Assembly: GCA_022509165.1 (NCBI GenBank)
Contig: JAFLTT010000012.1
Location: 1-64,000, forward strand
Source: Muribaculaceae bacterium
Lineage (GTDB): Bacteria > Bacteroidota > Bacteroidia > Bacteroidales > Muribaculaceae
Reading direction: 5' to 3'
Length of the DNA stretch: 64,000 nucleotides
Part shown: positions 1 to 64,000 of the stretch, piece by piece
Position numbering within the stretch: position 1 is the first letter of the stretch
How the letters are laid out: each line of letters opens with the position of its first letter
The notes under the pieces: generated by a model
The model's input: only the letters and a program-made list of their open reading frames with translations
Told to the model about the DNA's origin: nothing
Database searches by the model: none
Translations under genes and position numbers: made by a program

Positions 1-26
1 ATATAATCGCTGTACTACAAAAATAC

Positions 27-65
27 TAAAGACCGATTCTTCTGTAACAGTTGAACCGGTCTTTA
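27..65 (+). terminator. Terminator-like hairpin
   Basis: TAAAGACCG (27-35) pairs with CGGTCTTTA (57-65) around a 21-base loop that can itself pair in part. The 3' side is followed by an A/T-rich stretch. It probably ends a gene located before the window. Confidence 0.55.
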
Positions 66-130
66 TAAATCTACAAAAGTACAAATCCTTGAAATCCTCC
101 CAAAGGTGTACTTCAGTTAATGCTTACTCT

Positions 131-220
131 CCTCACCGTTTCCTATCTTTCCCAGTTTCTCCTAGTCCCTCCTAGTTTCTCCTAGTCACTCCTATATTCT
201 CCTATATTCTCCTATTTATC
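131..220 (+). repeat. 10-bp-period tandem array, CCTAGTNNCT units
   Basis: From 131 to 220 the sequence falls into nine exact 10-base blocks. Those from 161 on follow CCTAGTNNCT or its variant CCTATATTCT closely, and the first three are degenerate. The reverse complement of the unit (AGNNACTAGG) is the same motif as the array at 26481-26580. The array lies just upstream of the fimbrial promoter. Confidence 0.85.
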
Positions 221-271
221 ACCCGCTCCTAATTGATTACTTTTTTCTTCTTAAAAATTTTTTACCAAAAA

Positions 272-303
272 TTTGCATATTATTGCATTTAGTTCTAATT
301 TTG
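272..303 (+). promoter_or_regulatory. Bacteroidota-type promoter of the fimbrial locus
   Basis: The -33 element TTTG (272-275) is separated by exactly 20 bases from the -7 element TAATTTTG (296-303). Both match the consensus for the Bacteroidota housekeeping sigma factor. Transcription should start near 310, giving a leader of about 85 bases before the ATG at 394. Confidence 0.75.
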
Positions 304-393
304 GCTAACCATTTGCGACAAAATACCATAAAAACTCCGCAAAAGGTTCTTACCAGACTAACCTGAAAAACTTTTATCTATTACCCCAACGGG

Positions 394-984
394 ATGTATT
401 TCAAGCGATTGACAGCCATCTTGGCATTGCTGTTCCTTTTGGTGATACCTGCCGGTGCCCAGAAATTTGGTATTAAATCAAACCTTATTTCTGACGCGGT
501 AACTACGCCAAATTTGGGAATTGAGTTTCGGATGGCACCGAAATGGACCATGGACATAAGCGGGCAGTTAAATGCCTGGAACATCCACGAACGCCGCTGG
601 CGCCACTGGATGGTGCAGCCGGAGGCACGCTGGTGGATATGCGAGGCTTTCCAAGGTAATTTCCTGGCCCTTCATGCTTTAGGAGGCCAGTATAATGTGG
701 GAAATATCAATACCAATGTTAAATTTTTGGGTTCTGACTTTTCAGGTCTTAAAGATCACCGTTATCAAGGTTGGGCCATAGGAGCGGGCATTGGCTGGGG
801 CCATGACTGGATACTTGCAAAACATTGGAATATAGAGCTCGAAATTGGTATAGGGTGGATTTATACAAGATTTAACCGATATCCTTGTACAGTATGTGGT
901 TCTATACCCGATGAAGACCGGAATCTTCATCATAATTATTTCGGTCCTACAAAGTTTAGTCTGGCTATTGAATATATATTTTGA
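394..984 (+). CDS. DUF3575 domain-containing outer-membrane-type protein
   Basis: This 196-residue protein begins with a signal peptide (a hydrophobic run up to about residue 22, ending PAGA-Q). The rest alternates short amphipathic strands rich in Trp, Tyr and Gly and ends in an aromatic residue (YIF), as small outer-membrane beta-barrels do. The region from residue 24 on has the look of DUF3575, a family commonly found at the head of Bacteroidales fimbrial loci. It is the first gene after the promoter at 272-303, with the next gene 38 bases downstream. The position suggests a role in fimbrial export, assembly or control, but no biochemical function is established from the sequence. Confidence 0.8.
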   Translation: MYFKRLTAILALLFLLVIPAGAQKFGIKSNLISDAVTTPNLGIEFRMAPKWTMDISGQLNAWNIHERRWRHWMVQPEARWWICEAFQGNFLALHALGGQYNVGNINTNVKFLGSDFSGLKDHRYQGWAIGAGIGWGHDWILAKHWNIELEIGIGWIYTRFNRYPCTVCGSIPDEDRNLHHNYFGPTKFSLAIEYIF

Positions 985-1022
985 TTTTCTCACCCGCACA
1001 ATTTAGTAATAAAGGAGATATC

Positions 1023-2666
1023 ATGAAATTTTTCCAATATATAACAACTCTTCTTTTATTAGTCTTCGGATTGTCATCTGTTTGTGCAGCGGTAATACCT
1101 ACTGGTTCTAAGGACGGCTCAGAAATTGCAGTTGAGGTTATTAATATTTATCGAGATAACCAGGAACTTGTTACAACTCTCCAGTTGGATTTTTCTAAGA
1201 TTAATCTTAAGAGTAATGTCGAAGTAGTGATTACCCCTAAATATATAGGTGAAAACGATTCTGTATCCCTGGAACCTGTAACAGTAGCGGGACGAAACCG
1301 TTGGTATTGGATAGAACGTAACCGCGTAGCTTCAGGACTCATAGTTAAAGGATTCGGTAAAGATAAAGGGGAAATGATAAATGCAACTCCTAACGAACCC
1401 ATCGCGACCGCTTACACTCCTCAAGTACAAAATACCCGTTTGAAAACATATAATGTCACTCTTTTTACTCCTTATCGTAACTGGATGGAAAATGCCATCT
1501 TTGAAATTGAGACAGAGGTAAGAGGGTGCGCCAATTGTATCAAGGGTAAACAAGGAGAGGACTTCCCATTGGCTAAGACCGATTTCGTTCAACGTACTTT
1601 CTTCCCTGAATTCCTTTATGTAGCTCCTGTAGCTGAAGCAGTGAAGATGCGTGAAATCTCAGCACGAGCTTACATTGATTTCCCGGTGAACCAGGTAGAG
1701 ATTTATCCTGACTACAGGCGTAATCCCGCCGAACTTGCCAAGATCAGGGCCACGATAGATTCAGTCCGCAACGACAAGGACATCAACATCACCAGTCTCC
1801 ATATAAGCGGAACCGCCTCGCCGGAAGGCTCATACCAGAACAATGTAAGACTGGCTTCCGGACGTACCGAAGCATTGAAGAATTATGTTCAAGGTCTATA
1901 TAGTTTTCCTTCAAATTTCATTACTACTTCTTTTGAACCGGTAGATTGGGCAGGACTGTCGGAATTTCTCTCCACTGTAGTTTATAGCGGTACAGTCTCT
2001 GTTAACGATTCAATCCGCTTTGACCAATTCCAAAATATCCCCGGCGACATTGACCAGTGGAAAGAATCCATTCCATCAGCTTCGGCTATTCTTTCTATAG
2101 TTAATTCTGATTTAGAACCGGTTGCTCGTAATAATAAAATCAAAAATACTTACCCGAAGGAATACGCATGGCTGCTGGAGAACGTCTATCCGGCCTTGCG
2201 TCATTCTGATTACCGCATACAATTCGAAATAAAAACATATACCGAAGTCTCTGAAATTATAGAGGTAATGCAGACTCGTCCACAGAATCTGTCATTGGCC
2301 GAATTGTTTGTAGCTGCTAACAGTCAGGAATTCGGTTCACCTTTATATGATCAGGCTTTCGACTTAGCAGTTACCATGTATCCCGATGATGAAACAGCTA
2401 ACCTCAATGCGGGTATAAATGCGATGCGCCGTGGAGACATTATAAGTGCCGAAAGATATCTTCCAAAGGCCGGGCAAACACCGGAGGCTGAATATGCGCG
2501 TGCATTGCTTTTGCTTAAACAAGGTGATGAAGAAACGGCTGTCAATATTCTGAGTAGCCTTCAAGGTTCGTTGAGTCCGCAGGTTGCCTCGGCAGCTCGA
2601 GCAGCAGTTCAAGGTCTGGAAAAGACCGCAGACGCCAACGCCAAGACTTTCGTTTTGATCGAATAA
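1023..2666 (+). CDS. DUF3868 / OmpA-like fimbrial-locus protein
   Basis: The start chosen is the ATG at 1023, which follows an AAAGGAGAT ribosome-binding sequence and opens a clean signal peptide (cleavage near VCAA, residues 19-22). An in-frame TTG at 981 would place 14 non-signal residues in front and is less likely. The 547-residue product has a beta-rich N-terminal half of the DUF3868 type and an OmpA-like segment at about residues 220-295, where an ISGTASPEG motif recalls peptidoglycan-associated domains. The C-terminal part (about 400-530) is alpha-helical and TPR-like. DUF3868 and DUF3575 genes are regular partners in Bacteroidales fimbrial loci. A likely role is an envelope-anchored assembly or accessory component (inference). 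Confidence 0.8.
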   Translation: MKFFQYITTLLLLVFGLSSVCAAVIPTGSKDGSEIAVEVINIYRDNQELVTTLQLDFSKINLKSNVEVVITPKYIGENDSVSLEPVTVAGRNRWYWIERNRVASGLIVKGFGKDKGEMINATPNEPIATAYTPQVQNTRLKTYNVTLFTPYRNWMENAIFEIETEVRGCANCIKGKQGEDFPLAKTDFVQRTFFPEFLYVAPVAEAVKMREISARAYIDFPVNQVEIYPDYRRNPAELAKIRATIDSVRNDKDINITSLHISGTASPEGSYQNNVRLASGRTEALKNYVQGLYSFPSNFITTSFEPVDWAGLSEFLSTVVYSGTVSVNDSIRFDQFQNIPGDIDQWKESIPSASAILSIVNSDLEPVARNNKIKNTYPKEYAWLLENVYPALRHSDYRIQFEIKTYTEVSEIIEVMQTRPQNLSLAELFVAANSQEFGSPLYDQAFDLAVTMYPDDETANLNAGINAMRRGDIISAERYLPKAGQTPEAEYARALLLLKQGDEETAVNILSSLQGSLSPQVASAARAAVQGLEKTADANAKTFVLIE

Positions 2667-2766
2667 TAAAGCTGTAACAGCCTCAATAGCAGCGGCAGCT
2701 TAACAACCATAAAAACTCTTAAAACTAACTTATATAAAATTAATTAATTAACCTAAAAATCACACT

Positions 2767-4509
2767 ATGAAACTTTTCAAGTATGGTTTGCCGTTCGCAG
2801 CTCTTGCTCTTTTAGCAAGCTGTGCTAACGACAACATAGGGGAACCTACCCCTGAAGGCGTAGGTAACGAAGATGGCTATAACGCTAAATTCACAGTCAC
2901 TCTACCTTCAGTTTCCGGTTCACGTGCCGTTAGCTTCGAAGATTACAATGAAGTCAACGCTAGTGAATATGCTATCCGCAATGCCGGCATCTACATTTAT
3001 CAGGACAAATCTGATGATGCTGCTACAACTCCTGGTAATGAAAATGATTATGAATTGATTGCTGCAAGTCAACTTTTCTACAATCCGACTGTAAACAATG
3101 CCAGTACTGATGTTTCCAACACTGTTACTATTCAGGTGAAATTGAGTTCTTTGGATAAAGAAGCAACTACTTATTACGCTCTTTGTATAGTTAACCAAGA
3201 TGATCAAGGTGATGACGGTGCTCCTGGGAATGGTTTCGTTTTACCGACAGTTGGTGAGAAATTTGGTGTTTGGAAAGAGAAAATCATGGGTTCCAAAACT
3301 TCCGGCAATCCTTTCCTCTCTACTTATAAAGGCGTGAATTATTTTACGATGACAAATGCTCCTACATTTACTCGTGATAATGGTGACGAAACAACTCCTC
3401 TCACTTCTCTTCCCAATATCACAACTTTGGTTCCTGTAGAAGCAAGCGCTTTTGTTGCTTCACCTCAGACTCCTTCTGCAAGTGCAGCTAATTTCTATGT
3501 ACAACGCGGTGTTGCAAAGGTTATCCTCCAAGGAAAGAAAGGTAATACTAACGTTGACTTGGCTGCTATTCCTTGTAAGGATCGTGAAGACATTTTCAAT
3601 GCAACTGACTGGTATCTCGATGTAACCAACTATGTTACTTACGGTGTTCAGAACGTTTCAAACGTTAACACTGAAATGGGAAAACTTACTGGTAGCAAGA
3701 CTCATTTCTATACCGAAAAATCTGGAAGCTCAGTAGAGTTCAACCACATCTGGTGGGCTAAAGACCCGAACTATGGTGCAACTTCAGGTCAATTGGAAAC
3801 TGACTTCTTCTATCTGAATGACAATCCTACTACTACTCTGAATGCTGTAAGGGGAGAAAATGCGAAACTTACTGACTACTGTCTTGAAAACCTCATGCCT
3901 TTCGGTTCTATGAAACAGAACGAGACTACCCGTATAGTTGTTAAGGGTGTTTACAAGGTTAAAGATAATACTAATGAAGACTACTCATTCGTAGTTAATC
4001 CCAACACTGATGAGGCTTATCCTATTGACAGCCACCTTCTCAACGCTTCTGCTAAAGAATCTAAGACTGGCGTTGCTTTGAACACTTTATTCGATACAAC
4101 TCAGGATGGAGCATCTGCTGCAATCAAGGAAATCGCTGATGCTCTTCATATGAATCCCACCGGCACAGATAAGGTTGATTTCTACTACCAGGGTGTAACT
4201 TACTACGTTGCACGTATCAACCACTTCGATCCTACCAATACAGACGAAGCCGGTCTTGCTGCTAATCAGAAGATTACAAACGACGCTGAAAACTTTGGTT
4301 ACACAGCACAACAGACAGGTCGCTACTCTGTTCTTCGTAACAATGCATACTATATCAGCGTAGAACAGGTATTAGGTTACGGTTCTCCGACAGTTCCGCC
4401 TCCAGGTACCACTCCTGATGATGAACCCGAAACTAACAAGTACAATATCAAGGTAGACATCAACGTCCTTAAATGGGCTGTTCGTGACTACGGTTATACT
4501 TTGCAGTAA
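2767..4509 (+). CDS. Mfa1-family fimbrial major subunit, copy 1 (lipoprotein precursor)
   Basis: The 580-residue precursor carries a lipoprotein signal peptide with lipobox LLASC and lipidated Cys19. An S-R-A motif places Arg53 where type V pilins such as FimA and Mfa1 are cut by an Arg-specific protease to release the first strand. The C-terminus contains the LRNNAYY block followed by a proline-rich linker and a terminal strand ending in DYGYTLQ, as expected of Mfa1-type subunits that polymerise by strand exchange. The next gene is a tandem paralog with the same signal peptide, the same FNHIWWAKDPNY block and the same terminal strand. A 101-base gap precedes it and a stem-loop follows it (4519-4540). 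It is probably one of the two structural shaft subunits on the cell surface. Confidence 0.88.
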   Translation: MKLFKYGLPFAALALLASCANDNIGEPTPEGVGNEDGYNAKFTVTLPSVSGSRAVSFEDYNEVNASEYAIRNAGIYIYQDKSDDAATTPGNENDYELIAASQLFYNPTVNNASTDVSNTVTIQVKLSSLDKEATTYYALCIVNQDDQGDDGAPGNGFVLPTVGEKFGVWKEKIMGSKTSGNPFLSTYKGVNYFTMTNAPTFTRDNGDETTPLTSLPNITTLVPVEASAFVASPQTPSASAANFYVQRGVAKVILQGKKGNTNVDLAAIPCKDREDIFNATDWYLDVTNYVTYGVQNVSNVNTEMGKLTGSKTHFYTEKSGSSVEFNHIWWAKDPNYGATSGQLETDFFYLNDNPTTTLNAVRGENAKLTDYCLENLMPFGSMKQNETTRIVVKGVYKVKDNTNEDYSFVVNPNTDEAYPIDSHLLNASAKESKTGVALNTLFDTTQDGASAAIKEIADALHMNPTGTDKVDFYYQGVTYYVARINHFDPTNTDEAGLAANQKITNDAENFGYTAQQTGRYSVLRNNAYYISVEQVLGYGSPTVPPPGTTPDDEPETNKYNIKVDINVLKWAVRDYGYTLQ

Positions 4510-4518
4510 TTTTAATAA

Positions 4519-4540
4519 GGGGGCGACATTGCCCGCTCCC
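4519..4540 (+). promoter_or_regulatory. Intercistronic stem-loop, loop contains TTGC
   Basis: GGGGGCG (519-525 of this kilobase) pairs with CGCTCCC (534-540) with one G-T wobble around an 8-base loop, ACATTGCC. No T-run follows, so it is more likely an mRNA processing, stability or attenuation element than a full terminator. It belongs to the series of similar hairpins in this locus. Confidence 0.55.
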
Positions 4541-4582
4541 TGTATATCTTTATAAATACTTAACCCTAACATATCTATATTT

Positions 4583-6271
4583 ATGAAAATTTTCAAATAC
4601 GGTTTGCCATTTGCGGCTCTTGCTTTACTTGCAAGCTGTTCAAATGACAATCTCGGTGAACCCGTTAATACTCCAGTTGACGATACCGAAGGTGTTAACG
4701 CTATGTTCACTATTTCTCTTCCGGCTGTTAGCGATACTCGTGCTATCGGTGAAAATGAATTCGACGCCGGTACAAATGATGAAAGAACTATCCGAAACGC
4801 CGCTATCTATATCTATGATGCTACCAGCGCTGCTTCAGAAGATGATTATGTACTTATTGCTTCAAGCCAAATATATTATTTGCCTTCAGATGGTACTGCT
4901 TCAGGTTCCGACATCTCAGATAACAAGATTATCCAGGTTAAATTGACTGGTCTTGATAAAACAGCAACAGACGGTACTTACTATGCACTCTGTATAGTTA
5001 ACATTGATGACACTAACAGTAATGGTTTTGTAACTCCAGATGCTTCTACTTTGGATGACAAGAAATTCGGCACATGGAGAAAAACCGTTATGGGAACAAA
5101 AGGTGGCAGCAATCCTATGATCTCTACTTATGGTGGCAAGGATTACTTCACTATGACCAATGCTCCTTACTTCACTGCTGTTAATAATAATACTCCTGGA
5201 CTTGATGGTATTAAAACTTTGGTACCGGTTTACGCTTCAAGATTTGTAGTTTCTCCGAATGTGCCTTCTGAATCAGCTGCCACCTTCTCTGTTCAACGTG
5301 GCGTTGCAAAAGTAACTCTCAAAGGCAGTGAAGATGTTCAGCTTTCTTCAATTCCCGTTAAAGACAGAACTGACAAGTTCGAGGCTAAGGAATGGATCCT
5401 TGACGTTACTAACTACCAGTCTTTCCCGGTACAGAACGTTACTGCTGTCAGCGATGAAATGCAAGCTGCTTACGGTGCTCAGGACTCTGGTTCACAAGGG
5501 GTGGAATACTTCTATACTTCTAAAGGTGGCAACATTAAGTTCAATCACATCTGGTGGGCTAAAGACCCGAACTACGATTCAACAGATGCAAGAGACTTCA
5601 ACCTTGTAGACGATAACTCTACTTATAATTCTGTTACATCTAAATTGACTGACTACTGTCTTGAAAATACCATGCCGTTCAGCCAGATGTATCAGAATGA
5701 AACCACCCGTATCATCGTTAAGGGTGTATATAAAGTAGGTAACGCTTCGACCGAGAACTATTCATTTGTAGTTAACCCCAATACTGATGAAGCTATAATC
5801 GTTAATAGCGCACTCTTGATCAGCGGTTTGACTGAATCAAAGACTGAAATTGCACTAAATACTATTTTCGATTCAACTAAGGTAGGTACTTCCGCTGAAA
5901 TCGAACGTATTGCCAATGCTCTGCACATGAATCCCGCAGGTACTGATAAGGTAGATTTCTACTATAAAGGTGAAACTTACTACGTTGCTCGTATCAACCA
6001 CTTCAATCCTTCAACCGAAGCTAAATTGAATGAAGGTCAGTCTATCAAGGTCGTAAGTGATTACAATGCATCTCAGACTGGTCGTTTCGGTGTGCTTCGT
6101 AACAATGCCTACAACATCAACGTTATCCAGGTTATGGGTTATGGTTCACCGACAGTTCCACCTCCGGGGACAACTCCTGATGATGAACCGGGGTCTGATA
6201 AATACAATATCAAGGTTGACATCAATGTCCTCAAATGGGCTATTCGTGACTACGGTTATACTCTCGAATAA
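4583..6271 (+). CDS. Mfa1-family fimbrial major subunit, copy 2 (lipoprotein precursor)
   Basis: The 562-residue product is a tandem paralog of the preceding gene. It has the same opening (K-x-FKYGLPFAALALLASC, Cys19), the same position of the cleavage-type arginine (T-R-A, Arg53), and the shared blocks NHIWWAKDPNY, TDYCLEN, NETTRI and VRG-type core strands. The terminal strand DYGYTLE is almost identical to DYGYTLQ of copy 1. Differences concentrate in the surface-type loops, a pattern expected for shaft subunits that diverged antigenically after duplication. The start codon ATG at 4583 follows the stop of copy 1 by 73 bases, with the stem-loop at 4519-4540 between them. Two major subunits could form mixed or alternative fibres (inference). 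Confidence 0.88.
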   Translation: MKIFKYGLPFAALALLASCSNDNLGEPVNTPVDDTEGVNAMFTISLPAVSDTRAIGENEFDAGTNDERTIRNAAIYIYDATSAASEDDYVLIASSQIYYLPSDGTASGSDISDNKIIQVKLTGLDKTATDGTYYALCIVNIDDTNSNGFVTPDASTLDDKKFGTWRKTVMGTKGGSNPMISTYGGKDYFTMTNAPYFTAVNNNTPGLDGIKTLVPVYASRFVVSPNVPSESAATFSVQRGVAKVTLKGSEDVQLSSIPVKDRTDKFEAKEWILDVTNYQSFPVQNVTAVSDEMQAAYGAQDSGSQGVEYFYTSKGGNIKFNHIWWAKDPNYDSTDARDFNLVDDNSTYNSVTSKLTDYCLENTMPFSQMYQNETTRIIVKGVYKVGNASTENYSFVVNPNTDEAIIVNSALLISGLTESKTEIALNTIFDSTKVGTSAEIERIANALHMNPAGTDKVDFYYKGETYYVARINHFNPSTEAKLNEGQSIKVVSDYNASQTGRFGVLRNNAYNINVIQVMGYGSPTVPPPGTTPDDEPGSDKYNIKVDINVLKWAIRDYGYTLE

Positions 6272-6286
6272 TCTAAACCTCTTATA

Positions 6287-6318
6287 AAGACAGGTGCGGT
6301 TTGCACCGCTCCTGTCTT
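6287..6318 (+). promoter_or_regulatory. Intercistronic stem-loop, TTGC loop
   Basis: AAGACAGG-T-GCGGT pairs with ACCGC-T-CCTGTCTT with a single T-T mismatch, closing a TTGC tetraloop (6301-6304). No T-run follows. It lies between the second major subunit and the anchor gene, where a stabiliser or attenuator would set the ratio of shaft to anchor. Confidence 0.65.
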
Positions 6319-6364
6319 CCAATAATACCAAGATCCGTTTCTAAATGAAAAACTCCTGTTTAAG

Positions 6365-7660
6365 ATGACAATCTTTAATAAAATAACTTCCCTGATCCTT
6401 GTCCTTATTTTAGGAGGTATTATCGGATGTCTATCATCCTGTTCAATGGTTAATGAAGACTTCCCGGAATGTGCTCCTGCTCAAAGGCTACGTTTGAAAG
6501 TAAATTTTGAATATACTTATAACACGAAACAGGTAGACTGGTTCAATAACCATGTGGGTTCTGTATATCTCTATGTCTTTGATAAAGATGGTATTTACGT
6601 TTATCGCGATGAGAAAAATAAAACCTATATGGATTATGCTAATCCGGATTTTTCAATGGAAATAACTGATGAGGCCCTTATCCCGGGTGAGACTTATAAG
6701 TTTGTTGCTGTTGCTCAGGGTAACCATGCAGGTTACGATGCTTCAAAAGCTACACCCGGTTTCCAATTGGTCAATGAAATGAAACTGGGGGAATCTACCA
6801 TCGACAAATATCGTCTTAAACTGGACCGTGACGGTGACGGCATCTATGATTTTGGTGTCGTAACTGACGATTATGGCGTGTTCAACTGGAAAGAGGCTTA
6901 TGAGAATAACAGACTTCGTCTTGATACTCTTTGGTGTACACAGAATAAATCTCTATATACTATACCCGAAGTTACACTTCCGGATGTAGATCCCACCCTT
7001 ACATCAACTTCCCGTCCGGATGTGGAAATGGAAATCACCATACCAATGATGCGTGTGACGAATACAATCAAAGTTAATCTTGTACATTCTGATTTCACAA
7101 AGGATTTTAATCCCAATGATTTCAATATTATAATTGATTTCCCTAACGGTAATGGTACCATCGACTTTGTCGGCAACACCTATCCGGCCCAGGAGTTGAT
7201 GTACCTGTGTCTGCGTAAGGAAATGCGCCAATACCAGGCTAAAGACAAGAACGCAAACTACGACGCTTACGATGATGATCCTTTCGGAGAATGGGATAAC
7301 CATTTAAAACCTGATGCCAAGTCACGTGCCGACAGCGAATCACCGGAATATTCCCTTTACGCCGAGTTCGGTCTGTCTCGTCTTCAGGAATCAGATGGAT
7401 CGTTCCTTCAGGTTACTGATGCTTATACCGGACGTGAGGTTTGCCGTATAGAAAATTTCTCTGATTGGCTGGCAACTTATTTCCAGAATTTTAGCGATGA
7501 TTATCCTACCCAATGGGATTCTCAGGAATTCCTTGACAGAGAATATGACTATACGATAGATATAAAACTTAAAGATACTGAAACCGGTTATGAATGGTAT
7601 CAGATAGGTTGTTCTATCCTTGGATGGTGTAAACGAGAATATAGTTATACATTCCAATGA
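6365..7660 (+). CDS. FimB/Mfa2-family fimbrial anchor subunit
   Basis: The 431-residue lipoprotein has a signal peptide and lipobox CLSSC (Cys26). The mature part opens with an acidic, Cys-containing stretch (EDFPEC) followed by the LRLKVNFEY strand, typical of the FimB/Mfa2 family that terminates and anchors type V fimbriae in the outer membrane. Unlike every other structural subunit in this locus it has no [ST]-R-[ASTG] cleavage-type motif in the first 80 residues, which fits an anchor that keeps its lipid and its first strand. It ends in KREYSYTFQ. It sits directly after the two major subunits, as mfa2 follows mfa1 in Porphyromonas. Confidence 0.87.
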   Translation: MTIFNKITSLILVLILGGIIGCLSSCSMVNEDFPECAPAQRLRLKVNFEYTYNTKQVDWFNNHVGSVYLYVFDKDGIYVYRDEKNKTYMDYANPDFSMEITDEALIPGETYKFVAVAQGNHAGYDASKATPGFQLVNEMKLGESTIDKYRLKLDRDGDGIYDFGVVTDDYGVFNWKEAYENNRLRLDTLWCTQNKSLYTIPEVTLPDVDPTLTSTSRPDVEMEITIPMMRVTNTIKVNLVHSDFTKDFNPNDFNIIIDFPNGNGTIDFVGNTYPAQELMYLCLRKEMRQYQAKDKNANYDAYDDDPFGEWDNHLKPDAKSRADSESPEYSLYAEFGLSRLQESDGSFLQVTDAYTGREVCRIENFSDWLATYFQNFSDDYPTQWDSQEFLDREYDYTIDIKLKDTETGYEWYQIGCSILGWCKREYSYTFQ

Positions 7661-7692
7661 TTTTGAATATCCCACGGGGATAAAGTAAACAA

Positions 7693-7721
7693 ATCTCTGT
7701 GAACCTTGCGGTACCCGAGAT
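7693..7721 (+). promoter_or_regulatory. Imperfect intercistronic stem-loop, TTGC loop
   Basis: ATCTC (7693-7697) pairs with GAGAT (7717-7721). Inside, after an internal mismatch, CC and GG close a TTGC tetraloop (7706-7709). It is weaker than the other hairpins of the series but has the same loop. Confidence 0.45.
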
Positions 7722-7744
7722 CACTAATAAGATTAACCTTTATA

Positions 7745-9442
7745 ATGAAATTGAAAAGCTCTATTATAAATTCTATGATAAGAAAAGTGAGAAACCATTT
7801 TTCTTCCCTCAATTTATTTATTTCCCTGCTTTTATTTTGTCCCTTATTGGTATCTTGCGTTACTGAAGATATGGGTGAATGCCCCGATGATATTCCAGGC
7901 TCAAAGATCCCGGTTCCTGAATATTATATCACTATCAATGTGATTAACGATACTGGTTCACATACACGTGCCTTTACTGATAACGATAAACCGGGTAATT
8001 CATCTTCAGGTGAATTGGAAGGGACTTCAGAAGAGACACGTATAGAGGATATAACACTTTTTCTTTGCGTGAATAACAAGGTTAAACATTCTTTTTCGGC
8101 TGAATATATCGATCCCTTGAATGGCAGTAACTCAACCTCCGCACGTATTAGAATACCCAATATCAATGATTTAAGCGACCTGGCCGGTGAAGATGTCCAA
8201 TTCTTCCTGGCTGCCAATACTTCAACATTTGGTTTTAATCTTTCCGAGAATCCGGAAGCTGATGAGACAGACGATGTTGCAGAAGCAGTTTTCAATATGA
8301 CTTCCTTCAGTACTCCCATAGGTGATTTCGGGAATGATGGTAAAGGAAAGCTCATGCCGTTAGTGAGTTCGGAAATGGTAACAATAAATGTGCCTGCTGA
8401 TCTCAGTGCCTCTCCGGATGAATTGATAGCAGCCATTAAAGCCATGTTTGTACGTGATTCCGGCACCATCAAGTGGTGGGATGTCCTTAATGAAGATGAA
8501 GAACCTATACATCTTGAACGTGCTGTGGCACGTATTGAATATCGTGATATAGACCGAACTTCAGATGCTTCCTTACCTAAGGAGAAGCATGTCTATAAAA
8601 TAGAAAGCAGTCCTGCCGTAAACCTTAAACTGTCTTCCATGCAGATGTATAATGTATCCTCAAAATCCTATATGTTCAAACATACTTCAGCCGGAGATTA
8701 TAACAAGGCTGTTGAAGATCTGGACCTCTTGCAGGTAGAGAAAGGTAGTATAGAAGATAAATATAACTGGGTTGCTACACCGGATTGGGATTTCTCCGGT
8801 TCTGAACCTTCCAAATCTACAGGTAATTTCTTGAATTCTATAGATTTTAATTCCGGTTTTGCCGTTGATGCATCAAATAGCGGCACTTATAACAGCTATA
8901 TCACTATTGAAGACCTTGAAAAGAGATCCACATCTTCTGAAACAGGTTTCCGTCCATGGTGCTATGTTAGTGAAAATACCATTCCGTCAATAGAACTTAT
9001 GCAATCATTCGATTCTAACGGTGACCATCTGGTGGCAAAATATGCCACAGGCGTCTTGTTTACATTCACAATACTTGGCCAAGACGGAAAGACTCCTTTG
9101 ATTTATAATGAGAATGAAAACGGTTATCCGGCTGGTGTAACCAATTCACCTAATAAACCTTATGCCATAGAAATTGTAGATAAACAGGGAAAATGGATTG
9201 AAGTTGAGAGGACAGGCACAAATTATTATATAAAGTATATGGCTTGCATACTTCATAACAAGATTATGAACGGAGATAAATACGCTCCTATGTATTATGG
9301 TGTTGTTCGTAATAATACATACCAGATGTATGTGAATAGCATTTCTAAACTTCCGGATCCTAATGAACCAAAATCCTTGTATCTTAATCTTTCAGTTAAT
9401 ATCAAGGAATGGCAACAACGTGAAAACGGATATGATTTTTAA
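7745..9442 (+). CDS. Mfa1-like fimbrial subunit (lipoprotein precursor)
   Basis: The start chosen is the ATG at 7745. A TTG further upstream at 7706 is in frame but overlaps the stem-loop at 7693-7721. From 7745 the product has 565 residues, with a long n-region, a hydrophobic run, lipobox LLVSC (Cys38) and a T-R-A motif (Arg75) of the pilin-maturation type. It shares blocks with the next two genes: LERAVARIEY, SYMFKHT, a PWCYVSENT region and VVRNNTYQMYV near the end, followed by a terminal strand with IKEWQQRENGYDF. These are hallmarks of Mfa1-type subunits. Its position after the anchor gene suggests an accessory or sub-terminal subunit comparable to Mfa3/Mfa4 (inference). Confidence 0.82.
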   Translation: MKLKSSIINSMIRKVRNHFSSLNLFISLLLFCPLLVSCVTEDMGECPDDIPGSKIPVPEYYITINVINDTGSHTRAFTDNDKPGNSSSGELEGTSEETRIEDITLFLCVNNKVKHSFSAEYIDPLNGSNSTSARIRIPNINDLSDLAGEDVQFFLAANTSTFGFNLSENPEADETDDVAEAVFNMTSFSTPIGDFGNDGKGKLMPLVSSEMVTINVPADLSASPDELIAAIKAMFVRDSGTIKWWDVLNEDEEPIHLERAVARIEYRDIDRTSDASLPKEKHVYKIESSPAVNLKLSSMQMYNVSSKSYMFKHTSAGDYNKAVEDLDLLQVEKGSIEDKYNWVATPDWDFSGSEPSKSTGNFLNSIDFNSGFAVDASNSGTYNSYITIEDLEKRSTSSETGFRPWCYVSENTIPSIELMQSFDSNGDHLVAKYATGVLFTFTILGQDGKTPLIYNENENGYPAGVTNSPNKPYAIEIVDKQGKWIEVERTGTNYYIKYMACILHNKIMNGDKYAPMYYGVVRNNTYQMYVNSISKLPDPNEPKSLYLNLSVNIKEWQQRENGYDF

Positions 9443-9512
9443 TCACCGATGCCATTAAATTTTAAAGCATGATTTAAAACATACAATTAAAAAAATTTAC
9501 TAACCAAATATT

Positions 9513-11141
9513 ATGAATTCATTTAAGAAAAACTCAATCTATGCACTTTCAGTCTTTACCCTTATGGGTATGGCTTCTTGTGCTAACGACAACCTTAATG
9601 TCGATGAACCCCAACCTCCAGTTTTGAACGCGGAAGGTTATTTCCTTACTTTCAACGTGGAAACTGTTCCCACAGTAAGTACTCGTAGCGCAACTAATGC
9701 TAATGGTGACACTGAGAATGTTGACGCAGCAGCAAACGAAAGTCAACTTAAAGATGCTCTACTCTATTTTGTTGATGCCAATAATAATATTTTGATTGAT
9801 CCTGTTTCCGTGAATGAAAATGCTGTTATTGATACAGGTTTAGGCAAACAGATTACCGGTGCAGATGGAACTTTTAATATTGCAGTAAAAGTTAATCCTG
9901 CAGATCTTGTTGGTCTTTGTAATAAAGGTGATATCTATCTGATTATTGTTGGTAATGCAACTGAAACTTCTTTAACTTATAATTTTAGTAATGAAGAAGG
10001 TAAAAAGGCTGCAAATGCAGCTAAATTCACAGTGTCGTCTTTCGATGATGTGATTCAACCGTTTGGCAATGATAAGGCCGGTAAAGTTCTCCCATTAGTA
10101 AGTTATGATAGAATGAAGCTCACAGCTGACTTTAACTCTATTACAGATGCTTCATCTTCAAACTTAATACCTATCTATAATCTTTTTTCTGAGACTTATG
10201 GTACTAACGGTAAACAATTAAAGCTTAAATCAGAATCTTCTGATGCAGTTGTTTTGGAACGTGCTGTTGCCCGTATAGACTTTAATGACGGTGGTGAAAG
10301 AAATGGTTTGAAACAATTCTGCTATAAATTAGCTGACTCGAATGTAACCGCAAAGATTGTTGCAATGGAAGTTTTCAATGTTAACTCTCAATCTTATCTT
10401 TTCCGTCATACAATTGAAGGTACTCCTGCATCTGCATTCGGAGCAAGCAAAACCGCACTTGATGATACTCAACTATTCGGAAAAGAAAATGGAGGACTTA
10501 CCAATGGTAATTATAATTGGATTTATCCATGCGATTGGTCAAATTCAGGTTTTGATGCAGGAAGAACATTATTGAATCGTTACTCAAACAGAGGATCAGA
10601 GGCTAATGCAAAAGCAAATCTTTCTTATTTTGAAAAGACCGGAGAGAATTCAATCCTTCAAAATGGTTTTTATCCCTGGATTTATATAACTGAAAACGTA
10701 ATTCCTACTACAGCCTTAATGGATTCAGACGATGATAGACAAGACAATGCCACTGGTATAGCATTTACATTCCGGTTTGTTGATGATAATGGTGATGCTA
10801 TCACTGCATCAAGTACAAATCTCCCTGCCGGTGTTAAAATTATAGGCGATGATGATACAAAACAGTTACGTGTATTACAGTCCGATGGTAAATACTTTGA
10901 CTTTGACTTTGACGGAACTGATGGAACTATTGAAAAAACATATATCGGTTGGATCAAGCACAACGATCCTACTGACGGTGTAGATCCAATGGAATATGCT
11001 ATAGTTCGTAATAACGTTTATCAGTGTAAAGTTACCAGCGTCGGTGGACTTATCGAATGGCACGAAGCTGAATCATTGTTCTTAACTTTGCAGGTAAACG
11101 TAAGACAGTGGCAAAAACGTGATAACAGCTTTAATTTCTAA
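9513..11141 (+). CDS. Mfa1-like fimbrial subunit (lipoprotein precursor)
   Basis: The 542-residue product has a signal peptide with lipobox MASC (Cys23) and an S-T-R-S motif (Arg58) where maturation cleavage would fall. Shared family blocks are LERAVARIDF, SYLFRHT, a YPWIYITENV region and the VRNNVYQ segment, ending with a strand VRQWQKRDNSFNF. It is a paralog of the genes on either side. The ATG at 9513 lies 70 bases after the preceding stop in an A+T-rich gap without an obvious hairpin. It is probably an accessory fimbrial subunit exposed on the cell surface. Confidence 0.82.
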   Translation: MNSFKKNSIYALSVFTLMGMASCANDNLNVDEPQPPVLNAEGYFLTFNVETVPTVSTRSATNANGDTENVDAAANESQLKDALLYFVDANNNILIDPVSVNENAVIDTGLGKQITGADGTFNIAVKVNPADLVGLCNKGDIYLIIVGNATETSLTYNFSNEEGKKAANAAKFTVSSFDDVIQPFGNDKAGKVLPLVSYDRMKLTADFNSITDASSSNLIPIYNLFSETYGTNGKQLKLKSESSDAVVLERAVARIDFNDGGERNGLKQFCYKLADSNVTAKIVAMEVFNVNSQSYLFRHTIEGTPASAFGASKTALDDTQLFGKENGGLTNGNYNWIYPCDWSNSGFDAGRTLLNRYSNRGSEANAKANLSYFEKTGENSILQNGFYPWIYITENVIPTTALMDSDDDRQDNATGIAFTFRFVDDNGDAITASSTNLPAGVKIIGDDDTKQLRVLQSDGKYFDFDFDGTDGTIEKTYIGWIKHNDPTDGVDPMEYAIVRNNVYQCKVTSVGGLIEWHEAESLFLTLQVNVRQWQKRDNSFNF

Positions 11142-11169
11142 TCTTTAGTTTAGAACTTCAAAATAAAAA

Positions 11170-11197
11170 GTCAAAGGTTCCTTGCGGACCCTTTGAC
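11170..11197 (+). promoter_or_regulatory. Intercistronic stem-loop, TTGC loop
   Basis: GTCAAAGGTTCC (11170-11181) pairs with GGACCCTTTGAC (11186-11197), twelve pairs with one G-T wobble, around a TTGC tetraloop. The ATG of the next gene follows 20 bases later and there is no T-run. It is one of the strongest members of the series. Confidence 0.7.
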
Positions 11198-11217
11198 TCC
11201 CTAAACTCAAACTAATC

Positions 11218-12972
11218 ATGAAATCTCTTATAACATCAAAATCAGGTATTAAAAGCAGAATATTAGGTGTGGGAACGATTCTAATTTCCGCCGCTCTGCT
11301 TACCGGTTGTATATCCGACAATTTATCTGACTGTCCTTCAGAAGTCGATCCTAATGTTTCTTCCGGCACCGGTTCTTCATCCGATTTTTATCTTACCGTT
11401 AATGTGGTTTATCCCGGATCTGAATCATCCAGAGCAACCACTGTGGCCGGAGGAGGCTCTTCTGATGGAGAGAACCAGGGCGTTAATAACGAACAATTGG
11501 TAAATAGTCTCAATCTGTATTTCTTTGATGCCACTGATAATTCTTCGAATAAAGGAAATCTCCTCTGTGAATTCACTACGGCAACTCCATCTGATGGTCA
11601 CGACCCCTTGTTTAAGACAAAAGCTGATGCAGCAACCGGGACAATGACTTTTGCACAGAAGGTGGATGTAAATGATGTAAAGAAAATATTCGGTAAGAAG
11701 GTAAGCATATACGCCTTGGCCAATCTACAGGAATATCCCACCTCTGTGACTACAGAAAACATATTATGTGAAAAGGCCATAAATGTAACTGCATCAGATT
11801 TCGGAACTTCCACTTCTTATTCACGGGCTTTTGTGCAGGAATCGGATGGAAACTACGGAATGGTTTGCCCGATGGCTAATTATGAATATTTCACGCTTGA
11901 CCTTACCAACCATCCATTGCCCGATAATTCTGACGAAGCTGCTTTGGCTGCTATGATGGAACTTTTCACCGGTTCCTTTGCATATAGAGATGATAATGGC
12001 GAATTTGTATCAGGTCGTAACTATCAGATAACTAACTCAGATGCTGAAAGTAAAAATTCCGGTAGTCTGGAATTGGAGCGAATGATAGCAAGAATAGACT
12101 ACATGAGTGGACATAGTGAAACTTTCCAGAGAGAGGGAGTTGGAACTGTGACAGAAAATAATATCTATAAACTTGCCGGTCATATTTCAAGCATCTCATC
12201 TGCCAACACTACAGATGGAGGTGTTTATCTAAAACTAAATAATCTCACGCTTTTTAACCTCTATGATCAGGCTTACATGATAAGGCACACTGCTCTTGAC
12301 GGAGCCGCTGTGAAGCCATTCGGATTTGAAGGTTCAACCGGAAGTTCATACAATTGGATAGCATCGAAAACTGGAGGTAATTTCTTCAATGAATATAATG
12401 TCACAGGCATCAGCTCAACCCACGGAAGTGCATTAGCTGATGATATAATAAAGACTGATGATATAATAAAGACTAAGGTGCCTGATTATGACAACAATGG
12501 TTATTCCCCATGGTTCTACATAATGGAAAATACTGTTCTTTCCAAGGATGACATGGATTTGAATCATTGTACTGGTATCAGCCTGGAGTTAGTGCTTTGC
12601 GATGCAACTACAGGATTACCCATTGTAGGGAAAGAAGAGGATGCAGTGAGAATCACCAATTCTACATCCAAAGAATATCAGGTGCTTTCCTTTAAAGAAA
12701 CTGATGCCCAGTCTGAAACAGGATATTTTTACCTCACCTATAAGTATTTGATAGAACATAACAGGGCAACTAACGGAACCACTAATCCTGAAACCGGAAA
12801 AATGACCAATCTTTCCCCTATGCAGATTGGTGTGGTAAGAAATAATATATACCGACTCTCCCTTACGGGCATCTCCAAATTACCCTCGCCTCAAGCGGCT
12901 GACAACTATAACTTGCAGGTAAATGTAAGCTTGAAACCATGGGGGTATTCTACTGAAGAGAATGAATGGTGA
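11218..12972 (+). CDS. Mfa1-like fimbrial subunit (lipoprotein precursor)
   Basis: The 584-residue lipoprotein has lipobox LLTGC (Cys31) and a serine-rich linker leading to an S-S-R-A motif (Arg72). The family blocks are LERMIARIDY, AYMIRHT, a SPWFYIMENT region and GVVRNNIYRLSL near the C-terminus; the last strand includes VSLKPWGYSTEENEW. An 18-base unit is perfectly duplicated in tandem at 12439-12474, so the protein contains DDIIKT twice in a row. The gene closes the first block of subunits: the following 173-base gap holds a promoter-like site and two hairpins. Confidence 0.8.
   Translation: MKSLITSKSGIKSRILGVGTILISAALLTGCISDNLSDCPSEVDPNVSSGTGSSSDFYLTVNVVYPGSESSRATTVAGGGSSDGENQGVNNEQLVNSLNLYFFDATDNSSNKGNLLCEFTTATPSDGHDPLFKTKADAATGTMTFAQKVDVNDVKKIFGKKVSIYALANLQEYPTSVTTENILCEKAINVTASDFGTSTSYSRAFVQESDGNYGMVCPMANYEYFTLDLTNHPLPDNSDEAALAAMMELFTGSFAYRDDNGEFVSGRNYQITNSDAESKNSGSLELERMIARIDYMSGHSETFQREGVGTVTENNIYKLAGHISSISSANTTDGGVYLKLNNLTLFNLYDQAYMIRHTALDGAAVKPFGFEGSTGSSYNWIASKTGGNFFNEYNVTGISSTHGSALADDIIKTDDIIKTKVPDYDNNGYSPWFYIMENTVLSKDDMDLNHCTGISLELVLCDATTGLPIVGKEEDAVRITNSTSKEYQVLSFKETDAQSETGYFYLTYKYLIEHNRATNGTTNPETGKMTNLSPMQIGVVRNNIYRLSLTGISKLPSPQAADNYNLQVNVSLKPWGYSTEENEW
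12439..12474 (+). repeat. 18-bp perfect in-frame tandem duplication
   Basis: The unit 12439-12456 is repeated without change at 12457-12474 inside a fimbrial subunit gene, adding six residues (DDIIKT) while keeping the frame. Perfect identity suggests a recent slippage event. Confidence 0.9.
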
Positions 12973-13024
12973 TATAGTATTAAATATTTTTACCAAAATT
13001 TTTAATTTGTTGCCTAAAAATTTA

Positions 13025-13032
13025 TAATTTTG
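13025..13032 (+). promoter_or_regulatory. Probable internal promoter (-7 element)
   Basis: TAATTTTG matches the Bacteroidota -7 consensus exactly, in an A+T-rich gap after the Mfa1-like genes. A TTTG at 13006-13009 lies only 15 bases upstream, short of the usual 19-21, so the -33 match is weak. Transcription would start near 13040, just before two hairpins. Confidence 0.45.
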
Positions 13033-13048
13033 TAAAAATTATCATTTC

Positions 13049-13079
13049 ACATCGGCGAGAATCTGCGTTCTCCCGATGT
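13049..13079 (+). promoter_or_regulatory. Leader stem-loop 1, TCTGCG loop
   Basis: ACATCGG-C-GAGAA pairs with TTCTCCCGATGT, twelve pairs with one bulged C, around TCTGCG. It stands about ten bases after the predicted transcription start and is followed by a second hairpin, so it would form at the 5' end of the messenger of the last four genes. Confidence 0.6.
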
Positions 13080-13099
13080 ACATTTAGATGAAAAACTCA

Positions 13100-13121
13100 T
13101 TCGGGAATGTCTGTTCCCGAA
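13100..13121 (+). promoter_or_regulatory. Leader stem-loop 2, TGTCTG loop
   Basis: TTCGGGAA (13100-13107) pairs perfectly with TTCCCGAA (13114-13121) around TGTCTG. With stem-loop 1 it makes a double-hairpin leader 25 bases before the next ATG. No T-run is present. Confidence 0.6.
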
Positions 13122-13145
13122 CCTTAAGATTAGCTAACCTACTGA

Positions 13146-14459
13146 ATGAAAAACTTAAAAGATATTGCACTTGTGGCCATGAAGGCCTCACTGTGCGCCT
13201 TCGGTGCTTTTATACTGACAGGTTGTTCCAACGATAATGTTCCTGAAGTACTTCCGGAAACAGATGAAACCGTTTCAACTCCGGCGCTCACCGTATATAT
13301 ACCGGCAGACATGAACACCGGAAGTTACACAACTTCACGTGCTACACAAAACGTAAGTTCTTCTGAAGGAGCCATTTCTGACCTTTGGTTGGTGGCTTGT
13401 GACGGTGTATCGGCACCTGTTGTAGTGGATTTGTTTGGCACATATGCCGGAGATACGGAAGTAGAAGATTTTTCAGGTACCAAACCTGCGGTGACTTATA
13501 AGACCTACACTGTGACTGTAGATGATCTGGATGGAGGGGCTTATAGATTTTATGTCTTAGCTAATATGCTCGGTTATTTAAAAGATGAAGATAAGAAATC
13601 AGGCAAGCCATCTTTCGCGGATGAGGGTGCGGTGAAGAGCTTAGCTCTGGAATTTGGTGAGTATACTTCTACTTCTGCACAAAATTATCTGATGCGGCAG
13701 GATAGTAAGGGAAATTACTATCTTCCGATGGCATGTTTGCCTTCTGAAATGAAGACAACCAAAGATGGTCAGCCGGTAGGAGAGGCAAATAATTCTCTTA
13801 TTACCTACAATAACTATGCAGAGGGAAGTGCCTTGTTTGCCGATCTCACACTGCTTTGTGCCAAAATAAGATACACGGTGCTTTTTGACAATGAGGGACC
13901 GAAGACCAAAAATGATAGAGATGTTGTAGTGGGCGGATTTTCTGAAGATTTCTACTCCAATGCGGTAGATTTCCAGAAAGCTACGCTAAGCAATGTAAGA
14001 AATACTACAGACTTACATAGCGGTACGATTGAAGCGACTTCAGCAACCTATTTTGATACTTTCGACTGCATTCGTTTTCATAGGGCAGCATATCCTACTC
14101 AAGCCAACAATACAACGGGTTATTTGGATATCAAGGGTCTTTCAGAAGATGCCCATGCTCCGGCAGACCTCGGAGTACTTTCAACATTTGGAGCAGACGA
14201 TAATAAGCGGGCATGGCAAGGATGGCTCTATGTGCCGGAAAACAAAGATGAACTCAAGAAGACCACCATCTCACTTCTTCCGGAAGATGGATCGAATGTG
14301 AAGACCGCCAACTGCAAATTTGAATTGAATCCGGAACGCGGACATTTCTATGATGTAGTAGCCAAACTCGTAAATCCCGAATTCTATATTTACGATATAA
14401 CAGTTTATGTGCGTGTAAATCCTTGGGATTATAAAGGATCCGCACCAACAGAATGGTAA
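13146..14459 (+). CDS. Fimbrillin-like lipoprotein
   Basis: The 437-residue lipoprotein has lipobox LTGC (Cys27) and a T-T-S-R-A motif (Arg65). It belongs with the next gene and with the first 400 residues of the gene after that: all three share an ADLT..CAK[IV]RYT[VI]LFD block, a KRAWQG..Y.PEN block and an ERG.FYDV[VI]AK block. The C-terminal strand is YVRVNPWDYKGSAPTEW. This C-terminal pattern differs from the VRNN type of the upstream Mfa1-like genes, so it is a separate subunit class. It is probably an accessory subunit close to the tip (inference); the exact family was not identified. Confidence 0.72.
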   Translation: MKNLKDIALVAMKASLCAFGAFILTGCSNDNVPEVLPETDETVSTPALTVYIPADMNTGSYTTSRATQNVSSSEGAISDLWLVACDGVSAPVVVDLFGTYAGDTEVEDFSGTKPAVTYKTYTVTVDDLDGGAYRFYVLANMLGYLKDEDKKSGKPSFADEGAVKSLALEFGEYTSTSAQNYLMRQDSKGNYYLPMACLPSEMKTTKDGQPVGEANNSLITYNNYAEGSALFADLTLLCAKIRYTVLFDNEGPKTKNDRDVVVGGFSEDFYSNAVDFQKATLSNVRNTTDLHSGTIEATSATYFDTFDCIRFHRAAYPTQANNTTGYLDIKGLSEDAHAPADLGVLSTFGADDNKRAWQGWLYVPENKDELKKTTISLLPEDGSNVKTANCKFELNPERGHFYDVVAKLVNPEFYIYDITVYVRVNPWDYKGSAPTEW

Positions 14460-14497
14460 TGAAGAACTAATACTAAAAATTAACTTAATATTTATTT

Positions 14498-15730
14498 ATG
14501 AAAAACTTAAAATCATTAAAAACCATTGCTTACGGAACGGCTCTTATTGCCTTAGCTCCGTTGGCTTCCTGTTCGAATGAAGAGGTAACCTCTCCGGAAC
14601 CTATCGTTGAAAATGATGGAACTACCTTGACCCTCTATCTTCCGGATTTCACCCCTGACTATGTTCTTTCAAGAACTGGAGAAATTTCAGCTACAGAAAA
14701 CACAATTACTGATCTTTGGTTCTATGCTATACCTGATGGTCAAGATACTGAAGGGAAAACTGGTGTCTTCAAAGCTGCTAAAATAATTGGATCTTCAACA
14801 ACTGATGTTCCTTTTGCAAATTCAAATTACAAAGGTTATACTGTTAATAGTATCCAACAAGGTAAATATAAAATTTATCTTCTTGCGAACTTTGAAAAAT
14901 ACGTGAATCCCACTTCCGGAACTGTAAAAGATTATATGGAAGGCTTGAATTCTTCAGATGCTATCGAAGCTGTAGTGTTAAAATTTGCAGGAACGAACAA
15001 TGAATATTCCGCAGATAAATATTTGACAAGTTCTTCTCTTCCGATGGCCTTCCTTAGCGATAAAATCAAAAAAAGTAAAGACGATACCAATCCTGCCACC
15101 ACTTTTGAATTCTCAAAAACAAACAATTCGGTTTATGCTGATTTGACCATCCAGTGTGCTAAAGTTCGTTACACAGTTTTGTTTGATAATACTCCTAATA
15201 CAGGTTACTCAACAGACTTCTATACAACTAATGTTAATTTTAGCAATACTGCTTCTGCAGCTTATGTAATCAGCCAAACAACAGTTTCTTCAACAGCAAA
15301 TGCATCTGTTTCTAATATAATAAATGGCGGTTTAAATAATCTTCCATTCAATAAGTGTAAGTATCCTGAGGATAATTCTTCACTTTTGACTGTTAACCCA
15401 AATGGGACTGATAAAATTTCATATGAACCTGATCTTAGTACCCAAGAAAGTGATATTTGGACTGACAACGCAAAAAAGAGAGCTTGGCAGGGAACTTTCT
15501 ATTTCCCGGAAAATCCAAGTAACTCATCTACAACAATCACAGTGTCTCCTGCTACCGGTGAAGATAATATAGCAAAGGCTGGCACCTTTACTTTACCAAA
15601 GTTGGAACGCGGTAAATTCTATGATGTAGTAGCTAAACTTGTTAGTCCGGGTACTTATATCTTCGATGTTAACGTATATGTTCGTATCAATCCTTGGGAA
15701 TATGTTGGTACAACTCCGACTACCTGGTAA
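14498..15730 (+). CDS. Fimbrillin-like lipoprotein, paralog of the preceding gene
   Basis: The 410-residue product has lipobox LASC (Cys25) and an L-S-R-T motif (Arg59). It carries the same three blocks as its neighbours (DLTIQCAKVRYT, KRAWQGTFYFPENP, ERGKFYDVVAK) and ends YVRINPWEYVGTTPTTW, nearly matching the preceding gene. The gap between the two genes is only 38 bases and has no hairpin, in contrast to most gaps in the locus. Directly after the stop codon the last 12 bases of the gene (15719-15730) occur again at 15740-15751, a remnant of a small duplication. Confidence 0.72.
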   Translation: MKNLKSLKTIAYGTALIALAPLASCSNEEVTSPEPIVENDGTTLTLYLPDFTPDYVLSRTGEISATENTITDLWFYAIPDGQDTEGKTGVFKAAKIIGSSTTDVPFANSNYKGYTVNSIQQGKYKIYLLANFEKYVNPTSGTVKDYMEGLNSSDAIEAVVLKFAGTNNEYSADKYLTSSSLPMAFLSDKIKKSKDDTNPATTFEFSKTNNSVYADLTIQCAKVRYTVLFDNTPNTGYSTDFYTTNVNFSNTASAAYVISQTTVSSTANASVSNIINGGLNNLPFNKCKYPEDNSSLLTVNPNGTDKISYEPDLSTQESDIWTDNAKKRAWQGTFYFPENPSNSSTTITVSPATGEDNIAKAGTFTLPKLERGKFYDVVAKLVSPGTYIFDVNVYVRINPWEYVGTTPTTW

Positions 15731-15767
15731 AAATATATTACTACCTGGTAAATAAATAAACTTCTTA

Positions 15768-15799
15768 GGAAACGGCTTGGGTTTGCGCCCTCCGTTTCC
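15768..15799 (+). promoter_or_regulatory. Intercistronic stem-loop, TTTGCG loop
   Basis: GGAAACGG (15768-15775) pairs with CCGTTTCC (15792-15799). An inner GGG/CCC stem closes TTTGCG (15782-15787). No T-run follows. The next ATG is 19 bases downstream, after an AACTAACCTAAC stretch. Confidence 0.65.
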
Positions 15800-15817
15800 A
15801 CAATTAACTAACCTAAC

Positions 15818-18800
15818 ATGATGAAACTCTTTAATTCTATAAAATCCCTCGTCAGTGGGAGCGCTGCCAAGTTTGTAGGCCTAAAATATAAATCGATGGC
15901 CGGTTTGCTGACTTTTTCCCTTTTTGCGTTAGCAGGGTGTACAGACGACTTAGAGATTCGCAACAGTCTGCCCGATACTGACGATAATACTCTTACTATC
16001 CTTATGCCCAATGTTGAGGCCGCAGCTGAATATGGTGCATCCCGGGGTAACGGAGATTATGACAGCAATAAAGATTTGGCCGATGAGGCTAAGATAAATA
16101 ACCTATGGTTTTTTGCATTCCCACAAGGTAGCACAAGTTCAGATCTTAAGATTGTAAAAAATATACAGGGAACAGCCTCACAAATAAAATTTGCAGGCCA
16201 AGACGACAGCAATAACTCAAGTTATACCAGTTACACGGTGACCAATGTCTCCGGTGGTGATTATAAAATCTATCTTCTTGCCAATTTCGAGGGATATGTA
16301 AATAAACCCAATGGTTATTCTGACTATGAGGCTTATTTCAAGTCACTATCTGAGTCTGATTTGAAAGAATTGGTTTTGAATTTTAGGACAAATAATCCAA
16401 CAGTAGGTAACTTACCTATGTATTGTCTGCATAAAGATATAAAGACAAGTGCGGATGCTACCAATGGAATTGGAGAATCTGCAAATTTCACCTTTAATAA
16501 AAATAGCAAGCAAATTTACGCCGACCTTACCTTTATGTGTGCAAAGGTGAGGTATACCATTCTTTTCGATAAGACACCCAATAGCGGTTTCTCAAAAACC
16601 TTCACTTCTACAGTTAGTTTCAAAGATCCGAAAGCTAAAAAAATTGTAGATAAAGTAGCCATAACCGGAACGGCAAGCGGAGCATCTACTTTTGATTTAA
16701 ACAGTATTGATTTTGAGGAAAAGAACTATCCGGATGACGGCTCCGAACTCTTGAAGGAAAAACCCACAAAATTTGAGCAGAATCTGACTAAGCTTCAAGG
16801 TAACTATGATGCCAATAAGCGGGCCTGGCAAGGTACTATATATCTGCCGGAAAATCCTGTCTCAGGTGATGCACGTACCACCCTTTACTTTACAGGAGAG
16901 GGTAATCAGGTCAGTACCACTGCCGATGCATATATACTCCCATTATTTAATGACAATGGAATAACACTGGAAAGAGGTAAGTTCTACGATGTAATTGCCA
17001 AGGTAACCACACCTAATACAGTAGACTTAGAGAGCAGTCTCAACGTGACCGAATGGGATCCTAAAAACCTGATGTATGAACTTCATGGTCCGTACGAACT
17101 AATAGTGGAAAAAACCACCATTGGTGTCAATACCAATACCTTTGTCACAATGGGTTATGATTCAGATGTACAAGTCACATTTGTTTCACCCGTCTATGAG
17201 GGACGTGACGTTTATACCATTGAAACCGTCACTGATGATATGTTAGACGAAAATGATCAACCATATCAATTTGACGAAAAGTGGCCATATCACTTGCGAA
17301 TAATGGTAAATCCTGATATTACTCTTTCTGAGATAACTGATATTCAAAATAAAAAAATGGATGAATATAGCTATTTCAATATAGTGGCGGGTAATCTCAA
17401 GAAGATGATTAAGATAAATCCATTGGAAATATCACCAATTTTCGATGTTTCACCAAATGATATTACGATCGACCTAAGAGAATGTGTAAGCGACAATAAA
17501 AATACCGTAACTTACAAAATAACATGTAAGACCAATCTTCCTGTTAAAGATGGTGAATTGACACTTGAGGGTGCTAATGAACTTTTGAATGGTATATCAA
17601 ATAGTGGACAGGAATTATTGAAATTGAAGGTAGAGGGAACTAATGTATTGGAAGGTACCGGCACTACATTAACAATCAAACAGCAAGTAACGACGTTTGT
17701 TTTGACGGTAAGTAATCTTACCTCAGGTAACTCTTTTTGGGAAACAGAAAGAACTTATACTTTAACATTTGAACATACTGATGCCGATGAAGATAAGACA
17801 CCTCAGAAAGTTAAGATAACTATAAAACCATTTACAACAGACTACGTAATCCATTTCAAAGATAAAAGCGGAGAATGGGATGATCCGCATATCTATATAT
17901 ATCAATGTCTTGAATTGCCATCTAATTTGGTGGGTACCAATTCAAAATACGCGGGCCGAACCGTGGGGTATAAAGATGGAGATGGTAAAGAGGATGATGG
18001 TACTACAGACAAAGACTTATATGCAGGTCTTGAATATGCCTTCACAAATAATATATCTTTTAAAGGATGGATAGGATACGGAGGTTCATGTGACCCCAAC
18101 GAAGGAAACACCGTATTTGAAAATGGCTTCGTTCATATGGGTGGTTATGATTCCGACAATAGCCGTTATTATAAAGCAACAGCTTATCAGACCGATAAAT
18201 ATGATTATACTACTAACTTGAACTTTAACCATTTTGCCCAAAAGGATACTCAGAAGAATAATTTCAAGTGTACTAAATGTTCGGCTGATAATCTGAACAA
18301 GGATAATAATGGGAATACAGGTAAAAGAGGTTGGCCCGGTGTCATGATGATTAAGGAAGAAAACGGATGGTGGAAATATACCTTGACCGGCATCGCTACC
18401 CCCGGTAAGGCTATGATAATGTTTACAAATGTAGATTATCAAGACCATAGCAAGGCAAGTCATGGTGAAACATACCGATATCCGAATCATGCAGAAGTGG
18501 GTATTCCATTGTTTGATTTCCCCAACAGGGAAGGATGGTTCCTGTTTGACCAGCATAATCCTTCTAAAGGAGGTACTTTCGTAGCCAAAAATCCGGATAC
18601 CAATCCCTCTACCCCGGGCACAGATCCTCCTGCAGATTCTTTTACCTATCGTATATACTGGCCTAAATCTGTTAATGGTGGGAATTCCTATTTATATGTA
18701 TGGAGTTTTGGTAATGAACCGTTAAATGATCAAAAATGGTGGGATTGGAATGATTGCCAAAATCATCAAGAGGAAGATCCTGATTACCCTGATTATTATT

Positions 18801-19696
18801 ATGCAGAATATACTTGCACTACAGATTATGGTACTTCTATTGATACATTTGGCTTCAAATTCAGATATAACACATGGGAAAGTAGCAATAGAGAGGGCGA
18901 TTTAATCAAAGATAGTTTTGAAAAAGTAGAAGATCATCTTTACGTTGCCACAGTAGGTGTGAGCGGAAGTAATCCAAACTCGATAACAAAAGGATATCCT
19001 ACCAATTCAGGCAGCGGATCCACAGCTTACAGGCTATATTGGCCAAAAGCAAAGGGTGAATATATCCATCTTATGGTTAATGGCAATGCTGTAGATGATG
19101 TGGCTATTAATGGTAATGGTTGGAATACTACTGTTACAAGATATGATGGAACCTATTTGGATTATTATTATTACAGAGACTTTTCTTATACGGGTGATCC
19201 CACCACTGCTACACTAACATATAAATATTATGGAGTAGGTCAAAACGAGGGAAGTCAAGACTGGACGGCAGGAAAACTCTCCAATTTTTCAACTGGAAAC
19301 ATAAGATATGCTTACATTAATTCTCCGAGTACGACCGCTAATTTAGTTGGACAACAACCCACTTCTAATCCATTATCAGGAAGAAATTATTATGAAGTAG
19401 ATGATTTATTAATAGTGGGTTGGGGTACAAATTATAGTGGCAGCAATTTAGGATATTTATTTGTTGAAAAACTTAATGGCGCCAGTGGTTATGATCCTGT
19501 AGGAGCAAAAAATTCAACTACTAATAGTAAAGGAAAGAATTATTGTTCTTTTAGAGTAAAAGGAGGCTTTGTAAATAAAACCAGTATTATATTTACAGTG
19601 GGAGATACAGACTCCAATGCATGGTGGGCTGCAAATAAGCCTGTTCCTTTTTCTGCTGATTGCCTTAATAAACGTGATTCATGGGATTTATTCTAA
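15818..19696 (+). CDS. Large fimbrial tip-type protein with CBM26-like module
   Basis: The 1,292-residue lipoprotein has lipobox ALAGC (Cys41), followed by TDDLEIRN, the same eight residues that follow the lipid cysteine in the next gene. Residues 41-400 are homologous to the two preceding fimbrillin-like proteins (CAKVRYTILFD, KRAWQGTIYLPENP, ERGKFYDVIAK) and include a cleavage-type A-S-R-G (Arg76). Beyond them lie Ig-like strands (about 410-670), a segment resembling starch-binding CBM26 (about 675-925, with an RGWPGVMM and a GWWKYT block), and two related aromatic-rich modules starting near 940 (YRIYWPK) and 1068 (YRLYWPK). This pilin-plus-modules layout suggests a tip adhesin that binds glycans (inference). 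The start may be either of two adjacent ATGs. Confidence 0.72.
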   Translation: MMKLFNSIKSLVSGSAAKFVGLKYKSMAGLLTFSLFALAGCTDDLEIRNSLPDTDDNTLTILMPNVEAAAEYGASRGNGDYDSNKDLADEAKINNLWFFAFPQGSTSSDLKIVKNIQGTASQIKFAGQDDSNNSSYTSYTVTNVSGGDYKIYLLANFEGYVNKPNGYSDYEAYFKSLSESDLKELVLNFRTNNPTVGNLPMYCLHKDIKTSADATNGIGESANFTFNKNSKQIYADLTFMCAKVRYTILFDKTPNSGFSKTFTSTVSFKDPKAKKIVDKVAITGTASGASTFDLNSIDFEEKNYPDDGSELLKEKPTKFEQNLTKLQGNYDANKRAWQGTIYLPENPVSGDARTTLYFTGEGNQVSTTADAYILPLFNDNGITLERGKFYDVIAKVTTPNTVDLESSLNVTEWDPKNLMYELHGPYELIVEKTTIGVNTNTFVTMGYDSDVQVTFVSPVYEGRDVYTIETVTDDMLDENDQPYQFDEKWPYHLRIMVNPDITLSEITDIQNKKMDEYSYFNIVAGNLKKMIKINPLEISPIFDVSPNDITIDLRECVSDNKNTVTYKITCKTNLPVKDGELTLEGANELLNGISNSGQELLKLKVEGTNVLEGTGTTLTIKQQVTTFVLTVSNLTSGNSFWETERTYTLTFEHTDADEDKTPQKVKITIKPFTTDYVIHFKDKSGEWDDPHIYIYQCLELPSNLVGTNSKYAGRTVGYKDGDGKEDDGTTDKDLYAGLEYAFTNNISFKGWIGYGGSCDPNEGNTVFENGFVHMGGYDSDNSRYYKATAYQTDKYDYTTNLNFNHFAQKDTQKNNFKCTKCSADNLNKDNNGNTGKRGWPGVMMIKEENGWWKYTLTGIATPGKAMIMFTNVDYQDHSKASHGETYRYPNHAEVGIPLFDFPNREGWFLFDQHNPSKGGTFVAKNPDTNPSTPGTDPPADSFTYRIYWPKSVNGGNSYLYVWSFGNEPLNDQKWWDWNDCQNHQEEDPDYPDYYYAEYTCTTDYGTSIDTFGFKFRYNTWESSNREGDLIKDSFEKVEDHLYVATVGVSGSNPNSITKGYPTNSGSGSTAYRLYWPKAKGEYIHLMVNGNAVDDVAINGNGWNTTVTRYDGTYLDYYYYRDFSYTGDPTTATLTYKYYGVGQNEGSQDWTAGKLSNFSTGNIRYAYINSPSTTANLVGQQPTSNPLSGRNYYEVDDLLIVGWGTNYSGSNLGYLFVEKLNGASGYDPVGAKNSTTNSKGKNYCSFRVKGGFVNKTSIIFTVGDTDSNAWWAANKPVPFSADCLNKRDSWDLF

Positions 19697-19703
19697 ACTA
19701 ATA

Positions 19704-19733
19704 GGTTATTGGAAGTTTGCGCTTCCAATAACC
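19704..19733 (+). promoter_or_regulatory. Perfect 12-bp intercistronic stem-loop, TTTGCG loop
   Basis: GGTTATTGGAAG (19704-19715) pairs without mismatch with CTTCCAATAACC (19722-19733) around TTTGCG. There is no T-run. It lies between the two large tip-type genes and is the clearest member of the hairpin series. Confidence 0.75.
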
Positions 19734-19752
19734 CCTAATCAAACAATCTAAC

Positions 19753-22700
19753 ATGATGAAACTCATTAAAAATATAAAATGGATGGCTCCTGTTTTAGGA
19801 GTGATTATGCTCACAGGTTGTACTGACGATCTTGAAATCCGAAACAACATCATACCCGAGGGCACTCTGGAACTTAATTTGGCAATACCGGAACTTGAAA
19901 TGGTACAAACTCGGGCCACAGAAGATCCAGAGAAAAATATCAGCGAGCTAACAGTATTTATTTATGGTTCAGATAATTCTTTCATAGATAAACAATCCTT
20001 TGCCACCATTTCCTCCGGTAATAAAGTGAATCTACAACTGGGTAGTAATGCCCAAAATAAGAATCTGAAACTTTATGTGGTGGCTAATGCTAATAGTAAT
20101 TTTGTAAGCCTTTCTGACCAATCCTTGTCTACTGTACAGAATATACAGTTGGAGACCACTTCAATTGACGGGAAAAAATTGGTGATGACAGGATTAAAGG
20201 ATGTTTCTTCTAATACTACATCAGTAGATGTGGAACTAAAAAGGGTAGCCGCTAAATTTATAATAACCGTTGATAATGTAAATGGTTATAATGTAGATGG
20301 TTTTGTAGTAAAGAATGTAGCAAGAACAGGTTTTCTTGGTGCCAATGAAAAGACGGGAGATGCAAGATTTACTGCTGTAAATAATATTATAGATGTCCCC
20401 AATTCGGGAACTGCTACAGAAGAATATGTTTATCCATCCAGAGGAGAGATATCTACTAATACTGATAGAGCTCATCTGATACTTTCTGCAACAAAAAATG
20501 GTAAAGCCAATTATTATAGAGTACCGATCAGAACCCTCAAGGAAGGTAAAACTGATGAATATGAAAATATAGATATCCTACCCAATCATAAATATACAAT
20601 TGTAGTGACGGATATAGCACGTGATGGTTACCCAACAATAGCTGATGCTGAAAAGCACCCGGAGACTACAGATGCTATAACTTACTATATCCATGATCAT
20701 GGAGCAAATGTATTGTCAATGGTATCAGATGGAACACGTGAATTAGGCTTGACATATGATTTCACTTGGCCTTCGAATGTAGAATCCAGTATAATTACTG
20801 TGAAATATTATACAACTGACAAATCGGAAATCCCAACTGTTAATACACCGGGTTCTGCCGGAGTTCCAGAACTCATAACCGGCTCTGATTGGTTGACAAT
20901 GAGTTATACTACTGATGCAGTTGGGGCATCTAATATCACAGGGAAAGATGAAGAGAGTGGTTTAGATGACTTAGATTATTCAGATGGTGATAAGATAGAA
21001 CAAGACGGCGTTAGAAAGAATTATAAACTAACTGCAAAACAAGGAATAATAGGTGAGAGGAAAGCTGTGATCCGTGTGGAATGGATGGGCCTGAAAAGGG
21101 AACTGACCATTACAAGGAAAATGGAAGGAGACTTGACTCAATTGCTAAATACAACTCTATATATCATAGAAGATTGTGCAGTTATCCCATCTTCTACAAA
21201 TCCTTCCACTTATACTTATAAAATAGACAAATATTGGCAATTCTTAGCCAGTGACGAGAAGGGAAAAGATCCGGTGACTGTAGATGATCAATCTTCAAAT
21301 AACCCAAAAATTACTTCTGCAACGTTGTTTGGGGTAAAGGCAGAAGCGAACGACCCGGAAAGACCCAGAAATGGTGGGCTGCATATGGCAATGCCTTATG
21401 GAAAACTTTCCGACAAATGGAAATATTACTATGTTATCAGCCCTAATGCGACACAGTATGGTTCAAATGCCAAAATAACAAATGTAGAAACAATTACCGG
21501 AGATAATAGCTTCTTTTCTACAGAAATTAAGAGTGGGGTTTTATTGGTGAAACCTGTATTAGATGACAGTTTTACTTATACCAAATCTACAATAAAGATC
21601 ACCATATATTCTGAAACAAACGGTACTGATTACATAACATTAGATGTATATCACACGGGTTTCTTCCATTATGATGGAGCGGCCACTGACAAAGGCTTCT
21701 ATTATTATGAGGTGGCAGAGTTGGCCAATGGAAAACATTGGCTGGACAGAAACTTGAGAGCCAAAGCCAGTGGACTCTATATTGAGGATGTGAACGGAAA
21801 TAATTATTTCGGAACCGATGAGGCATATCCGGTACTGTCTGCTTCTAAGGGAGAATATGTAAAAATTGCTGACCCCGGGGATTATCGCCAAGAAGATAAT
21901 CTTGATCCTACTATTATAACTGATATTTGTCCTCCGGGATATCGCGTACCCACTATGTCGGAATGGGACCGAGTAAGGCAGTCAACAAGATTCTTTACCG
22001 GAACAGCCTTTGATGCCAATCATCAATATTCCACTTGCTATTTCTCTTCAACAAATGGCGCAGGACACATATATTTCCCGAAAGCCCGATATACCAATAA
22101 TGGGGTAAGTGCAGGTGACGGTTTATCAGGGTATTATTGGACTCAGACTCCTTCTCAAGGCCTTGAGAAAAATCAAATGGGTAATTATTTAAAGACTCTG
22201 TATATAAATGGTGGATCAAATACTTATGTCAACGGCTATATACCTACTCAGAAAATGTCTTTGAGATGTATTGAAGGAAATGATGATGAATCAGTAACTG
22301 AAAGTACGAATTCAATTTCATTTAAAGTGAAGGGTGCAACCCATGTATATCTATATACGGGGACCGGTGCCAATAAATCGGGTCTTTTCACTTTCCCGGG
22401 ACAAGGAATTACCACTTATAATGGAAAAGACAGTGAAACATTATTTAATTATGTAAGTACTTATGGTGCTTCAAGTTTATATGTCTTCTTTACAGTTGTG
22501 GATAATTCCGGAAAGACATGGATAATACATAAAGAAAGTGACGATTTCTCACATTCAGATATCATACCAACCGATGGTAAGGACTTAAATGCTCAGGCTA
22601 CTTTAGCCTCTGAGGCTAATCTTAATGAAATAGAAGGTTGGCCGGTATGGATTGCTGCAAGGTATTTCTTTAATTGGAGTGGTACTTCTCTTACTTCAGG

Positions 22701-23439
22701 AAATGTGTCTAAAGAATCCAACCAGACAGTATACAATTATAGGTTCTATTGGGAAATTTCGGCGCACACTAATACTTATGCCGGCATAGATAATACTACA
22801 TTGGTTGGTTGGAATGACCCGGCAAGCAAATATAAATCTGTAAAGGATACTAATTGGAAGTATGTTGAATTTTCCTATAGTAACCAAGACGGCACTTTTA
22901 AATTTAAGGTGAATGGTAAATATTATGATGATAATAATAGGAATAATGATAGTAACATTTTTATTTCTTTAGGAAAATTTAATGACGATGATAATGACGG
23001 GGTTTATTGCGCATATGTTACAGGTACAAACACCATAACAGGAGGTGTACCCACAATGAAAAAAGTTGTCAATAATAAAATCTGTCCCGGAGATAAGATT
23101 AATTTCTATTGGAAGAAAGGTATGAAAAAGAATGAGGCGGAATTGATGTATCTCTATTTGTGGGATGGCTATGGATGGGAATTAGACCTGGATAATAATT
23201 CAAATAAAATTAATAAAGGATATGTATCCGGAGATTATTATAGGGTAGATCAATTCACATATACAGGAAATAATGAAATTACAAATATGAAGTTCCTTTT
23301 TAATGACAGAAACAATTGGGATAATAATAATCAAACAGGTAATCAATATTTCTCCAAGATAAATTCGCAGGATATTGTAACCGTCACGCTAAATGAAAGC
23401 ACCAGAACCTGGACTGTATATGTGAATGGCTATAAATAA
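19753..23439 (+). CDS. Large fimbrial tip-type protein with FISUMP domain
   Basis: The 1,228-residue lipoprotein has lipobox MLTGC (Cys23) followed by TDDLEIRN, and a Q-T-R-A motif (Arg54). The N-terminal half (to about 310) is fimbrillin-like, with a LKRVAAKF block; beta-rich Ig-like segments follow to about 630. Residues 636-842 form a FISUMP (Fib_succ_major) domain, recognised by WLDRNLRA, a CPPGYRVPTMSEW block and SLRCIEG. The C-terminal 375 residues are at least two aromatic-rich beta modules (YRFYWEI near 993, INFYWKKG near 1115) similar in style to the modules of the preceding gene. It is the last gene of the locus and is probably a tip or sub-tip adhesin; FISUMP is common in surface proteins but its ligand is unknown. 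Confidence 0.72.
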   Translation: MMKLIKNIKWMAPVLGVIMLTGCTDDLEIRNNIIPEGTLELNLAIPELEMVQTRATEDPEKNISELTVFIYGSDNSFIDKQSFATISSGNKVNLQLGSNAQNKNLKLYVVANANSNFVSLSDQSLSTVQNIQLETTSIDGKKLVMTGLKDVSSNTTSVDVELKRVAAKFIITVDNVNGYNVDGFVVKNVARTGFLGANEKTGDARFTAVNNIIDVPNSGTATEEYVYPSRGEISTNTDRAHLILSATKNGKANYYRVPIRTLKEGKTDEYENIDILPNHKYTIVVTDIARDGYPTIADAEKHPETTDAITYYIHDHGANVLSMVSDGTRELGLTYDFTWPSNVESSIITVKYYTTDKSEIPTVNTPGSAGVPELITGSDWLTMSYTTDAVGASNITGKDEESGLDDLDYSDGDKIEQDGVRKNYKLTAKQGIIGERKAVIRVEWMGLKRELTITRKMEGDLTQLLNTTLYIIEDCAVIPSSTNPSTYTYKIDKYWQFLASDEKGKDPVTVDDQSSNNPKITSATLFGVKAEANDPERPRNGGLHMAMPYGKLSDKWKYYYVISPNATQYGSNAKITNVETITGDNSFFSTEIKSGVLLVKPVLDDSFTYTKSTIKITIYSETNGTDYITLDVYHTGFFHYDGAATDKGFYYYEVAELANGKHWLDRNLRAKASGLYIEDVNGNNYFGTDEAYPVLSASKGEYVKIADPGDYRQEDNLDPTIITDICPPGYRVPTMSEWDRVRQSTRFFTGTAFDANHQYSTCYFSSTNGAGHIYFPKARYTNNGVSAGDGLSGYYWTQTPSQGLEKNQMGNYLKTLYINGGSNTYVNGYIPTQKMSLRCIEGNDDESVTESTNSISFKVKGATHVYLYTGTGANKSGLFTFPGQGITTYNGKDSETLFNYVSTYGASSLYVFFTVVDNSGKTWIIHKESDDFSHSDIIPTDGKDLNAQATLASEANLNEIEGWPVWIAARYFFNWSGTSLTSGNVSKESNQTVYNYRFYWEISAHTNTYAGIDNTTLVGWNDPASKYKSVKDTNWKYVEFSYSNQDGTFKFKVNGKYYDDNNRNNDSNIFISLGKFNDDDNDGVYCAYVTGTNTITGGVPTMKKVVNNKICPGDKINFYWKKGMKKNEAELMYLYLWDGYGWELDLDNNSNKINKGYVSGDYYRVDQFTYTGNNEITNMKFLFNDRNNWDNNNQTGNQYFSKINSQDIVTVTLNESTRTWTVYVNGYK

Positions 23440-23458
23440 GAAATAATGATAAGATTAT

Positions 23459-23492
23459 TAGCGGCTGGGCTCGGAAGGGAGTTCGGCCGCTA
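23459..23492 (+). terminator. Hairpin at the end of the fimbrial locus
   Basis: TAGCGGC (23459-23465) pairs with GCCGCTA (23486-23492). The downstream sequence has only a broken T-run (CTGTTGTTT), so termination may be incomplete. Confidence 0.5.
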
Positions 23493-23554
23493 CTGTTGTT
23501 TAAGCGAGCAGCACTCCGAGAGAGCCGTTTTGGGGAATGGATAGGAGTGACTAT

Positions 23555-23624
23555 GCTGACGAGGGGCCACAGGTAAACCTGGTGGCTCTGCCTCCGGCCG
23601 ACAAAAACCGAGGGCACGAAAGGA
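23555..23624 (+). repeat. REP-like repeat, copy A
   Basis: The copy reads GCTGACGAGGGGCCACAGGT, continues with AAACCTGGTGGCTCTG, then CCTCCGGCC and GACAAAAACCGAGGGC. It can form two hairpins: CCACAGGT against ACCTGGTGG with one bulge, and a short GGCC-type stem. Copies B, D and E have the same layout. Confidence 0.85.
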
Positions 23625-23640
23625 GCGGAATGGACAAGAG

Positions 23641-23700
23641 ACGGAGGGCCACAGGTGAACCTGGTGGCTCTGGCCTTCGGCCGACAAAAACCGATGGCAC
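23641..23700 (+). repeat. REP-like repeat, copy B
   Basis: Copy B follows copy A in direct orientation. It carries the CCACAGGT-GAA-CCTGGTGG hairpin and GGCC-TTC-GGCC, then GACAAAAACC. Only single-base changes separate it from copies A, D and E in the core. Confidence 0.85.
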
Positions 23701-23755
23701 GGAGGGAGAGGGCACGAAAGGGAAAGGGCACGAAGGGATAGGAGCATGCTGGCCC

Positions 23756-23874
23756 GGAGGCCTGACGGGGAAGGACACACGAGGCAGAGGGCTTTGCTCT
23801 GACGGAAGGAAATTATATAGGGAGGAGGCCTGCCGGGGGTGAATACCCGAGGCGGAGGGCTTTGCTCTGCCGGA
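23756..23874 (+). repeat. Second repeat family, two direct copies
   Basis: Copy 1 (23756-23806) and copy 2 (23824-23874) start 68 bases apart. Both begin GGAGGCCTG, contain CGAGGC-R-GAGGGCTTTGCTCTG and end CTG-M-CGGA. The CAGAG/CTCTG core of copy 1 can form a small hairpin. The sequence is unrelated to copies A-E. Confidence 0.75.
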
Positions 23875-23920
23875 GAGGGGATACACATGGTGGAGGCCGG
23901 TGGTTGGATAAACGAGGGAT

Positions 23921-23941
23921 GGTTTTTGTCGGCCGAAGGCC
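23921..23941 (-). repeat. REP-like repeat, inverted partial copy C
   Basis: The + strand reads GGTTTTTGTCGGCCGAAGGCC, the exact reverse complement of the right half of copy B (GGCCTTCGGCC followed by GACAAAAACC). It lies about 90 bases before the RAYT start codon. Confidence 0.8.
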
Positions 23942-24028
23942 TGAAGCTCAAATTTTAATTGAGCCGTAGTGAACGGTCAGGTTGAATTTTTTGATTATTT
24001 TTAGACCTTAAATCAAGATAGAGGGAAT

Positions 24029-24982
24029 ATGATTTATAAGAGAAGAAGAACGGGGAATTATCGTTACAAGTATATTAATTATCAAAAGCCCGGCATATTT
24101 ATGATTACTATGAATAAAAGGCCGGAACTCCAGGATTTTTCAAAGATAATACATAATCCATATGAGCCGGATAAGTATAAGGCTTGTAAACCTAATTATT
24201 CGTCATTGGGGTTTGCCATTTATGATGTTTTTAGGAGTTTTGAAGAAATCTCTCCTGATATAGGGTTAAAACAATACGTGATAATGCCGGATCATATTCA
24301 TTTTATTTTGCAAATCTTTAAAGAGTTGGATATGCCTTTAGGAAAATATCTGGCAATCTTTAAGAATCGTGTGATTAACAGGGCAAGAGAGAAAGGGATT
24401 TTTTGTGGGTCGGAAGGGGAATCTGTTTTTGAACCCGGGTTTAATGACCAGTTCTTACTGGCGAACAGGAGTTTGAATGGAATGTATGTGTATCTTCAAC
24501 ATAATCCCTATTGGAGGTGGATGAGATGGGAGAGACCGGAGTTTTTCCGGCGTATCCATGATGTTGAATTAGTGGGCATCAAGTGTTCGCTTTATGGAAA
24601 TCTTTCTTTGCTGGATAATGCTTTTAAGAGCCCGGTGATTGCACATCGTGCTGAGATGGCAGACCCGGATTTAATGAAGCGGAAGATGGATTTCTGGGAG
24701 TATACTATATTGAATGGAGGGGTAGTAGTGGGGGCTTTTGTGAATAAGGTAGAGAAGGGGATTCGGGATTTTGCTTTTGAAAGGGGAGGAAAGGTAATCT
24801 GGATAAGGAATGTGGCCTATGAAGAGAGGCAGAAGCCTTCGGAGGGTATTCTTAATGAATGCGCAAAGGGAAATCTGCTGATTGTTTCCCCGGATTTGAA
24901 AGGGGCATTGGGATCAGGGCGTACTTTTCGTGAGGAATGCCTTTTTATGAATGATCTGGCCGAAAGGATGGCATTAGGATGA
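24029..24982 (+). CDS. REP-associated tyrosine transposase (RAYT, TnpA_REP-like)
   Basis: The 317-residue protein starts at an ATG preceded by AGAGGGAA. Residues 10-185 fit the IS200/Y1 HUH endonuclease fold: MPDHIHFIL supplies the H-x-H metal site (His89, His91), and the YVYLQHNP segment supplies the presumed catalytic tyrosine (Tyr155, alternative Tyr153) and the NP pair typical of RAYTs. The protein is much longer than an IS200 transposase (about 150 residues). Residues 186-310 form an extra domain with GGKVIWIR, KPSEGIL and NLLIVSP blocks, which resembles a DprA/LOG-like Rossmann fold (inference). REP-like repeats lie on both sides (A, B, C upstream; D, E downstream), so the gene and its likely DNA substrates form one unit. 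Such enzymes cut REP hairpins as single strands. Confidence 0.85.
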   Translation: MIYKRRRTGNYRYKYINYQKPGIFMITMNKRPELQDFSKIIHNPYEPDKYKACKPNYSSLGFAIYDVFRSFEEISPDIGLKQYVIMPDHIHFILQIFKELDMPLGKYLAIFKNRVINRAREKGIFCGSEGESVFEPGFNDQFLLANRSLNGMYVYLQHNPYWRWMRWERPEFFRRIHDVELVGIKCSLYGNLSLLDNAFKSPVIAHRAEMADPDLMKRKMDFWEYTILNGGVVVGAFVNKVEKGIRDFAFERGGKVIWIRNVAYEERQKPSEGILNECAKGNLLIVSPDLKGALGSGRTFREECLFMNDLAERMALG

Positions 24983-24998
24983 GACAAGGAGGGGACAG

Positions 24999-25070
24999 GC
25001 TGACGGAGGGCCACAGGTGAACCTGGTGGCTCTGGCCTCCGGCCGACAAAAACCGAGGGTGCGAAAGGAG
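24999..25070 (+). repeat. REP-like repeat, copy D
   Basis: Copy D begins 17 bases after the RAYT stop codon with GCTGACGGAGGGCCACAGGT and runs through the same two hairpins to GACAAAAACCGAGGGTGCGA. It is in the same orientation as copies A, B and E. Confidence 0.85.
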
Positions 25071-25082
25071 AGGGGAAGGAAG

Positions 25083-25140
25083 GCTGACGAGGGGCCACAG
25101 GTAAACCTGGTGGCTCTGGCCTCCGGCCGACAAAAACCGA
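25083..25140 (+). repeat. REP-like repeat, copy E
   Basis: Copy E follows D by 12 bases and starts GCTGACGAGGGGCCACAGGT, matching copy A in its left half and copy D in its right half. The D-E spacing is close to the A-B spacing, so both sides of the RAYT gene carry a direct pair. Confidence 0.85.
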
Positions 25141-25188
25141 TGGCGGGAAGGAGAGGGCACGAAAGGGAGAGGAAAGGGTGAGGGGGGA

Positions 25189-26376
25189 TCAGGAGTTTTC
25201 GTAGATGTGGGTGAGGAGGCTGGTGTCGGTGGGGGTGAGGGTGAGGTCGCGGCGCGACATCACTCTTGAGGCTGTGTCGAGGAATTTCTTCATCGGGACT
25301 TTTGTGAAACCGCCACCGGGACTTCCTTCGCAGAAACAGGGTATGAAGGTGCGGGGGAATCCGGCGCCATGGAGGTTGACACCGACTCCGATTACGGTGG
25401 CTGTGTTGACCATGCAATTGACACCTATCTTGGAGTGGTCTCCCATGATGAGTCCGCAGAACTGCAGATTTGTTCGCATGAAAGAACGTGTGCGGTAGTT
25501 CCATACCCGAATCAGGGAGTAGTCGTTTTTAAGGTTGGATGCATTCGTGCCGGCACCGATGTTGCACCATTCGCCGATTATGGCGTTGCCGAGGTAACCG
25601 TCGTGCGCTTTGTTGCTGTATCCGAAAAATATGGTATTGCAGACCTCGCCTCCTACCTTGCAGTGGGGACCTATGGTGGTGGCTTCGTAGATCATGGCGC
25701 CCATCCTTACTTCGGCTTCCTGACAGATGGCGAACGGGCCGCGGATGCATGCTCCTTCAAGCACTTCGGCGTCTTTGCCGATGTATACGGGTCCGTCTGT
25801 GAGATTGATGGATGCACATTCTACCGTGGCTCCGGGTTCGATGAAGATGGAGTTGGCTTCAGTGTTTTCTTTGCTGACAATCAGTCGGATATGTGGTGGG
25901 ATCGGAGCTGACTGACGGTTGGCCGTGATCAGACTGAAATCTTTCTTTATTTCGTCGCCGTTTAGTAGGAAAAGGTCGAAGAGATAGTGGATTAGAGTGG
26001 GATTTTTGGCGGCGGAAATATTATGATAGTTTTTGGATAGGAAATCTGAGTAGGTACCGCGGAAGGCGAGGATTTGGTCAGGGTTTTGGTCGGAGAGTGC
26101 CTGACCAGTGGAGAGTGCCTGGATTTCTGCGGCAATTGCGCGGTCGGGAAGGAGATTACCTGCGATGAAGAGGGCTTCCTCATCGGGCTCGGGAGTGGAG
26201 CCAAATTTTTCCCTGAGATATTCCACCGGGAGGAAGTGGTAATCGCCGCCTATATAGTGGGGCCATTTTTCACTGATTGTTAGGATGCCGCATCTGAAAT
26301 CGGCGATAGGACGTGTGAAGCTTAGCGGGAGTAGGTTTTCGTGGGCTTCAATGGAATCGAAGAGGTAAATTTTCAC
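25189..26376 (-). CDS. GlmU-like sugar-1-phosphate nucleotidyltransferase / acyltransferase-type protein
   Basis: Read from the GTG at 26376 the product is about 395 residues and starts VKIYLFDS; a TTG at 26391 adds five residues but would leave almost no leader after the predicted promoter (26408-26415). The N-terminal half has a SFTRPIADFRCG block, characteristic of the Bacteroidota GlmU-like family. The second half (about residues 190-340) is a left-handed beta-helix made of hexapeptide repeats (such as VYIGKDAEVLEG and IIGEWCNIGAGT). Family knowledge suggests a UDP-N-acetylglucosamine-type pyrophosphorylase/acetyltransferase role in cell-wall precursor synthesis. The N-terminal pyrophosphorylase signature is not classical, so activity is uncertain. 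Its 3' end lies 48 bases from REP copy E. Confidence 0.78.
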   Translation of the reverse strand: MKIYLFDSIEAHENLLPLSFTRPIADFRCGILTISEKWPHYIGGDYHFLPVEYLREKFGSTPEPDEEALFIAGNLLPDRAIAAEIQALSTGQALSDQNPDQILAFRGTYSDFLSKNYHNISAAKNPTLIHYLFDLFLLNGDEIKKDFSLITANRQSAPIPPHIRLIVSKENTEANSIFIEPGATVECASINLTDGPVYIGKDAEVLEGACIRGPFAICQEAEVRMGAMIYEATTIGPHCKVGGEVCNTIFFGYSNKAHDGYLGNAIIGEWCNIGAGTNASNLKNDYSLIRVWNYRTRSFMRTNLQFCGLIMGDHSKIGVNCMVNTATVIGVGVNLHGAGFPRTFIPCFCEGSPGGGFTKVPMKKFLDTASRVMSRRDLTLTPTDTSLLTHIYENS

Positions 26377-26407
26377 GGTATGGAATCTCAAATTCGTTTA
26401 GGAGACA

Positions 26408-26415
26408 CAAAAGTA
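26408..26415 (-). promoter_or_regulatory. Probable promoter of the GlmU-like gene (-7 element)
   Basis: On the minus strand the site reads TACTTTTG, matching TAnnTTTG. No clear TTTG is found at the -33 distance. Transcription would begin near 26401, leaving about 25 bases before the GTG at 26376. Confidence 0.45.
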
Positions 26416-26480
26416 AGATAAATAGGGGAAAACTCAGTGTTAAAAAGAATTAACGAAGGTGATAGAAGACGGAGGGCCTG

Positions 26481-26580
26481 GAGTAACTAGGAGTGACTAG
26501 GAGGAACTAGGAGACACTAGGAGAAACTAGGAAGGACTAGGAGAATCTAGGAGTGACTGGGAGAAAATAGGAGGGGAGAG
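26481..26580 (+). repeat. 10-bp-period tandem array, GAGNNACTAG units
   Basis: Ten exact 10-base blocks run from 26481 to 26580. The first five match GAGNNACTAG and later ones drift (GAGAATCTAG, GAGTGACTGG, GAGAAAATAG, GAGGGGAGAG). The motif is the reverse complement of the one at 131-220. The array ends 25 bases before the -33 element of the rpsL promoter. Confidence 0.9.
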
Positions 26581-26605
26581 GGGGGAGAGAATAGGGCTGG
26601 TGGGA

Positions 26606-26637
26606 TTTGGATAAGAGGTTGATTTTTATTATCTTTG
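26606..26637 (+). promoter_or_regulatory. Promoter of the ribosomal supercluster
   Basis: TTTG (26606-26609), 20 bases, then TATCTTTG (26630-26637) fit the Bacteroidota consensus exactly. The start of transcription should be near 26645, giving a leader of about 215 bases ahead of rpsL. Confidence 0.75.
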
Positions 26638-26858
26638 CAAAAGTTTTGGGCCCCGAGAGCCTGGTGCCGGCACTAAATGACTGAGTGATAGTTGTTTAGT
26701 GGTGGTTTTGGTGTGTAGGCCAGTTGTAGTGATTCGGGAGTTGGAAAGTGTCCGGATTGCGGAAAAAGGGTGACGGGGTCAAAAAAATGAGTCGGGAATT
26801 TGTTTCCGGCGAAGAAAAAAGAGAATAAATTAATCATTAATAAACAAAGCGACAAAGA

Positions 26859-27242
26859 ATGCCAACTATTCAGCAATTAGTAAGAAAGGGCAGGGTAGCA
26901 CTTGAAGACAAGAGCAAGAGCCCGGCACTGGATTCATGTCCGCAGCGCAGAGGCGTATGTGTACGTGTGTACACCACTACCCCTAAGAAACCTAACTCAG
27001 CGATGAGAAAGGTGGCACGTGTGCGACTCACCAACGGCAAGGAGGTTAACTCCTATATACCAGGCGAAGGTCACAATCTGCAGGAGCACTCCATCGTAAT
27101 GGTGAGAGGCGGCAGGGTAAAGGACCTTCCGGGAGTACGTTACCACATCGTGAGAGGTACATTAGACACCGCCGGTGTGCAGGGCAGAACCCAGAGGCGC
27201 TCAAAATACGGTGCCAAGAGGCCTAAGGCAGCCAAGAAATAA
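26859..27242 (+). CDS. rpsL: 30S ribosomal protein S12
   Basis: The 127-residue protein is full length. It carries the [10 protein letters not shown] block (Lys43, Lys44) and the RVKDLPG block (Lys88), the positions at which streptomycin resistance changes occur; both are wild type here. S12 sits at the decoding centre of the small subunit. It is the first gene of the str-type cluster and is preceded by a long leader and a good promoter. Confidence 0.98.
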
Positions 27243-27422
27243 AATTCCGGAGGAGACATAGAGTCTTGAAAGGAATCGGATAAGCTGCCGAAAAGAAAAG
27301 AAAAATTAAAAAATAAAATCCCCGCGAGGGGAGGATGTGGTTGAGTAAACCGTAGAGGCGAGAGAGCCGAGAGCGACGGTTGAAGCGAATAAGAAGATCA
27401 CAGCCGAAAACATTAAACAAAA
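27243..27422 (+). promoter_or_regulatory. Structured rpsL-rpsG intercistronic region
   Basis: The 180-base gap is long for this compact cluster. It contains CCCC-GCGA-GGGG (27320-27331), a stem with a GNRA-type loop, and a second possible stem with ends ACCGT and ACGGT (about 27349-27380). In E. coli the same gap is the S7 autoregulatory target; a similar role here is inference. Confidence 0.45.
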
Positions 27423-27899
27423 ATGAGAAAAGCAAAGCCAAAGAAAAGGGTGATACTGCCCGATCCTGTGTTCCACGACGTAAGGGTGACAAAGTTTGTG
27501 AACCATCTCATGTACGACGGCAAGAAGAGCACAGCGTATACAATTTTCTACACGGCGTTGGAGACCGTGAAGGCAAAGATGCCTAATGAGGAGAGAAGCG
27601 CATTGGATATCTGGAAGAAAGCGCTCGAGAATATTACTCCTCAGGTGGAAGTGAAGAGCCGCCGTGTGGGCGGTGCCACATTCCAGGTGCCTACAGAGAT
27701 CAGGCCCGACCGCAAAGAATCCATATCAATGAAAAATCTCATCTCGTATGCCCGCAAGAGAGGCGGTAAGACCATGGCCGACAAGCTTGCAGCAGAAATC
27801 GTGGACGCATTTAACGACCAAGGCGGCGCCTTCAAGAGAAAAGAAGACATGCACCGTATGGCAGAAGCCAACCGCGCTTTCGCACATTTCAGATTCTAA
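27423..27899 (+). CDS. rpsG: 30S ribosomal protein S7
   Basis: The 158-residue protein matches the usual S7 length and starts MRKAKPKKR, with the conserved GGATFQVP and [16 protein letters not shown]-type segments. S7 starts assembly of the 30S head and contacts the E site. The gene lies 18 bases before fusA. The long gap before it may carry the autoregulatory site. Confidence 0.98.
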
Positions 27900-27917
27900 A
27901 TTGATATTCACATCAAA

Positions 27918-30041
27918 ATGGCAAAACACGAAGATCTTAATTTGACCCGTAATATCGGCATCATGGCTCACATCGATGCCGGCAAGACCACAACATCAGA
28001 GCGTATCCTCTTCTACACCGGCCTTACCCACAAGATAGGCGAGGTGCACGACGGAGCCGCCACAATGGACTGGATGGAGCAGGAGCAGGAGCGTGGTATC
28101 ACCATCACTTCAGCCGCCACCACCACATTCTGGAACTATAACGGGAACAAATATAAAATCAATCTTATCGACACTCCGGGACACGTAGACTTCACCGTAG
28201 AGGTGGAGAGGTCGTTGAGAGTGCTTGACGGAGCAGTGGCAGCCTTCTGTGCCGTGGGCGGTGTAGAACCGCAGAGCGAGACAGTATGGCGTCAGGCTGA
28301 CAAATACAATGTGCCGCGTATCGGATATGTAAACAAGATGGACCGCAGCGGCGCCAACTTCTATGAAGTGGTAAGGCAGGTGAAGGAAGTGCTCGGCGCT
28401 ACCCCGCTGCCTATCCAGATACCTATCGGGGCTGAAGAGTCGTTCAAGGGTGTGGTAGACCTCGTGACCATGCAGGCTATCTTCTGGCACGACGAGACCA
28501 TGGGAGCAGAATACACAGTGGCTGAAATTCCTGCCAACCTCAAAGATGAGGCAGAGGAATGGCGCGACAAGATGCTCGAGACCTTGGCCGAGTATGACGA
28601 GACCCTGATGGAGAAATATTTCGACGATCCCTCCACAATCACAGTAGAGGAAATCAAGGCAGCCATCAGAAAGGCAACCCTCTCAATGGCCGTTAACCCG
28701 ATGATCTGCGGTAGTTCATTCAAGAACAAGGGTGTACAGACGCTGCTTGACGCTGTATGTGCCTATCTTCCGAGTCCGGAGGATGCCGGTATCGTTGAGG
28801 GTCACGCAGTAGATGATCCAGACCAGATCGAGACAAGAGAACCGAGTCCTGAAGCACCTATGTGTTCATTGGCATTCAAGATTGCCACTGACCCGTATGT
28901 AGGCCGTCTCTGCTTCTTCCGCGTATATTCAGGCGAGATGAAGAGCGGAAGCTACGTGCTCAACACCCGTTCCGGCAAGAAAGAGAGAGTGTCACGTCTG
29001 TTCCAGATGCACTCCAACAAGCAGAATCCCAAAGAGGTGATAGGTTGCGGTGATATCGGTGCCGGTGTAGGTTTCAAGGATATCCGTACAGGTGACACCC
29101 TTTGCGACGAGAACGCACCAATCGTGCTCGAATCTATGGAATTCCCGGATCCTGTGATTGGTATCGCAGTAGAGCCCAAGACCCAGAAAGATCTCGACAA
29201 ACTTGGTGTAGGTCTGCAGAAACTTGCTGAGGAAGACCCGACCTTCAGGGTAGAGACCAATGAAGAGACCGGACAGACCGTGATCAGCGGTATGGGTGAG
29301 CTTCACCTCGACATCATCATCGACCGCTTGAAGAGAGAATTCAAGGTAGAATGTAACCAGGGACGTCCGCAGGTAACATATAAAGAAGCCATCACCAAAC
29401 CGGTAGAGCTCAGAGAGGTATTCAAGAAGCAGACCGGTGGTCGCGGTAAGTTTGCCGACATCATCGTAAGAATCGAACCCGTAGATGAAGGATTCGAAGG
29501 CAGCCTGCAGTTTGTAGACGAAGTGAAGGGCGGTAACGTGCCCAAAGAATACATCCCGAGCGTGCAGAAAGGTTTCCAGACAGCGATGAAGAACGGTGTA
29601 TTGGCCGGTTATCCTGTAGAGAAACTGAAAGTGACCTTGCTCGACGGAAGTTTCCACCCGGTAGACTCCGACCAGCTTTCATTTGAGCTCTGTGCCATCC
29701 AGGCATTCAAGAAGGGCAGCGAGAAGGCCGGTCCGGTACTCATGGAACCGATCATGAAGATCGAGGTAGTGACCCCGGAAGAGAGCATGGGTGACGTGAT
29801 AGGCGACTTGAACAAGCGTCGCGGACAGGTAGAGGGAATGGAGACAAGCCGCAGCGGCGCAAGAATCGTGAAGGCTAAGGCTCCTCTGGCTGAGATGTTC
29901 GGATACGTGACAGCGTTGCGTACCATCACCTCCGGTAGAGCTACCAGCACCATGTCGTTCAGCCACTACGCAGAGGTAAGCAATTCGATTGCAAAGAATG
30001 TGCTCACCGAAGTGCAGGGCAGAGTAGATTTACTGAAATAA
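27918..30041 (+). CDS. fusA: Elongation factor G
   Basis: The 707-residue GTPase drives translocation on the ribosome. All GTPase motifs are intact: AHIDAGKTT (17-25), RGITI (59-63), DTPGHVDF (85-92, with catalytic His89) and NKMD near 139. Domains II-V follow at normal length. This is the regular translocase, in contrast to the EF-G paralog at 55.7 kb, which has lost the RGITI motif and the histidine. It is followed 16 bases later by rpsJ; no tuf gene intervenes, as is usual in Bacteroidota. Confidence 0.98.
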
Positions 30042-30057
30042 AAATGAGAAACACCAT

Positions 30058-30363
30058 ATGAATCAGAAAATCAGAATCAAACTTAAGTCTTACGATCATA
30101 ATCTGGTCGATAAGTCGGCGGAAAAGATCGTGAAGACAGTTAAGTCAACCGGTGCGGTAGTAAGTGGTCCGATACCCTTGCCCACTCACAAGAGAATCTT
30201 TACGGTAAACCGCAGTACTTTCGTCAACAAGAAGAGCCGTGAACAGTTTCAGCTGTCGAGTTATCAGAGGCTCATCGACATCTACAGCAGCACAACAAAG
30301 ACTGTGGATGCCTTGATGAAACTTGAACTCCCGAGCGGCGTAGACGTGAGTATAAAGGTGTGA
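30058..30363 (+). CDS. rpsJ: 30S ribosomal protein S10
   Basis: The 101-residue protein has the standard S10 length, with the [14 protein letters not shown] and [11 protein letters not shown] segments. It opens the S10 gene block. Directly after its stop codon a 7-bp-period array begins, followed by a foreign-looking four-helix-bundle gene, so rpsJ and rplC are 538 bases apart instead of the usual short distance. Confidence 0.97.
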
Positions 30364-30368
30364 GGTAT

Positions 30369-30438
30369 CGTTTATCGTTAAGCGTTAATCGTTTATCGTT
30401 AATTGTTAAGCGTTAAGCGTTAATCGTTAATCGTTTAT
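30369..30438 (+). repeat. 7-bp-period array, CGTTAAT-type heptamers
   Basis: Ten heptamers run without a gap: variants CGTTTAT, CGTTAAG, CGTTAAT and one TGTTAAG. All fit CGTTWAK/T. The array starts five bases after the rpsJ stop and ends four bases before the start codon of the four-helix-bundle gene. Confidence 0.92.
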
Positions 30439-30442
30439 TGGA

Positions 30443-30817
30443 ATGGCGAGGAAACAGGGTTTTACAGACTTACAGGTTTGGCGCAAGGCTGTGAAAATTT
30501 TGAACCCTGTATATAATGTGATAAAAACCTTTCCATCCGAAGAAAGACATGCCTTAGGAGAGCAATTAAGAAGAAGTTCAGTTTCAATTTCATCTAATAT
30601 TGCAGAAGGGCAAGCCCGTGGAACCAACAAGGCCTTTATCAACCACCTGAATATCGCGAAGGGTTCTTCAGCTGAAGTACAATCACAATTATACGTAGCA
30701 GTAGAATTGGGGTATACTACTTTGGAGATTATAGATCCCATAGAGGAAGAATTGGTGGGAATAGACATGATGCTAACAAAGCTGATTAACTCGATAGACA
30801 GAAAAGACGGTTTTTAA
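30443..30817 (+). CDS. Four-helix-bundle protein (S23/IVS type) inserted in the S10 operon
   Basis: The 124-residue protein starts MARKQGFTDLQVWRKA and has the family signature LRRSSVSISSNIAEG (about residues 45-59), followed by helices with NHLNIAKGSSAEVQSQL. The family is known from open frames inside 23S rRNA intervening sequences (hence the old name S23) and is structurally related to the Avd accessory protein of diversity-generating retroelements; its function when free-standing is unknown. Here it lies in the direction of transcription between rpsJ and rplC, with heptamer arrays on both sides. The composition (A+T-rich, few G+C third positions) differs from the ribosomal genes around it, which suggests insertion. 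It is not a component of the ribosome as far as is known. Confidence 0.85.
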   Translation: MARKQGFTDLQVWRKAVKILNPVYNVIKTFPSEERHALGEQLRRSSVSISSNIAEGQARGTNKAFINHLNIAKGSSAEVQSQLYVAVELGYTTLEIIDPIEEELVGIDMMLTKLINSIDRKDGF

Positions 30818-30852
30818 CGATAAAAAAGAAAAGAAGAAGATTCTTCAAAGCG

Positions 30853-30885
30853 AAAAACGAAAATCGAAATACGAATTACGTAATA
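30853..30885 (+). repeat. Second 7-bp-period array, CGAAANN-type heptamers
   Basis: After the four-helix-bundle gene the sequence runs CGAAAAA, CGAAAAT, CGAAATA, CGAATTA and CGTAA, again with a 7-base period and CG at the start of each unit. The upstream array has the same CGWWWWN form. It ends about 16 bases before the rplC start codon. Confidence 0.7.
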
Positions 30886-30901
30886 TTTAATAACACAAGA
30901 A

Positions 30902-31519
30902 ATGCCAGGATTATTAGGAAAGAAAATCGGAATGACATCCGTTTTCAGTGCCGACGGAAAGAATATTCCGTGCACTGTTATCGAAGTTGGTCCTTGTGTT
31001 GTCACCCAGTTGAAGACTGTGGAGAAGGATGGCTATGAAGCCGTGCAGGTAGGTTTCCAGGAGAAGAAAGAGAAACATACCAACAAGCCGGAAGCCGGAC
31101 ACTTCGCCAAAGCCGGGGTGGCACCTCAGAGACACTTGGCCGAGTTCAAATCATTCGAGACCAAGCCGGCGCTTGGCGACACACTTACAGTAGACCTCTT
31201 CACTGAAGGTGGCTTCGTAGACGTGATCGGCACAAGCAAAGGAAAAGGTTTCCAGGGCGTAGTTAAGCGCCATGGTTTCGGCGGCGTGGGTCAGCAGACA
31301 CACGGTCAGCACAACCGCCTGAGGGCACCGGGTTCAATCGGTGCATGTTCTTACCCTGCAAAAGTGTTCAAAGGTCTGCGTATGGCCGGCCATATGGGCT
31401 GTGACAGGGTGACAGTACAAAACCTCCAGGTGATAAAAGTGCTCCCCGAGCACAACCTCTTAGTGATTAAAGGGTCGGTTCCCGGCCACAAAGGTTCAAT
31501 AGTAATGGTCGAGAAATAA
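30902..31519 (+). CDS. rplC: 50S ribosomal protein L3
   Basis: The 205-residue protein is of normal length, with the [10 protein letters not shown] opening and the [20 protein letters not shown]-type loop that reaches the peptidyl transferase centre. Its stop codon overlaps the rplD start by one base (TAATG), so the two are translationally coupled. It stands directly downstream of the inserted four-helix-bundle gene. Confidence 0.97.
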
Positions 31520-32154
31520 TGGAAGCAGCAGTATACAATATCAAAGGAGAAGATACCGGAAGAAAGGTAGAACTCAAAGACGAAGTGTTTGCACGCGACC
31601 TGACCGAAGGGAACGCCGACCACACACTGTATCTTGACATCAAGCAATATCTGGGCAACCAGCGTCAGGGTACCCACAAGAGTAAGGAAAGAAGCGAAGT
31701 GAGCGGTTCAACCCGCAAGCTCGGACGTCAGAAAGGTGGCGGCGGTGCCCGTAGGGGTGACATCAATAGCCCGCTTCTCAAGGGTGGAGGCCGCGTATTT
31801 GGTCCGAGACCTCGCGACTACCGCACCAAGCTCAACAAGAAGATGAAACAGCTTGCCCGCAAGATAGCTCTAACGAGCAAGACCGGCAAAGGAGCTGTGA
31901 TAGTGATTGAGAATTTCCAGTTTGACAAGCCTTGCACAAAAGACTGGATGCAGATAGCCAAGAACTTCAAGGTGGCCGACAAGAAGACCTTGCTGGTGAC
32001 CAACGGACTTGACAACAATCTGCTTCTGAGTGTAAGGAATGTGCCCAATGCCATGATGATGCAGGCAATCGACCTGAATGCCTATAGTGTGCTCAACACC
32101 GACACCATCCTCATGACCGAAGGCAGCGTGGAACTGATAAATGAAAACTTCTAA
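31519..32154 (+). CDS. rplD: 50S ribosomal protein L4
   Basis: The 211-residue protein has the long basic loop (TRKLGRQKGGGGARRGD) that enters the exit tunnel. In proteobacteria L4 represses the S10 operon; no such leader structure was recognised here. The start overlaps the rplC stop by one base, and rplW follows after 18 bases with a GGAGGA sequence in between. Confidence 0.97.
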   Translation: MEAAVYNIKGEDTGRKVELKDEVFARDLTEGNADHTLYLDIKQYLGNQRQGTHKSKERSEVSGSTRKLGRQKGGGGARRGDINSPLLKGGGRVFGPRPRDYRTKLNKKMKQLARKIALTSKTGKGAVIVIENFQFDKPCTKDWMQIAKNFKVADKKTLLVTNGLDNNLLLSVRNVPNAMMMQAIDLNAYSVLNTDTILMTEGSVELINENF

Positions 32155-32172
32155 CCACAGGAGGACTTAGAG

Positions 32173-32463
32173 ATGGATATTGAAATCAAACCAATCGTAA
32201 CCGAGAAGGCCAACGCCTACAGCGACAAGCAGAACTGCTACACATTCGCCGTAAGCCCGGATGCCAACAAGTTCCAGATAAAGGACCTTGTGGAGAAGAT
32301 GTATAATGTGCGCGTAGAGAAAGTGAATACAGCACTCTATGCGGGCAAGAGAAAACAGCGCTGGACCAAAGGGGGTCTGATCAAAGGTCAGAGACCCAGT
32401 TTCAAGAAGGCATACGTGACCGTAGCCGAGGGCCAGAAGATAGACTACTTCAGTAATATTTAA
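32173..32463 (+). CDS. rplW: 50S ribosomal protein L23
   Basis: The 96-residue protein has the PIVTEKAN opening, the [11 protein letters not shown] segment and the basic KRQ/KRWTKGG region of L23, which lies at the exit of the ribosomal tunnel and docks trigger factor and the signal recognition particle. A good GGAGGA site precedes it, and rplB starts five bases after its stop. Confidence 0.96.
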
Positions 32464-32468
32464 ATACA

Positions 32469-33338
32469 ATGGCAGTAAAGAAATTCAAGCCCGTAACACC
32501 CGGGCAAAGACACAAGATTATTGGTGTGTTCCGCAACGAGGTCGCAGTAAAGAACGGCGACGGCACTGCCTCTGTGAAGAAAGTATCGAAGATCACACCA
32601 GAAAAATCTCTTACGGTGGGCAAGAAGAGCACCGGCGGCCGCAACACCAGCGGTCAGTTGAGCGTACGCTACAGAGGCGGCGGTCATAAGAGGAAATTGC
32701 GTCTGATCGACTTCAAGAGGAACAAAGACGGAGTGCCCGCAGTAGTAAAGAGCATCGAGTACGATCCCAACAGGAGCGCCCGCATCGCACTTCTTTACTA
32801 CAAGGATGGCGACAAGGCATACATCGTGGCCCCTAACGGCCTTGAAGTAGGCCAGACCGTGATGAGCGGCAGCGACGTAGCACCCGAAGTAGGCAACACC
32901 TTGCCTTTAGCCAACATACCCGTGGGTACGTTGATCCACTGCATCGAGCTTCGTCCGGGCCAGGGAGCCTGCATGGCACGTTCAGCCGGCACCTTCGCCC
33001 AGCTTACCTCAAGAGAAGGCGACTATGCTATTATCAAACTCCCTTCAGGCGAGACCCGTAAAGTGCTTCTGAGCTGCAGGGCCACAGTAGGCGTAGTAGG
33101 TAACTCAGAACATTCGCTCGAACAGAGCGGTAAGGCCGGCCGTAGCCGCTGGCTTGGCAGAAGGCCCCACAACCGTGGTGTAGTAATGAACCCCCACGAT
33201 CACCCGATGGGTGGTGGTGAAGGCCGCCAGAGCGGTGGACACCCGAGGTCGCGTACAGGCTTGTATGCCAAGGGCTTGAAGACCAGAGCTCCGAAGAAAC
33301 ATTCTTCGAAGTATATCATCGAGAGAAGGAAGAAATAA
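32469..33338 (+). CDS. rplB: 50S ribosomal protein L2
   Basis: The 289-residue protein is slightly longer than most L2 proteins because of a longer N-terminal region (residues 12-45). The conserved core includes [21 protein letters not shown], where the histidine near the peptidyl transferase centre lies. It ends in a basic tail (YIIERRKK). Confidence 0.97.
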
Positions 33339-33363
33339 TCTGAAAATAGCATAAACACAAGAT

Positions 33364-33633
33364 ATGAGTCGTTCACTTAAGAAAGGGCCGTTTATCAGCG
33401 TAAAGCTCGAGAAGAAGGTAGCCGACATGGAGGCCAGCGGCAAGAAGAGCGTGATCAAGACGTGGAGCCGTGCCTCAATGATTTCTCCCGACTTCGTGGG
33501 TCATACATTCGCTGTGCACAACGGTAATAAATTCATACCGGTTTACGTTACAGAAAATATGGTAGGACACAAACTCGGAGAGTTTGCGCCCACTCGTACG
33601 TTCCGTGGCCATGCCGGCAACAAGAAGAAATAA
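33364..33633 (+). CDS. rpsS: 30S ribosomal protein S19
   Basis: The 89-residue protein opens [11 protein letters not shown] and has the conserved [13 protein letters not shown] and [16 protein letters not shown] segments. S19 sits in the head of the 30S subunit next to S13. The gap to rplV is 76 bases and holds nothing recognisable. Confidence 0.97.
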
Positions 33634-33709
33634 TGGCGTCGAAACTTTAATGAATAAAGGATTGAAGTTTTTAGCCTGCTTAAACCAATAAAGAAAAGAA
33701 AAGAAAAAA

Positions 33710-34108
33710 ATGGGTGTAAGAAAAAGACAAGCAGCCGACGCCATCAAAGAAGCTCGCAAGAGCCAATATTTCGCAAAGCTGCATAATGTGCCCTCATCTC
33801 CGCGCAAGATGCGCCTGGTGGTGGATATGATCCGCGGCCAGGAGGCTTTCAAGGCCCTGGGTATCTTGAAATTCTCCAACAAGGAGGCGGCCAGAAGGGT
33901 AGAGAAGCTTCTCAGGAGCGCTATCGCCAACTGGGAACAGAAAAACGAGAGAAAGGCAGAGGCCGACGAACTGTATGTAAAGACAGTGTTTGTGGACTGT
34001 GCCCCGATGCTCAAGAGGTTGCGTCCGGCTCCGCAGGGCCGCGGCTACAGAATCCGCAAGAGGAGCAACCATGTGACATTGTTTGTAGACACAAAAACCG
34101 GTAAATAA
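33710..34108 (+). CDS. rplV: 50S ribosomal protein L22
   Basis: The 132-residue protein has the [14 protein letters not shown] block and the C-terminal hairpin [16 protein letters not shown] that lines the exit tunnel and is a known site of macrolide resistance changes. No insertion or deletion is seen in the hairpin. It is followed by rpsC after nine bases. Confidence 0.96.
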
Positions 34109-34117
34109 GCAAGTAAG

Positions 34118-34849
34118 ATGGGACAGAAAGTTAATCCAATCAGCAACCGTCTGGGAGTGATCAGAGGTTGGGACTCCAACTGGTTCGGTGGAAAGAAATA
34201 CGGTGAGACACTTCTCGAAGACTCAGTGATCCGTAAATTCCTCCGCACCCATCTTGCCAAGGCAAGTGTGTCAAAAATCATTATCGAGAGGACACTGAAA
34301 AACGTGACCGTTACGATCTGCACAAGCCGTCCGGGTATGGTGATCGGCAAAGGCGGAAAAGACGTAGACGTTTTGAAAGATCAGCTCAAGAAACTCACTG
34401 ACAAAGATATCCAGATCAACATCTACGAGATCAAGCGTCCGGAACTGGATGCTGAGATCGTGGCCACCAACATTGCACGCCAGATAGAGAACAAGGTAGC
34501 TTACCGCCGTGCCGTAAAGATGGCTATCGCCTCTACTATGAGGATGGGAGCCGAGGGCATCAAGGTGCAGGTGAGCGGTCGTCTGAACGGCGCCGAAATG
34601 GCAAGAAGCGAGATGTTTAAAGAGGGCAGAACTCCTCTGCATACACTTCGTGCCGATATCGACTATGCAATGGTGGAAGCCTTGACCAAGGTGGGTATCA
34701 TCGGTATCAAGGTATGGATCTGCCGCGGTGAGATCTACGGTAAGAAAGAACTGACCCCTTCATACGCAGTAGGTCAGAAAGAGGCAGGAAGGCCCCAGGG
34801 CGGCGGCAGGAAAGGCGGCTTCAGGGCAAAGAAGAGCAACAACCGTTAA
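34118..34849 (+). CDS. rpsC: 30S ribosomal protein S3
   Basis: The 243-residue protein opens MGQKVNPI and contains the KH-domain loop VIGKGGKD and the C-terminal domain with [10 protein letters not shown] glycine/arginine/lysine-rich tail ([17 protein letters not shown]) extends beyond the core. S3 forms part of the mRNA entry site. Confidence 0.97.
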
Positions 34850-34863
34850 TTTGAAATTGAAGC

Positions 34864-35295
34864 ATGTTACAACCAAAGAGAACCAAATACCGCCGTTCGC
34901 AAAAGGGACGCATGAAGGGTGAGGCCCAGAGAGGTCACCAGCTTGCGTTCGGCTCATTCGGCATCAAGACACTTGAGAGCAAATGGATCACCGGGCGCCA
35001 GATCGAGGCAGCCCGTGTGGCCGTGACCAGGCACATGCAGCGTCAGGGCCAGATATGGATCAGGATCTTCCCGGACAAACCAATCACCAAGAAACCGGCC
35101 GAGGTGCGTATGGGTAAAGGTAAAGGTAACCCGGAAGGATTCGTAGCGCCCGTGACTCCGGGCCGTATCCTTATAGAAGTGGAGGGAGTGCCCTTTGATG
35201 TGGCAAAAGAGGCCCTTCGCTTAGCGGCACAGAAGCTGCCGGTGACCACAAAATTTGTGGTGCGCCGTGACTATGATGCATCGCAGAATGCATAA
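34864..35295 (+). CDS. rplP: 50S ribosomal protein L16
   Basis: The 143-residue protein opens [11 protein letters not shown] and has the [14 protein letters not shown] block near the A-site tRNA. The length is normal. It lies 14 bases after rpsC and 26 bases before rpmC. Confidence 0.97.
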
Positions 35296-35321
35296 CGCAT
35301 AAAACCAGAGATAAAAAACCT

Positions 35322-35546
35322 ATGAAAAAGGAAGAAATCAAGGAATTAAGCATTCCGGAACTGCGCGCCCAGATAGAGGCGAGCGAGAAGGCTTATCGTG
35401 AATTGAAAGTAGCGCACGCGATCTCTCCCATAGACAATCCCTCGAAGATCACCAAAGATCGGAAGGACATTGCCCGCTTGAAGACTGTGTTGCGCCAGAA
35501 GGAGCTCGAAGCCCAGAAGGCTGAGGCTGCTGCTGAAAACAAATGA
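35322..35546 (+). CDS. rpmC: 50S ribosomal protein L29
   Basis: The 74-residue helical protein begins [10 protein letters not shown] and has the [18 protein letters not shown] end, slightly longer than minimal L29 proteins. L29 borders the tunnel exit together with L23. The first residues overlap no other gene; rpsQ follows after 20 bases. Confidence 0.95.
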
Positions 35547-35566
35547 TTCTTTATTTTAAGAGAAAG

Positions 35567-35827
35567 ATGGAAGAAAAACGTCATTTGAGAAAAGAAAGGA
35601 TCGGCGTCGTTTCAAGCAATAAATGCGACAAGACGATCACAGTGGAGATCAAGTGGAAGGAAAAACACCCGATCTACGGAAAATTTGTCAACAAGACAAA
35701 GAAATATCATGCCCACGACGAGAAGAATGAATGCTCAGTGGGAGATACAGTAAGGCTCATGGAGACAAGGCCATTGAGCAAGACCAAGAGATGGAGACTT
35801 GTTGAAATAATCGAAAAAGTGAAGTAA
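35567..35827 (+). CDS. rpsQ: 30S ribosomal protein S17
   Basis: The ATG at 35567 is chosen because it gives the conserved opening [15 protein letters not shown] after an AGAGAAAG stretch; an in-frame start 24 bases upstream (35543) would overlap the end of rpmC and add eight atypical residues. The 86-residue protein has the OB-fold blocks [12 protein letters not shown] and [13 protein letters not shown] of S17. Confidence 0.94.
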
Positions 35828-35829
35828 CC

Positions 35830-36195
35830 ATGATACAGACCGAATCCAGACTCAACGTAGCAGACAACAGCGGAGCCAAGGAGGTTCTCTGTATCCATGT
35901 GCTCGGCGGCACAGGCCGCAGATATGCCTCTGTGGGCGACATCATCGTGGTGACAGTGAAGAGCACCATCCCGTCGAGCGACGTAAAAAAAGGCACAGTA
36001 TCGAAGGCAGTGGTGGTACGCACCAAGAAAGAGGTGCGCAGACCCGACGGAAGTTATATCCGCTTCGACGACAATGCCTGCGTGTTGCTTAACAATGCCG
36101 GTGAGATTAGAGGCACCCGTATCTTCGGACCGGTGGCCCGCGAACTCCGTAACACCAACATGAAGATTGTTTCGCTCGCGCCGGAAGTTCTTTAA
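35830..36195 (+). CDS. rplN: 50S ribosomal protein L14
   Basis: The 121-residue protein opens [18 protein letters not shown] and ends with [11 protein letters not shown]. All conserved blocks ([30 protein letters not shown]) are present. It starts two bases after the rpsQ stop, so the two are probably coupled. Confidence 0.98.
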
Positions 36196-36215
36196 ACAAT
36201 TAAAAAGAAGAAGAA

Positions 36216-36536
36216 ATGGCAAAATTCCATATCAAGAAGGGCGACATCGTGTATGTAAACGCCGGCGACGACAAAGGGAAGACCGGCAGAGTGCTCGAGA
36301 TGCTCGTGAAGAAACACAAGGCACTTGTGGAAGGCGTGAACATCGTGACCAAGAGCATGAAGCCGAATGCAAAGCATCCCCAGGGCGGACTCGTGAAGAT
36401 GGAGGCTCCGGTGGACATCTCCAACCTCAATGTGCTTGACCCGAAGACCGGGAAACCGACCAGAATTGGCCGCAGGCGCAATGATGCAGGTAAATTAGTA
36501 AGATATTCAAAGAAATCAGGAGAGGAGATTAAGTGA
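36216..36536 (+). CDS. rplX: 50S ribosomal protein L24
   Basis: The 106-residue protein begins with a KOW motif ([20 protein letters not shown], residues 5-24). L24 starts assembly of the large subunit. Its TGA stop overlaps the rplE start by one base (TGATG). Confidence 0.97.
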
Positions 36537-37084
36537 TGAGCAATACTACACTTGGAAAAGAATATAAGGAGAAGATAGTACCCGAGCTCCAGAAGGAATT
36601 CGGCTACACCACAGTGATGCAGGTGCCCAAACTTGAGAAGATCGTGATCAACCAGGGACTCGGCGGTGCCACCCAGGACAAGAAGATCATCGAGACAGCT
36701 CTCAATGAACTCACAGCAATCACCGGCCAGAAAGCAGTGCCCACACTCTCCAAGAAAGACATCTCCAATTTCAAACTGAGGAAGAAAATGCCGATCGGCG
36801 CCATGGTGACCCTTCGCCACGACAAGATGTATGAATTCCTTGAAAGACTCGTGAAAGTGGCTTTGCCGCGAATCAGGGACTTCAAGGGAATCAACAACAA
36901 ACTTGACGGCCGCGGCAACTATACGCTGGGTGTGACCGAGCAGATTATCTTCCCGGAGATAAATATCGACAATGTGCCGAAGCTGCAGGGCATGAACATC
37001 ACGTTCGTGACTTCCGCACCCACCGACGAGGAGGGATATGCGCTTCTGAAGAAATTCGGCCTTCCATTCAAACGTGAAAACTAA
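36536..37084 (+). CDS. rplE: 50S ribosomal protein L5
   Basis: The ATG at 36536 overlaps the rplX stop by one base and follows a GGAGAGGAG site; a GTG three bases upstream is in frame but less likely. The 182-residue protein has the [21 protein letters not shown] and FPEINIDNV segments of L5, the 5S rRNA-binding protein of the central protuberance. Confidence 0.96.
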
Positions 37085-37093
37085 AAGATATCT

Positions 37094-37396
37094 ATGGCAA
37101 AAGAATCAATGAAGGCGCGCGAAGTTAAGCGTCAGAAGCTTGTGGCCAAATATGCAGAGAAGAAGGCAGCCTTGAAGAAGGCAGCGTTGGCCGATGCCGA
37201 GGGCAATATCGATTACGAAGCCCTCAAGAAGCTTCAGAAGCTTCCCAAGAATGCGTCGAAAGTACGCCTGCACAACCGCTGCTCGATGACCGGCAGACCT
37301 AAAGGCTATATGAGGCAGTTTGGCATCTCCAGGATTCAATTCAGAGAGATGGCATCAGCCGGCCTTATTCCGGGCGTAAAGAAAGCAAGCTGGTAA
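37094..37396 (+). CDS. rpsN: 30S ribosomal protein S14 (zinc-free type)
   Basis: The 100-residue protein is the long form of S14. It has one cysteine (in [11 protein letters not shown]) and lacks the CxxC pairs of the short zinc-binding form, so it belongs to the zinc-independent class. The C-terminal [13 protein letters not shown] and VKKASW are intact. A 137-base gap follows before rpsH. Confidence 0.96.
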
Positions 37397-37533
37397 AGAA
37401 ATGAAGAAACCGATGGATGCAGGCCGTGAATCGGATAGGTGAGCGGCCCGCTTCCACGAACTCCTTGCAGAGAAATACGAGAGAGAATTAAATATTGTTC
37501 GGAAAATCTGAATCAATTTAACAATCACAAAAA

Positions 37534-37932
37534 ATGACTGATCCAATTGCAGATTATTTGACCAGGCTCAGGAATGCCATTCGTGCAGGACACAGAGTGG
37601 TGGACATTCCCGGGTCGAAAATGAAAAGGGAGATAACCAAGATACTGTATGACCAGGGTTATATCCTCAATTACAAATTTGTAGAAGGTCCGCATCCTTC
37701 AGGCACAATCAAGATAGCCCTGAAGTATGATCCGGTGGACCATGTAAGTGCCATCAAGAACCTCCACAGGGTAAGCCGTCCGGGTCTGCGCCAATACACA
37801 GGCTACAAAGATATGCCCAGAGTGCTCAACGGTCTCGGTATAGCTATCCTCACCACTCCACAGGGTGTGATGACCAATAAGGAGGCTAAAGAACGTAAGA
37901 TTGGTGGTGAAGTATTGTGTTACGTTTATTAA
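37534..37932 (+). CDS. rpsH: 30S ribosomal protein S8
   Basis: The 132-residue protein opens MTDPIADYLTRLRNA and ends with GGEVLCYVY. S8 binds helix 21 of 16S rRNA and in E. coli represses the spc operon. The 137-base gap upstream has no recognised gene; whether it holds an S8 target was not resolved. Confidence 0.97.
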   Translation: MTDPIADYLTRLRNAIRAGHRVVDIPGSKMKREITKILYDQGYILNYKFVEGPHPSGTIKIALKYDPVDHVSAIKNLHRVSRPGLRQYTGYKDMPRVLNGLGIAILTTPQGVMTNKEAKERKIGGEVLCYVY

Positions 37933-37947
37933 TGAGGAGGTATCGAT

Positions 37948-38502
37948 ATGTCAAGAATAGGAAAATCACCGATTGAGATACCTGCAGGCGTAACCGTACA
38001 GGTAAAAGACCATGTAGTGACCGTAAAGGGTCCGAAAGGAGAACTAAGCCAGGAAATCAACCCTGCCATAACAGTGGAACAGGAAGGCAATCACCTTGAG
38101 GTGAAAAGACCTGACGACAGCCGTGAAAACCGCGCGATGCACGGTCTTTACAGGGCTCTGATCCAGAATATGGTGACAGGCGTGAGCCAGGGCTACAAGA
38201 AAGAGATGGAACTTGTGGGCGTAGGTTACAGAGCCAATGCCACAGGTCAGGTGCTCGACCTTTCATTAGGCTATTCACATGCTATTTATATCAAACTTCC
38301 GCCGGAGGTGAAGGTGGAGGCCAAGACAGAGAGAAACAAGAATCCGCTCATCATCCTGGAAAGCGCCGACAAGCAGCTTCTGGGTCAGGTGTGTGCCAAG
38401 ATAAGGTCTCTGCGCAAGCCCGAACCTTACAAAGGAAAAGGTATTAAGTTTGTGGGCGAAGTTATCCGCAGGAAGTCGGGTAAGAGTGCCAACGCTAAAT
38501 AA
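37948..38502 (+). CDS. rplF: 50S ribosomal protein L6
   Basis: The 184-residue protein opens [12 protein letters not shown] and has the VGVGYRA and [12 protein letters not shown] blocks typical of L6, near the factor-binding site. A GAGGAGG site precedes the start at the usual distance. Confidence 0.98.
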
Positions 38503-38519
38503 TTAAACTAAGGAAGACT

Positions 38520-38861
38520 ATGGTATCCAAAATAGCAAGAAGAAATAAAATCAAGACAAGGATCCGCGGCAAGATTTCCGGCACACCGGAAAGGCCCCGT
38601 ATGACTGTTTTCCGCAGCAACAAAGGGATCTATGTACAGATAATCGACGATTTGGCCGGTCATACACTGGTGGCATCTTCATCTAAGGGACTCGAAGGAG
38701 GCACCAAGAGTGAAGTGGCAGCCAAAGTAGGCGCCGATATCGCAAAGAAAGCGATGGATAAAGGTATCACACAGGTAGTGTTTGACCGTAACGGTTACCT
38801 TTTCCATGGCAGAGTAAAATCATTGGCTGATGCAGCACGCGAAGCCGGTCTTAAATTTTAA
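38520..38861 (+). CDS. rplR: 50S ribosomal protein L18
   Basis: The 113-residue protein has the [15 protein letters not shown] and [13 protein letters not shown] segments of L18, which binds 5S rRNA with L5. Length is normal and spacing to both neighbours is short. Confidence 0.97.
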
Positions 38862-38869
38862 AGAAAGTC

Positions 38870-39388
38870 ATGGTAAAGAAAAATAATAGAGTAAAGTCGA
38901 CCAACGACTTGGAATTGAAAGACCGTCTGGTAGCGATCAACCGCGTGACCAAGGTTACCAAGGGTGGACGTGCATTCAGTTTTGCAGCCATCGTGGTAGT
39001 AGGAAATGAAGACGGTGTGATAGGCTGGGGCCTTGGCAAAGCCAATGAAGTGACAGCTGCCATCGCCAAGGGCGTGGAAGCAGCCAAGAAGAATCTGATC
39101 AGAGTACCGGTGCACAACGGCACTATCCCTCACGAGCAGAGCGCAAAATTCGGCGGAAGCCGCATATTCCTGAAGCCTGCTTCTGAAGGTACCGGAGTGA
39201 AGGCCGGTGGTGCGATGCGTGCAGTGCTTGAAAGCGCCGGCATCAAAGACGTGCTTGCAAAGAGCAAAGGAAGCTCGAACCCTCACAACCTTGTGAAGGC
39301 TACTATCGAAGCTCTGAGCGAAATGAGAAGCCCGCAGGAGATAGCAAAGAACCGTGGTATTTCGGTGGAAAAAGTGTTTAAAGGATAA
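38870..39388 (+). CDS. rpsE: 30S ribosomal protein S5
   Basis: The 172-residue protein has the [16 protein letters not shown] block (site of spectinomycin resistance changes in other bacteria) and [10 protein letters not shown]. It ends with EKVFKG. rpmD starts ten bases after its stop. Confidence 0.97.
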
Positions 39389-39398
39389 AATTTCAGAG

Positions 39399-39578
39399 AT
39401 GGCACAGATAGCAATCAAACAGATAAAGAGCCGCATCAACTGCCCCAAGAAGCAGAAACTGACACTTGATGCGCTTGGCTTGAGAAAACTCAACCACACG
39501 GTGGTACACGAGGATTGCCCCACCATCAGAGGTATGGTGAAGGCAGTGCATCATCTTGTAGAAGTGACAAAAATTTAA
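39399..39578 (+). CDS. rpmD: 50S ribosomal protein L30
   Basis: The ATG at 39399 gives a 59-residue L30 starting MAQIAIKQIKSRIN; open sequence upstream in this frame lies inside rpsE and is not part of the gene. The LDALGLRKLNHTVVHED and RGMVKAVHHLV segments are typical. Confidence 0.96.
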   Translation: MAQIAIKQIKSRINCPKKQKLTLDALGLRKLNHTVVHEDCPTIRGMVKAVHHLVEVTKI

Positions 39579-39592
39579 ATACTTAGAAAGAC

Positions 39593-40039
39593 ATGGAACT
39601 ACATAATCTCAAACCCGCACCCGGCAGCAATAAGAAGAACAAGAGGGTGGGCCGCGGACCGGGCGCCGGCACCGGCGGTACATCCACCAGAGGTCATAAG
39701 GGCGCCAAGAGCCGTTCAGGCTACAGCCGTAAGATAGGTTTCGAGGGCGGCCAGATGCCATTGCAGCGTAGGGTGCCGAAATTCGGATTCAACAATATCA
39801 ACCGCAAGGAATACAAAGCCATCAACCTTGATGCACTTGAGGCTCTGGCTGAAGCCCAGAACCTTACCAAGATCACAGTAGACGACATGCGTGCTGCAGG
39901 ATTGGTGCCCAAGAAATGTCTTGTGAAGGTACTGGCAAATGGCAATGTGACCAAAGCCATCGAGGTGCAGGCCGATGCATTCTCAAAGAAGGCAGAAGAA
40001 GCTATCACAGCAGCAGGCGGCAGCGTCTCGAAAAAATAA
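39593..40039 (+). CDS. rplO: 50S ribosomal protein L15
   Basis: The 148-residue protein has the glycine-rich N-terminal extension (RVGRGPGAGTGGTSTRGHKG) of L15 that threads into 23S rRNA, and the EGGQMPLQRRVPKFGF block. It lies six bases before secY. Confidence 0.97.
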   Translation: MELHNLKPAPGSNKKNKRVGRGPGAGTGGTSTRGHKGAKSRSGYSRKIGFEGGQMPLQRRVPKFGFNNINRKEYKAINLDALEALAEAQNLTKITVDDMRAAGLVPKKCLVKVLANGNVTKAIEVQADAFSKKAEEAITAAGGSVSKK

Positions 40040-40045
40040 TAAAAC

Positions 40046-41383
40046 ATGGGATTTACACAGACAGTAAAGAATATTTGGAGTGTTGAAGACCTTCGCAGAA
40101 GGCTCGGCATCACGATTTTGTTGGTGATCATATACCGATTTGGCTGCTACGTAGTGTTGCCCGGTATCAATCCCAATGATCTTGCGGCGCTGAAGAGCTT
40201 CACCAGCGATGGTCTGATGCAACTTCTCGACATGTTCTCCGGAGGTGCCTTCTCTCAGGCCTCTATCTTCGCCTTAGGTATCATGCCTTACATCACGGCA
40301 TCGATCGTGATACAGTTGCTGGGTATGGTGCTTCCGGCATTCCAGAAGATGCAGAGAGAAGGTGAGAGCGGCAGAATGAAGCTCAATCAATACACCCGGT
40401 ATCTCACAGTGCTGATTCTGCTCGTGCAGGGTCCGGCCTATCTTCTCAACCTGAAATATCAGGTGAGCGCAGCCGGTGTGAGCATAGATATGAACTTCTG
40501 GAGCGTGCTCTTCATGACCATAGTGCTGGCCGCCGGTTCAATGTTTATAATGTGGCTTGGCGAAAGGATCGATCAGAAGGGTATCGGCAACGGTATCTCC
40601 TTTATCATCCTTATCGGTATCATGGCCAGATTCCCGGAAGCTGTGTTCCAGGAATTCACAGGACGCCTGCTAAACTCAGCAGGAGGTGGCCTTGTGATTT
40701 TCCTTGTTGAGCTCATCATCCTTGTGGCAGTGATAGCCGGTGCAGTACTTCTTGTGCAGGGCACAAGGAAAGTGCCTGTACAGTACGCAAAGAGAATCCA
40801 GGGCAACCGTCAATATGGCGGCGCAAGGCAGTATATACCTCTCAAGGTGAATGCAGCCGGTGTAATGCCTATAATCTTTGCTCAGGCCATCATGTTTATA
40901 CCTGTGACCATGGTGGGATTCACTACAAATCATACCGGATTCTTCGGAGCGATGACCGATCTGTACGGATTCTGGTACAATCTTGTGTACTTCATCATGA
41001 TCGTGGCCTTTACCTATTTCTATACGGCGATCACAGTACGTCCGGCCCAGATGGCAGAAGACATGAAGCGTAACAACGGCTTCATCCCCGGTATCAAGCC
41101 CGGCAAGCCGACGGTGGAATATCTCGACACCATCATGTCGAGAATAACCCTTCCGGGTTCCATCTTCCTTGGCATAGTAGCCATACTTCCGGCCATCGCC
41201 CATGTAATAGGTCTCAACCGTCAGTTCGCAGCTTTCTTTGGAGGCACATCTCTTCTGATTATGGTGGGTGTGATACTTGATACACTCAGAATAATCGAGG
41301 GACATCTTCTGACCCGTCACTATGAAGGGCTCATGAAAGATGGCCGTATCAAAGGTCGTACCACAGGAAGCGGGGCCTTTTAA
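40046..41383 (+). CDS. secY: Protein translocase subunit SecY
   Basis: The 445-residue membrane protein has ten predicted transmembrane segments and the plug-region block FSGGAFSQASIFALGIMPYI. The large cytoplasmic loop near residues 240-270 (RKVPVQYAKR) and the basic C-terminus are present. It forms the channel for export of, among others, the lipoproteins of the fimbrial locus. The position after rplO is the standard spc order. Confidence 0.97.
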   Translation: MGFTQTVKNIWSVEDLRRRLGITILLVIIYRFGCYVVLPGINPNDLAALKSFTSDGLMQLLDMFSGGAFSQASIFALGIMPYITASIVIQLLGMVLPAFQKMQREGESGRMKLNQYTRYLTVLILLVQGPAYLLNLKYQVSAAGVSIDMNFWSVLFMTIVLAAGSMFIMWLGERIDQKGIGNGISFIILIGIMARFPEAVFQEFTGRLLNSAGGGLVIFLVELIILVAVIAGAVLLVQGTRKVPVQYAKRIQGNRQYGGARQYIPLKVNAAGVMPIIFAQAIMFIPVTMVGFTTNHTGFFGAMTDLYGFWYNLVYFIMIVAFTYFYTAITVRPAQMAEDMKRNNGFIPGIKPGKPTVEYLDTIMSRITLPGSIFLGIVAILPAIAHVIGLNRQFAAFFGGTSLLIMVGVILDTLRIIEGHLLTRHYEGLMKDGRIKGRTTGSGAF

Positions 41384-41406
41384 CTGAGAAAATCGATCCA
41401 GGCTTA

Positions 41407-42204
41407 ATGATATATATCAAGACAGCAGAGGAAATCGAAGGCATGCGTGCGGCATGCGATCTTGTGAGCCGCACGCTCGGGGAAGTGGCCAAATGGGTGG
41501 TCCCCGGAGTCACAACCCGCAAACTTGACAACGTGGCAAGAGAGTTTATCCTCGACAACGGGGGTAAACCCGCTTGCCTCGGTTATCAGGGATTTCCCGG
41601 CACTCTATGCATTGAGGTGAATGAGACAGTGGTGCACGGCTTTCCGTCGGGCTATGTTCTGAAGGAAGGCGATATAATCGGCACCGACTGTGTAGCAGAG
41701 CTCAATGGATTCAATGGCGACAGTTGCTACACCTTCTGGCTGGGAGAGATTGAAGAAAAGACCAAGCGTCTGCTGCGTACCACTTACGAAAGCCTATACA
41801 AAGGTATAGAAGCGGCACAACCCGGCAAACGGATAGGTGATATATCGAATGCGATACAGACCTATTGCGAGAAAGCCGGATACAGTGTTGTGCGAGAGAT
41901 GTGCGGCCATGGCATCGGGAAAAGCATGCACGAGGAGCCGGAGGTTCCGAATTTCGGCAGAAGAGGCATCGGACCGATATTGAAACCGGGTATGTGCATC
42001 GCTATAGAGCCGATGATAAATCTCGGAAGCAAGAATGTGGTGATAGAAAACAACGGATGGGAATGCAGAACCAGAGACCGCAAACCGTCGGCCCATTACG
42101 AGCATACCATCGTGATAACGGAAGATGGAAACGAAATCATGACTACATTCCGTTACATAGAGGAAGCCTTGAAAGAGAAAGGCATAGAATTGATAAATCA
42201 TTAA
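41407..42204 (+). CDS. map: Methionine aminopeptidase, type I
   Basis: The 265-residue enzyme removes the initiator methionine from new proteins. The metal ligands of the pita-bread fold are visible: Asp in GTDCVAELNGFNGD (two aspartates), His in MCGHGIG, Glu in AIEPMI and Glu in EHTIVITEDG; the substrate histidine lies in VVHGFPS. It follows secY by 23 bases and precedes infA by 31 bases, as in other Bacteroidales. Confidence 0.96.
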   Translation: MIYIKTAEEIEGMRAACDLVSRTLGEVAKWVVPGVTTRKLDNVAREFILDNGGKPACLGYQGFPGTLCIEVNETVVHGFPSGYVLKEGDIIGTDCVAELNGFNGDSCYTFWLGEIEEKTKRLLRTTYESLYKGIEAAQPGKRIGDISNAIQTYCEKAGYSVVREMCGHGIGKSMHEEPEVPNFGRRGIGPILKPGMCIAIEPMINLGSKNVVIENNGWECRTRDRKPSAHYEHTIVITEDGNEIMTTFRYIEEALKEKGIELINH

Positions 42205-42235
42205 GCGGAGATACCAATCAGATTGATCAGAATAT

Positions 42236-42454
42236 ATGGCGAAACAAGCAGCTATAGAACAAGATGGAGTGATACTTGAGGCATTGAGCAACGCTATGTT
42301 TAAAGTGGAGTTAGCCAACGGCCACGAGATCACAGCCCATATATCGGGCAAAATGAGGATGCATTACATAAAGATACTTCCCGGCGACAAGGTAAGGGTG
42401 GAAATGAGCCCCTACGATCTGAGCAAGGGAAGGATAGCCTTCAGATATAAATAA
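42236..42454 (+). CDS. infA: Translation initiation factor IF-1
   Basis: The 72-residue OB-fold protein opens [17 protein letters not shown] and ends with [11 protein letters not shown]-1 occupies the A site of the 30S subunit during initiation. rpmJ follows nine bases after its stop. Confidence 0.97.
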
Positions 42455-42463
42455 ACACAAGAT

Positions 42464-42580
42464 ATGAAAGTCAGAGCATCAATCAAGAAGCGCAGCGCCG
42501 ACTGCAAGATCGTGCGCCGCAAAGGTAGATTATACGTAATCAACAAGAAGAACCCAAAATTTAAACAACGCCAAGGATAA
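42464..42580 (+). CDS. rpmJ: 50S ribosomal protein L36 (zinc-free type)
   Basis: This small gene encodes 38 residues beginning [19 protein letters not shown] and ending NPKFKQRQG. Only one cysteine remains of the CxxC...C...H zinc ribbon of the common form, so this is the zinc-independent type, matching the zinc-free S14 of the same cluster. It lies between infA and rpsM. Confidence 0.95.
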
Positions 42581-42587
42581 TTTTCAT

Positions 42588-42595
42588 TACCTTTG
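42588..42595 (+). promoter_or_regulatory. Possible internal promoter before rpsM (-7 element)
   Basis: TACCTTTG fits TAnnTTTG and lies in the 37-base gap between rpmJ and rpsM. The -33 match falls inside rpmJ and is poor. It could give extra expression of the alpha-type genes downstream. Confidence 0.45.
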
Positions 42596-42617
42596 CAAAA
42601 TAATTCAGAAATAAAGT

Positions 42618-42998
42618 ATGGCAGTAAGAATAGTTGGCGTTGATTTGCCGCAAAACAAGAGGGGAGAGATAGCCCTCACTTATATCTACGGCATAGGCCG
42701 TAGCGCCGCAAAGACCATCTTGAACAAGGCAGGCGTAGACCTTGACAAGAAGGTGCAGGATTGGACGGATGCAGAGGCAGCCGCCGTTCGTGAAGTGATA
42801 CAGAATGAATATAAAGTGGAAGGAGACCTTCGCAGCGAGGTTCAGCTCAACATCAAGCGCCTTATGGACATAGGCTGCTACAGAGGTATCCGCCACAGAA
42901 TCGGTCTGCCGGTGAGAGGACAGAGCACAAAGAATAATGCCCGTACCCGCAAAGGCCGCAAGAAGACAGTTGCTAATAAGAAGAAAGCTACTAAATAA
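42618..42998 (+). CDS. rpsM: 30S ribosomal protein S13
   Basis: The 126-residue protein opens [15 protein letters not shown] and has the helix-turn segment [10 protein letters not shown] and the [17 protein letters not shown] block. The basic C-terminal tail reaches the P-site tRNA. It opens the alpha part of the cluster. Confidence 0.97.
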
Positions 42999-43007
42999 AA
43001 TTAAAGT

Positions 43008-43397
43008 ATGGCAAAAAAGACAGTCGCAGCGAAGAAGAGAAATGTCAAAGTTGACGCCAACGGTCAGCTACATGTACATAGCTCCTTCAACAATATCATT
43101 GTGTGTCTTGCCAATAGCGAAGGCCAGGTTATCTCCTGGAGTTCAGCAGGCAAGATGGGATTCAGGGGCAGTAAGAAGAACACCCCCTATGCAGCACAGA
43201 TGGCAGCCCAGGATTGTGCAAAGACCGCCTACGACCTTGGCCTGAGGAAGGTGAAGGCATATGTGAAGGGTCCGGGCAATGGCCGTGAGAGCGCAATCAG
43301 AACCGTGCATGGCGCCGGCATAGAAGTAACAGAAATAGTAGACGTGACTCCGCTACCTCACAACGGATGTCGCCCACCCAAAAGAAGAAGAGTTTAA
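43008..43397 (+). CDS. rpsK: 30S ribosomal protein S11
   Basis: The 129-residue protein has the [11 protein letters not shown] and [11 protein letters not shown] blocks and ends [13 protein letters not shown], the normal S11 terminus. It is followed by a 121-base gap without a recognised feature before rpsD. Confidence 0.97.
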
Positions 43398-43518
43398 CCC
43401 ATAGACACTTCAACGTCTTTTCTGAATGTGAAATTTGGCTGTGTGTAAACTTTCTCTCCACGGCCAGCGGCTGCACTAAGGAAAAGACAAGATGTCCACT
43501 TTAATTAAATAAAAGAAA

Positions 43519-44124
43519 ATGGCAAGATACACAGGTCCCAAGACCAAAATCGCCCGTAAATTTGGCGAAGCTATCTTCGGTGAGGATAAAATTCTGGCAA
43601 AAAGGAATTTCCCGCCGGGTCAACACGGCCAAAACCGTAGAAGAAAAGTATCTGAATATGGTACTCAGCTTCGTGAGAAACAGAAGGCAAAATATATGTA
43701 CGGCGTATTGGAACGTCAGTTCCGCAACCTGTTTGATAAAGCAGCACGCACAAAAGGTATCACCGGTGAGGTGCTCCTTCAGTTGCTTGAGAGCCGTCTT
43801 GACAATGTAGTATATCGTCTCGGAATTGCCCCCACTCGTCCGGCAGCCCGCCAGATCGTGCTTCACAAGCATGTGACAGTGAATGGCAAGGTAGTGAACA
43901 TTCCTTCCTACCAGGTGAAACCCGGAGATGTAGTGGCTGTAAGAGAGAAATCCAAATCACTCGAAGTGATAGCCGATGCTTTGGCAGGTTTCAATCATAG
44001 CAAATACCCATGGATTGAATGGGATGAGAGAGTGAAGGGCGGAAAATTCCTCCATATGCCCCAGAGAGCCGATATTCCTGAAAACATCAAGGAACAATTG
44101 ATCGTCGAGTTGTATTCTAAATAA
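43519..44124 (+). CDS. rpsD: 30S ribosomal protein S4 (zinc-free type)
   Basis: The 201-residue protein has the [16 protein letters not shown] opening without the N-terminal cysteine cluster, and the S4 RNA-binding domain ([17 protein letters not shown]). In proteobacteria S4 represses the alpha operon. It lies 16 bases before rpoA. Confidence 0.97.
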
Positions 44125-44140
44125 TAAAGGATAAAGACCC

Positions 44141-45139
44141 ATGCCAATTTTAGCATTTCAAAAACCCGACAAGGTCATCATGCTCGAATCCGACAATAAG
44201 TTCGGTAAGTTTGAGTTCAGACCTTTGGAGCCGGGGTATGGGCAGACAATCGGAAATGCCCTCCGTAGAATCTTATTGTCGTCGCTTGGCGGCTATGCCA
44301 TCTGTTCCATCAAGATAGATGGGGTGAACCACGAGCTTGACACGATTCCCGGTGTGCGTCAGGATGTCACAAACATTATCCTCAATCTGAAGCAGGTAAG
44401 ATTCAAGCAGCTTGTGCCCGACCAGGAAACTGAGAAGGGAGTAATAGAGGTGGCCAACACCGACGTGGTGACAGCCGGCGACCTTGGCAAGGTGCTCAGC
44501 AATTTCGAGGTTTTGAACCCGGAATTGGAGATATGCAGACTCGACCCCAAGAGCGGCTTCCGCATGGAATTCACCGTGAACAAAGGTCGCGGCTGGGTAC
44601 CTGCAGACGAGAACCGTGAAATACTGGGCGATTCCGATCCTGCTGTGATAGCAATCGACTCAATCTACACACCGATAAAGAATGTGAAATATTCGGTAGA
44701 GAATTACCGTGTAGAGCAGAAGACCGACTATGAGAAGCTTTTGATAGAGGTGCTCACCGATGGCTCTATTCAGCCGCAGGATGCACTCAAAGAGGCCTCC
44801 AAGATTCTGATCTATCATTTCATGCTCTTTAGCGATGAGAAGATAGCCATTGAAACTCCCACCGAAAATGAGGTAGACGAATTTGACGAGGAAGTGCTCC
44901 ACATGCGTCAGTTGCTTAAGAGCAAACTCACCGACATGGATCTGTCAGTGCGTGCCCTCAACTGCCTGAAGAGCGCAGAAGTGGAAACATTGGCACAGCT
45001 TGTGGCATTTAATAAGAATGACTTGCTCAAATTCAGGAATTTCGGAAGGAAGTCGCTCACAGAGCTCGACGAACTCCTTGCCAACCATAACCTGAGTTTC
45101 GGTATGGACATATCAAAGTATAAATTAGATAAAGAATAA
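44141..45139 (+). CDS. rpoA: DNA-directed RNA polymerase subunit alpha
   Basis: The 332-residue protein has the N-terminal dimerisation domain ([20 protein letters not shown]) and the C-terminal DNA-contacting domain ([20 protein letters not shown] and [14 protein letters not shown]). Both domains are complete. Its place between rpsD and rplQ is conserved. Confidence 0.98.
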
Positions 45140-45145
45140 TCCGAG

Positions 45146-45748
45146 ATGAGACATAATAAAAAATTCAACCACCTCAGTCGTAAGAAGGCTCACCGTGAGG
45201 CATTATTGAGCAATCTCACCATCTCCCTCATCCTGCACAAGAGGATCTTCACGACTTTGGCAAAGGCAAAAGCCTTGCGTGTGTATGCAGAGCCGCTGAT
45301 CACACGATGCAAGACTGACAACATGGCGAACCGTCGTCTTGTTTTCAGCCACCTTCAGAACAAAGAGGCAGTGAAGGAACTTTTCGGTGTGGTTGCAGAG
45401 AAGGTTGCCGACCGTCCGGGCGGATACACCCGTATTCTTAAGACAGTGCACCGTCTTGGTGACAACGCTGAGATGGCCATGATAGAACTTGTAGACTTCA
45501 ATGAACTAATGCTCAATGAGAAAGCAGCGAAGAAAGAAAAGACTACAAGAAGAAGCCGCAGAAAGAAGAGTTCCACTGAAGCTGCTCCCGTAGCAGAAGC
45601 ACCGAAAGCAGAAGCACCTGTTGAGGAAGCACCGAAAGCTGAAGAAGCTCCAAAAGCTGAGGCTCCTGTAGAAGAGGCACCTAAGGCTGAGGCTCCTGTA
45701 GAGGAAGCTTCTAAAGCAGAAGAGACTGACGCTCCCGCTGAGAAATAA
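45146..45748 (+). CDS. rplQ: 50S ribosomal protein L17 with long acidic tail
   Basis: Residues 1-130 are a normal L17 ([20 protein letters not shown] opening). Residues 131-200 are a low-complexity tail: a basic stretch ([10 protein letters not shown]), then repeats of the type [10 protein letters not shown]. Bacterial L17 proteins usually end near residue 120-130, so the tail is an addition found in some Bacteroidota. It is the last gene of the cluster, followed by an intrinsic terminator. Confidence 0.95.
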
Positions 45749-45772
45749 CATATCATATCATTATAATTTGGA

Positions 45773-45808
45773 AGATGCGCAAGACAACCCTTGTGCATCT
45801 TTTTTTTA
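45773..45808 (+). terminator. Intrinsic terminator of the ribosomal supercluster
   Basis: AAGATGCGCAAG pairs with CTTGTGCATCTT with one wobble around a short loop (ACAACC), followed by eight T residues. The position, 25 bases after rplQ, is right for the end of the operon. Confidence 0.85.
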
Positions 45809-45879
45809 TATGGCACAAATGGGTCTTAAATGTGCCGTTTTTTGTCGGAATGAGGGCATTTATTTAAATTCGCTTAGTA

Positions 45880-47325
45880 ATGAGACTGCCGGAAACCGTT
45901 CATCTTAGCACCTGGTTTATATTTCTGGCTATCTGCTTCTATTTCATCATAATCATCATTTCGGTGACTGTGGTGCTGAAGGAGAACCGGAACCCAATTC
46001 GTGCGCTCTCATGGGTAATTGCTCTTATTTTCCTGCCCGGCATCGGTCTGATATTCTACCTGTTTTTCGGTCGAAGCCTTCGAGGTGAAATGCTTTCCTT
46101 GAAAAACCGTAGAAGGCTCCAACATTCTTTTGAACCGTACGGAGTAAAACTCCAGGATACGGATATGCGGAAGGAGCAGAAAAATCTTGTGATTCTGGCT
46201 TCGCAGGTATGTGGTTACCCTCTTACATGCAATAATGAAGTGGAGATAATCACTGATGGTGCCACAAAGTTTGAAACCCTGAAGAAAGACCTTGAGGCAG
46301 CAAAGAGTTCGATTTACCTCCAATACTATATATTTTTAGATGATAAGATAGGGCAGGAGATAGCCGGCATCCTTGAACGAAAAGCGAGGGAAGGCGTAGA
46401 AGTAAAGGTGATCTATGATCATGTGGGAAGTTTTTCAGCCAGCAACAGCTTTTTCAAGAAGATGAAAGACTCCGGTATAGAGGTTCACCCTTTCTTCAGG
46501 GTAAATTTCCCTCAGTTTGCCAACCGAATCAACTGGCGCAACCATAGGAAGATAGTGGTGATAGACGGCAGGACCGGATATATAGGGGGAATGAACATCG
46601 CCGACCGGTATGCGTATGGCAACGGAAAGAACAAAGAGTTGTGGCGCGATACTCATTTCAGGGTGAGGGGAGATATTGTAGAGTCGCTGTTACACAGTTT
46701 TCTTGTGGACTGGAATTTCCGGAAGAAAGAGCCCTATTTCCCGGCGTTGCCGCCAAGGCAGGATCTTATCCGGAACAAGAAAGGGATACAACTTGTGACC
46801 GGAGGCCCTATAAGTACCTGGGATAATCTCTCCCTGATGTTTCTGAAAGCGATTACAAGTGCCAAAAGACTGATTTGGATACAGACTCCTTACTTCCTGC
46901 CTACAGATGCCTTGTTCAATGCTCTTCAGGCGGCTGCACTTGCCAATATAGACGTGAGGATAATGATGCCTGCCAAAACCGACAGTATGCTTTTGCATTA
47001 TGCGTCATTCTCCTACATCTCTCAGAGTCTGGCTGCAGGAATAAAGATATATCTCTATAAGCCCGGGATGCTCCATGCAAAGTCGATGGTGATTGATGAT
47101 GATCTGGTGACTGCCGGTTCCACAAACTTCGATTTCAGAAGTTTTGAAAACAATTTTGAATGTAACCTTTTCATTCACGATGCCGAGCTCAATGCCCGCA
47201 TGCGCGACATCTTTTATTCAGACATGAAAGACTGCGAGAAATTGCAGAAGGAAAAATGGAAGAAAAGGCCATTGGGCCACCGTTTCCTGGAGTCGTTGCT
47301 CAGGCTCGTGTCTCCTATTCTTTAA
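45880..47325 (+). CDS. cls: Cardiolipin synthase
   Basis: The 481-residue protein has two N-terminal transmembrane segments (residues about 8-32 and 40-60) and two phospholipase D HKD motifs: HRKIVVID near residue 222 and HAKSMVID near 399. It joins two phosphatidylglycerol molecules to make cardiolipin at the inner membrane. It stands alone after the ribosomal terminator; no clear promoter was found. Confidence 0.93.
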   Translation: MRLPETVHLSTWFIFLAICFYFIIIIISVTVVLKENRNPIRALSWVIALIFLPGIGLIFYLFFGRSLRGEMLSLKNRRRLQHSFEPYGVKLQDTDMRKEQKNLVILASQVCGYPLTCNNEVEIITDGATKFETLKKDLEAAKSSIYLQYYIFLDDKIGQEIAGILERKAREGVEVKVIYDHVGSFSASNSFFKKMKDSGIEVHPFFRVNFPQFANRINWRNHRKIVVIDGRTGYIGGMNIADRYAYGNGKNKELWRDTHFRVRGDIVESLLHSFLVDWNFRKKEPYFPALPPRQDLIRNKKGIQLVTGGPISTWDNLSLMFLKAITSAKRLIWIQTPYFLPTDALFNALQAAALANIDVRIMMPAKTDSMLLHYASFSYISQSLAAGIKIYLYKPGMLHAKSMVIDDDLVTAGSTNFDFRSFENNFECNLFIHDAELNARMRDIFYSDMKDCEKLQKEKWKKRPLGHRFLESLLRLVSPIL

Positions 47326-47371
47326 AGTGTTACAAATTTTCCGCGTACTGCAAAAAGAAGATAAGGCTTTA

Positions 47372-47953
47372 CTATTCCCGGTTGTGTCGCAGCCATTCTT
47401 TAGCCACTCTTTCCAGTTCGTCGTACCATTCCTGACCGAATCTCCTCACAAGTGGACCTTTGAGGAACTCATATGCCCTTACACCCAATTTTTTGCCATT
47501 TTTCTCAGCCGGGGCACAAATTTTCCATCGATGAAGATTGACAGCGGTCATATTCCCGACTTTGCTCAGCCTCACAGGATAAAGGAAACAGGAAGAGGGC
47601 TTAAGATGAGGTAACTTACCCTCGCGGCATCCCTTTTCCAGGGCACAAAGGCATATACCTTCTGAATCGAAAGTAGTGAAAGCGCAGTTTGAACCCTCCA
47701 CCAGAGTTGTGACCAGATCGCCGTCGGCATCATAGTATGCCGAACCATCTTCGGAAATGGCTTTTTGTCCTCCGGGAGTGAGAAGCGGAAGAATCTGATC
47801 CATATTACGGTCGATCATTTCTTTCTCCTCCAATGAAATAGGTGCTCCGGCGTCGCCATCGATGCAGCACTGGCCTTTACAGGCTTTTAAATCGCAAACA
47901 AAATAGCGTTCTATAAGGTCTTGAGAGACCAAAGTATCTTGTATTAGAAACAT
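47372..47953 (-). CDS. DUF3109 family protein (cysteine-rich)
   Basis: The 193-residue cytosolic protein has a cysteine cluster (KACKGQCCIDGDAG, residues about 23-36) and further cysteines in NCAFT, ICLCALEKGC, SSCFLYP and ICAP. This pattern suggests metal binding, as in the YkgJ-type Fe/Zn-chelating domains. The family is widespread in Bacteroidota and its function is not known. It is convergent with cls and divergent from the HU gene. Confidence 0.88.
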   Translation of the reverse strand: MFLIQDTLVSQDLIERYFVCDLKACKGQCCIDGDAGAPISLEEKEMIDRNMDQILPLLTPGGQKAISEDGSAYYDADGDLVTTLVEGSNCAFTTFDSEGICLCALEKGCREGKLPHLKPSSCFLYPVRLSKVGNMTAVNLHRWKICAPAEKNGKKLGVRAYEFLKGPLVRRFGQEWYDELERVAKEWLRHNRE

Positions 47954-48047
47954 ATGAACAAAGTTAATGAAAAATTGAAAAATCCTAAAAATTAAGAATT
48001 TGTGAAAATTTTTATTGAAAAAATATTTTAAATTTACAATAAAATAC

Positions 48048-48055
48048 TAACTTTG
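48048..48055 (+). promoter_or_regulatory. Promoter of the HU gene (-7 element)
   Basis: TAACTTTG matches the Bacteroidota -7 consensus, in a very A+T-rich stretch. No convincing TTTG is found at the -33 distance. The HU start codon lies 25 bases downstream. Confidence 0.5.
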
Positions 48056-48079
48056 TAGGAAATTTAAAAATACCATACA

Positions 48080-48343
48080 ATGAATAAAGGAGATCTCATC
48101 AATGAAATCGCTGCAAAAGCCGGTCTCAACAAGGTAGCAGCAAAAGCAGCTCTTGACGCATGTTTAGAATCAATCGAGCAGGCCCTTGCCAATGATGATA
48201 CAGTAAAACTTATCGGCTTCGGTACATTCTCTATGATCAGCAAGCCGGAAAGAAGCGGTATCAACCCGCAGACAAAAGAGAAAATCACAATTGCTGCCCG
48301 CAAGACTGTGAAATTCAAACCGGCCGCAGAACTTGGCAAATAA
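48080..48343 (+). CDS. HU-family DNA-binding protein
   Basis: The 87-residue protein opens MNKGDLINEIAAKAGL and has the beta-arm sequence GRNP-type variant GINPQTKEKI followed by KTVKFKPAAELG. It bends DNA as a dimer and helps to organise the nucleoid. It has its own promoter and terminator and so forms a single-gene unit. Confidence 0.95.
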   Translation: MNKGDLINEIAAKAGLNKVAAKAALDACLESIEQALANDDTVKLIGFGTFSMISKPERSGINPQTKEKITIAARKTVKFKPAAELGK

Positions 48344-48362
48344 TCCACGGGGAACAAAACAG

Positions 48363-48400
48363 AGGAGCGTTCGCGGCGAAACCGGAGCGCTCCTTTCTTT
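48363..48400 (+). terminator. Terminator of the HU gene
   Basis: AGGAGCG (48363-48369) pairs with CGCTCCT (48388-48394) around an 18-base loop that can pair further (TTCG/CGGA). A T-rich tail (TTCTTT) follows. Confidence 0.65.
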
Positions 48401-48425
48401 GCATAAAAAATAGAAATTAGAAAAT

Positions 48426-50201
48426 ATGACTGTAGAGTCGATTATTTCAGAAGGGGTAGCCAAAGCCTTGAAGGCATTGTATGGAGCGGAGGTAAATCCC
48501 CAAGATATTGTACCACAGGCCACTCGGAAAGAATTCGAAGGAAATCTAACCGTGGTGGTTTTCCCGTTTCTAAAGGTATCACATAAAAAACCTGAAGAAA
48601 CGGCCACAGAAATCGGCAGTTGGCTCGAAGAAAATGTGGCGGCTGTGGAAAAATTCAATGTGGTGAAGGGATTTCTCAACATCACCATCAGTCCGGCGTT
48701 CTGGACCGGAGTGCTCAACGATATTGCCAAAGCAAAGGATTTCGGAATTAAAGAAGCCACACCGGAATCTAAACTGGTAATGGTAGAGTATTCTTCGCCC
48801 AATACCAACAAGCCACTTCACCTTGGCCATGTGAGGAACAATCTGCTTGGATATTCCTTGGCACAGATACTTAAGGCAAACGGAAACAAAGTGGTGAAGA
48901 CCAATATCGTGAACGACCGGGGTATTCATATCTGCAAGTCAATGCTGGCATGGCAGAAATGGGGAGAAGGGGTGACGCCGCAAAGCAGCGGAAAGAAAGG
49001 TGACCATCTGATCGGTGATTTCTATGTAGAGTTTGACAAACACTACAAGGATGAACTGAAACAACTTATGGCAGATGGAATGACCCAGGAGGAGGCCGAG
49101 GCAGCCTCTACATTGATGAGTGAAGCCAGAGAAATGCTGAGGAAATGGGAAGCCGGAGACCCGGAAGTGAGGGAACTGTGGCAGACAATGAATGGCTGGG
49201 TGTACGAGGGTTTCGATCAGACATATAAGCGTCTTGGAGTAGACTTCGATAAGATTTATTATGAATCAGATACCTATCTGGAAGGTAAAGACCTGGTGTT
49301 GGGAGGAATAGAGTCGGGAATAATGTACAGAAAGGAGGATGGTTCGGTATGGGCTGACCTTACTCCTGACGGATTGGATCATAAGCTCTTGCTCCGTAGC
49401 GACGGCACATCAGTATATATGACTCAGGATATCGGCACCGCAAAACTCCGCTATCAGGATTATCCTATCGATAAGATGGTGTATGTAGTGGGCAATGAGC
49501 AGAACTATCATTTCCAGGTGCTATCCTTGATTCTGGATAAGCTTGGATTTGCCTGGGGTAAGGATCTTGTGCATTTCTCATATGGAATGGTGGAGCTTCC
49601 CGAGGGAAAGATGAAATCGCGGGAAGGCACAGTGGTGGATGCCGACGACCTGATAGATAAAATGATAGGTTCGGCCAAGGAAGCCTCGGCAGAAAGGTTT
49701 GCCGATATGCCCGAAGAAGAAGCAGAGGAGGTGGCCAGAATGGTAGGTCTGGGAGCCTTGAAATATTTCCTGCTGAAGGTCGATCCCAAAAAGAATATGC
49801 TTTTCAATCCAAAGGAATCTATTGATTTCAATGGCAATACAGGCCCATTCCTCCAATACACCTATGCCCGCATACAATCGGTGATACGTCGAGCCGAAGA
49901 ACTTCCGGAAGAGGTGCCGGGAGATGTAAAGCCGAATGAGAAGGAATCAGCTTTGATACAGAAACTGGCTGACTTCCCGAATGTGGTGAAAGAAGCAGGC
50001 GACAACTATTCACCCGCCTTGATAGCCAATTATTGCTATGACCTTGCCAAAGAGTACAATCAGTTTTATCACGATTACTCCATCCTGAAAGAGGAAGATC
50101 CTAAGGTGAAAGTGCTCAGACTTGTGCTTTCTCGGGAAGTAGGCAAAGTATTGAAAAGAGCAGCAGGGTTGTTGGGCATAGAGATGCCTGAAAGAATGTG
50201 A
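48426..50201 (+). CDS. argS: Arginyl-tRNA synthetase
   Basis: The 591-residue class I enzyme charges tRNA-Arg. The HIGH signature appears as HLGH (about residues 131-140, in NKPLHLGHVRNN), and the KMSKS position reads KMKSR (about 395-399), a variant known for this enzyme. The N-terminal Arg-tRNA-specific domain and the C-terminal DALR anticodon-binding domain (about 470-591) are complete. Confidence 0.96.
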   Translation: MTVESIISEGVAKALKALYGAEVNPQDIVPQATRKEFEGNLTVVVFPFLKVSHKKPEETATEIGSWLEENVAAVEKFNVVKGFLNITISPAFWTGVLNDIAKAKDFGIKEATPESKLVMVEYSSPNTNKPLHLGHVRNNLLGYSLAQILKANGNKVVKTNIVNDRGIHICKSMLAWQKWGEGVTPQSSGKKGDHLIGDFYVEFDKHYKDELKQLMADGMTQEEAEAASTLMSEAREMLRKWEAGDPEVRELWQTMNGWVYEGFDQTYKRLGVDFDKIYYESDTYLEGKDLVLGGIESGIMYRKEDGSVWADLTPDGLDHKLLLRSDGTSVYMTQDIGTAKLRYQDYPIDKMVYVVGNEQNYHFQVLSLILDKLGFAWGKDLVHFSYGMVELPEGKMKSREGTVVDADDLIDKMIGSAKEASAERFADMPEEEAEEVARMVGLGALKYFLLKVDPKKNMLFNPKESIDFNGNTGPFLQYTYARIQSVIRRAEELPEEVPGDVKPNEKESALIQKLADFPNVVKEAGDNYSPALIANYCYDLAKEYNQFYHDYSILKEEDPKVKVLRLVLSREVGKVLKRAAGLLGIEMPERM

Positions 50202-50241
50202 AAAAACCGACATATCAGACAATAAACTCGGCACGGTTTTT
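50202..50241 (+). terminator. Possible terminator of argS
   Basis: AAAAACCG (50202-50209) pairs with CGGTTTTT (50234-50241) across a 24-base loop. The long loop makes it a weak candidate. Confidence 0.4.
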
Positions 50242-50327
50242 GTTGTCTAAATAGAAAAAGTAAAGAAATCTAACATCTGCGCTTCATTGCAAGAATAAAA
50301 AGAGATGAAGCGCACAACCTACAAAAT

Positions 50328-51047
50328 ATGGAATATAGGAATCAAAACATGACACCGCCGCCCTATTATGGGAGCAACGCCGTAACTACACAGACCAACT
50401 CTGTGATGAAGAGAGTGTATGTGCGTATGTTTGTGGGAATGCTCATATCAGCCTTTTGTGCTCTTGGAGTAGCCTCGAGCCCGGCAGCCATGAGTTTCTT
50501 TTTTAGCAATCAGATAGTTTTCTGGGGAATATTCATAGGAATGCTTGCAATGGCCTTTATACTTCCGGCCCGTCTTACAAGAATGTCCACCACCACATGC
50601 CTTGTGCTTTTCTGCGTATTCGCAGCAGCAATGGGTGTTTGGCTTGCCCCGATCTTCTATGTATATCGTCTGGGCACAATAGTCTATACATTCTTCATAA
50701 CCGCCGGAACGTTTGGTGCCATGTCAATTTATGGCTATTTCACCAAAACAGACTTAAGCAAATTCGGCACTTACATGATCATGGCCCTGTTTGGTCTGAT
50801 AATAGCGATTGTGGTAAATATCTTCTTGAAAAGCAGTGGACTTGAATGGGTGATATCCATAGTTGGAGTGCTATTGTTTACCGGTCTTACAGCCTGGGAT
50901 ACCCAGATGGTTAAAAGGCTTTCAGCCGCTAACCTTGAGCCGCAACTTGCCGACAAGTTAGCCACCATGGGTGCTCTCAATCTTTATCTCGATTTCATCA
51001 ATCTCTTCCTCTTCATCCTGAGGTTTGTGGGATTGAGTAGAGACTGA
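50328..51047 (+). CDS. BAX inhibitor-1 / YccA family membrane protein
   Basis: The 239-residue protein has a short polar N-terminus and seven hydrophobic segments, with the conserved ALGLYLDFINLF-like end (ALNLYLDFINLFLFILRF). Members are inner-membrane proteins; E. coli YccA interacts with FtsH, and others leak calcium. The function here is unknown. The 7-bp-period array begins three bases after its stop codon. Confidence 0.9.
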   Translation: MEYRNQNMTPPPYYGSNAVTTQTNSVMKRVYVRMFVGMLISAFCALGVASSPAAMSFFFSNQIVFWGIFIGMLAMAFILPARLTRMSTTTCLVLFCVFAAAMGVWLAPIFYVYRLGTIVYTFFITAGTFGAMSIYGYFTKTDLSKFGTYMIMALFGLIIAIVVNIFLKSSGLEWVISIVGVLLFTGLTAWDTQMVKRLSAANLEPQLADKLATMGALNLYLDFINLFLFILRFVGLSRD

Positions 51048-51050
51048 GTT

Positions 51051-51205
51051 TAAACAATAAGTATTAAACAGTAAACAATAAGTAAGTTACTTAAGTAATA
51101 AGTATACTTAAACAATAAGTATTAAACAATAAACAATAAGTAAGTTACTTAAATATAAGTGGGTTACTTAAGTAATAAGTATTGAACAGTAAATAATAAG
51201 TAGAG
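51051..51205 (+). repeat. Third 7-bp-period array, TAAACAA/TAAGTAA-type heptamers
   Basis: Heptamers such as TAAACAA, TAAGTAT, TAAACAG and TAAGTAA run in register, interrupted by the palindrome TTACTTAAGTAA (51087-51098, again near 51157). A block of about 56 bases starting at 51051 is repeated with few changes from 51109. The array fills the gap after the BAX-inhibitor-like gene. Confidence 0.85.
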
Positions 51206-51256
51206 CTGAGAAATACTACTCATTTGCCTCAAGAGGGGTAAAAGAAATGTTAAAAG

Positions 51257-51289
51257 AACACTTCCAAAAGGATTTTTGGGAGTGTTTTT
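51257..51289 (+). terminator. Terminator upstream of the glycogen genes
   Basis: AACACTTCCAAAA (51257-51269) pairs with TTTTGGGAGTGTT (51274-51286), thirteen pairs with one wobble, around GGAT, and is followed by a T-run that overlaps the -33 element of the next promoter. Confidence 0.8.
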
Positions 51290-51318
51290 GCTTTATGACC
51301 GAATTTTCAGTAATTTTG
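51287..51318 (+). promoter_or_regulatory. Promoter of the glycogen synthase gene
   Basis: TTTG (51287-51290), 20 bases, TAATTTTG (51311-51318). The spacing and the -7 sequence are identical to those of the fimbrial promoter at 272-303. Transcription should start near 51325, about 14 bases before the ATG. Confidence 0.78.
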
Positions 51319-51338
51319 CGGTGTAACTTTAGGACAAA

Positions 51339-52970
51339 ATGAAGCGAAACGGAAATTCCGTTGCACCTCAAAAGATAGGACTCCTGGCTGAGACAAGTTG
51401 GGAAGTATGCAACAAAATAGGCGGTATTTATACCGTATTATCCACCAAAGCAAAGGTACTGCAGGAAGCATATAGCGAAAGCTTAGTATTTATAGGGCCG
51501 GATGTTTGGAACACTGAAAATCCATCGCCCAGTTTCAAAGAAACAAAAACCCTCTTCAAAAATTTCAGTAAGAAAAAGATCACGGATTTCAATATTTCCG
51601 TGAGATGTGGAAGATGGAACATTCCGGGTTCACCCCAGGTGATTCTTGTAAAATTTGATGGTGTATATCCCCATCTTGACTCCATTTTTGCCACTATGTG
51701 GGAGAAATTCGGGGTTGATTCAATGCATGAATATGGAGACTATCGGGAAGGCTGCGCTTTTGCAGTGGCCTCAGCGGTTGTGATAAGAGAACTTGCTGAG
51801 CATCTCGGTATAGATTCCAAAGAAGTGTTCGGCCATTTCAACGAATGGACCACCGGTATGGGTCTTCTTTACCTCCGGATGATCATGCCCGAGGCAGCCA
51901 CACTGTTCACCACTCATGCCACAAGCATCGGAAGAAGCATTTGTGGCAACGGTAAACCGTTGTACGATTATTTCGATGGTTATGACGGCGATCAGATGTC
52001 GCGTGAACTAAACATGGAGGCTAAGCATAGCCTTGAAAAGACAGCAGCAAAAATGGCCGACTGTTTCACAGCAGTGAGTGAACTGACAGCCAGAGAGGCA
52101 GCTAAACTTCTTGACATCCGTCCTCAGGCAGTGACCCCTAACGGATTCGAACCCGGATTTGTGCCGGGCCAGAAGAAGTATTCAGCCCTTAGGAAGGCCG
52201 GCAGAGCCAAAATTCTGGAGATAGCAGAAAAACTGAAAGGTAGAAAATTTGCGGATGATGTGTTGATAGCAGCTACATCAGGTCGTAATGAATATCGCAA
52301 TAAAGGTCTTGACATATATCTTGATGCCTTGGCACAACTCGAAAGCCAGGCACCTGAAAAAGATATTCTTGCCTTGGTGCTTGTTCCGGCATGGGTAGCC
52401 TATGCCGATATGAGTCTTGGAGAAACCGACTATATCACTCATCATCTCCATAACATGGATTCCGATTCCGTAGCCCGGAGGATTGATACCCTTGAAAGAG
52501 AGAAGGCGATAGGAAGAAAAGTAAATGTGATATACATTCCTTGCTATCTTGACGGTAATGACGGAATAGTCAACATCTCATATTACGACCTTCTTCCGGC
52601 CATTGATATCACTGTTTTCCCCTCATACTATGAACCGTGGGGTTACACTCCACTTGAAAGTATAGCATTCGGTATTCCGACTATTACAAGCGACAAGAGC
52701 GGTTTCGGACAATGGATATTGGAGAATACCACCGACTCGATTGCAGCATCGGGAGTAGAAGTGGTGCCACGCACCGATTCCAATTATCATGAAGCTGCCA
52801 GGGAAATTGCAGTTGAACTTAAACAATATATGATGTCTTCAAAAGAGGCAAGGGCACACTCTAAGGAAGCGGCCTTAGCCACAGCTGAGAAGGCAGACTG
52901 GAAATATTTTATTGATTTCTATTTCGAGGCATTTAAAATAGCCGACGAAAGAAGAAACCAAAGACTTTAA
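51339..52970 (+). CDS. Glycogen synthase, GT3 type
   Basis: The 543-residue enzyme resembles the fungal and animal glycogen synthases (GT3) rather than bacterial GlgA (GT5): it opens GLLAETSWEVCNKIGGIYTVLS and carries FGHFNEWTTG, TTHATSIGRS and the SYYEPWGYTPLES block that contacts the sugar nucleotide. It elongates alpha-1,4-glucan in the cytosol. This type is normal in Bacteroidales. It lies 27 bases before the phosphorylase gene, so synthesis and breakdown are encoded together. Confidence 0.9.
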   Translation: MKRNGNSVAPQKIGLLAETSWEVCNKIGGIYTVLSTKAKVLQEAYSESLVFIGPDVWNTENPSPSFKETKTLFKNFSKKKITDFNISVRCGRWNIPGSPQVILVKFDGVYPHLDSIFATMWEKFGVDSMHEYGDYREGCAFAVASAVVIRELAEHLGIDSKEVFGHFNEWTTGMGLLYLRMIMPEAATLFTTHATSIGRSICGNGKPLYDYFDGYDGDQMSRELNMEAKHSLEKTAAKMADCFTAVSELTAREAAKLLDIRPQAVTPNGFEPGFVPGQKKYSALRKAGRAKILEIAEKLKGRKFADDVLIAATSGRNEYRNKGLDIYLDALAQLESQAPEKDILALVLVPAWVAYADMSLGETDYITHHLHNMDSDSVARRIDTLEREKAIGRKVNVIYIPCYLDGNDGIVNISYYDLLPAIDITVFPSYYEPWGYTPLESIAFGIPTITSDKSGFGQWILENTTDSIAASGVEVVPRTDSNYHEAAREIAVELKQYMMSSKEARAHSKEAALATAEKADWKYFIDFYFEAFKIADERRNQRL

Positions 52971-52997
52971 AACGTATTTTATCTAAAATAGAAACAT

Positions 52998-55568
52998 ATG
53001 AAATTGCAGGTAAGTAACACAAATGAGCCCGTATGGCGTAGTCTTACTGTAAGTGCGAAACTCCCCAAAGAGCTTTCAGCCCTTGAGGAGCTATCGAAAA
53101 ATCTATGGTGGGTATGGAACAGTGAAGGTAAGAAACTTTTCCATGACCTCGACCCGAAAATCTGGAGAGCAGTGGGTGAGAATCCGGTGATGCTTCTTCA
53201 GAAGATCAGCGCTACCCGTCTCAATGAGGTGATGAAAGACTCAGCGATGATGGAGAGAATCAAGAAAGTATATGCCGACTTCAAGGAATATATGGGAGAA
53301 AAGATGCGTACAGACATTCCCTCTGTATCATATTTCTCAATGGAGTATGGTCTCTGCAACTGTCTTAAGATATATTCCGGCGGTCTTGGGGTATTGGCCG
53401 GTGACTATATCAAGCAGGCTTCAGACAGCAAGGTAAGAATGACAGCTGTAGGTTTCCTCTACAGATATGGATATTTCGCACAATCCCTTTCAATCGATGG
53501 CCAGCAGGTGGCAAATTACGAACCACAGAACTTTGAGCAGCTTCCCATCGAACAGGTGATGGGTGAAGATGGTCAGCCTATGATCCTCGAGGTACCATAC
53601 CCCGGCCGTATCATCTATTGCCACGTATGGCGTGTGAATGTGGGTAGGATGAAACTTTATCTGCTCGACACTGACTTTGATATGAACTCGGAATACGACC
53701 GTCCGATCACCCACAAACTTTATGGCGGTGACTGGGAAAACCGTATGAAACAGGAATATCTGCTCGGTATCGGCGGTATCTATATGCTCAATCGCCTTGG
53801 CATCAAGACTGATATCTACCATGCTAATGAAGGTCATGCAGCATTGCTGAACCTCCAGCGCCTTGTAGACTATGTACAGAACGACCATCTGCCCTTCAAT
53901 GTAGCCCTTGAGGTGGTACGTGCAAGTTCACTCTATACCGTTCACACTCCGGTGCCCGCAGGCCACGACTATTTCGAAGAGAGTCTGCTTGGAAAATACC
54001 TGGGTGAATACCCAGCCAAATTAGGCATCTCATGGACTGACCTTATGAACATGGGCCGTGAGAATCCCGACACTCCGGAGAAATTCTCAATGAGTGTATT
54101 TGCGCTCAACACATGTCAGGAAGCCAACGGTGTGAGCTGGCTGCACGGCGAGGTTTCAAAGAAGATGTTTGCCGGTGTATGGAAAGGCTACGGACCTGAT
54201 GAAAGCCATGTTACTTATGTCACCAACGGTGTGCACATGCCTACCTGGGCTGCTTCAGAATGGAAAGCCTTCTATGCTAAATATCTGGGCGACCAGCTGT
54301 TCTACGACCAGAGCAATCCCGAGGCCTGGAAAGGTATCTTCAATGTGCCGGATGAAGAAATCTGGAACATGAGAATGACCCTGAAGCATAAATTCATCGA
54401 CTTCGTAAAGGGTGACTTCAAGGAAAAATGGCTTAAGAATCAGGGTGATCCGGGTGCTGTGGTAAGCATTCTTGAAAAGATAAATCCCAATGCACTTATC
54501 ATTGGTTTCGCAAGAAGATTTGCCACATACAAGCGTGCCCACCTTCTCTTCACTGACCTCGACCGTCTTGCAAAGATTGTAAACAACGATCAATATCCGG
54601 TACAGTTCATCTTCTCCGGAAAGGCACACCCTGCTGACGGTGCAGGCCAGGGCCTTATCAAGAGAATCGTTGAGATCTCAAGAATGCCTCAGTTCCTTGG
54701 TAAGATCATCTTCCTGGAAGACTATAACATGATAGTGGCCAAACGCCTTGTATCAGGTGTAGATATCTGGCTCAACACTCCTACCCGTCCTCTTGAAGCA
54801 TCCGGTACATCGGGTGAAAAGGCTGAGATGAATGGTGTGCTCAACTTCTCAGTGCTCGACGGATGGTGGTATGAAGGCTACAAGTTTGATGAACTTGCCG
54901 GTTGGGCCCTCACTGAAAAACGTACTTATACCGATCAGGCTCAGCAAGACCGTCTTGACGCCGCTACCATTTACTCTATGCTTGAAAACGAGATTGTACC
55001 TCTCTATTTCAAGAAGAATTACAAGGGATACAGTCCTGAATGGATAGACAGAATCAAGAGAAGTATCGGTCACATCGCTCCTCATTTCACAATGAAGCGC
55101 CAGCTCGACGACTATATTTCACGTCTCTATGTGCCGGAAGCAAAACGTGCAGAGAAACTGAAAAAGAACGACTTTGCAAAGGCTCGTGAAATAGTTGCCT
55201 GGAAAGAAAATGTGGCATCAAAATGGAATGATGTGCAGATTCTTAGCGTAGAGGCTAATGAAACACAGACACCTGCAGGTGCAGCCAAGAGTTCAGGCGA
55301 CAAGGTATTCATCAAAGTAGTGGTGGATACTAAGGGTCTCGGCGATGCTATCGGTATCGAACTTGTAAGATACCGCGACATAGACGGTCAGTCAGAATTC
55401 ATGGGTACCATACCATTCAAGGCAGTAAGTCATGAAGGTGATATCTATACATTTGAATACAACCATAAACTGGAGCATGTAGGAGCGTTCCGTTATTCAT
55501 TAAGGATGTATCCGAAAAATGCGGATCTGCCCCATAGAATGGACTTCGCCTACACTCGTTGGTTCTAA
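52998..55568 (+). CDS. glgP: Alpha-glucan (glycogen) phosphorylase, GT35
   Basis: The 856-residue enzyme releases glucose-1-phosphate from glycogen. It is the short-form type with an N-terminal DUF3417-like region. The pyridoxal-phosphate lysine lies in [14 protein letters not shown] (Lys608), and the [10 protein letters not shown] and [14 protein letters not shown] segments are present. It is followed by a strong terminator and forms a two-gene unit with glycogen synthase. Confidence 0.93.
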
Positions 55569-55589
55569 ACAATATATGTTGTCTAACAT

Positions 55590-55624
55590 ATCCGCCGGGT
55601 CGAAAGACTTGGCGGATTTTTTGT
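55590..55624 (+). terminator. Terminator of the glycogen unit
   Basis: ATCCGCCGGGTC pairs with GACTTGGCGGAT around GAAA, with two mismatches in the middle, followed by TTTTTTG. It stands 22 bases after the glgP stop. Confidence 0.8.
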
Positions 55625-55698
55625 ATATTGCAACGAATTTCGAGGCGATACCCACGTTTCGACACTGTAAGAAAGTAATCATTAAAATCTAAATACAG

Positions 55699-57855
55699 AT
55701 GAAAATTTATAAAACCGACGAAATCAAAAACATTGCCCTGATAGGCTCGAAAGGGTCGGGCAAGACTACCCTTGCGGAATCAATGCTCTTCGAGAGCGGA
55801 GTGATTAAACGCAGGGGTACAATCGAAGCAGGAAATACAGTCACCGACTATTTCCCCGTGGAAAAGGAATATGGATATTCAGTTTTTTCCACAGTATTCA
55901 ATACAGAATTCAACGGCAAGAAACTAAACGTAATAGATTGTCCGGGAGCAGACGACTTTATCGGAAATACATATACAGCACTGGGAGTGTGTGACACCGG
56001 TGTGATAGTAGTAAATTCAGAATATGGTGTGGAGGTAGGTACCCAGAATATATACAGGGTGACTGACAAGCTGAAAAAACCGATTATCTTCTGCCTAAAC
56101 CATATGGATGGCGAAAAAGTGGATTATGATGCTCTCATCGAACAGATGAAGGAACATTTCGGCAACAAGGTGGTGCCGGTGCAATATCCTATTGAGACAG
56201 GCCCGAATTTCCATGCCATGATCGATGTGCTGCTCATGAAGAAATATGAGTGGGGTCCCGATGGAGGAGTACCCACCGTCAGCGACATACCGGCCGACCA
56301 GATGGATAAGGCTAATGAACTCCACAATGCTCTTGTAGAGGCAGCAGCCGAAAACGATGAGAGCCTGATGGATAAATACTTCGAGGAAGGTCATCTTTCA
56401 GAAGATGAAATGCGCGACGGTATCCGTAAAGGTTTGATCGACCGCAGCATTTATCCTGTATTTATCGTAAGCGCCATTAAAGATATGGGCGTGCGCAGGA
56501 TGCTTGAGTTCCTTGGCAATGTTTGTCCCTTTGTGAATGACATGCCGCCGGTTAAGACCACTGCAGGTGTTGACGTTAAGCCGGATTCAAACGGACCTCT
56601 TTCCGTATTTATCTTCAAGACTTCGGTAGAACCGCATATCGGTGAGGTATCTTATTTCAAGGTAATGAGCGGCACACTTAAAGCAGGAGACGACCTTGAG
56701 AATGTAACCCGTGGAGGTAAAGAACGTCTTGCACAGATTTTCACAGTTTCAGGACAGATCCGTAATGCCGTAGACCAGCTGGATGCAGGTGATATAGGTG
56801 CCGCTGTGAAACTGAAGGATGTACGCACAGGCAATACACTTGATGCAAAAGGATGCGACTATCAGTTTGATTTCATAAAATACCCGGCTCCCAGATATAT
56901 CAGAGCCATCAAACCTGTTTCAGAAAGTGACTCTGAAAAACTAATGGGTATCCTCACAAGGATGCATGAGGAAGATCCCACCTGGCTGGTAGAGCAGAGT
57001 AAGGAATTGAAACAGACACTGGTAAAGGGTCAAGGTGAATTCCATCTCCGTACACTCAAATGGAGGATTGAAAATAACGATAAACTTCCTATCGAATTCA
57101 TAGAACCGAAGATACCTTATCGTGAAACTATTACCAAGGCTGCACGTGCCGATTACCGTCATAAGAAACAGAGTGGTGGTTCAGGTCAGTTTGGTGAGGT
57201 TCATCTAATTATCGAACCCTATACCGAAGGTATGCCTGAACCTGATGCATACAAATTCGGCAGTCAGGAGTTCAAACTGAATGTACGTGACAAGCAGGAA
57301 ATACCTCTGGATTGGGGTGGCAAGTTAGTAGTTTACAACTGTATAGTAGGTGGTGCCATAGATGCACGTTTCATCCCTGCTATTGTTAAGGGTCTGATGG
57401 ATCGTATGGAACAAGGACCTCTCACCGGCTCATATGCACGTGACGTAAGAGTTATGATTTACGACGGTAAGATGCACCCGGTAGACTCCAATGAAATATC
57501 ATTCCGTCTGGCAGGCCGTAATGCCTTCTCTCAGGCCTTCAAGGCAGCTAACCCGAAGATCCTTGAACCGGTATATGATGTGGAGGTTCTAACTCCGGGC
57601 GATACTATGGGCGACGTAATGAAAGACCTCACAGGTCGTCGTGGCGTTATCATGGGTACTGAATCTGAGAGCGGAATCGAAAAACTCAATGCCAAGGTGC
57701 CTCTGAAAGAGATGTCTTCATATTCTACTTCTTTGAGTTCAATCACCGGCGGCCGCAGTTCATTCTCGATGCAGTTTGCTTCTTATGAACTTGTTCCGGG
57801 TGATGTACAGGAGAAACTCCTCAAAGAATACGCTGAGACTCAGGAAGAAGACTGA
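55699..57855 (+). CDS. fusA2: EF-G paralog without catalytic histidine (EF-G2 type)
   Basis: The 718-residue protein has the five-domain layout of EF-G, but its GTPase motifs differ from the fusA product of this window. G1 is intact (GSKGSGKT, 16-23). The RGITI switch I motif is replaced by YGYSV (58-62). G3 reads DCPGADDF (80-87), with Ala84 in place of the catalytic histidine (His89 of FusA). G4 reads NHMD instead of NKMD. This is the pattern of the Bacteroides EF-G2, reported as a translocase that does not need GTP hydrolysis and is used during carbon starvation. Its position after the glycogen genes and before clpB suits such a role (inference). The symbol is by analogy. Confidence 0.85.
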   Translation: MKIYKTDEIKNIALIGSKGSGKTTLAESMLFESGVIKRRGTIEAGNTVTDYFPVEKEYGYSVFSTVFNTEFNGKKLNVIDCPGADDFIGNTYTALGVCDTGVIVVNSEYGVEVGTQNIYRVTDKLKKPIIFCLNHMDGEKVDYDALIEQMKEHFGNKVVPVQYPIETGPNFHAMIDVLLMKKYEWGPDGGVPTVSDIPADQMDKANELHNALVEAAAENDESLMDKYFEEGHLSEDEMRDGIRKGLIDRSIYPVFIVSAIKDMGVRRMLEFLGNVCPFVNDMPPVKTTAGVDVKPDSNGPLSVFIFKTSVEPHIGEVSYFKVMSGTLKAGDDLENVTRGGKERLAQIFTVSGQIRNAVDQLDAGDIGAAVKLKDVRTGNTLDAKGCDYQFDFIKYPAPRYIRAIKPVSESDSEKLMGILTRMHEEDPTWLVEQSKELKQTLVKGQGEFHLRTLKWRIENNDKLPIEFIEPKIPYRETITKAARADYRHKKQSGGSGQFGEVHLIIEPYTEGMPEPDAYKFGSQEFKLNVRDKQEIPLDWGGKLVVYNCIVGGAIDARFIPAIVKGLMDRMEQGPLTGSYARDVRVMIYDGKMHPVDSNEISFRLAGRNAFSQAFKAANPKILEPVYDVEVLTPGDTMGDVMKDLTGRRGVIMGTESESGIEKLNAKVPLKEMSSYSTSLSSITGGRSSFSMQFASYELVPGDVQEKLLKEYAETQEED

Positions 57856-57880
57856 TAATAAAATAATATCAGATAAAGTG

Positions 57881-57912
57881 AATGGCTTGCCGGTACGGCA
57901 AGCCATTTTTTA
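57881..57912 (+). terminator. Terminator of the EF-G paralog gene
   Basis: AATGGCTTGCCG (57881-57892) pairs perfectly with CGGCAAGCCATT (57896-57907) around GTA, followed by a T-run. Confidence 0.88.
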
Positions 57913-58033
57913 AGTTCGTATGTTTGCAGTCTGAAAGGGATGTAGACATATGAACTTAGGTCTTTTCTGGAAAAACTCATTAGAACTATTTTACACTTGA
58001 AATGTTAATAATGATAAAAGAAATACAATCATT

Positions 58034-60625
58034 ATGAACTTCAATAATTTCACCATCAAGAGTCAGGAGGTGATTCAGAAGGCAATCGACCTTACCCGAC
58101 AGAACGGACAGCAGTTGATTGAACCCGTTCATATCTTAAAAGCCCTGATAGGGGAGAGTGAGACTATAGTGAATTTCGTTTTCCAGAAATTGGGAGCAAA
58201 TCTCAATTCGGTGAATATCGCCATCGACAATGATATAAAATCGTTGCCGAAAGTGAGCGGAGGTGACGTTACTCTCAGCCGTGAATCAAACGATGCACTG
58301 CAGAAAGCGATCGATTTCTCGAAATCAATGGGAGATGAATATGTGTCGGTAGAAGCAATCCTGATGGGTATACTACGGACACGTTGCAAGGCATCCCAGA
58401 TTCTTAAAGATGCCGGCATCACAGAAGATGGCCTGAAGGCTGCCATCAATGAGTTGCGTAAAGGCAATAAGGTGACCCAGCAAAGCGCAGAGGAGTCTTA
58501 CCAGGCTCTTTCGAAATATGCCATAAATCTCAACGACCGTGCCAGAAACGGCAAACTCGACCCTGTAATCGGACGTGATGAGGAGATACGCCGTGTACTC
58601 CAGATACTGTCAAGACGTACAAAGAACAACCCGATGCTGGTAGGAGAACCCGGAACAGGAAAAACAGCCATTGCAGAAGGTCTTGCCCATAGAATAGTAA
58701 GAGGAGATGTACCCGAAAACTTGAAGAGCAAACAGATCTATTCACTCGACATGGGTGCTCTGGTGGCCGGTGCAAAGTATAAAGGAGAGTTTGAAGAACG
58801 TCTGAAAGCCATTGTAAATGAAGTGACACAGAGCGATGGCGAAATAATTCTCTTTATTGATGAGATACATACTCTGGTAGGTGCCGGAAAGGGAGAAGGC
58901 GCAATGGATGCCGCCAATATCCTCAAGCCTGCTCTTGCCCGCGGTGAACTCCGTTCGATCGGCGCCACCACACTTGATGAGTACCAGAAATATTTCGAAA
59001 AAGACAAGGCACTGGAGCGTAGGTTCCAGAAAGTGATGGTGGATGAACCTGACGAACTGGCTGCAATTTCCATTCTCAGAGGTCTTAAAGAGAGGTACGA
59101 GAACCACCATAAGGTGCGTATCATGGATGAAGCCATTATCGCGGCAGTTCAATTGTCAGTTAGGTATATCACCGACCGTTTCCTGCCTGACAAGGCTATA
59201 GACCTGATAGATGAGGCTGCTTCTAAACTGAGACTTGAAATGGACTCCATGCCTCAGGCTCTCGATGAGGCATCACGTAAGATCAAGCAACTTGAGATAG
59301 AACGCGAAGCCATAAAGAGGGAAGGCGATGACTATAAGATCAAGGAGATTGACGAAGATCTTGCCAATCTGCGTGACACTGAAAAATCACTTCTCGCCAA
59401 ATGGAAGGCTGAAAAGGAGGAAATCAATAAGATTCAGCAGAACAAAATTGACATAGAGCAACTTAATCATGAGGCTGAAAGAGCCGAAAGAGAGGGCGAC
59501 TATGCCAAGGTGGCTGAAATCCGTTATAGCAAAATCAAACAGAAAGAGGAGGAAATAAAGCAATTCCAGGAGAAACTTCATCAGATGCAGGGAGAAGGTG
59601 CCTTGATCAAGGAGGAGGTAGATGCCGAGGATATCGCTGAAATCGTAAGTCGTTGGACCGGTATACCTGTAAAGAAAATGGCACAGAGCGAGAAGGAAAA
59701 ACTTCTTCACCTTGAGGAAGAGCTTCACCACCGTGTCATCGGCCAGGAAGATGCCATCAAGGCTGTAAGCGATGCCGTGCGTCGTTCACGTGCAGGCCTT
59801 AACGACCCGCGCCGTCCTATAGGAAGTTTCATATTCCTCGGCACCACCGGTGTTGGTAAGACTGAACTTGCAAAAGCCCTTGCCGAATATCTTTTCGACG
59901 ATGAGGATATGATGACCCGTATCGATATGTCGGAGTATATGGAGAAACATTCCGTATCTCGTCTGGTTGGAGCGCCTCCGGGATATGTGGGTTATGAAGA
60001 GGGTGGTCAGCTCACAGAGGCTGTGCGTCGTAAACCTTACAGTGTAGTGCTCTTCGATGAGATCGAGAAAGCCAATCCCGATGTATTCAATATCCTTCTG
60101 CAGGTGCTTGATGACGGCCGTCTAACAGATAACAAGGGACGTTTCATCAACTTCAAGAACACTATCATCATTATGACCTCTAACGAGGGATCCAACATAA
60201 TCCGTGAGAACTTCGCGAATATGAAGGAGGGCGAGAGAGAAGAGGTGATCTATAAGAGTAAACAGGATGTGATGGACCTGCTGAAAATGAAGATCCGTCC
60301 GGAATTCCTCAACCGTATAGATGAAATAGTGCTCTTCACACCGCTCGATAAGAAGGAGATCCAGGAAATAGTTGACCTCCAGGTGAAGGGTGTTCAGAAG
60401 ATGCTGGCTTCCAATGGTGTTACTTTGGAGGTTACAAAACCGGCTCTTGAACTTCTGGCAGAAGATGGTTATGATCCTGAATTCGGTGCACGTCCTGTGA
60501 AGCGTACCATTCAGAGAATGGTTCTCAACCAGTTGTCGAAAGATATACTTGCACAGAAAGTGAACCGTGACAAGCCTATCAAGATTGACCGCAAAGGTGA
60601 TGAATTGATATTTGTGAATGAATAG
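58034..60625 (+). CDS. clpB: ATP-dependent chaperone ClpB
   Basis: The 863-residue disaggregase has an N-domain with the two Clp repeats (1-150), NBD1 with GEPGTGKT (about 204-211) and [10 protein letters not shown], a coiled-coil middle domain (about 400-530) and NBD2 with GTTGVGKT (about 603-610) and [10 protein letters not shown]. It rescues aggregated proteins with DnaK. The absence of a ClpP-loop motif and the presence of the middle domain distinguish it from ClpA or ClpC. No Bacteroidota promoter was recognised in the 178-base gap before it. Confidence 0.96.
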
Positions 60626-60652
60626 TCAAGTTAAATCCTATATAAAAATAGA

Positions 60653-60692
60653 AGAGGTCCGGCTGATGTCAGCCGGGCCTCTGATTTTATAT
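60653..60692. terminator. Bidirectional terminator between clpB and the minus-strand gene
   Basis: AGAGG-T-CCGGCTGA pairs with TCAGCCGGG-CCTCT with minor mismatches, followed by GATTTTAT. It lies between two converging genes. Confidence 0.75.
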
Positions 60693-60728
60693 CCTGATTT
60701 CGGAGGATTATCCGAGAGATGATTCTTT

Positions 60729-61175
60729 TCAGATAATCTCAGTGATCACGCCCTGTGGAGAGATTTTGAAAGCTCTTGGATTTACATCCGTTCCATAGGT
60801 TTTGAACACGTTGGGTGAAATCTGGTTGTAGGAATAATTGATATCTGATTTTACGCCGTCGAGTTTAATGATTTCATTCATTAATCTTTCATCAGAATCT
60901 GTGCAGATGCTTATGAACTCAACGTTTTCTGAAGAATCCTGGCCGTATTTCAGGCTAAGGTTTCTGTTTGCTATTCTGGATGCCGGTTTATTCGGGTTCC
61001 AGAAACTGATTACTTTGGTTTTTTGTTCGGAGTTAGCGTCATACACGACGTTAGTTCCTTGAATGGTCTCGATTTTTGGAGCAACTTTTCCGATTTCAAT
61101 CTTATCGTCAACCGAAATAGCTGAAGTAAGGAAAGCGGCTGCAATCATCGAGAAGAAAAAATGTTTAAACTTCAC
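60729..61175 (-). CDS. Secreted thioredoxin-fold protein lacking the CxxC motif
   Basis: The start chosen is the GTG at 61175, which opens a signal peptide (KFKHFFFSMIAAAFLTSAIS); another GTG at 61196 adds seven residues. The mature part has the thioredoxin-like order IGKVAPKIETIQG, VISFWNPNKPASR, FISICTD and a cis-Pro segment (VNPRAFKIS). Where the CxxC redox pair should stand, after the SFW strand, the sequence is NPNKPASR: both cysteines are missing. It is therefore not a disulfide enzyme. A similar protein of TlpA/AhpC shape with lost redox activity is the best guess; the role is unknown. Confidence 0.75.
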   Translation of the reverse strand: MKFKHFFFSMIAAAFLTSAISVDDKIEIGKVAPKIETIQGTNVVYDANSEQKTKVISFWNPNKPASRIANRNLSLKYGQDSSENVEFISICTDSDERLMNEIIKLDGVKSDINYSYNQISPNVFKTYGTDVNPRAFKISPQGVITEII

Positions 61176-61313
61176 AATAAAATGTTTTAGTTCCACATAG
61201 TCTGTTTACGCGCCACCAAGGCGACTCACAGACGTTACTTCTCTCTATGTTTTATCACAACATTATAACAAACAACAGTGTTAAAAAGTTGTGTTGTAAA
61301 ACATATTTTGTTG

Positions 61314-61345
61314 CAAAATTACAGATAGAATCCACAAAATCCAAA
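61314..61345 (-). promoter_or_regulatory. Promoter of the thioredoxin-fold gene
   Basis: Read on the minus strand: TTTG (61345-61342), 20 bases, TAATTTTG (61321-61314). This is the third site in the window with the same -33, the same spacing and the same -7. The leader would be about 130 bases long. Confidence 0.72.
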
Positions 61346-61580
61346 TTTTTTCTTCTTTTTTTCAATAACTACGAATTATCAAAAAGATAGAAAAACTCTG
61401 AAACCCTTTAGTGGAGAAGGATAGAATTATAGATGAGGCTGTGATTTGAAGTCACATTCTTTAGGAATAAAAAAACTCTTAAGGAAGCCATTTGTAGCAA
61501 CAAAAAGGTATTTTTTACAAAATTTTGCAATTTCGTGACTGAAATTTGTCTTTTTCTTGTTTTGGAAATAGATACTTATT

Positions 61581-61588
61581 TATTTTTG
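61581..61588 (+). promoter_or_regulatory. Promoter of the pullulanase gene (-7 element)
   Basis: TATTTTTG matches the consensus 18 bases before the ATG. A CTTG at 61556-61559 stands at the right distance for a -33 element. Confidence 0.6.
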
Positions 61589-61605
61589 CAAAAACAAAAC
61601 AATCC

Positions 61606-63621
61606 ATGAAATTCAAGACAATGGCAATCGCCACCCTTTTGGCCATGGGCTCCATGGCAGCATCGGCTCAAAGCAATTTCGACGCCAAGTTTAAAAACTA
61701 TCCTACATATTCCGGCAGTGACCTTGAACTCACTGTCAACGATACCGGTACTCACTGGAGACTCTGGAGTCCTGAAGCCCAGGAAGTGTTGGTAAAGATT
61801 TACAATAACGGTAAAGGGGGTAATCCCATCGAAACATTACAGATGCAACGCCATCCGGATAATGGTACGTGGACTGCTTCGGTACCCGAACAACTTTACG
61901 GTAAATTCTATACTTTCCAAGTAAAATACGACGGAAAGTGGCTGAATGAAACTCCCGGTGTTTGGGCAAAGGCTGTGGGTGTAAACGGTAAAAGAGGAGC
62001 AATAATTGATTTCGCCGCTACTAACCCCGAAGGATGGTCGGAAGACAAGGGACCGCAAGTTGACAATTTCTCAGACGTAATAGTATATGAGATGCACCAT
62101 CGCGACCTTTCGATGCATCCAACTTCCGGTATCACCAATAAGGGAAAGTTCCTGGCACTTACCGAAGAGGGGACAAAATCTCCCCAAGGCCAAAGCACCG
62201 GAATCGACCACCTGAAAGAACTTGGAATCACCCATGTACATATACTGCCCAGCTACGACTATAACTCTGTGGATGAAGCTAATCTCCAGGAAAATGTCTA
62301 CAACTGGGGCTATGACCCTCAAAACTATAATGCACCGGAAGGTTCATATTCTACCAATCCGGAGAATCCCGCTGTGAGGGTGGCCGAAATGAAAGAGATG
62401 ATAAAGACTCTTCATGACAACGGCATAGGTGTGATAATGGATGTGGTTTACAACCATACGGCAGAAAACGACGGCAGCAACTTCTCGCTCACCGCGCCCG
62501 GATATTATTATCGTCACCGTGAAGACGGCAGCTATTCGGATGCTTCCGGTTGTGGCAATGAAACTGCCTCAGACCTCCAACAGATGCAGGATTTCATTGT
62601 AAATTCAGTGAAATACTGGGCTGATGAATACCATATCGATGGTTTCAGGTTTGACCTTATGGCGATTCACGACACAGAGACCATGAACAGAGTGGCATCC
62701 GAGTTAAAAGAGATCAATCCATCGATCTTTGTATACGGAGAGGGTTGGACAGCAGGCGATTCTCCTTTGCTGCCTGAGCGCAGAGCACTTAAGGAGAATG
62801 TAAGCAAGATGGAAAATGTGGCGGTATTTTCCGACGACCTTCGTGATGCTGTGAAGGGTCATTACACAGATGCGTCTGACCGTGGTTTCGCTACCGGCAA
62901 ACCGGGACTCGAGGAAACTGTGAAAATCGGTATCGTGGCTGCAACCGCCCATCCGCAGGTAGATTATTCGAAGGGTAATAACTCCAAATTCCCTTATGCC
63001 ACTTCACCTGAAATGATTGTGAATTATGTATCATGTCATGATGACCTTTCTCTCACCGACAAGCTCAAACATTCAATGCCTGATGAGCCGGAAGAGAATC
63101 AGTTGGCGGCAGCCAAACTTGCCCAGACCATCATATTCACTTCACAAGGCACACCATTTATGTTTGCCGGCGAAGAGGTGTTCCGCAACAAGAAAGGTGT
63201 ACACAATTCCTACAATCGTCCTGACTCCATCAATGCCATAGACTGGACAAACAAGAATACCTATCGCGATCAGTTTGACTATTACAAAGGTCTGACAGCA
63301 CTCCGCAAGGCACATCCGGCCTTCAGGATGACAACTGCAGAGGATATAGCCAACAATCTTGTTTTTGATGAGATAGACTCAACTGAGACCCCCAATCTGA
63401 TTTCCTATTCACTGAAGAATCATTCCAACGGAGATGCCTGGGAAGAGATCAAGGTAGTGCTCAATGGCGCCTCTTATCCTCAAAGTGTAGATATCCAGAA
63501 AGGTAATTGGAAAATTGTGGCTTTAGATGGCAAGATAGCTCCTGACGGATCATTAGGAGCCACTACAGGAGGTAAGATGACCCTGGCTCCCTATTCAGCC
63601 ATGATATTAGCCAAAGAATAG
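61606..63621 (+). CDS. pulA: Type I pullulanase (GH13), secreted
   Basis: The ATG at 61606 opens a signal peptide (KFKTMAIATLLAMGSMAASA-Q); in-frame codons upstream would overlap the promoter. The 671-residue enzyme has an N-terminal CBM48-like module, the type I pullulanase signature YNWGYDP and the GH13 residues Asp350 (GFRFDLMA), Glu379 (GEGW) and Asp479 (SCHDDLSL). It should cut alpha-1,6 branches of glycogen, starch or pullulan. The signal peptide without lipobox suggests the periplasm. It complements the cytosolic glycogen genes 9 kb upstream and may act with the next secreted protein on imported starch. Confidence 0.9.
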   Translation: MKFKTMAIATLLAMGSMAASAQSNFDAKFKNYPTYSGSDLELTVNDTGTHWRLWSPEAQEVLVKIYNNGKGGNPIETLQMQRHPDNGTWTASVPEQLYGKFYTFQVKYDGKWLNETPGVWAKAVGVNGKRGAIIDFAATNPEGWSEDKGPQVDNFSDVIVYEMHHRDLSMHPTSGITNKGKFLALTEEGTKSPQGQSTGIDHLKELGITHVHILPSYDYNSVDEANLQENVYNWGYDPQNYNAPEGSYSTNPENPAVRVAEMKEMIKTLHDNGIGVIMDVVYNHTAENDGSNFSLTAPGYYYRHREDGSYSDASGCGNETASDLQQMQDFIVNSVKYWADEYHIDGFRFDLMAIHDTETMNRVASELKEINPSIFVYGEGWTAGDSPLLPERRALKENVSKMENVAVFSDDLRDAVKGHYTDASDRGFATGKPGLEETVKIGIVAATAHPQVDYSKGNNSKFPYATSPEMIVNYVSCHDDLSLTDKLKHSMPDEPEENQLAAAKLAQTIIFTSQGTPFMFAGEEVFRNKKGVHNSYNRPDSINAIDWTNKNTYRDQFDYYKGLTALRKAHPAFRMTTAEDIANNLVFDEIDSTETPNLISYSLKNHSNGDAWEEIKVVLNGASYPQSVDIQKGNWKIVALDGKIAPDGSLGATTGGKMTLAPYSAMILAKE

Positions 63622-63661
63622 TTTATGGTATGTCTTAGAATCATGTCTTAAAACATAAAAT

Positions 63662-63698
63662 AAAAGGAACCGGTTTAGTAACTAAATCGGTTCCTTTT
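63662..63698 (+). terminator. Terminator of the pullulanase gene
   Basis: AAAAGGAACCG-G-TTTAGT pairs with ACTAAA-T-CGGTTCCTTTT around a single A, with one G-T pair. The T-rich 3' arm ends the transcript. Confidence 0.85.
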
Positions 63699-63701
63699 AG
63701 T

Positions 63702-63709
63702 TAAATTTG
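63702..63709 (+). promoter_or_regulatory. Possible promoter of the last gene (-7 element)
   Basis: TAAATTTG matches TAnnTTTG directly after the terminator. The -33 region lies in the hairpin and has no clear TTTG. Confidence 0.4.
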
Positions 63710-63745
63710 CATAATTAACTAACCTTTAATTATACAAACAAGCCT

Positions 63746-64000
63746 ATGAAAAAACTTTTACTCGGTCTAAGCATGGCAGTACTCGGAGGTTTGGCCTTCA
63801 ATGCCAATGCAGACTATTATCTGATTGGTAGTTTCAACGATTGGACACAAGCAGATCCCAATGCTCATTTTACGGCCGGCAGTAACACTGATGAATACGT
63901 TCTGGATTATCAAGGAACCTTAATATCCGGCTTCAAAATCAATGACGGATCATGGAGTAATGCTGAAGCTAACTTCGGTGGCAGTTCGACTTTAACAATA
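63746..64000 (+). CDS. Secreted carbohydrate-binding-like protein (partial, runs off the window)
   Basis: The first 85 codons are present. The protein starts MKKLLLGLSMAVLGGLAFNANA, a clean signal peptide with cleavage before DYYLIG. The next residues (YYLIGSFNDWT, then GFKINDGSW) recall the first strands of starch-binding domains such as CBM20/CBM48 or SusE/SusF modules. It follows the pullulanase gene and may capture starch or glycogen fragments (inference). The rest of the protein is not visible. Confidence 0.7.
   Translation, partial: MKKLLLGLSMAVLGGLAFNANADYYLIGSFNDWTQADPNAHFTAGSNTDEYVLDYQGTLISGFKINDGSWSNAEANFGGSSTLTI

Follow-up and report, generated by a model that had tools for sequence, protein, structure and literature searches.

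The window, the 64-kb stretch of DNA analysed here, carries a small gene flanked by two repeat arrays between the ribosomal protein genes rpsJ and rplC. The gap between these genes spans 538 bases (30364-30901), from the end of the rpsJ stop codon at 30363 to the rplC start at 30902, and all of its features lie on the plus strand. The upstream host gene rpsJ (S10; 30058-30363, an ORF of 101 aa) is followed, 5 nt past its stop codon, by a left array of ten CGTTWAT-type heptamers (30369-30438), recognised from the sequence, by TRF and by a period scan. The four-helix-bundle gene, a member of PF05635/TIGR02436 encoding 124 aa, occupies 30443-30817 including its stop codon (30443-30814 without it) and was identified from its ORF, profile matches and an AlphaFold2 model. 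A right array of five CGAAANN-type heptamers, found in the sequence and by the period scan and inverted relative to the left type, follows at 30851-30885. The downstream host gene rplC (L3; 30902-31519, an ORF of 205 aa) starts 16 nt past this array. The first-pass annotation had described the 538 bases, ten heptamers, 124-residue gene and shorter CGAAANN array in this gap, and all of these were borne out; it recorded two arrays but did not notice that they mirror each other.

The left array consists of nine CGTTNAN units and one TGTTAAG, all in register, and was reported by TRF as 30367-30435 with period 7 and 9.9 copies. The right array reads CGAAAAA CGAAAAT CGAAATA CGAATTA CGTAATA. The two are thus mutually inverted, with CGTT.. 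on the left and ..AACG on the right. They were the only period-7 runs in the 64-kb window at the scan threshold, and three shuffles produced none. An Rfam motif search of the S10 region (window 25000-40000) gave no match up to an E-value of 1. Elsewhere in the window, weaker AATAAAC-type heptamers are nested in a 58-bp period at 51050-51202, where TRF reports them under longer periods. Two period-10 arrays of the form CTAGGAGNNA, at 148-218 and 26476-26573, are reverse complements of each other and constitute a repeat family separate from the heptamers.

The window protein matched PF05635 with an E-value of 1.2e-33 and 116 bits (curated cut-off 33.8) and TIGR02436 with 2.2e-33 and 114.8 bits (cut-off 24). 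PF05635 and bAvd were its only Pfam matches, with none to the RAYT family, and no enzyme or catalytic domain or transposase family was found among its profile matches. AlphaFold2 predicted a helical bundle, with a mean pLDDT of 97.9 for the protein's residues in the alignment. In Foldseek the model resembled 2gsc (TM 0.94), 2rld (TM up to 0.82) and the Avd structure 4dwl (TM 0.82 at E 0.02); the solved relatives 2gsc and 2rld contain five chains each. The protein therefore has the same fold as Avd of diversity-generating retroelements (DGRs), a resemblance of PF05635 already noted (PMC10053308). It differs from Avd in scoring far above the PF05635 cut-off while falling below those of the Avd equivalog (22.1 bits against 80) and bAvd. 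Five residues, Q36, S43, N47, E50 and E73, are invariant in 28 aligned proteins.

We compared the same site in relatives by searching for rpsJ-rplC DNA in 61 genomes (the window's own included), of which 55 matched. The gap measured 48-297 nt in the 24 same-genus relatives in which it was readable and 19-38 nt in four relatives from other families. The two genes are therefore not tightly adjacent in this genus, and the statement in the first-pass annotation that they normally almost abut does not hold here. All readable relative gaps are shorter than the 375-nt gene, with room for it in none of the 24 same-genus relatives, so the site is not occupied throughout the group. By eye, five same-genus gaps (L026, L030, L037, L040 and L044) have in common a GAAGCCTCTTG...GCTTC stem that may be a ribosomal-protein leader and lies immediately ahead of rplC, and many other gaps contain G+C-rich hairpins.

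When 111 same-genus genomes (own included) were searched with the protein, a single clear orthologue, 75% identical, was found in genome G120; the next-best protein was 47% identical. The G120 orthologue occupies the same rpsJ-rplC site. On its right is a scored CGATAAA-type array, and on its left a CGTTTTT-like run below the score. Between the two species, each left arm resembles the other's inverted right arm (0.39 and 0.32) more than the right arm read directly (0.04 and 0.16). By fusA identity, G120 (84.8%) and the gene-free G008 (85.2%) stand at much the same distance from the window genome, and gene loss and gene gain are therefore indistinguishable at this site. The window gene and its orthologue differ with a dN of 0.19 and a dS that was not estimable; the corresponding dN and dS were 0.06 and 1.7 for the host gene rpsJ and 0.02 and 1.3 for fusA. 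From these values we read the four-helix-bundle gene as being under purifying selection. G120 also has a second, unrelated heptamer array, of CCAAGTG type, between fusA and rpsJ (L091).

Repeat arrays accompany most PF05635 genes in the genus. The window's own genome has two such genes, each with arrays on both sides. Across the genus there were 77 matches at E <= 2.7e-20, of which 71 loci were examined and six left out (G112:C18, G076:C133, G102:C45, G030:C16, G013:C8 and G115:C9). They gave 72 distinct rows, the broken gene L105 counting as two, and 63 rows had 300 nt on both sides. With a flank length of 300 nt and an array score cut-off of 12, both chosen by us, an array was found upstream in 49 of the 63 rows and downstream in 43; 54 rows had one on at least one side, 38 had both, and nine lacked a scored array. 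The same measure scored 26 of 348 distal segments of those loci and none of 126 shuffled flanks. Seven-base repeats beside other members of the family, for which the first-pass annotation proposed a test, are thus in strong excess. Left and right periods were equal in all 38 doubly flanked rows (mostly 7, some 8 or 9), and in 34 of them the right array matched the left better in reverse complement than in direct orientation. Three exceptions were of direct type (L081, L099 and L103, two with a self-complementary ACGT core). The one tie was the window copy, whose arms are equally alike in inverted and direct comparison (0.14 each) and only weakly complementary.

The mirrored architecture extends to other taxa. 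From GTDB we took the best 80 of at least 582 confirmed relatives, found with patterns of one subclass, nine of which repeat same-genus loci. By record title these 80 include members of Bacteroidota, Bacillota, Proteobacteria, Planctomycetota and Treponema, and each of the five groups has one or more copies with mirrored arrays on both sides. IMG/VR contributed 22 loci, and ten of 41 plasmid records, most of them cyanobacterial, were read; among 50,697 phage records, one query protein gave no gene match. Domain matches shorter than 70 residues and identical proteins were excluded from the counts that follow, and proteins at least 98% identical from later comparisons as well. In the same-genus set, 61 copies had both flanks; 53 of these had an array on either side and 37 on both, 33 inverted and 3 direct. 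The corresponding numbers were 68, 51, 27, 25 and 2 for GTDB, 18, 15, 5, 4 and 1 for viral loci, and 9, 8, 6, 6 and 0 for plasmids. A scored array was absent from 17 of the 68 GTDB copies. We asked of the array-free copies whether they are rRNA intervening sequences (IVSs), and found no rRNA match in the 20 checked of 22 (L251 and L253 were excluded).

Proteins less than 70% identical to one another defined an independent set of 88 copies with arrays, 48 of them with both. The period agreed between left and right in all 48, while the unit itself varied among copies. Inverted overlap reached 0.3 in 43 of the 48 and direct overlap in 4; comparisons across copies reached it in 65 of 2256. Inverted orientation of the arms is thus the rule for the PF05635 family, with a weak match in the window copy. 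G exceeded C in 68 of 76 left arrays and C exceeded G in 50 of 60 right arrays, whereas the remaining flank sequence had more G than C in 55 of 88 copies upstream and in 40 of 88 downstream. This skew means that the G-richer strand of the arrays usually runs inward from both ends. The protein clade does not appear to set the period at 7, 8 or 9, as only 4 of 17 non-7 copies agreed with their nearest neighbour, a number reached in 119 of 2000 shuffles.

Units and proteins go together even at unrelated sites. In pairs of copies with non-homologous outer flanks, mean unit similarity climbed with protein identity, from 0.054 below 35% to 0.058 at 35-45%, 0.072 at 45-55%, 0.108 at 55-65%, 0.228 at 65-75% (141 pairs) and 0.516 at 75-98% (17 pairs). 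It was at least 0.3 in 14 of these last 17. The Mantel correlation over 111 copies was 0.169, and none of 1000 permutations was as high. In alignments of eleven pairs, DNA homology among L227, L234 and L242, which are Bacteroidales copies at three sites, stopped at or within about 25 nt of the outer array edges, and in seven other pairs it was mostly restricted to the gene plus portions of the arrays. The alignment of L098 and L109 extends into the flanks, placing these two at one site. Several loci have simply been inherited, among them one site common to six species and the window's only orthologue at its own site. No transposition or excision event was seen among the compared copies. At the six-species site (to which L085 was assigned on its right flank alone), protein identity is 89-97% among the pairs listed, and the units differ. 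The arrays therefore evolve fast, mostly in step on both sides. The suggestion that array and gene form one unit, made initially from the window alone, is well supported by the array excess, the mirroring, the link between unit and protein, and the homology that ends near the array edges.

The position of the copies relative to their neighbours was studied using mechanical ORFs of at least 100 codons, callable for 69 of the 88 independent copies. Both neighbours were co-directional with the gene in 54 of the 69 and both opposite to it in 8; the other 7 were mixed. The left array's outer edge lay a median of 0 nt from the upstream stop codon (36 of 54 within -10 to +20), and that of the right array a median of 6 nt from the downstream ORF start (30 of 41 within -20 to +30). 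The window copy conforms to this stop-to-start pattern. Other examples lie between cas6 and cas4, between an iron-sulfur assembly gene and sufB, and between genes for an AAA ATPase and a ParB-family protein; a Nostoc copy on the strand opposite both neighbours is a counter-example. Short operon spacers alone would bring the array edges near stop and start, but the orientation bias of 54 to 8 is not accounted for in this way. The first-pass annotation had proposed insertion into highly expressed operons. Operon junctions are indeed where most copies lie, and these are of many kinds.

One further idea, that arrays serve as stop-codon buffers because 7 is not a multiple of 3, was unsupported at the left end, where 47 of 76 sense units contained a stop against a shuffled mean of 43.1. 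There were small excesses of stop codons in right sense units (27 of 60; shuffled mean 18.5, maximum 26) and in left antisense units (35 of 76; shuffled mean 21.7, maximum 30), for which a common TTAG-like motif is the candidate cause.

Arrays also occur without the gene. The own genome contains, in 464 kb, 17 period-7 runs compared with 0-3 for each other period from 5 to 12. Gene-less mirrored arrays were found in G014, G075, G118, G130 and G504 and in the own genome (e.g. L073:17590-17658). Some are mirrored pairs around a short loop, such as L287 in G014 with a loop of 22 nt, which by our reading of the sequence lies between a stop and a start codon. PF05635-associated units thus occur, as REPINs do, as dispersed gene-less inverted repeat pairs. 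In most of the 111 same-genus genomes, the dimers of any one unit were either near-absent or numbered in the tens to hundreds, with few intermediate cases; in some genomes there were hundreds, mostly away from the PF05635 gene. At least ten dimers were present in 5/5 genomes with a gene of that unit and 15/106 others for AATKCAT (p 1.2e-4), 4/4 and 5/107 for TTAAGRG (p 2.1e-5), and 2/2 and 6/109 for CGTTWAT (p 0.0046). In these tests the cut-off of ten was picked after the counts were seen, overlapping dimers inflate the numbers, kinship among genomes is ignored, and five of the 111 genomes (G126-G129 and G132) lay outside the PF05635 screen. No gene of the unit was detected in 15 of the 20 AATKCAT-rich genomes, which speaks against the arrays depending strictly on the gene. 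These include G078 with 377 dimers, G081 with 353, and G067 with 85 dimers and no PF05635 match at all; the three assemblies are 74-86% complete.

A gene-less repeat also led to a gene. A GGGAATC trimer search of 369 genomes of the class of G135 (Gammaproteobacteria, the genome of L212) gave one match, G504. This genome, chosen solely for its GGGAATC arrays, had one PF05635 match, covering profile positions 1-64 of 106, in a gene apparently broken by a frame shift. The gene is flanked by GGGAATC on the left side and by GATTCCC on the right, a single case, and lies between what we take to be accB and accC. G504 also contains a gene-less mirrored GGGAATC pair (L312).

Taken together, these results suggest that the window feature is probably (at a rough probability of 0.6) a copy of a widespread element composed of a left array, a PF05635 gene and an inverted right array, for which mobility and repeat binding are inferred. 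The architecture and its recurrence, the stop-to-start fit, units common to copies at unrelated sites, gene-less arrays and conservation of the protein are all observed. They are best read as a class of element resembling REPIN/RAYT, lacking a recognisable recombinase and presumed mobile. The outer array edges would be the ends of the element. The co-transcribed four-helix-bundle protein, perhaps a five-chain assembly as in its two solved relatives, would bind the repeats and promote their spread or upkeep. Gene-less arrays would be non-autonomous or decayed derivatives, standing to the element as REPINs do to RAYTs. Slippage may alter the number and sequence of units, and copying between the mirrored arms may keep these alike. 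Placement from stop to start would make insertion tolerable and supply host transcription to the gene.

Autoregulation offers a different account, in which the protein would attach to its own repeats, as mRNA or DNA, and adjust the expression of both itself and the next operon gene, the arrays being putative operators. It would fit arrays that adjoin the gene and the next start codon, units that track the protein and the apparent purifying selection on the gene. We nevertheless consider it unlikely, because the host operons are unrelated (S10, cas6-cas4, ATPase/ParB, iron-sulfur assembly), because some genomes have their hundreds of dimers mostly far from the gene, and because an operator needs neither mirrored arms nor lineage-specific units.

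We regard as rather less probable the possibility that the arrays pair in mRNA and loop out the gene, juxtaposing the upstream stop and downstream start to keep translational coupling, akin to an rRNA IVS. In its favour, most copies have complementary arms whose outer edges fall at stop and start, and RNase III excision of an IVS from 23S rRNA has been reported (PMC4990558). However, pairing showed no preference for the sense strand (24 sense against 23 antisense, of 48). The minimum free energy fold of the window copy has no arm-arm pairs (expected number 7.0), and 39 of 300 shuffles pair its arms equally well. Short operon spacers suffice to place the edges near stop and start.

It is more doubtful still that the arrays arise passively when replication slips and switches template at quasi-palindromes, with the gene a non-binding passenger. 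The rapid turnover of units at the six-species site is what such a process would give, but arrays of this kind are rarer elsewhere (the 26 of 348 control segments), units track the protein even where sites are unrelated, and PF05635 genes show this architecture in several phyla. A CRISPR-like or defence-linked role is highly improbable: a CRISPR survey names a 23S rRNA IVP in a figure legend (PMC10910872) and one copy lies between cas6 and cas4, but the units are 7-9 nt long and contiguous, lack the unique spacers of CRISPR repeats and are mirrored around a single gene, and cas6-cas4 is a single case among operon junctions of unrelated kinds.

The preferred reading, a presumably mobile element of array, gene and inverted array, has its closest kin in the IVSs of 23S rRNA, whose S23/IVP ORF belongs to the same family, PF05635. 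Such IVSs have complementary ends. An IVS with an S23 ORF has been described as a selfish element (PMC4990558). The element described here differs in lying between protein genes (rpsJ and rplC in the window), in having tandem arrays as its ends and in its dispersed gene-less copies. The closest logic is that of REPIN/RAYT, in which inverted doublets of short extragenic repeats are each tied to their own gene type (PMC3116915), as here. The RAYT is a tyrosine transposase, whereas PF05635 proteins are four-helix bundles with no matched catalytic domain, and the units here are tandem repeats of 7-9 nt.

Heptamer repeats have been reported before. Rehm et al. (2015) reported 70 and 75 convergent pairs of GGGAATC heptamers in two Xanthomonas genomes; in Xanthomonas and Nostoc, GGGAATC or GGGGA(C/T)T repeats lie most often between aligned ORFs (PMC4692102). 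These are heptamer arrays in convergent pairs, as here; they are not known to us to have been tied to a gene, the main text does not contain the terms 'four helix' or 'S23', and the gene link is seen here in the one case of G504. MacGregor (2015) reported TAACTGA direct repeats at start codons in Beggiatoaceae, cyanobacteria and Bacteroidetes, including one upstream of an L3 gene, and suggested that a repeat-binding protein could be the mobile element (PMC4679880). Heptamers at start codons are common to both studies, but no gene flanked by mirrored arrays is known to us from that paper, and 'S23' and 'four-helix' are absent from its main text. In the open-access literature, which leaves most subscription papers and bioRxiv preprints outside, we found no paper linking PF05635 to heptamer arrays.

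We know of no role for free-standing S23/IVP proteins, nor of a source for the heptamer repeats of cyanobacteria, xanthomonads and Bacteroidota. The element would join these two orphans and may account for the long-known unexplained repeats. Should the protein prove responsible for the arrays, the element would represent a mobile class that works in a new way, because the unit has no recognisable transposase or reverse transcriptase. More tentatively, PF05635 genes with mirrored heptamer arrays may form a recombinase-less mobile class in many phyla. Orphan heptamers (GGGAATC in Xanthomonas, those of Nostoc and other cyanobacteria, and TAACTGA) could be its gene-less progeny, and each protein lineage could have its own fast-changing unit.

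Several minor observations concern the composition of individual arrays. In the own genome, L003 and L008-L021 are gene-less composites of a CGTTWAT array, a CGCAGGATAATACTATTCTAC-like spacer and a TTGTTTA array. This composite occurs at many intergenic-looking sites, and L002 resembles a gene-bearing version of it. The AATKCAT arrays L283-L286 of G075 have a common non-repeat tail resembling TTGGCTTCGCGAC. The TTAAGRG arrays of G110 contain, at several sites (L275-L280), a miniature element about 105 bp long whose terminal inverted repeats measure 16 bp (AATGTCRCTAAATTAG), as if these arrays were its target.
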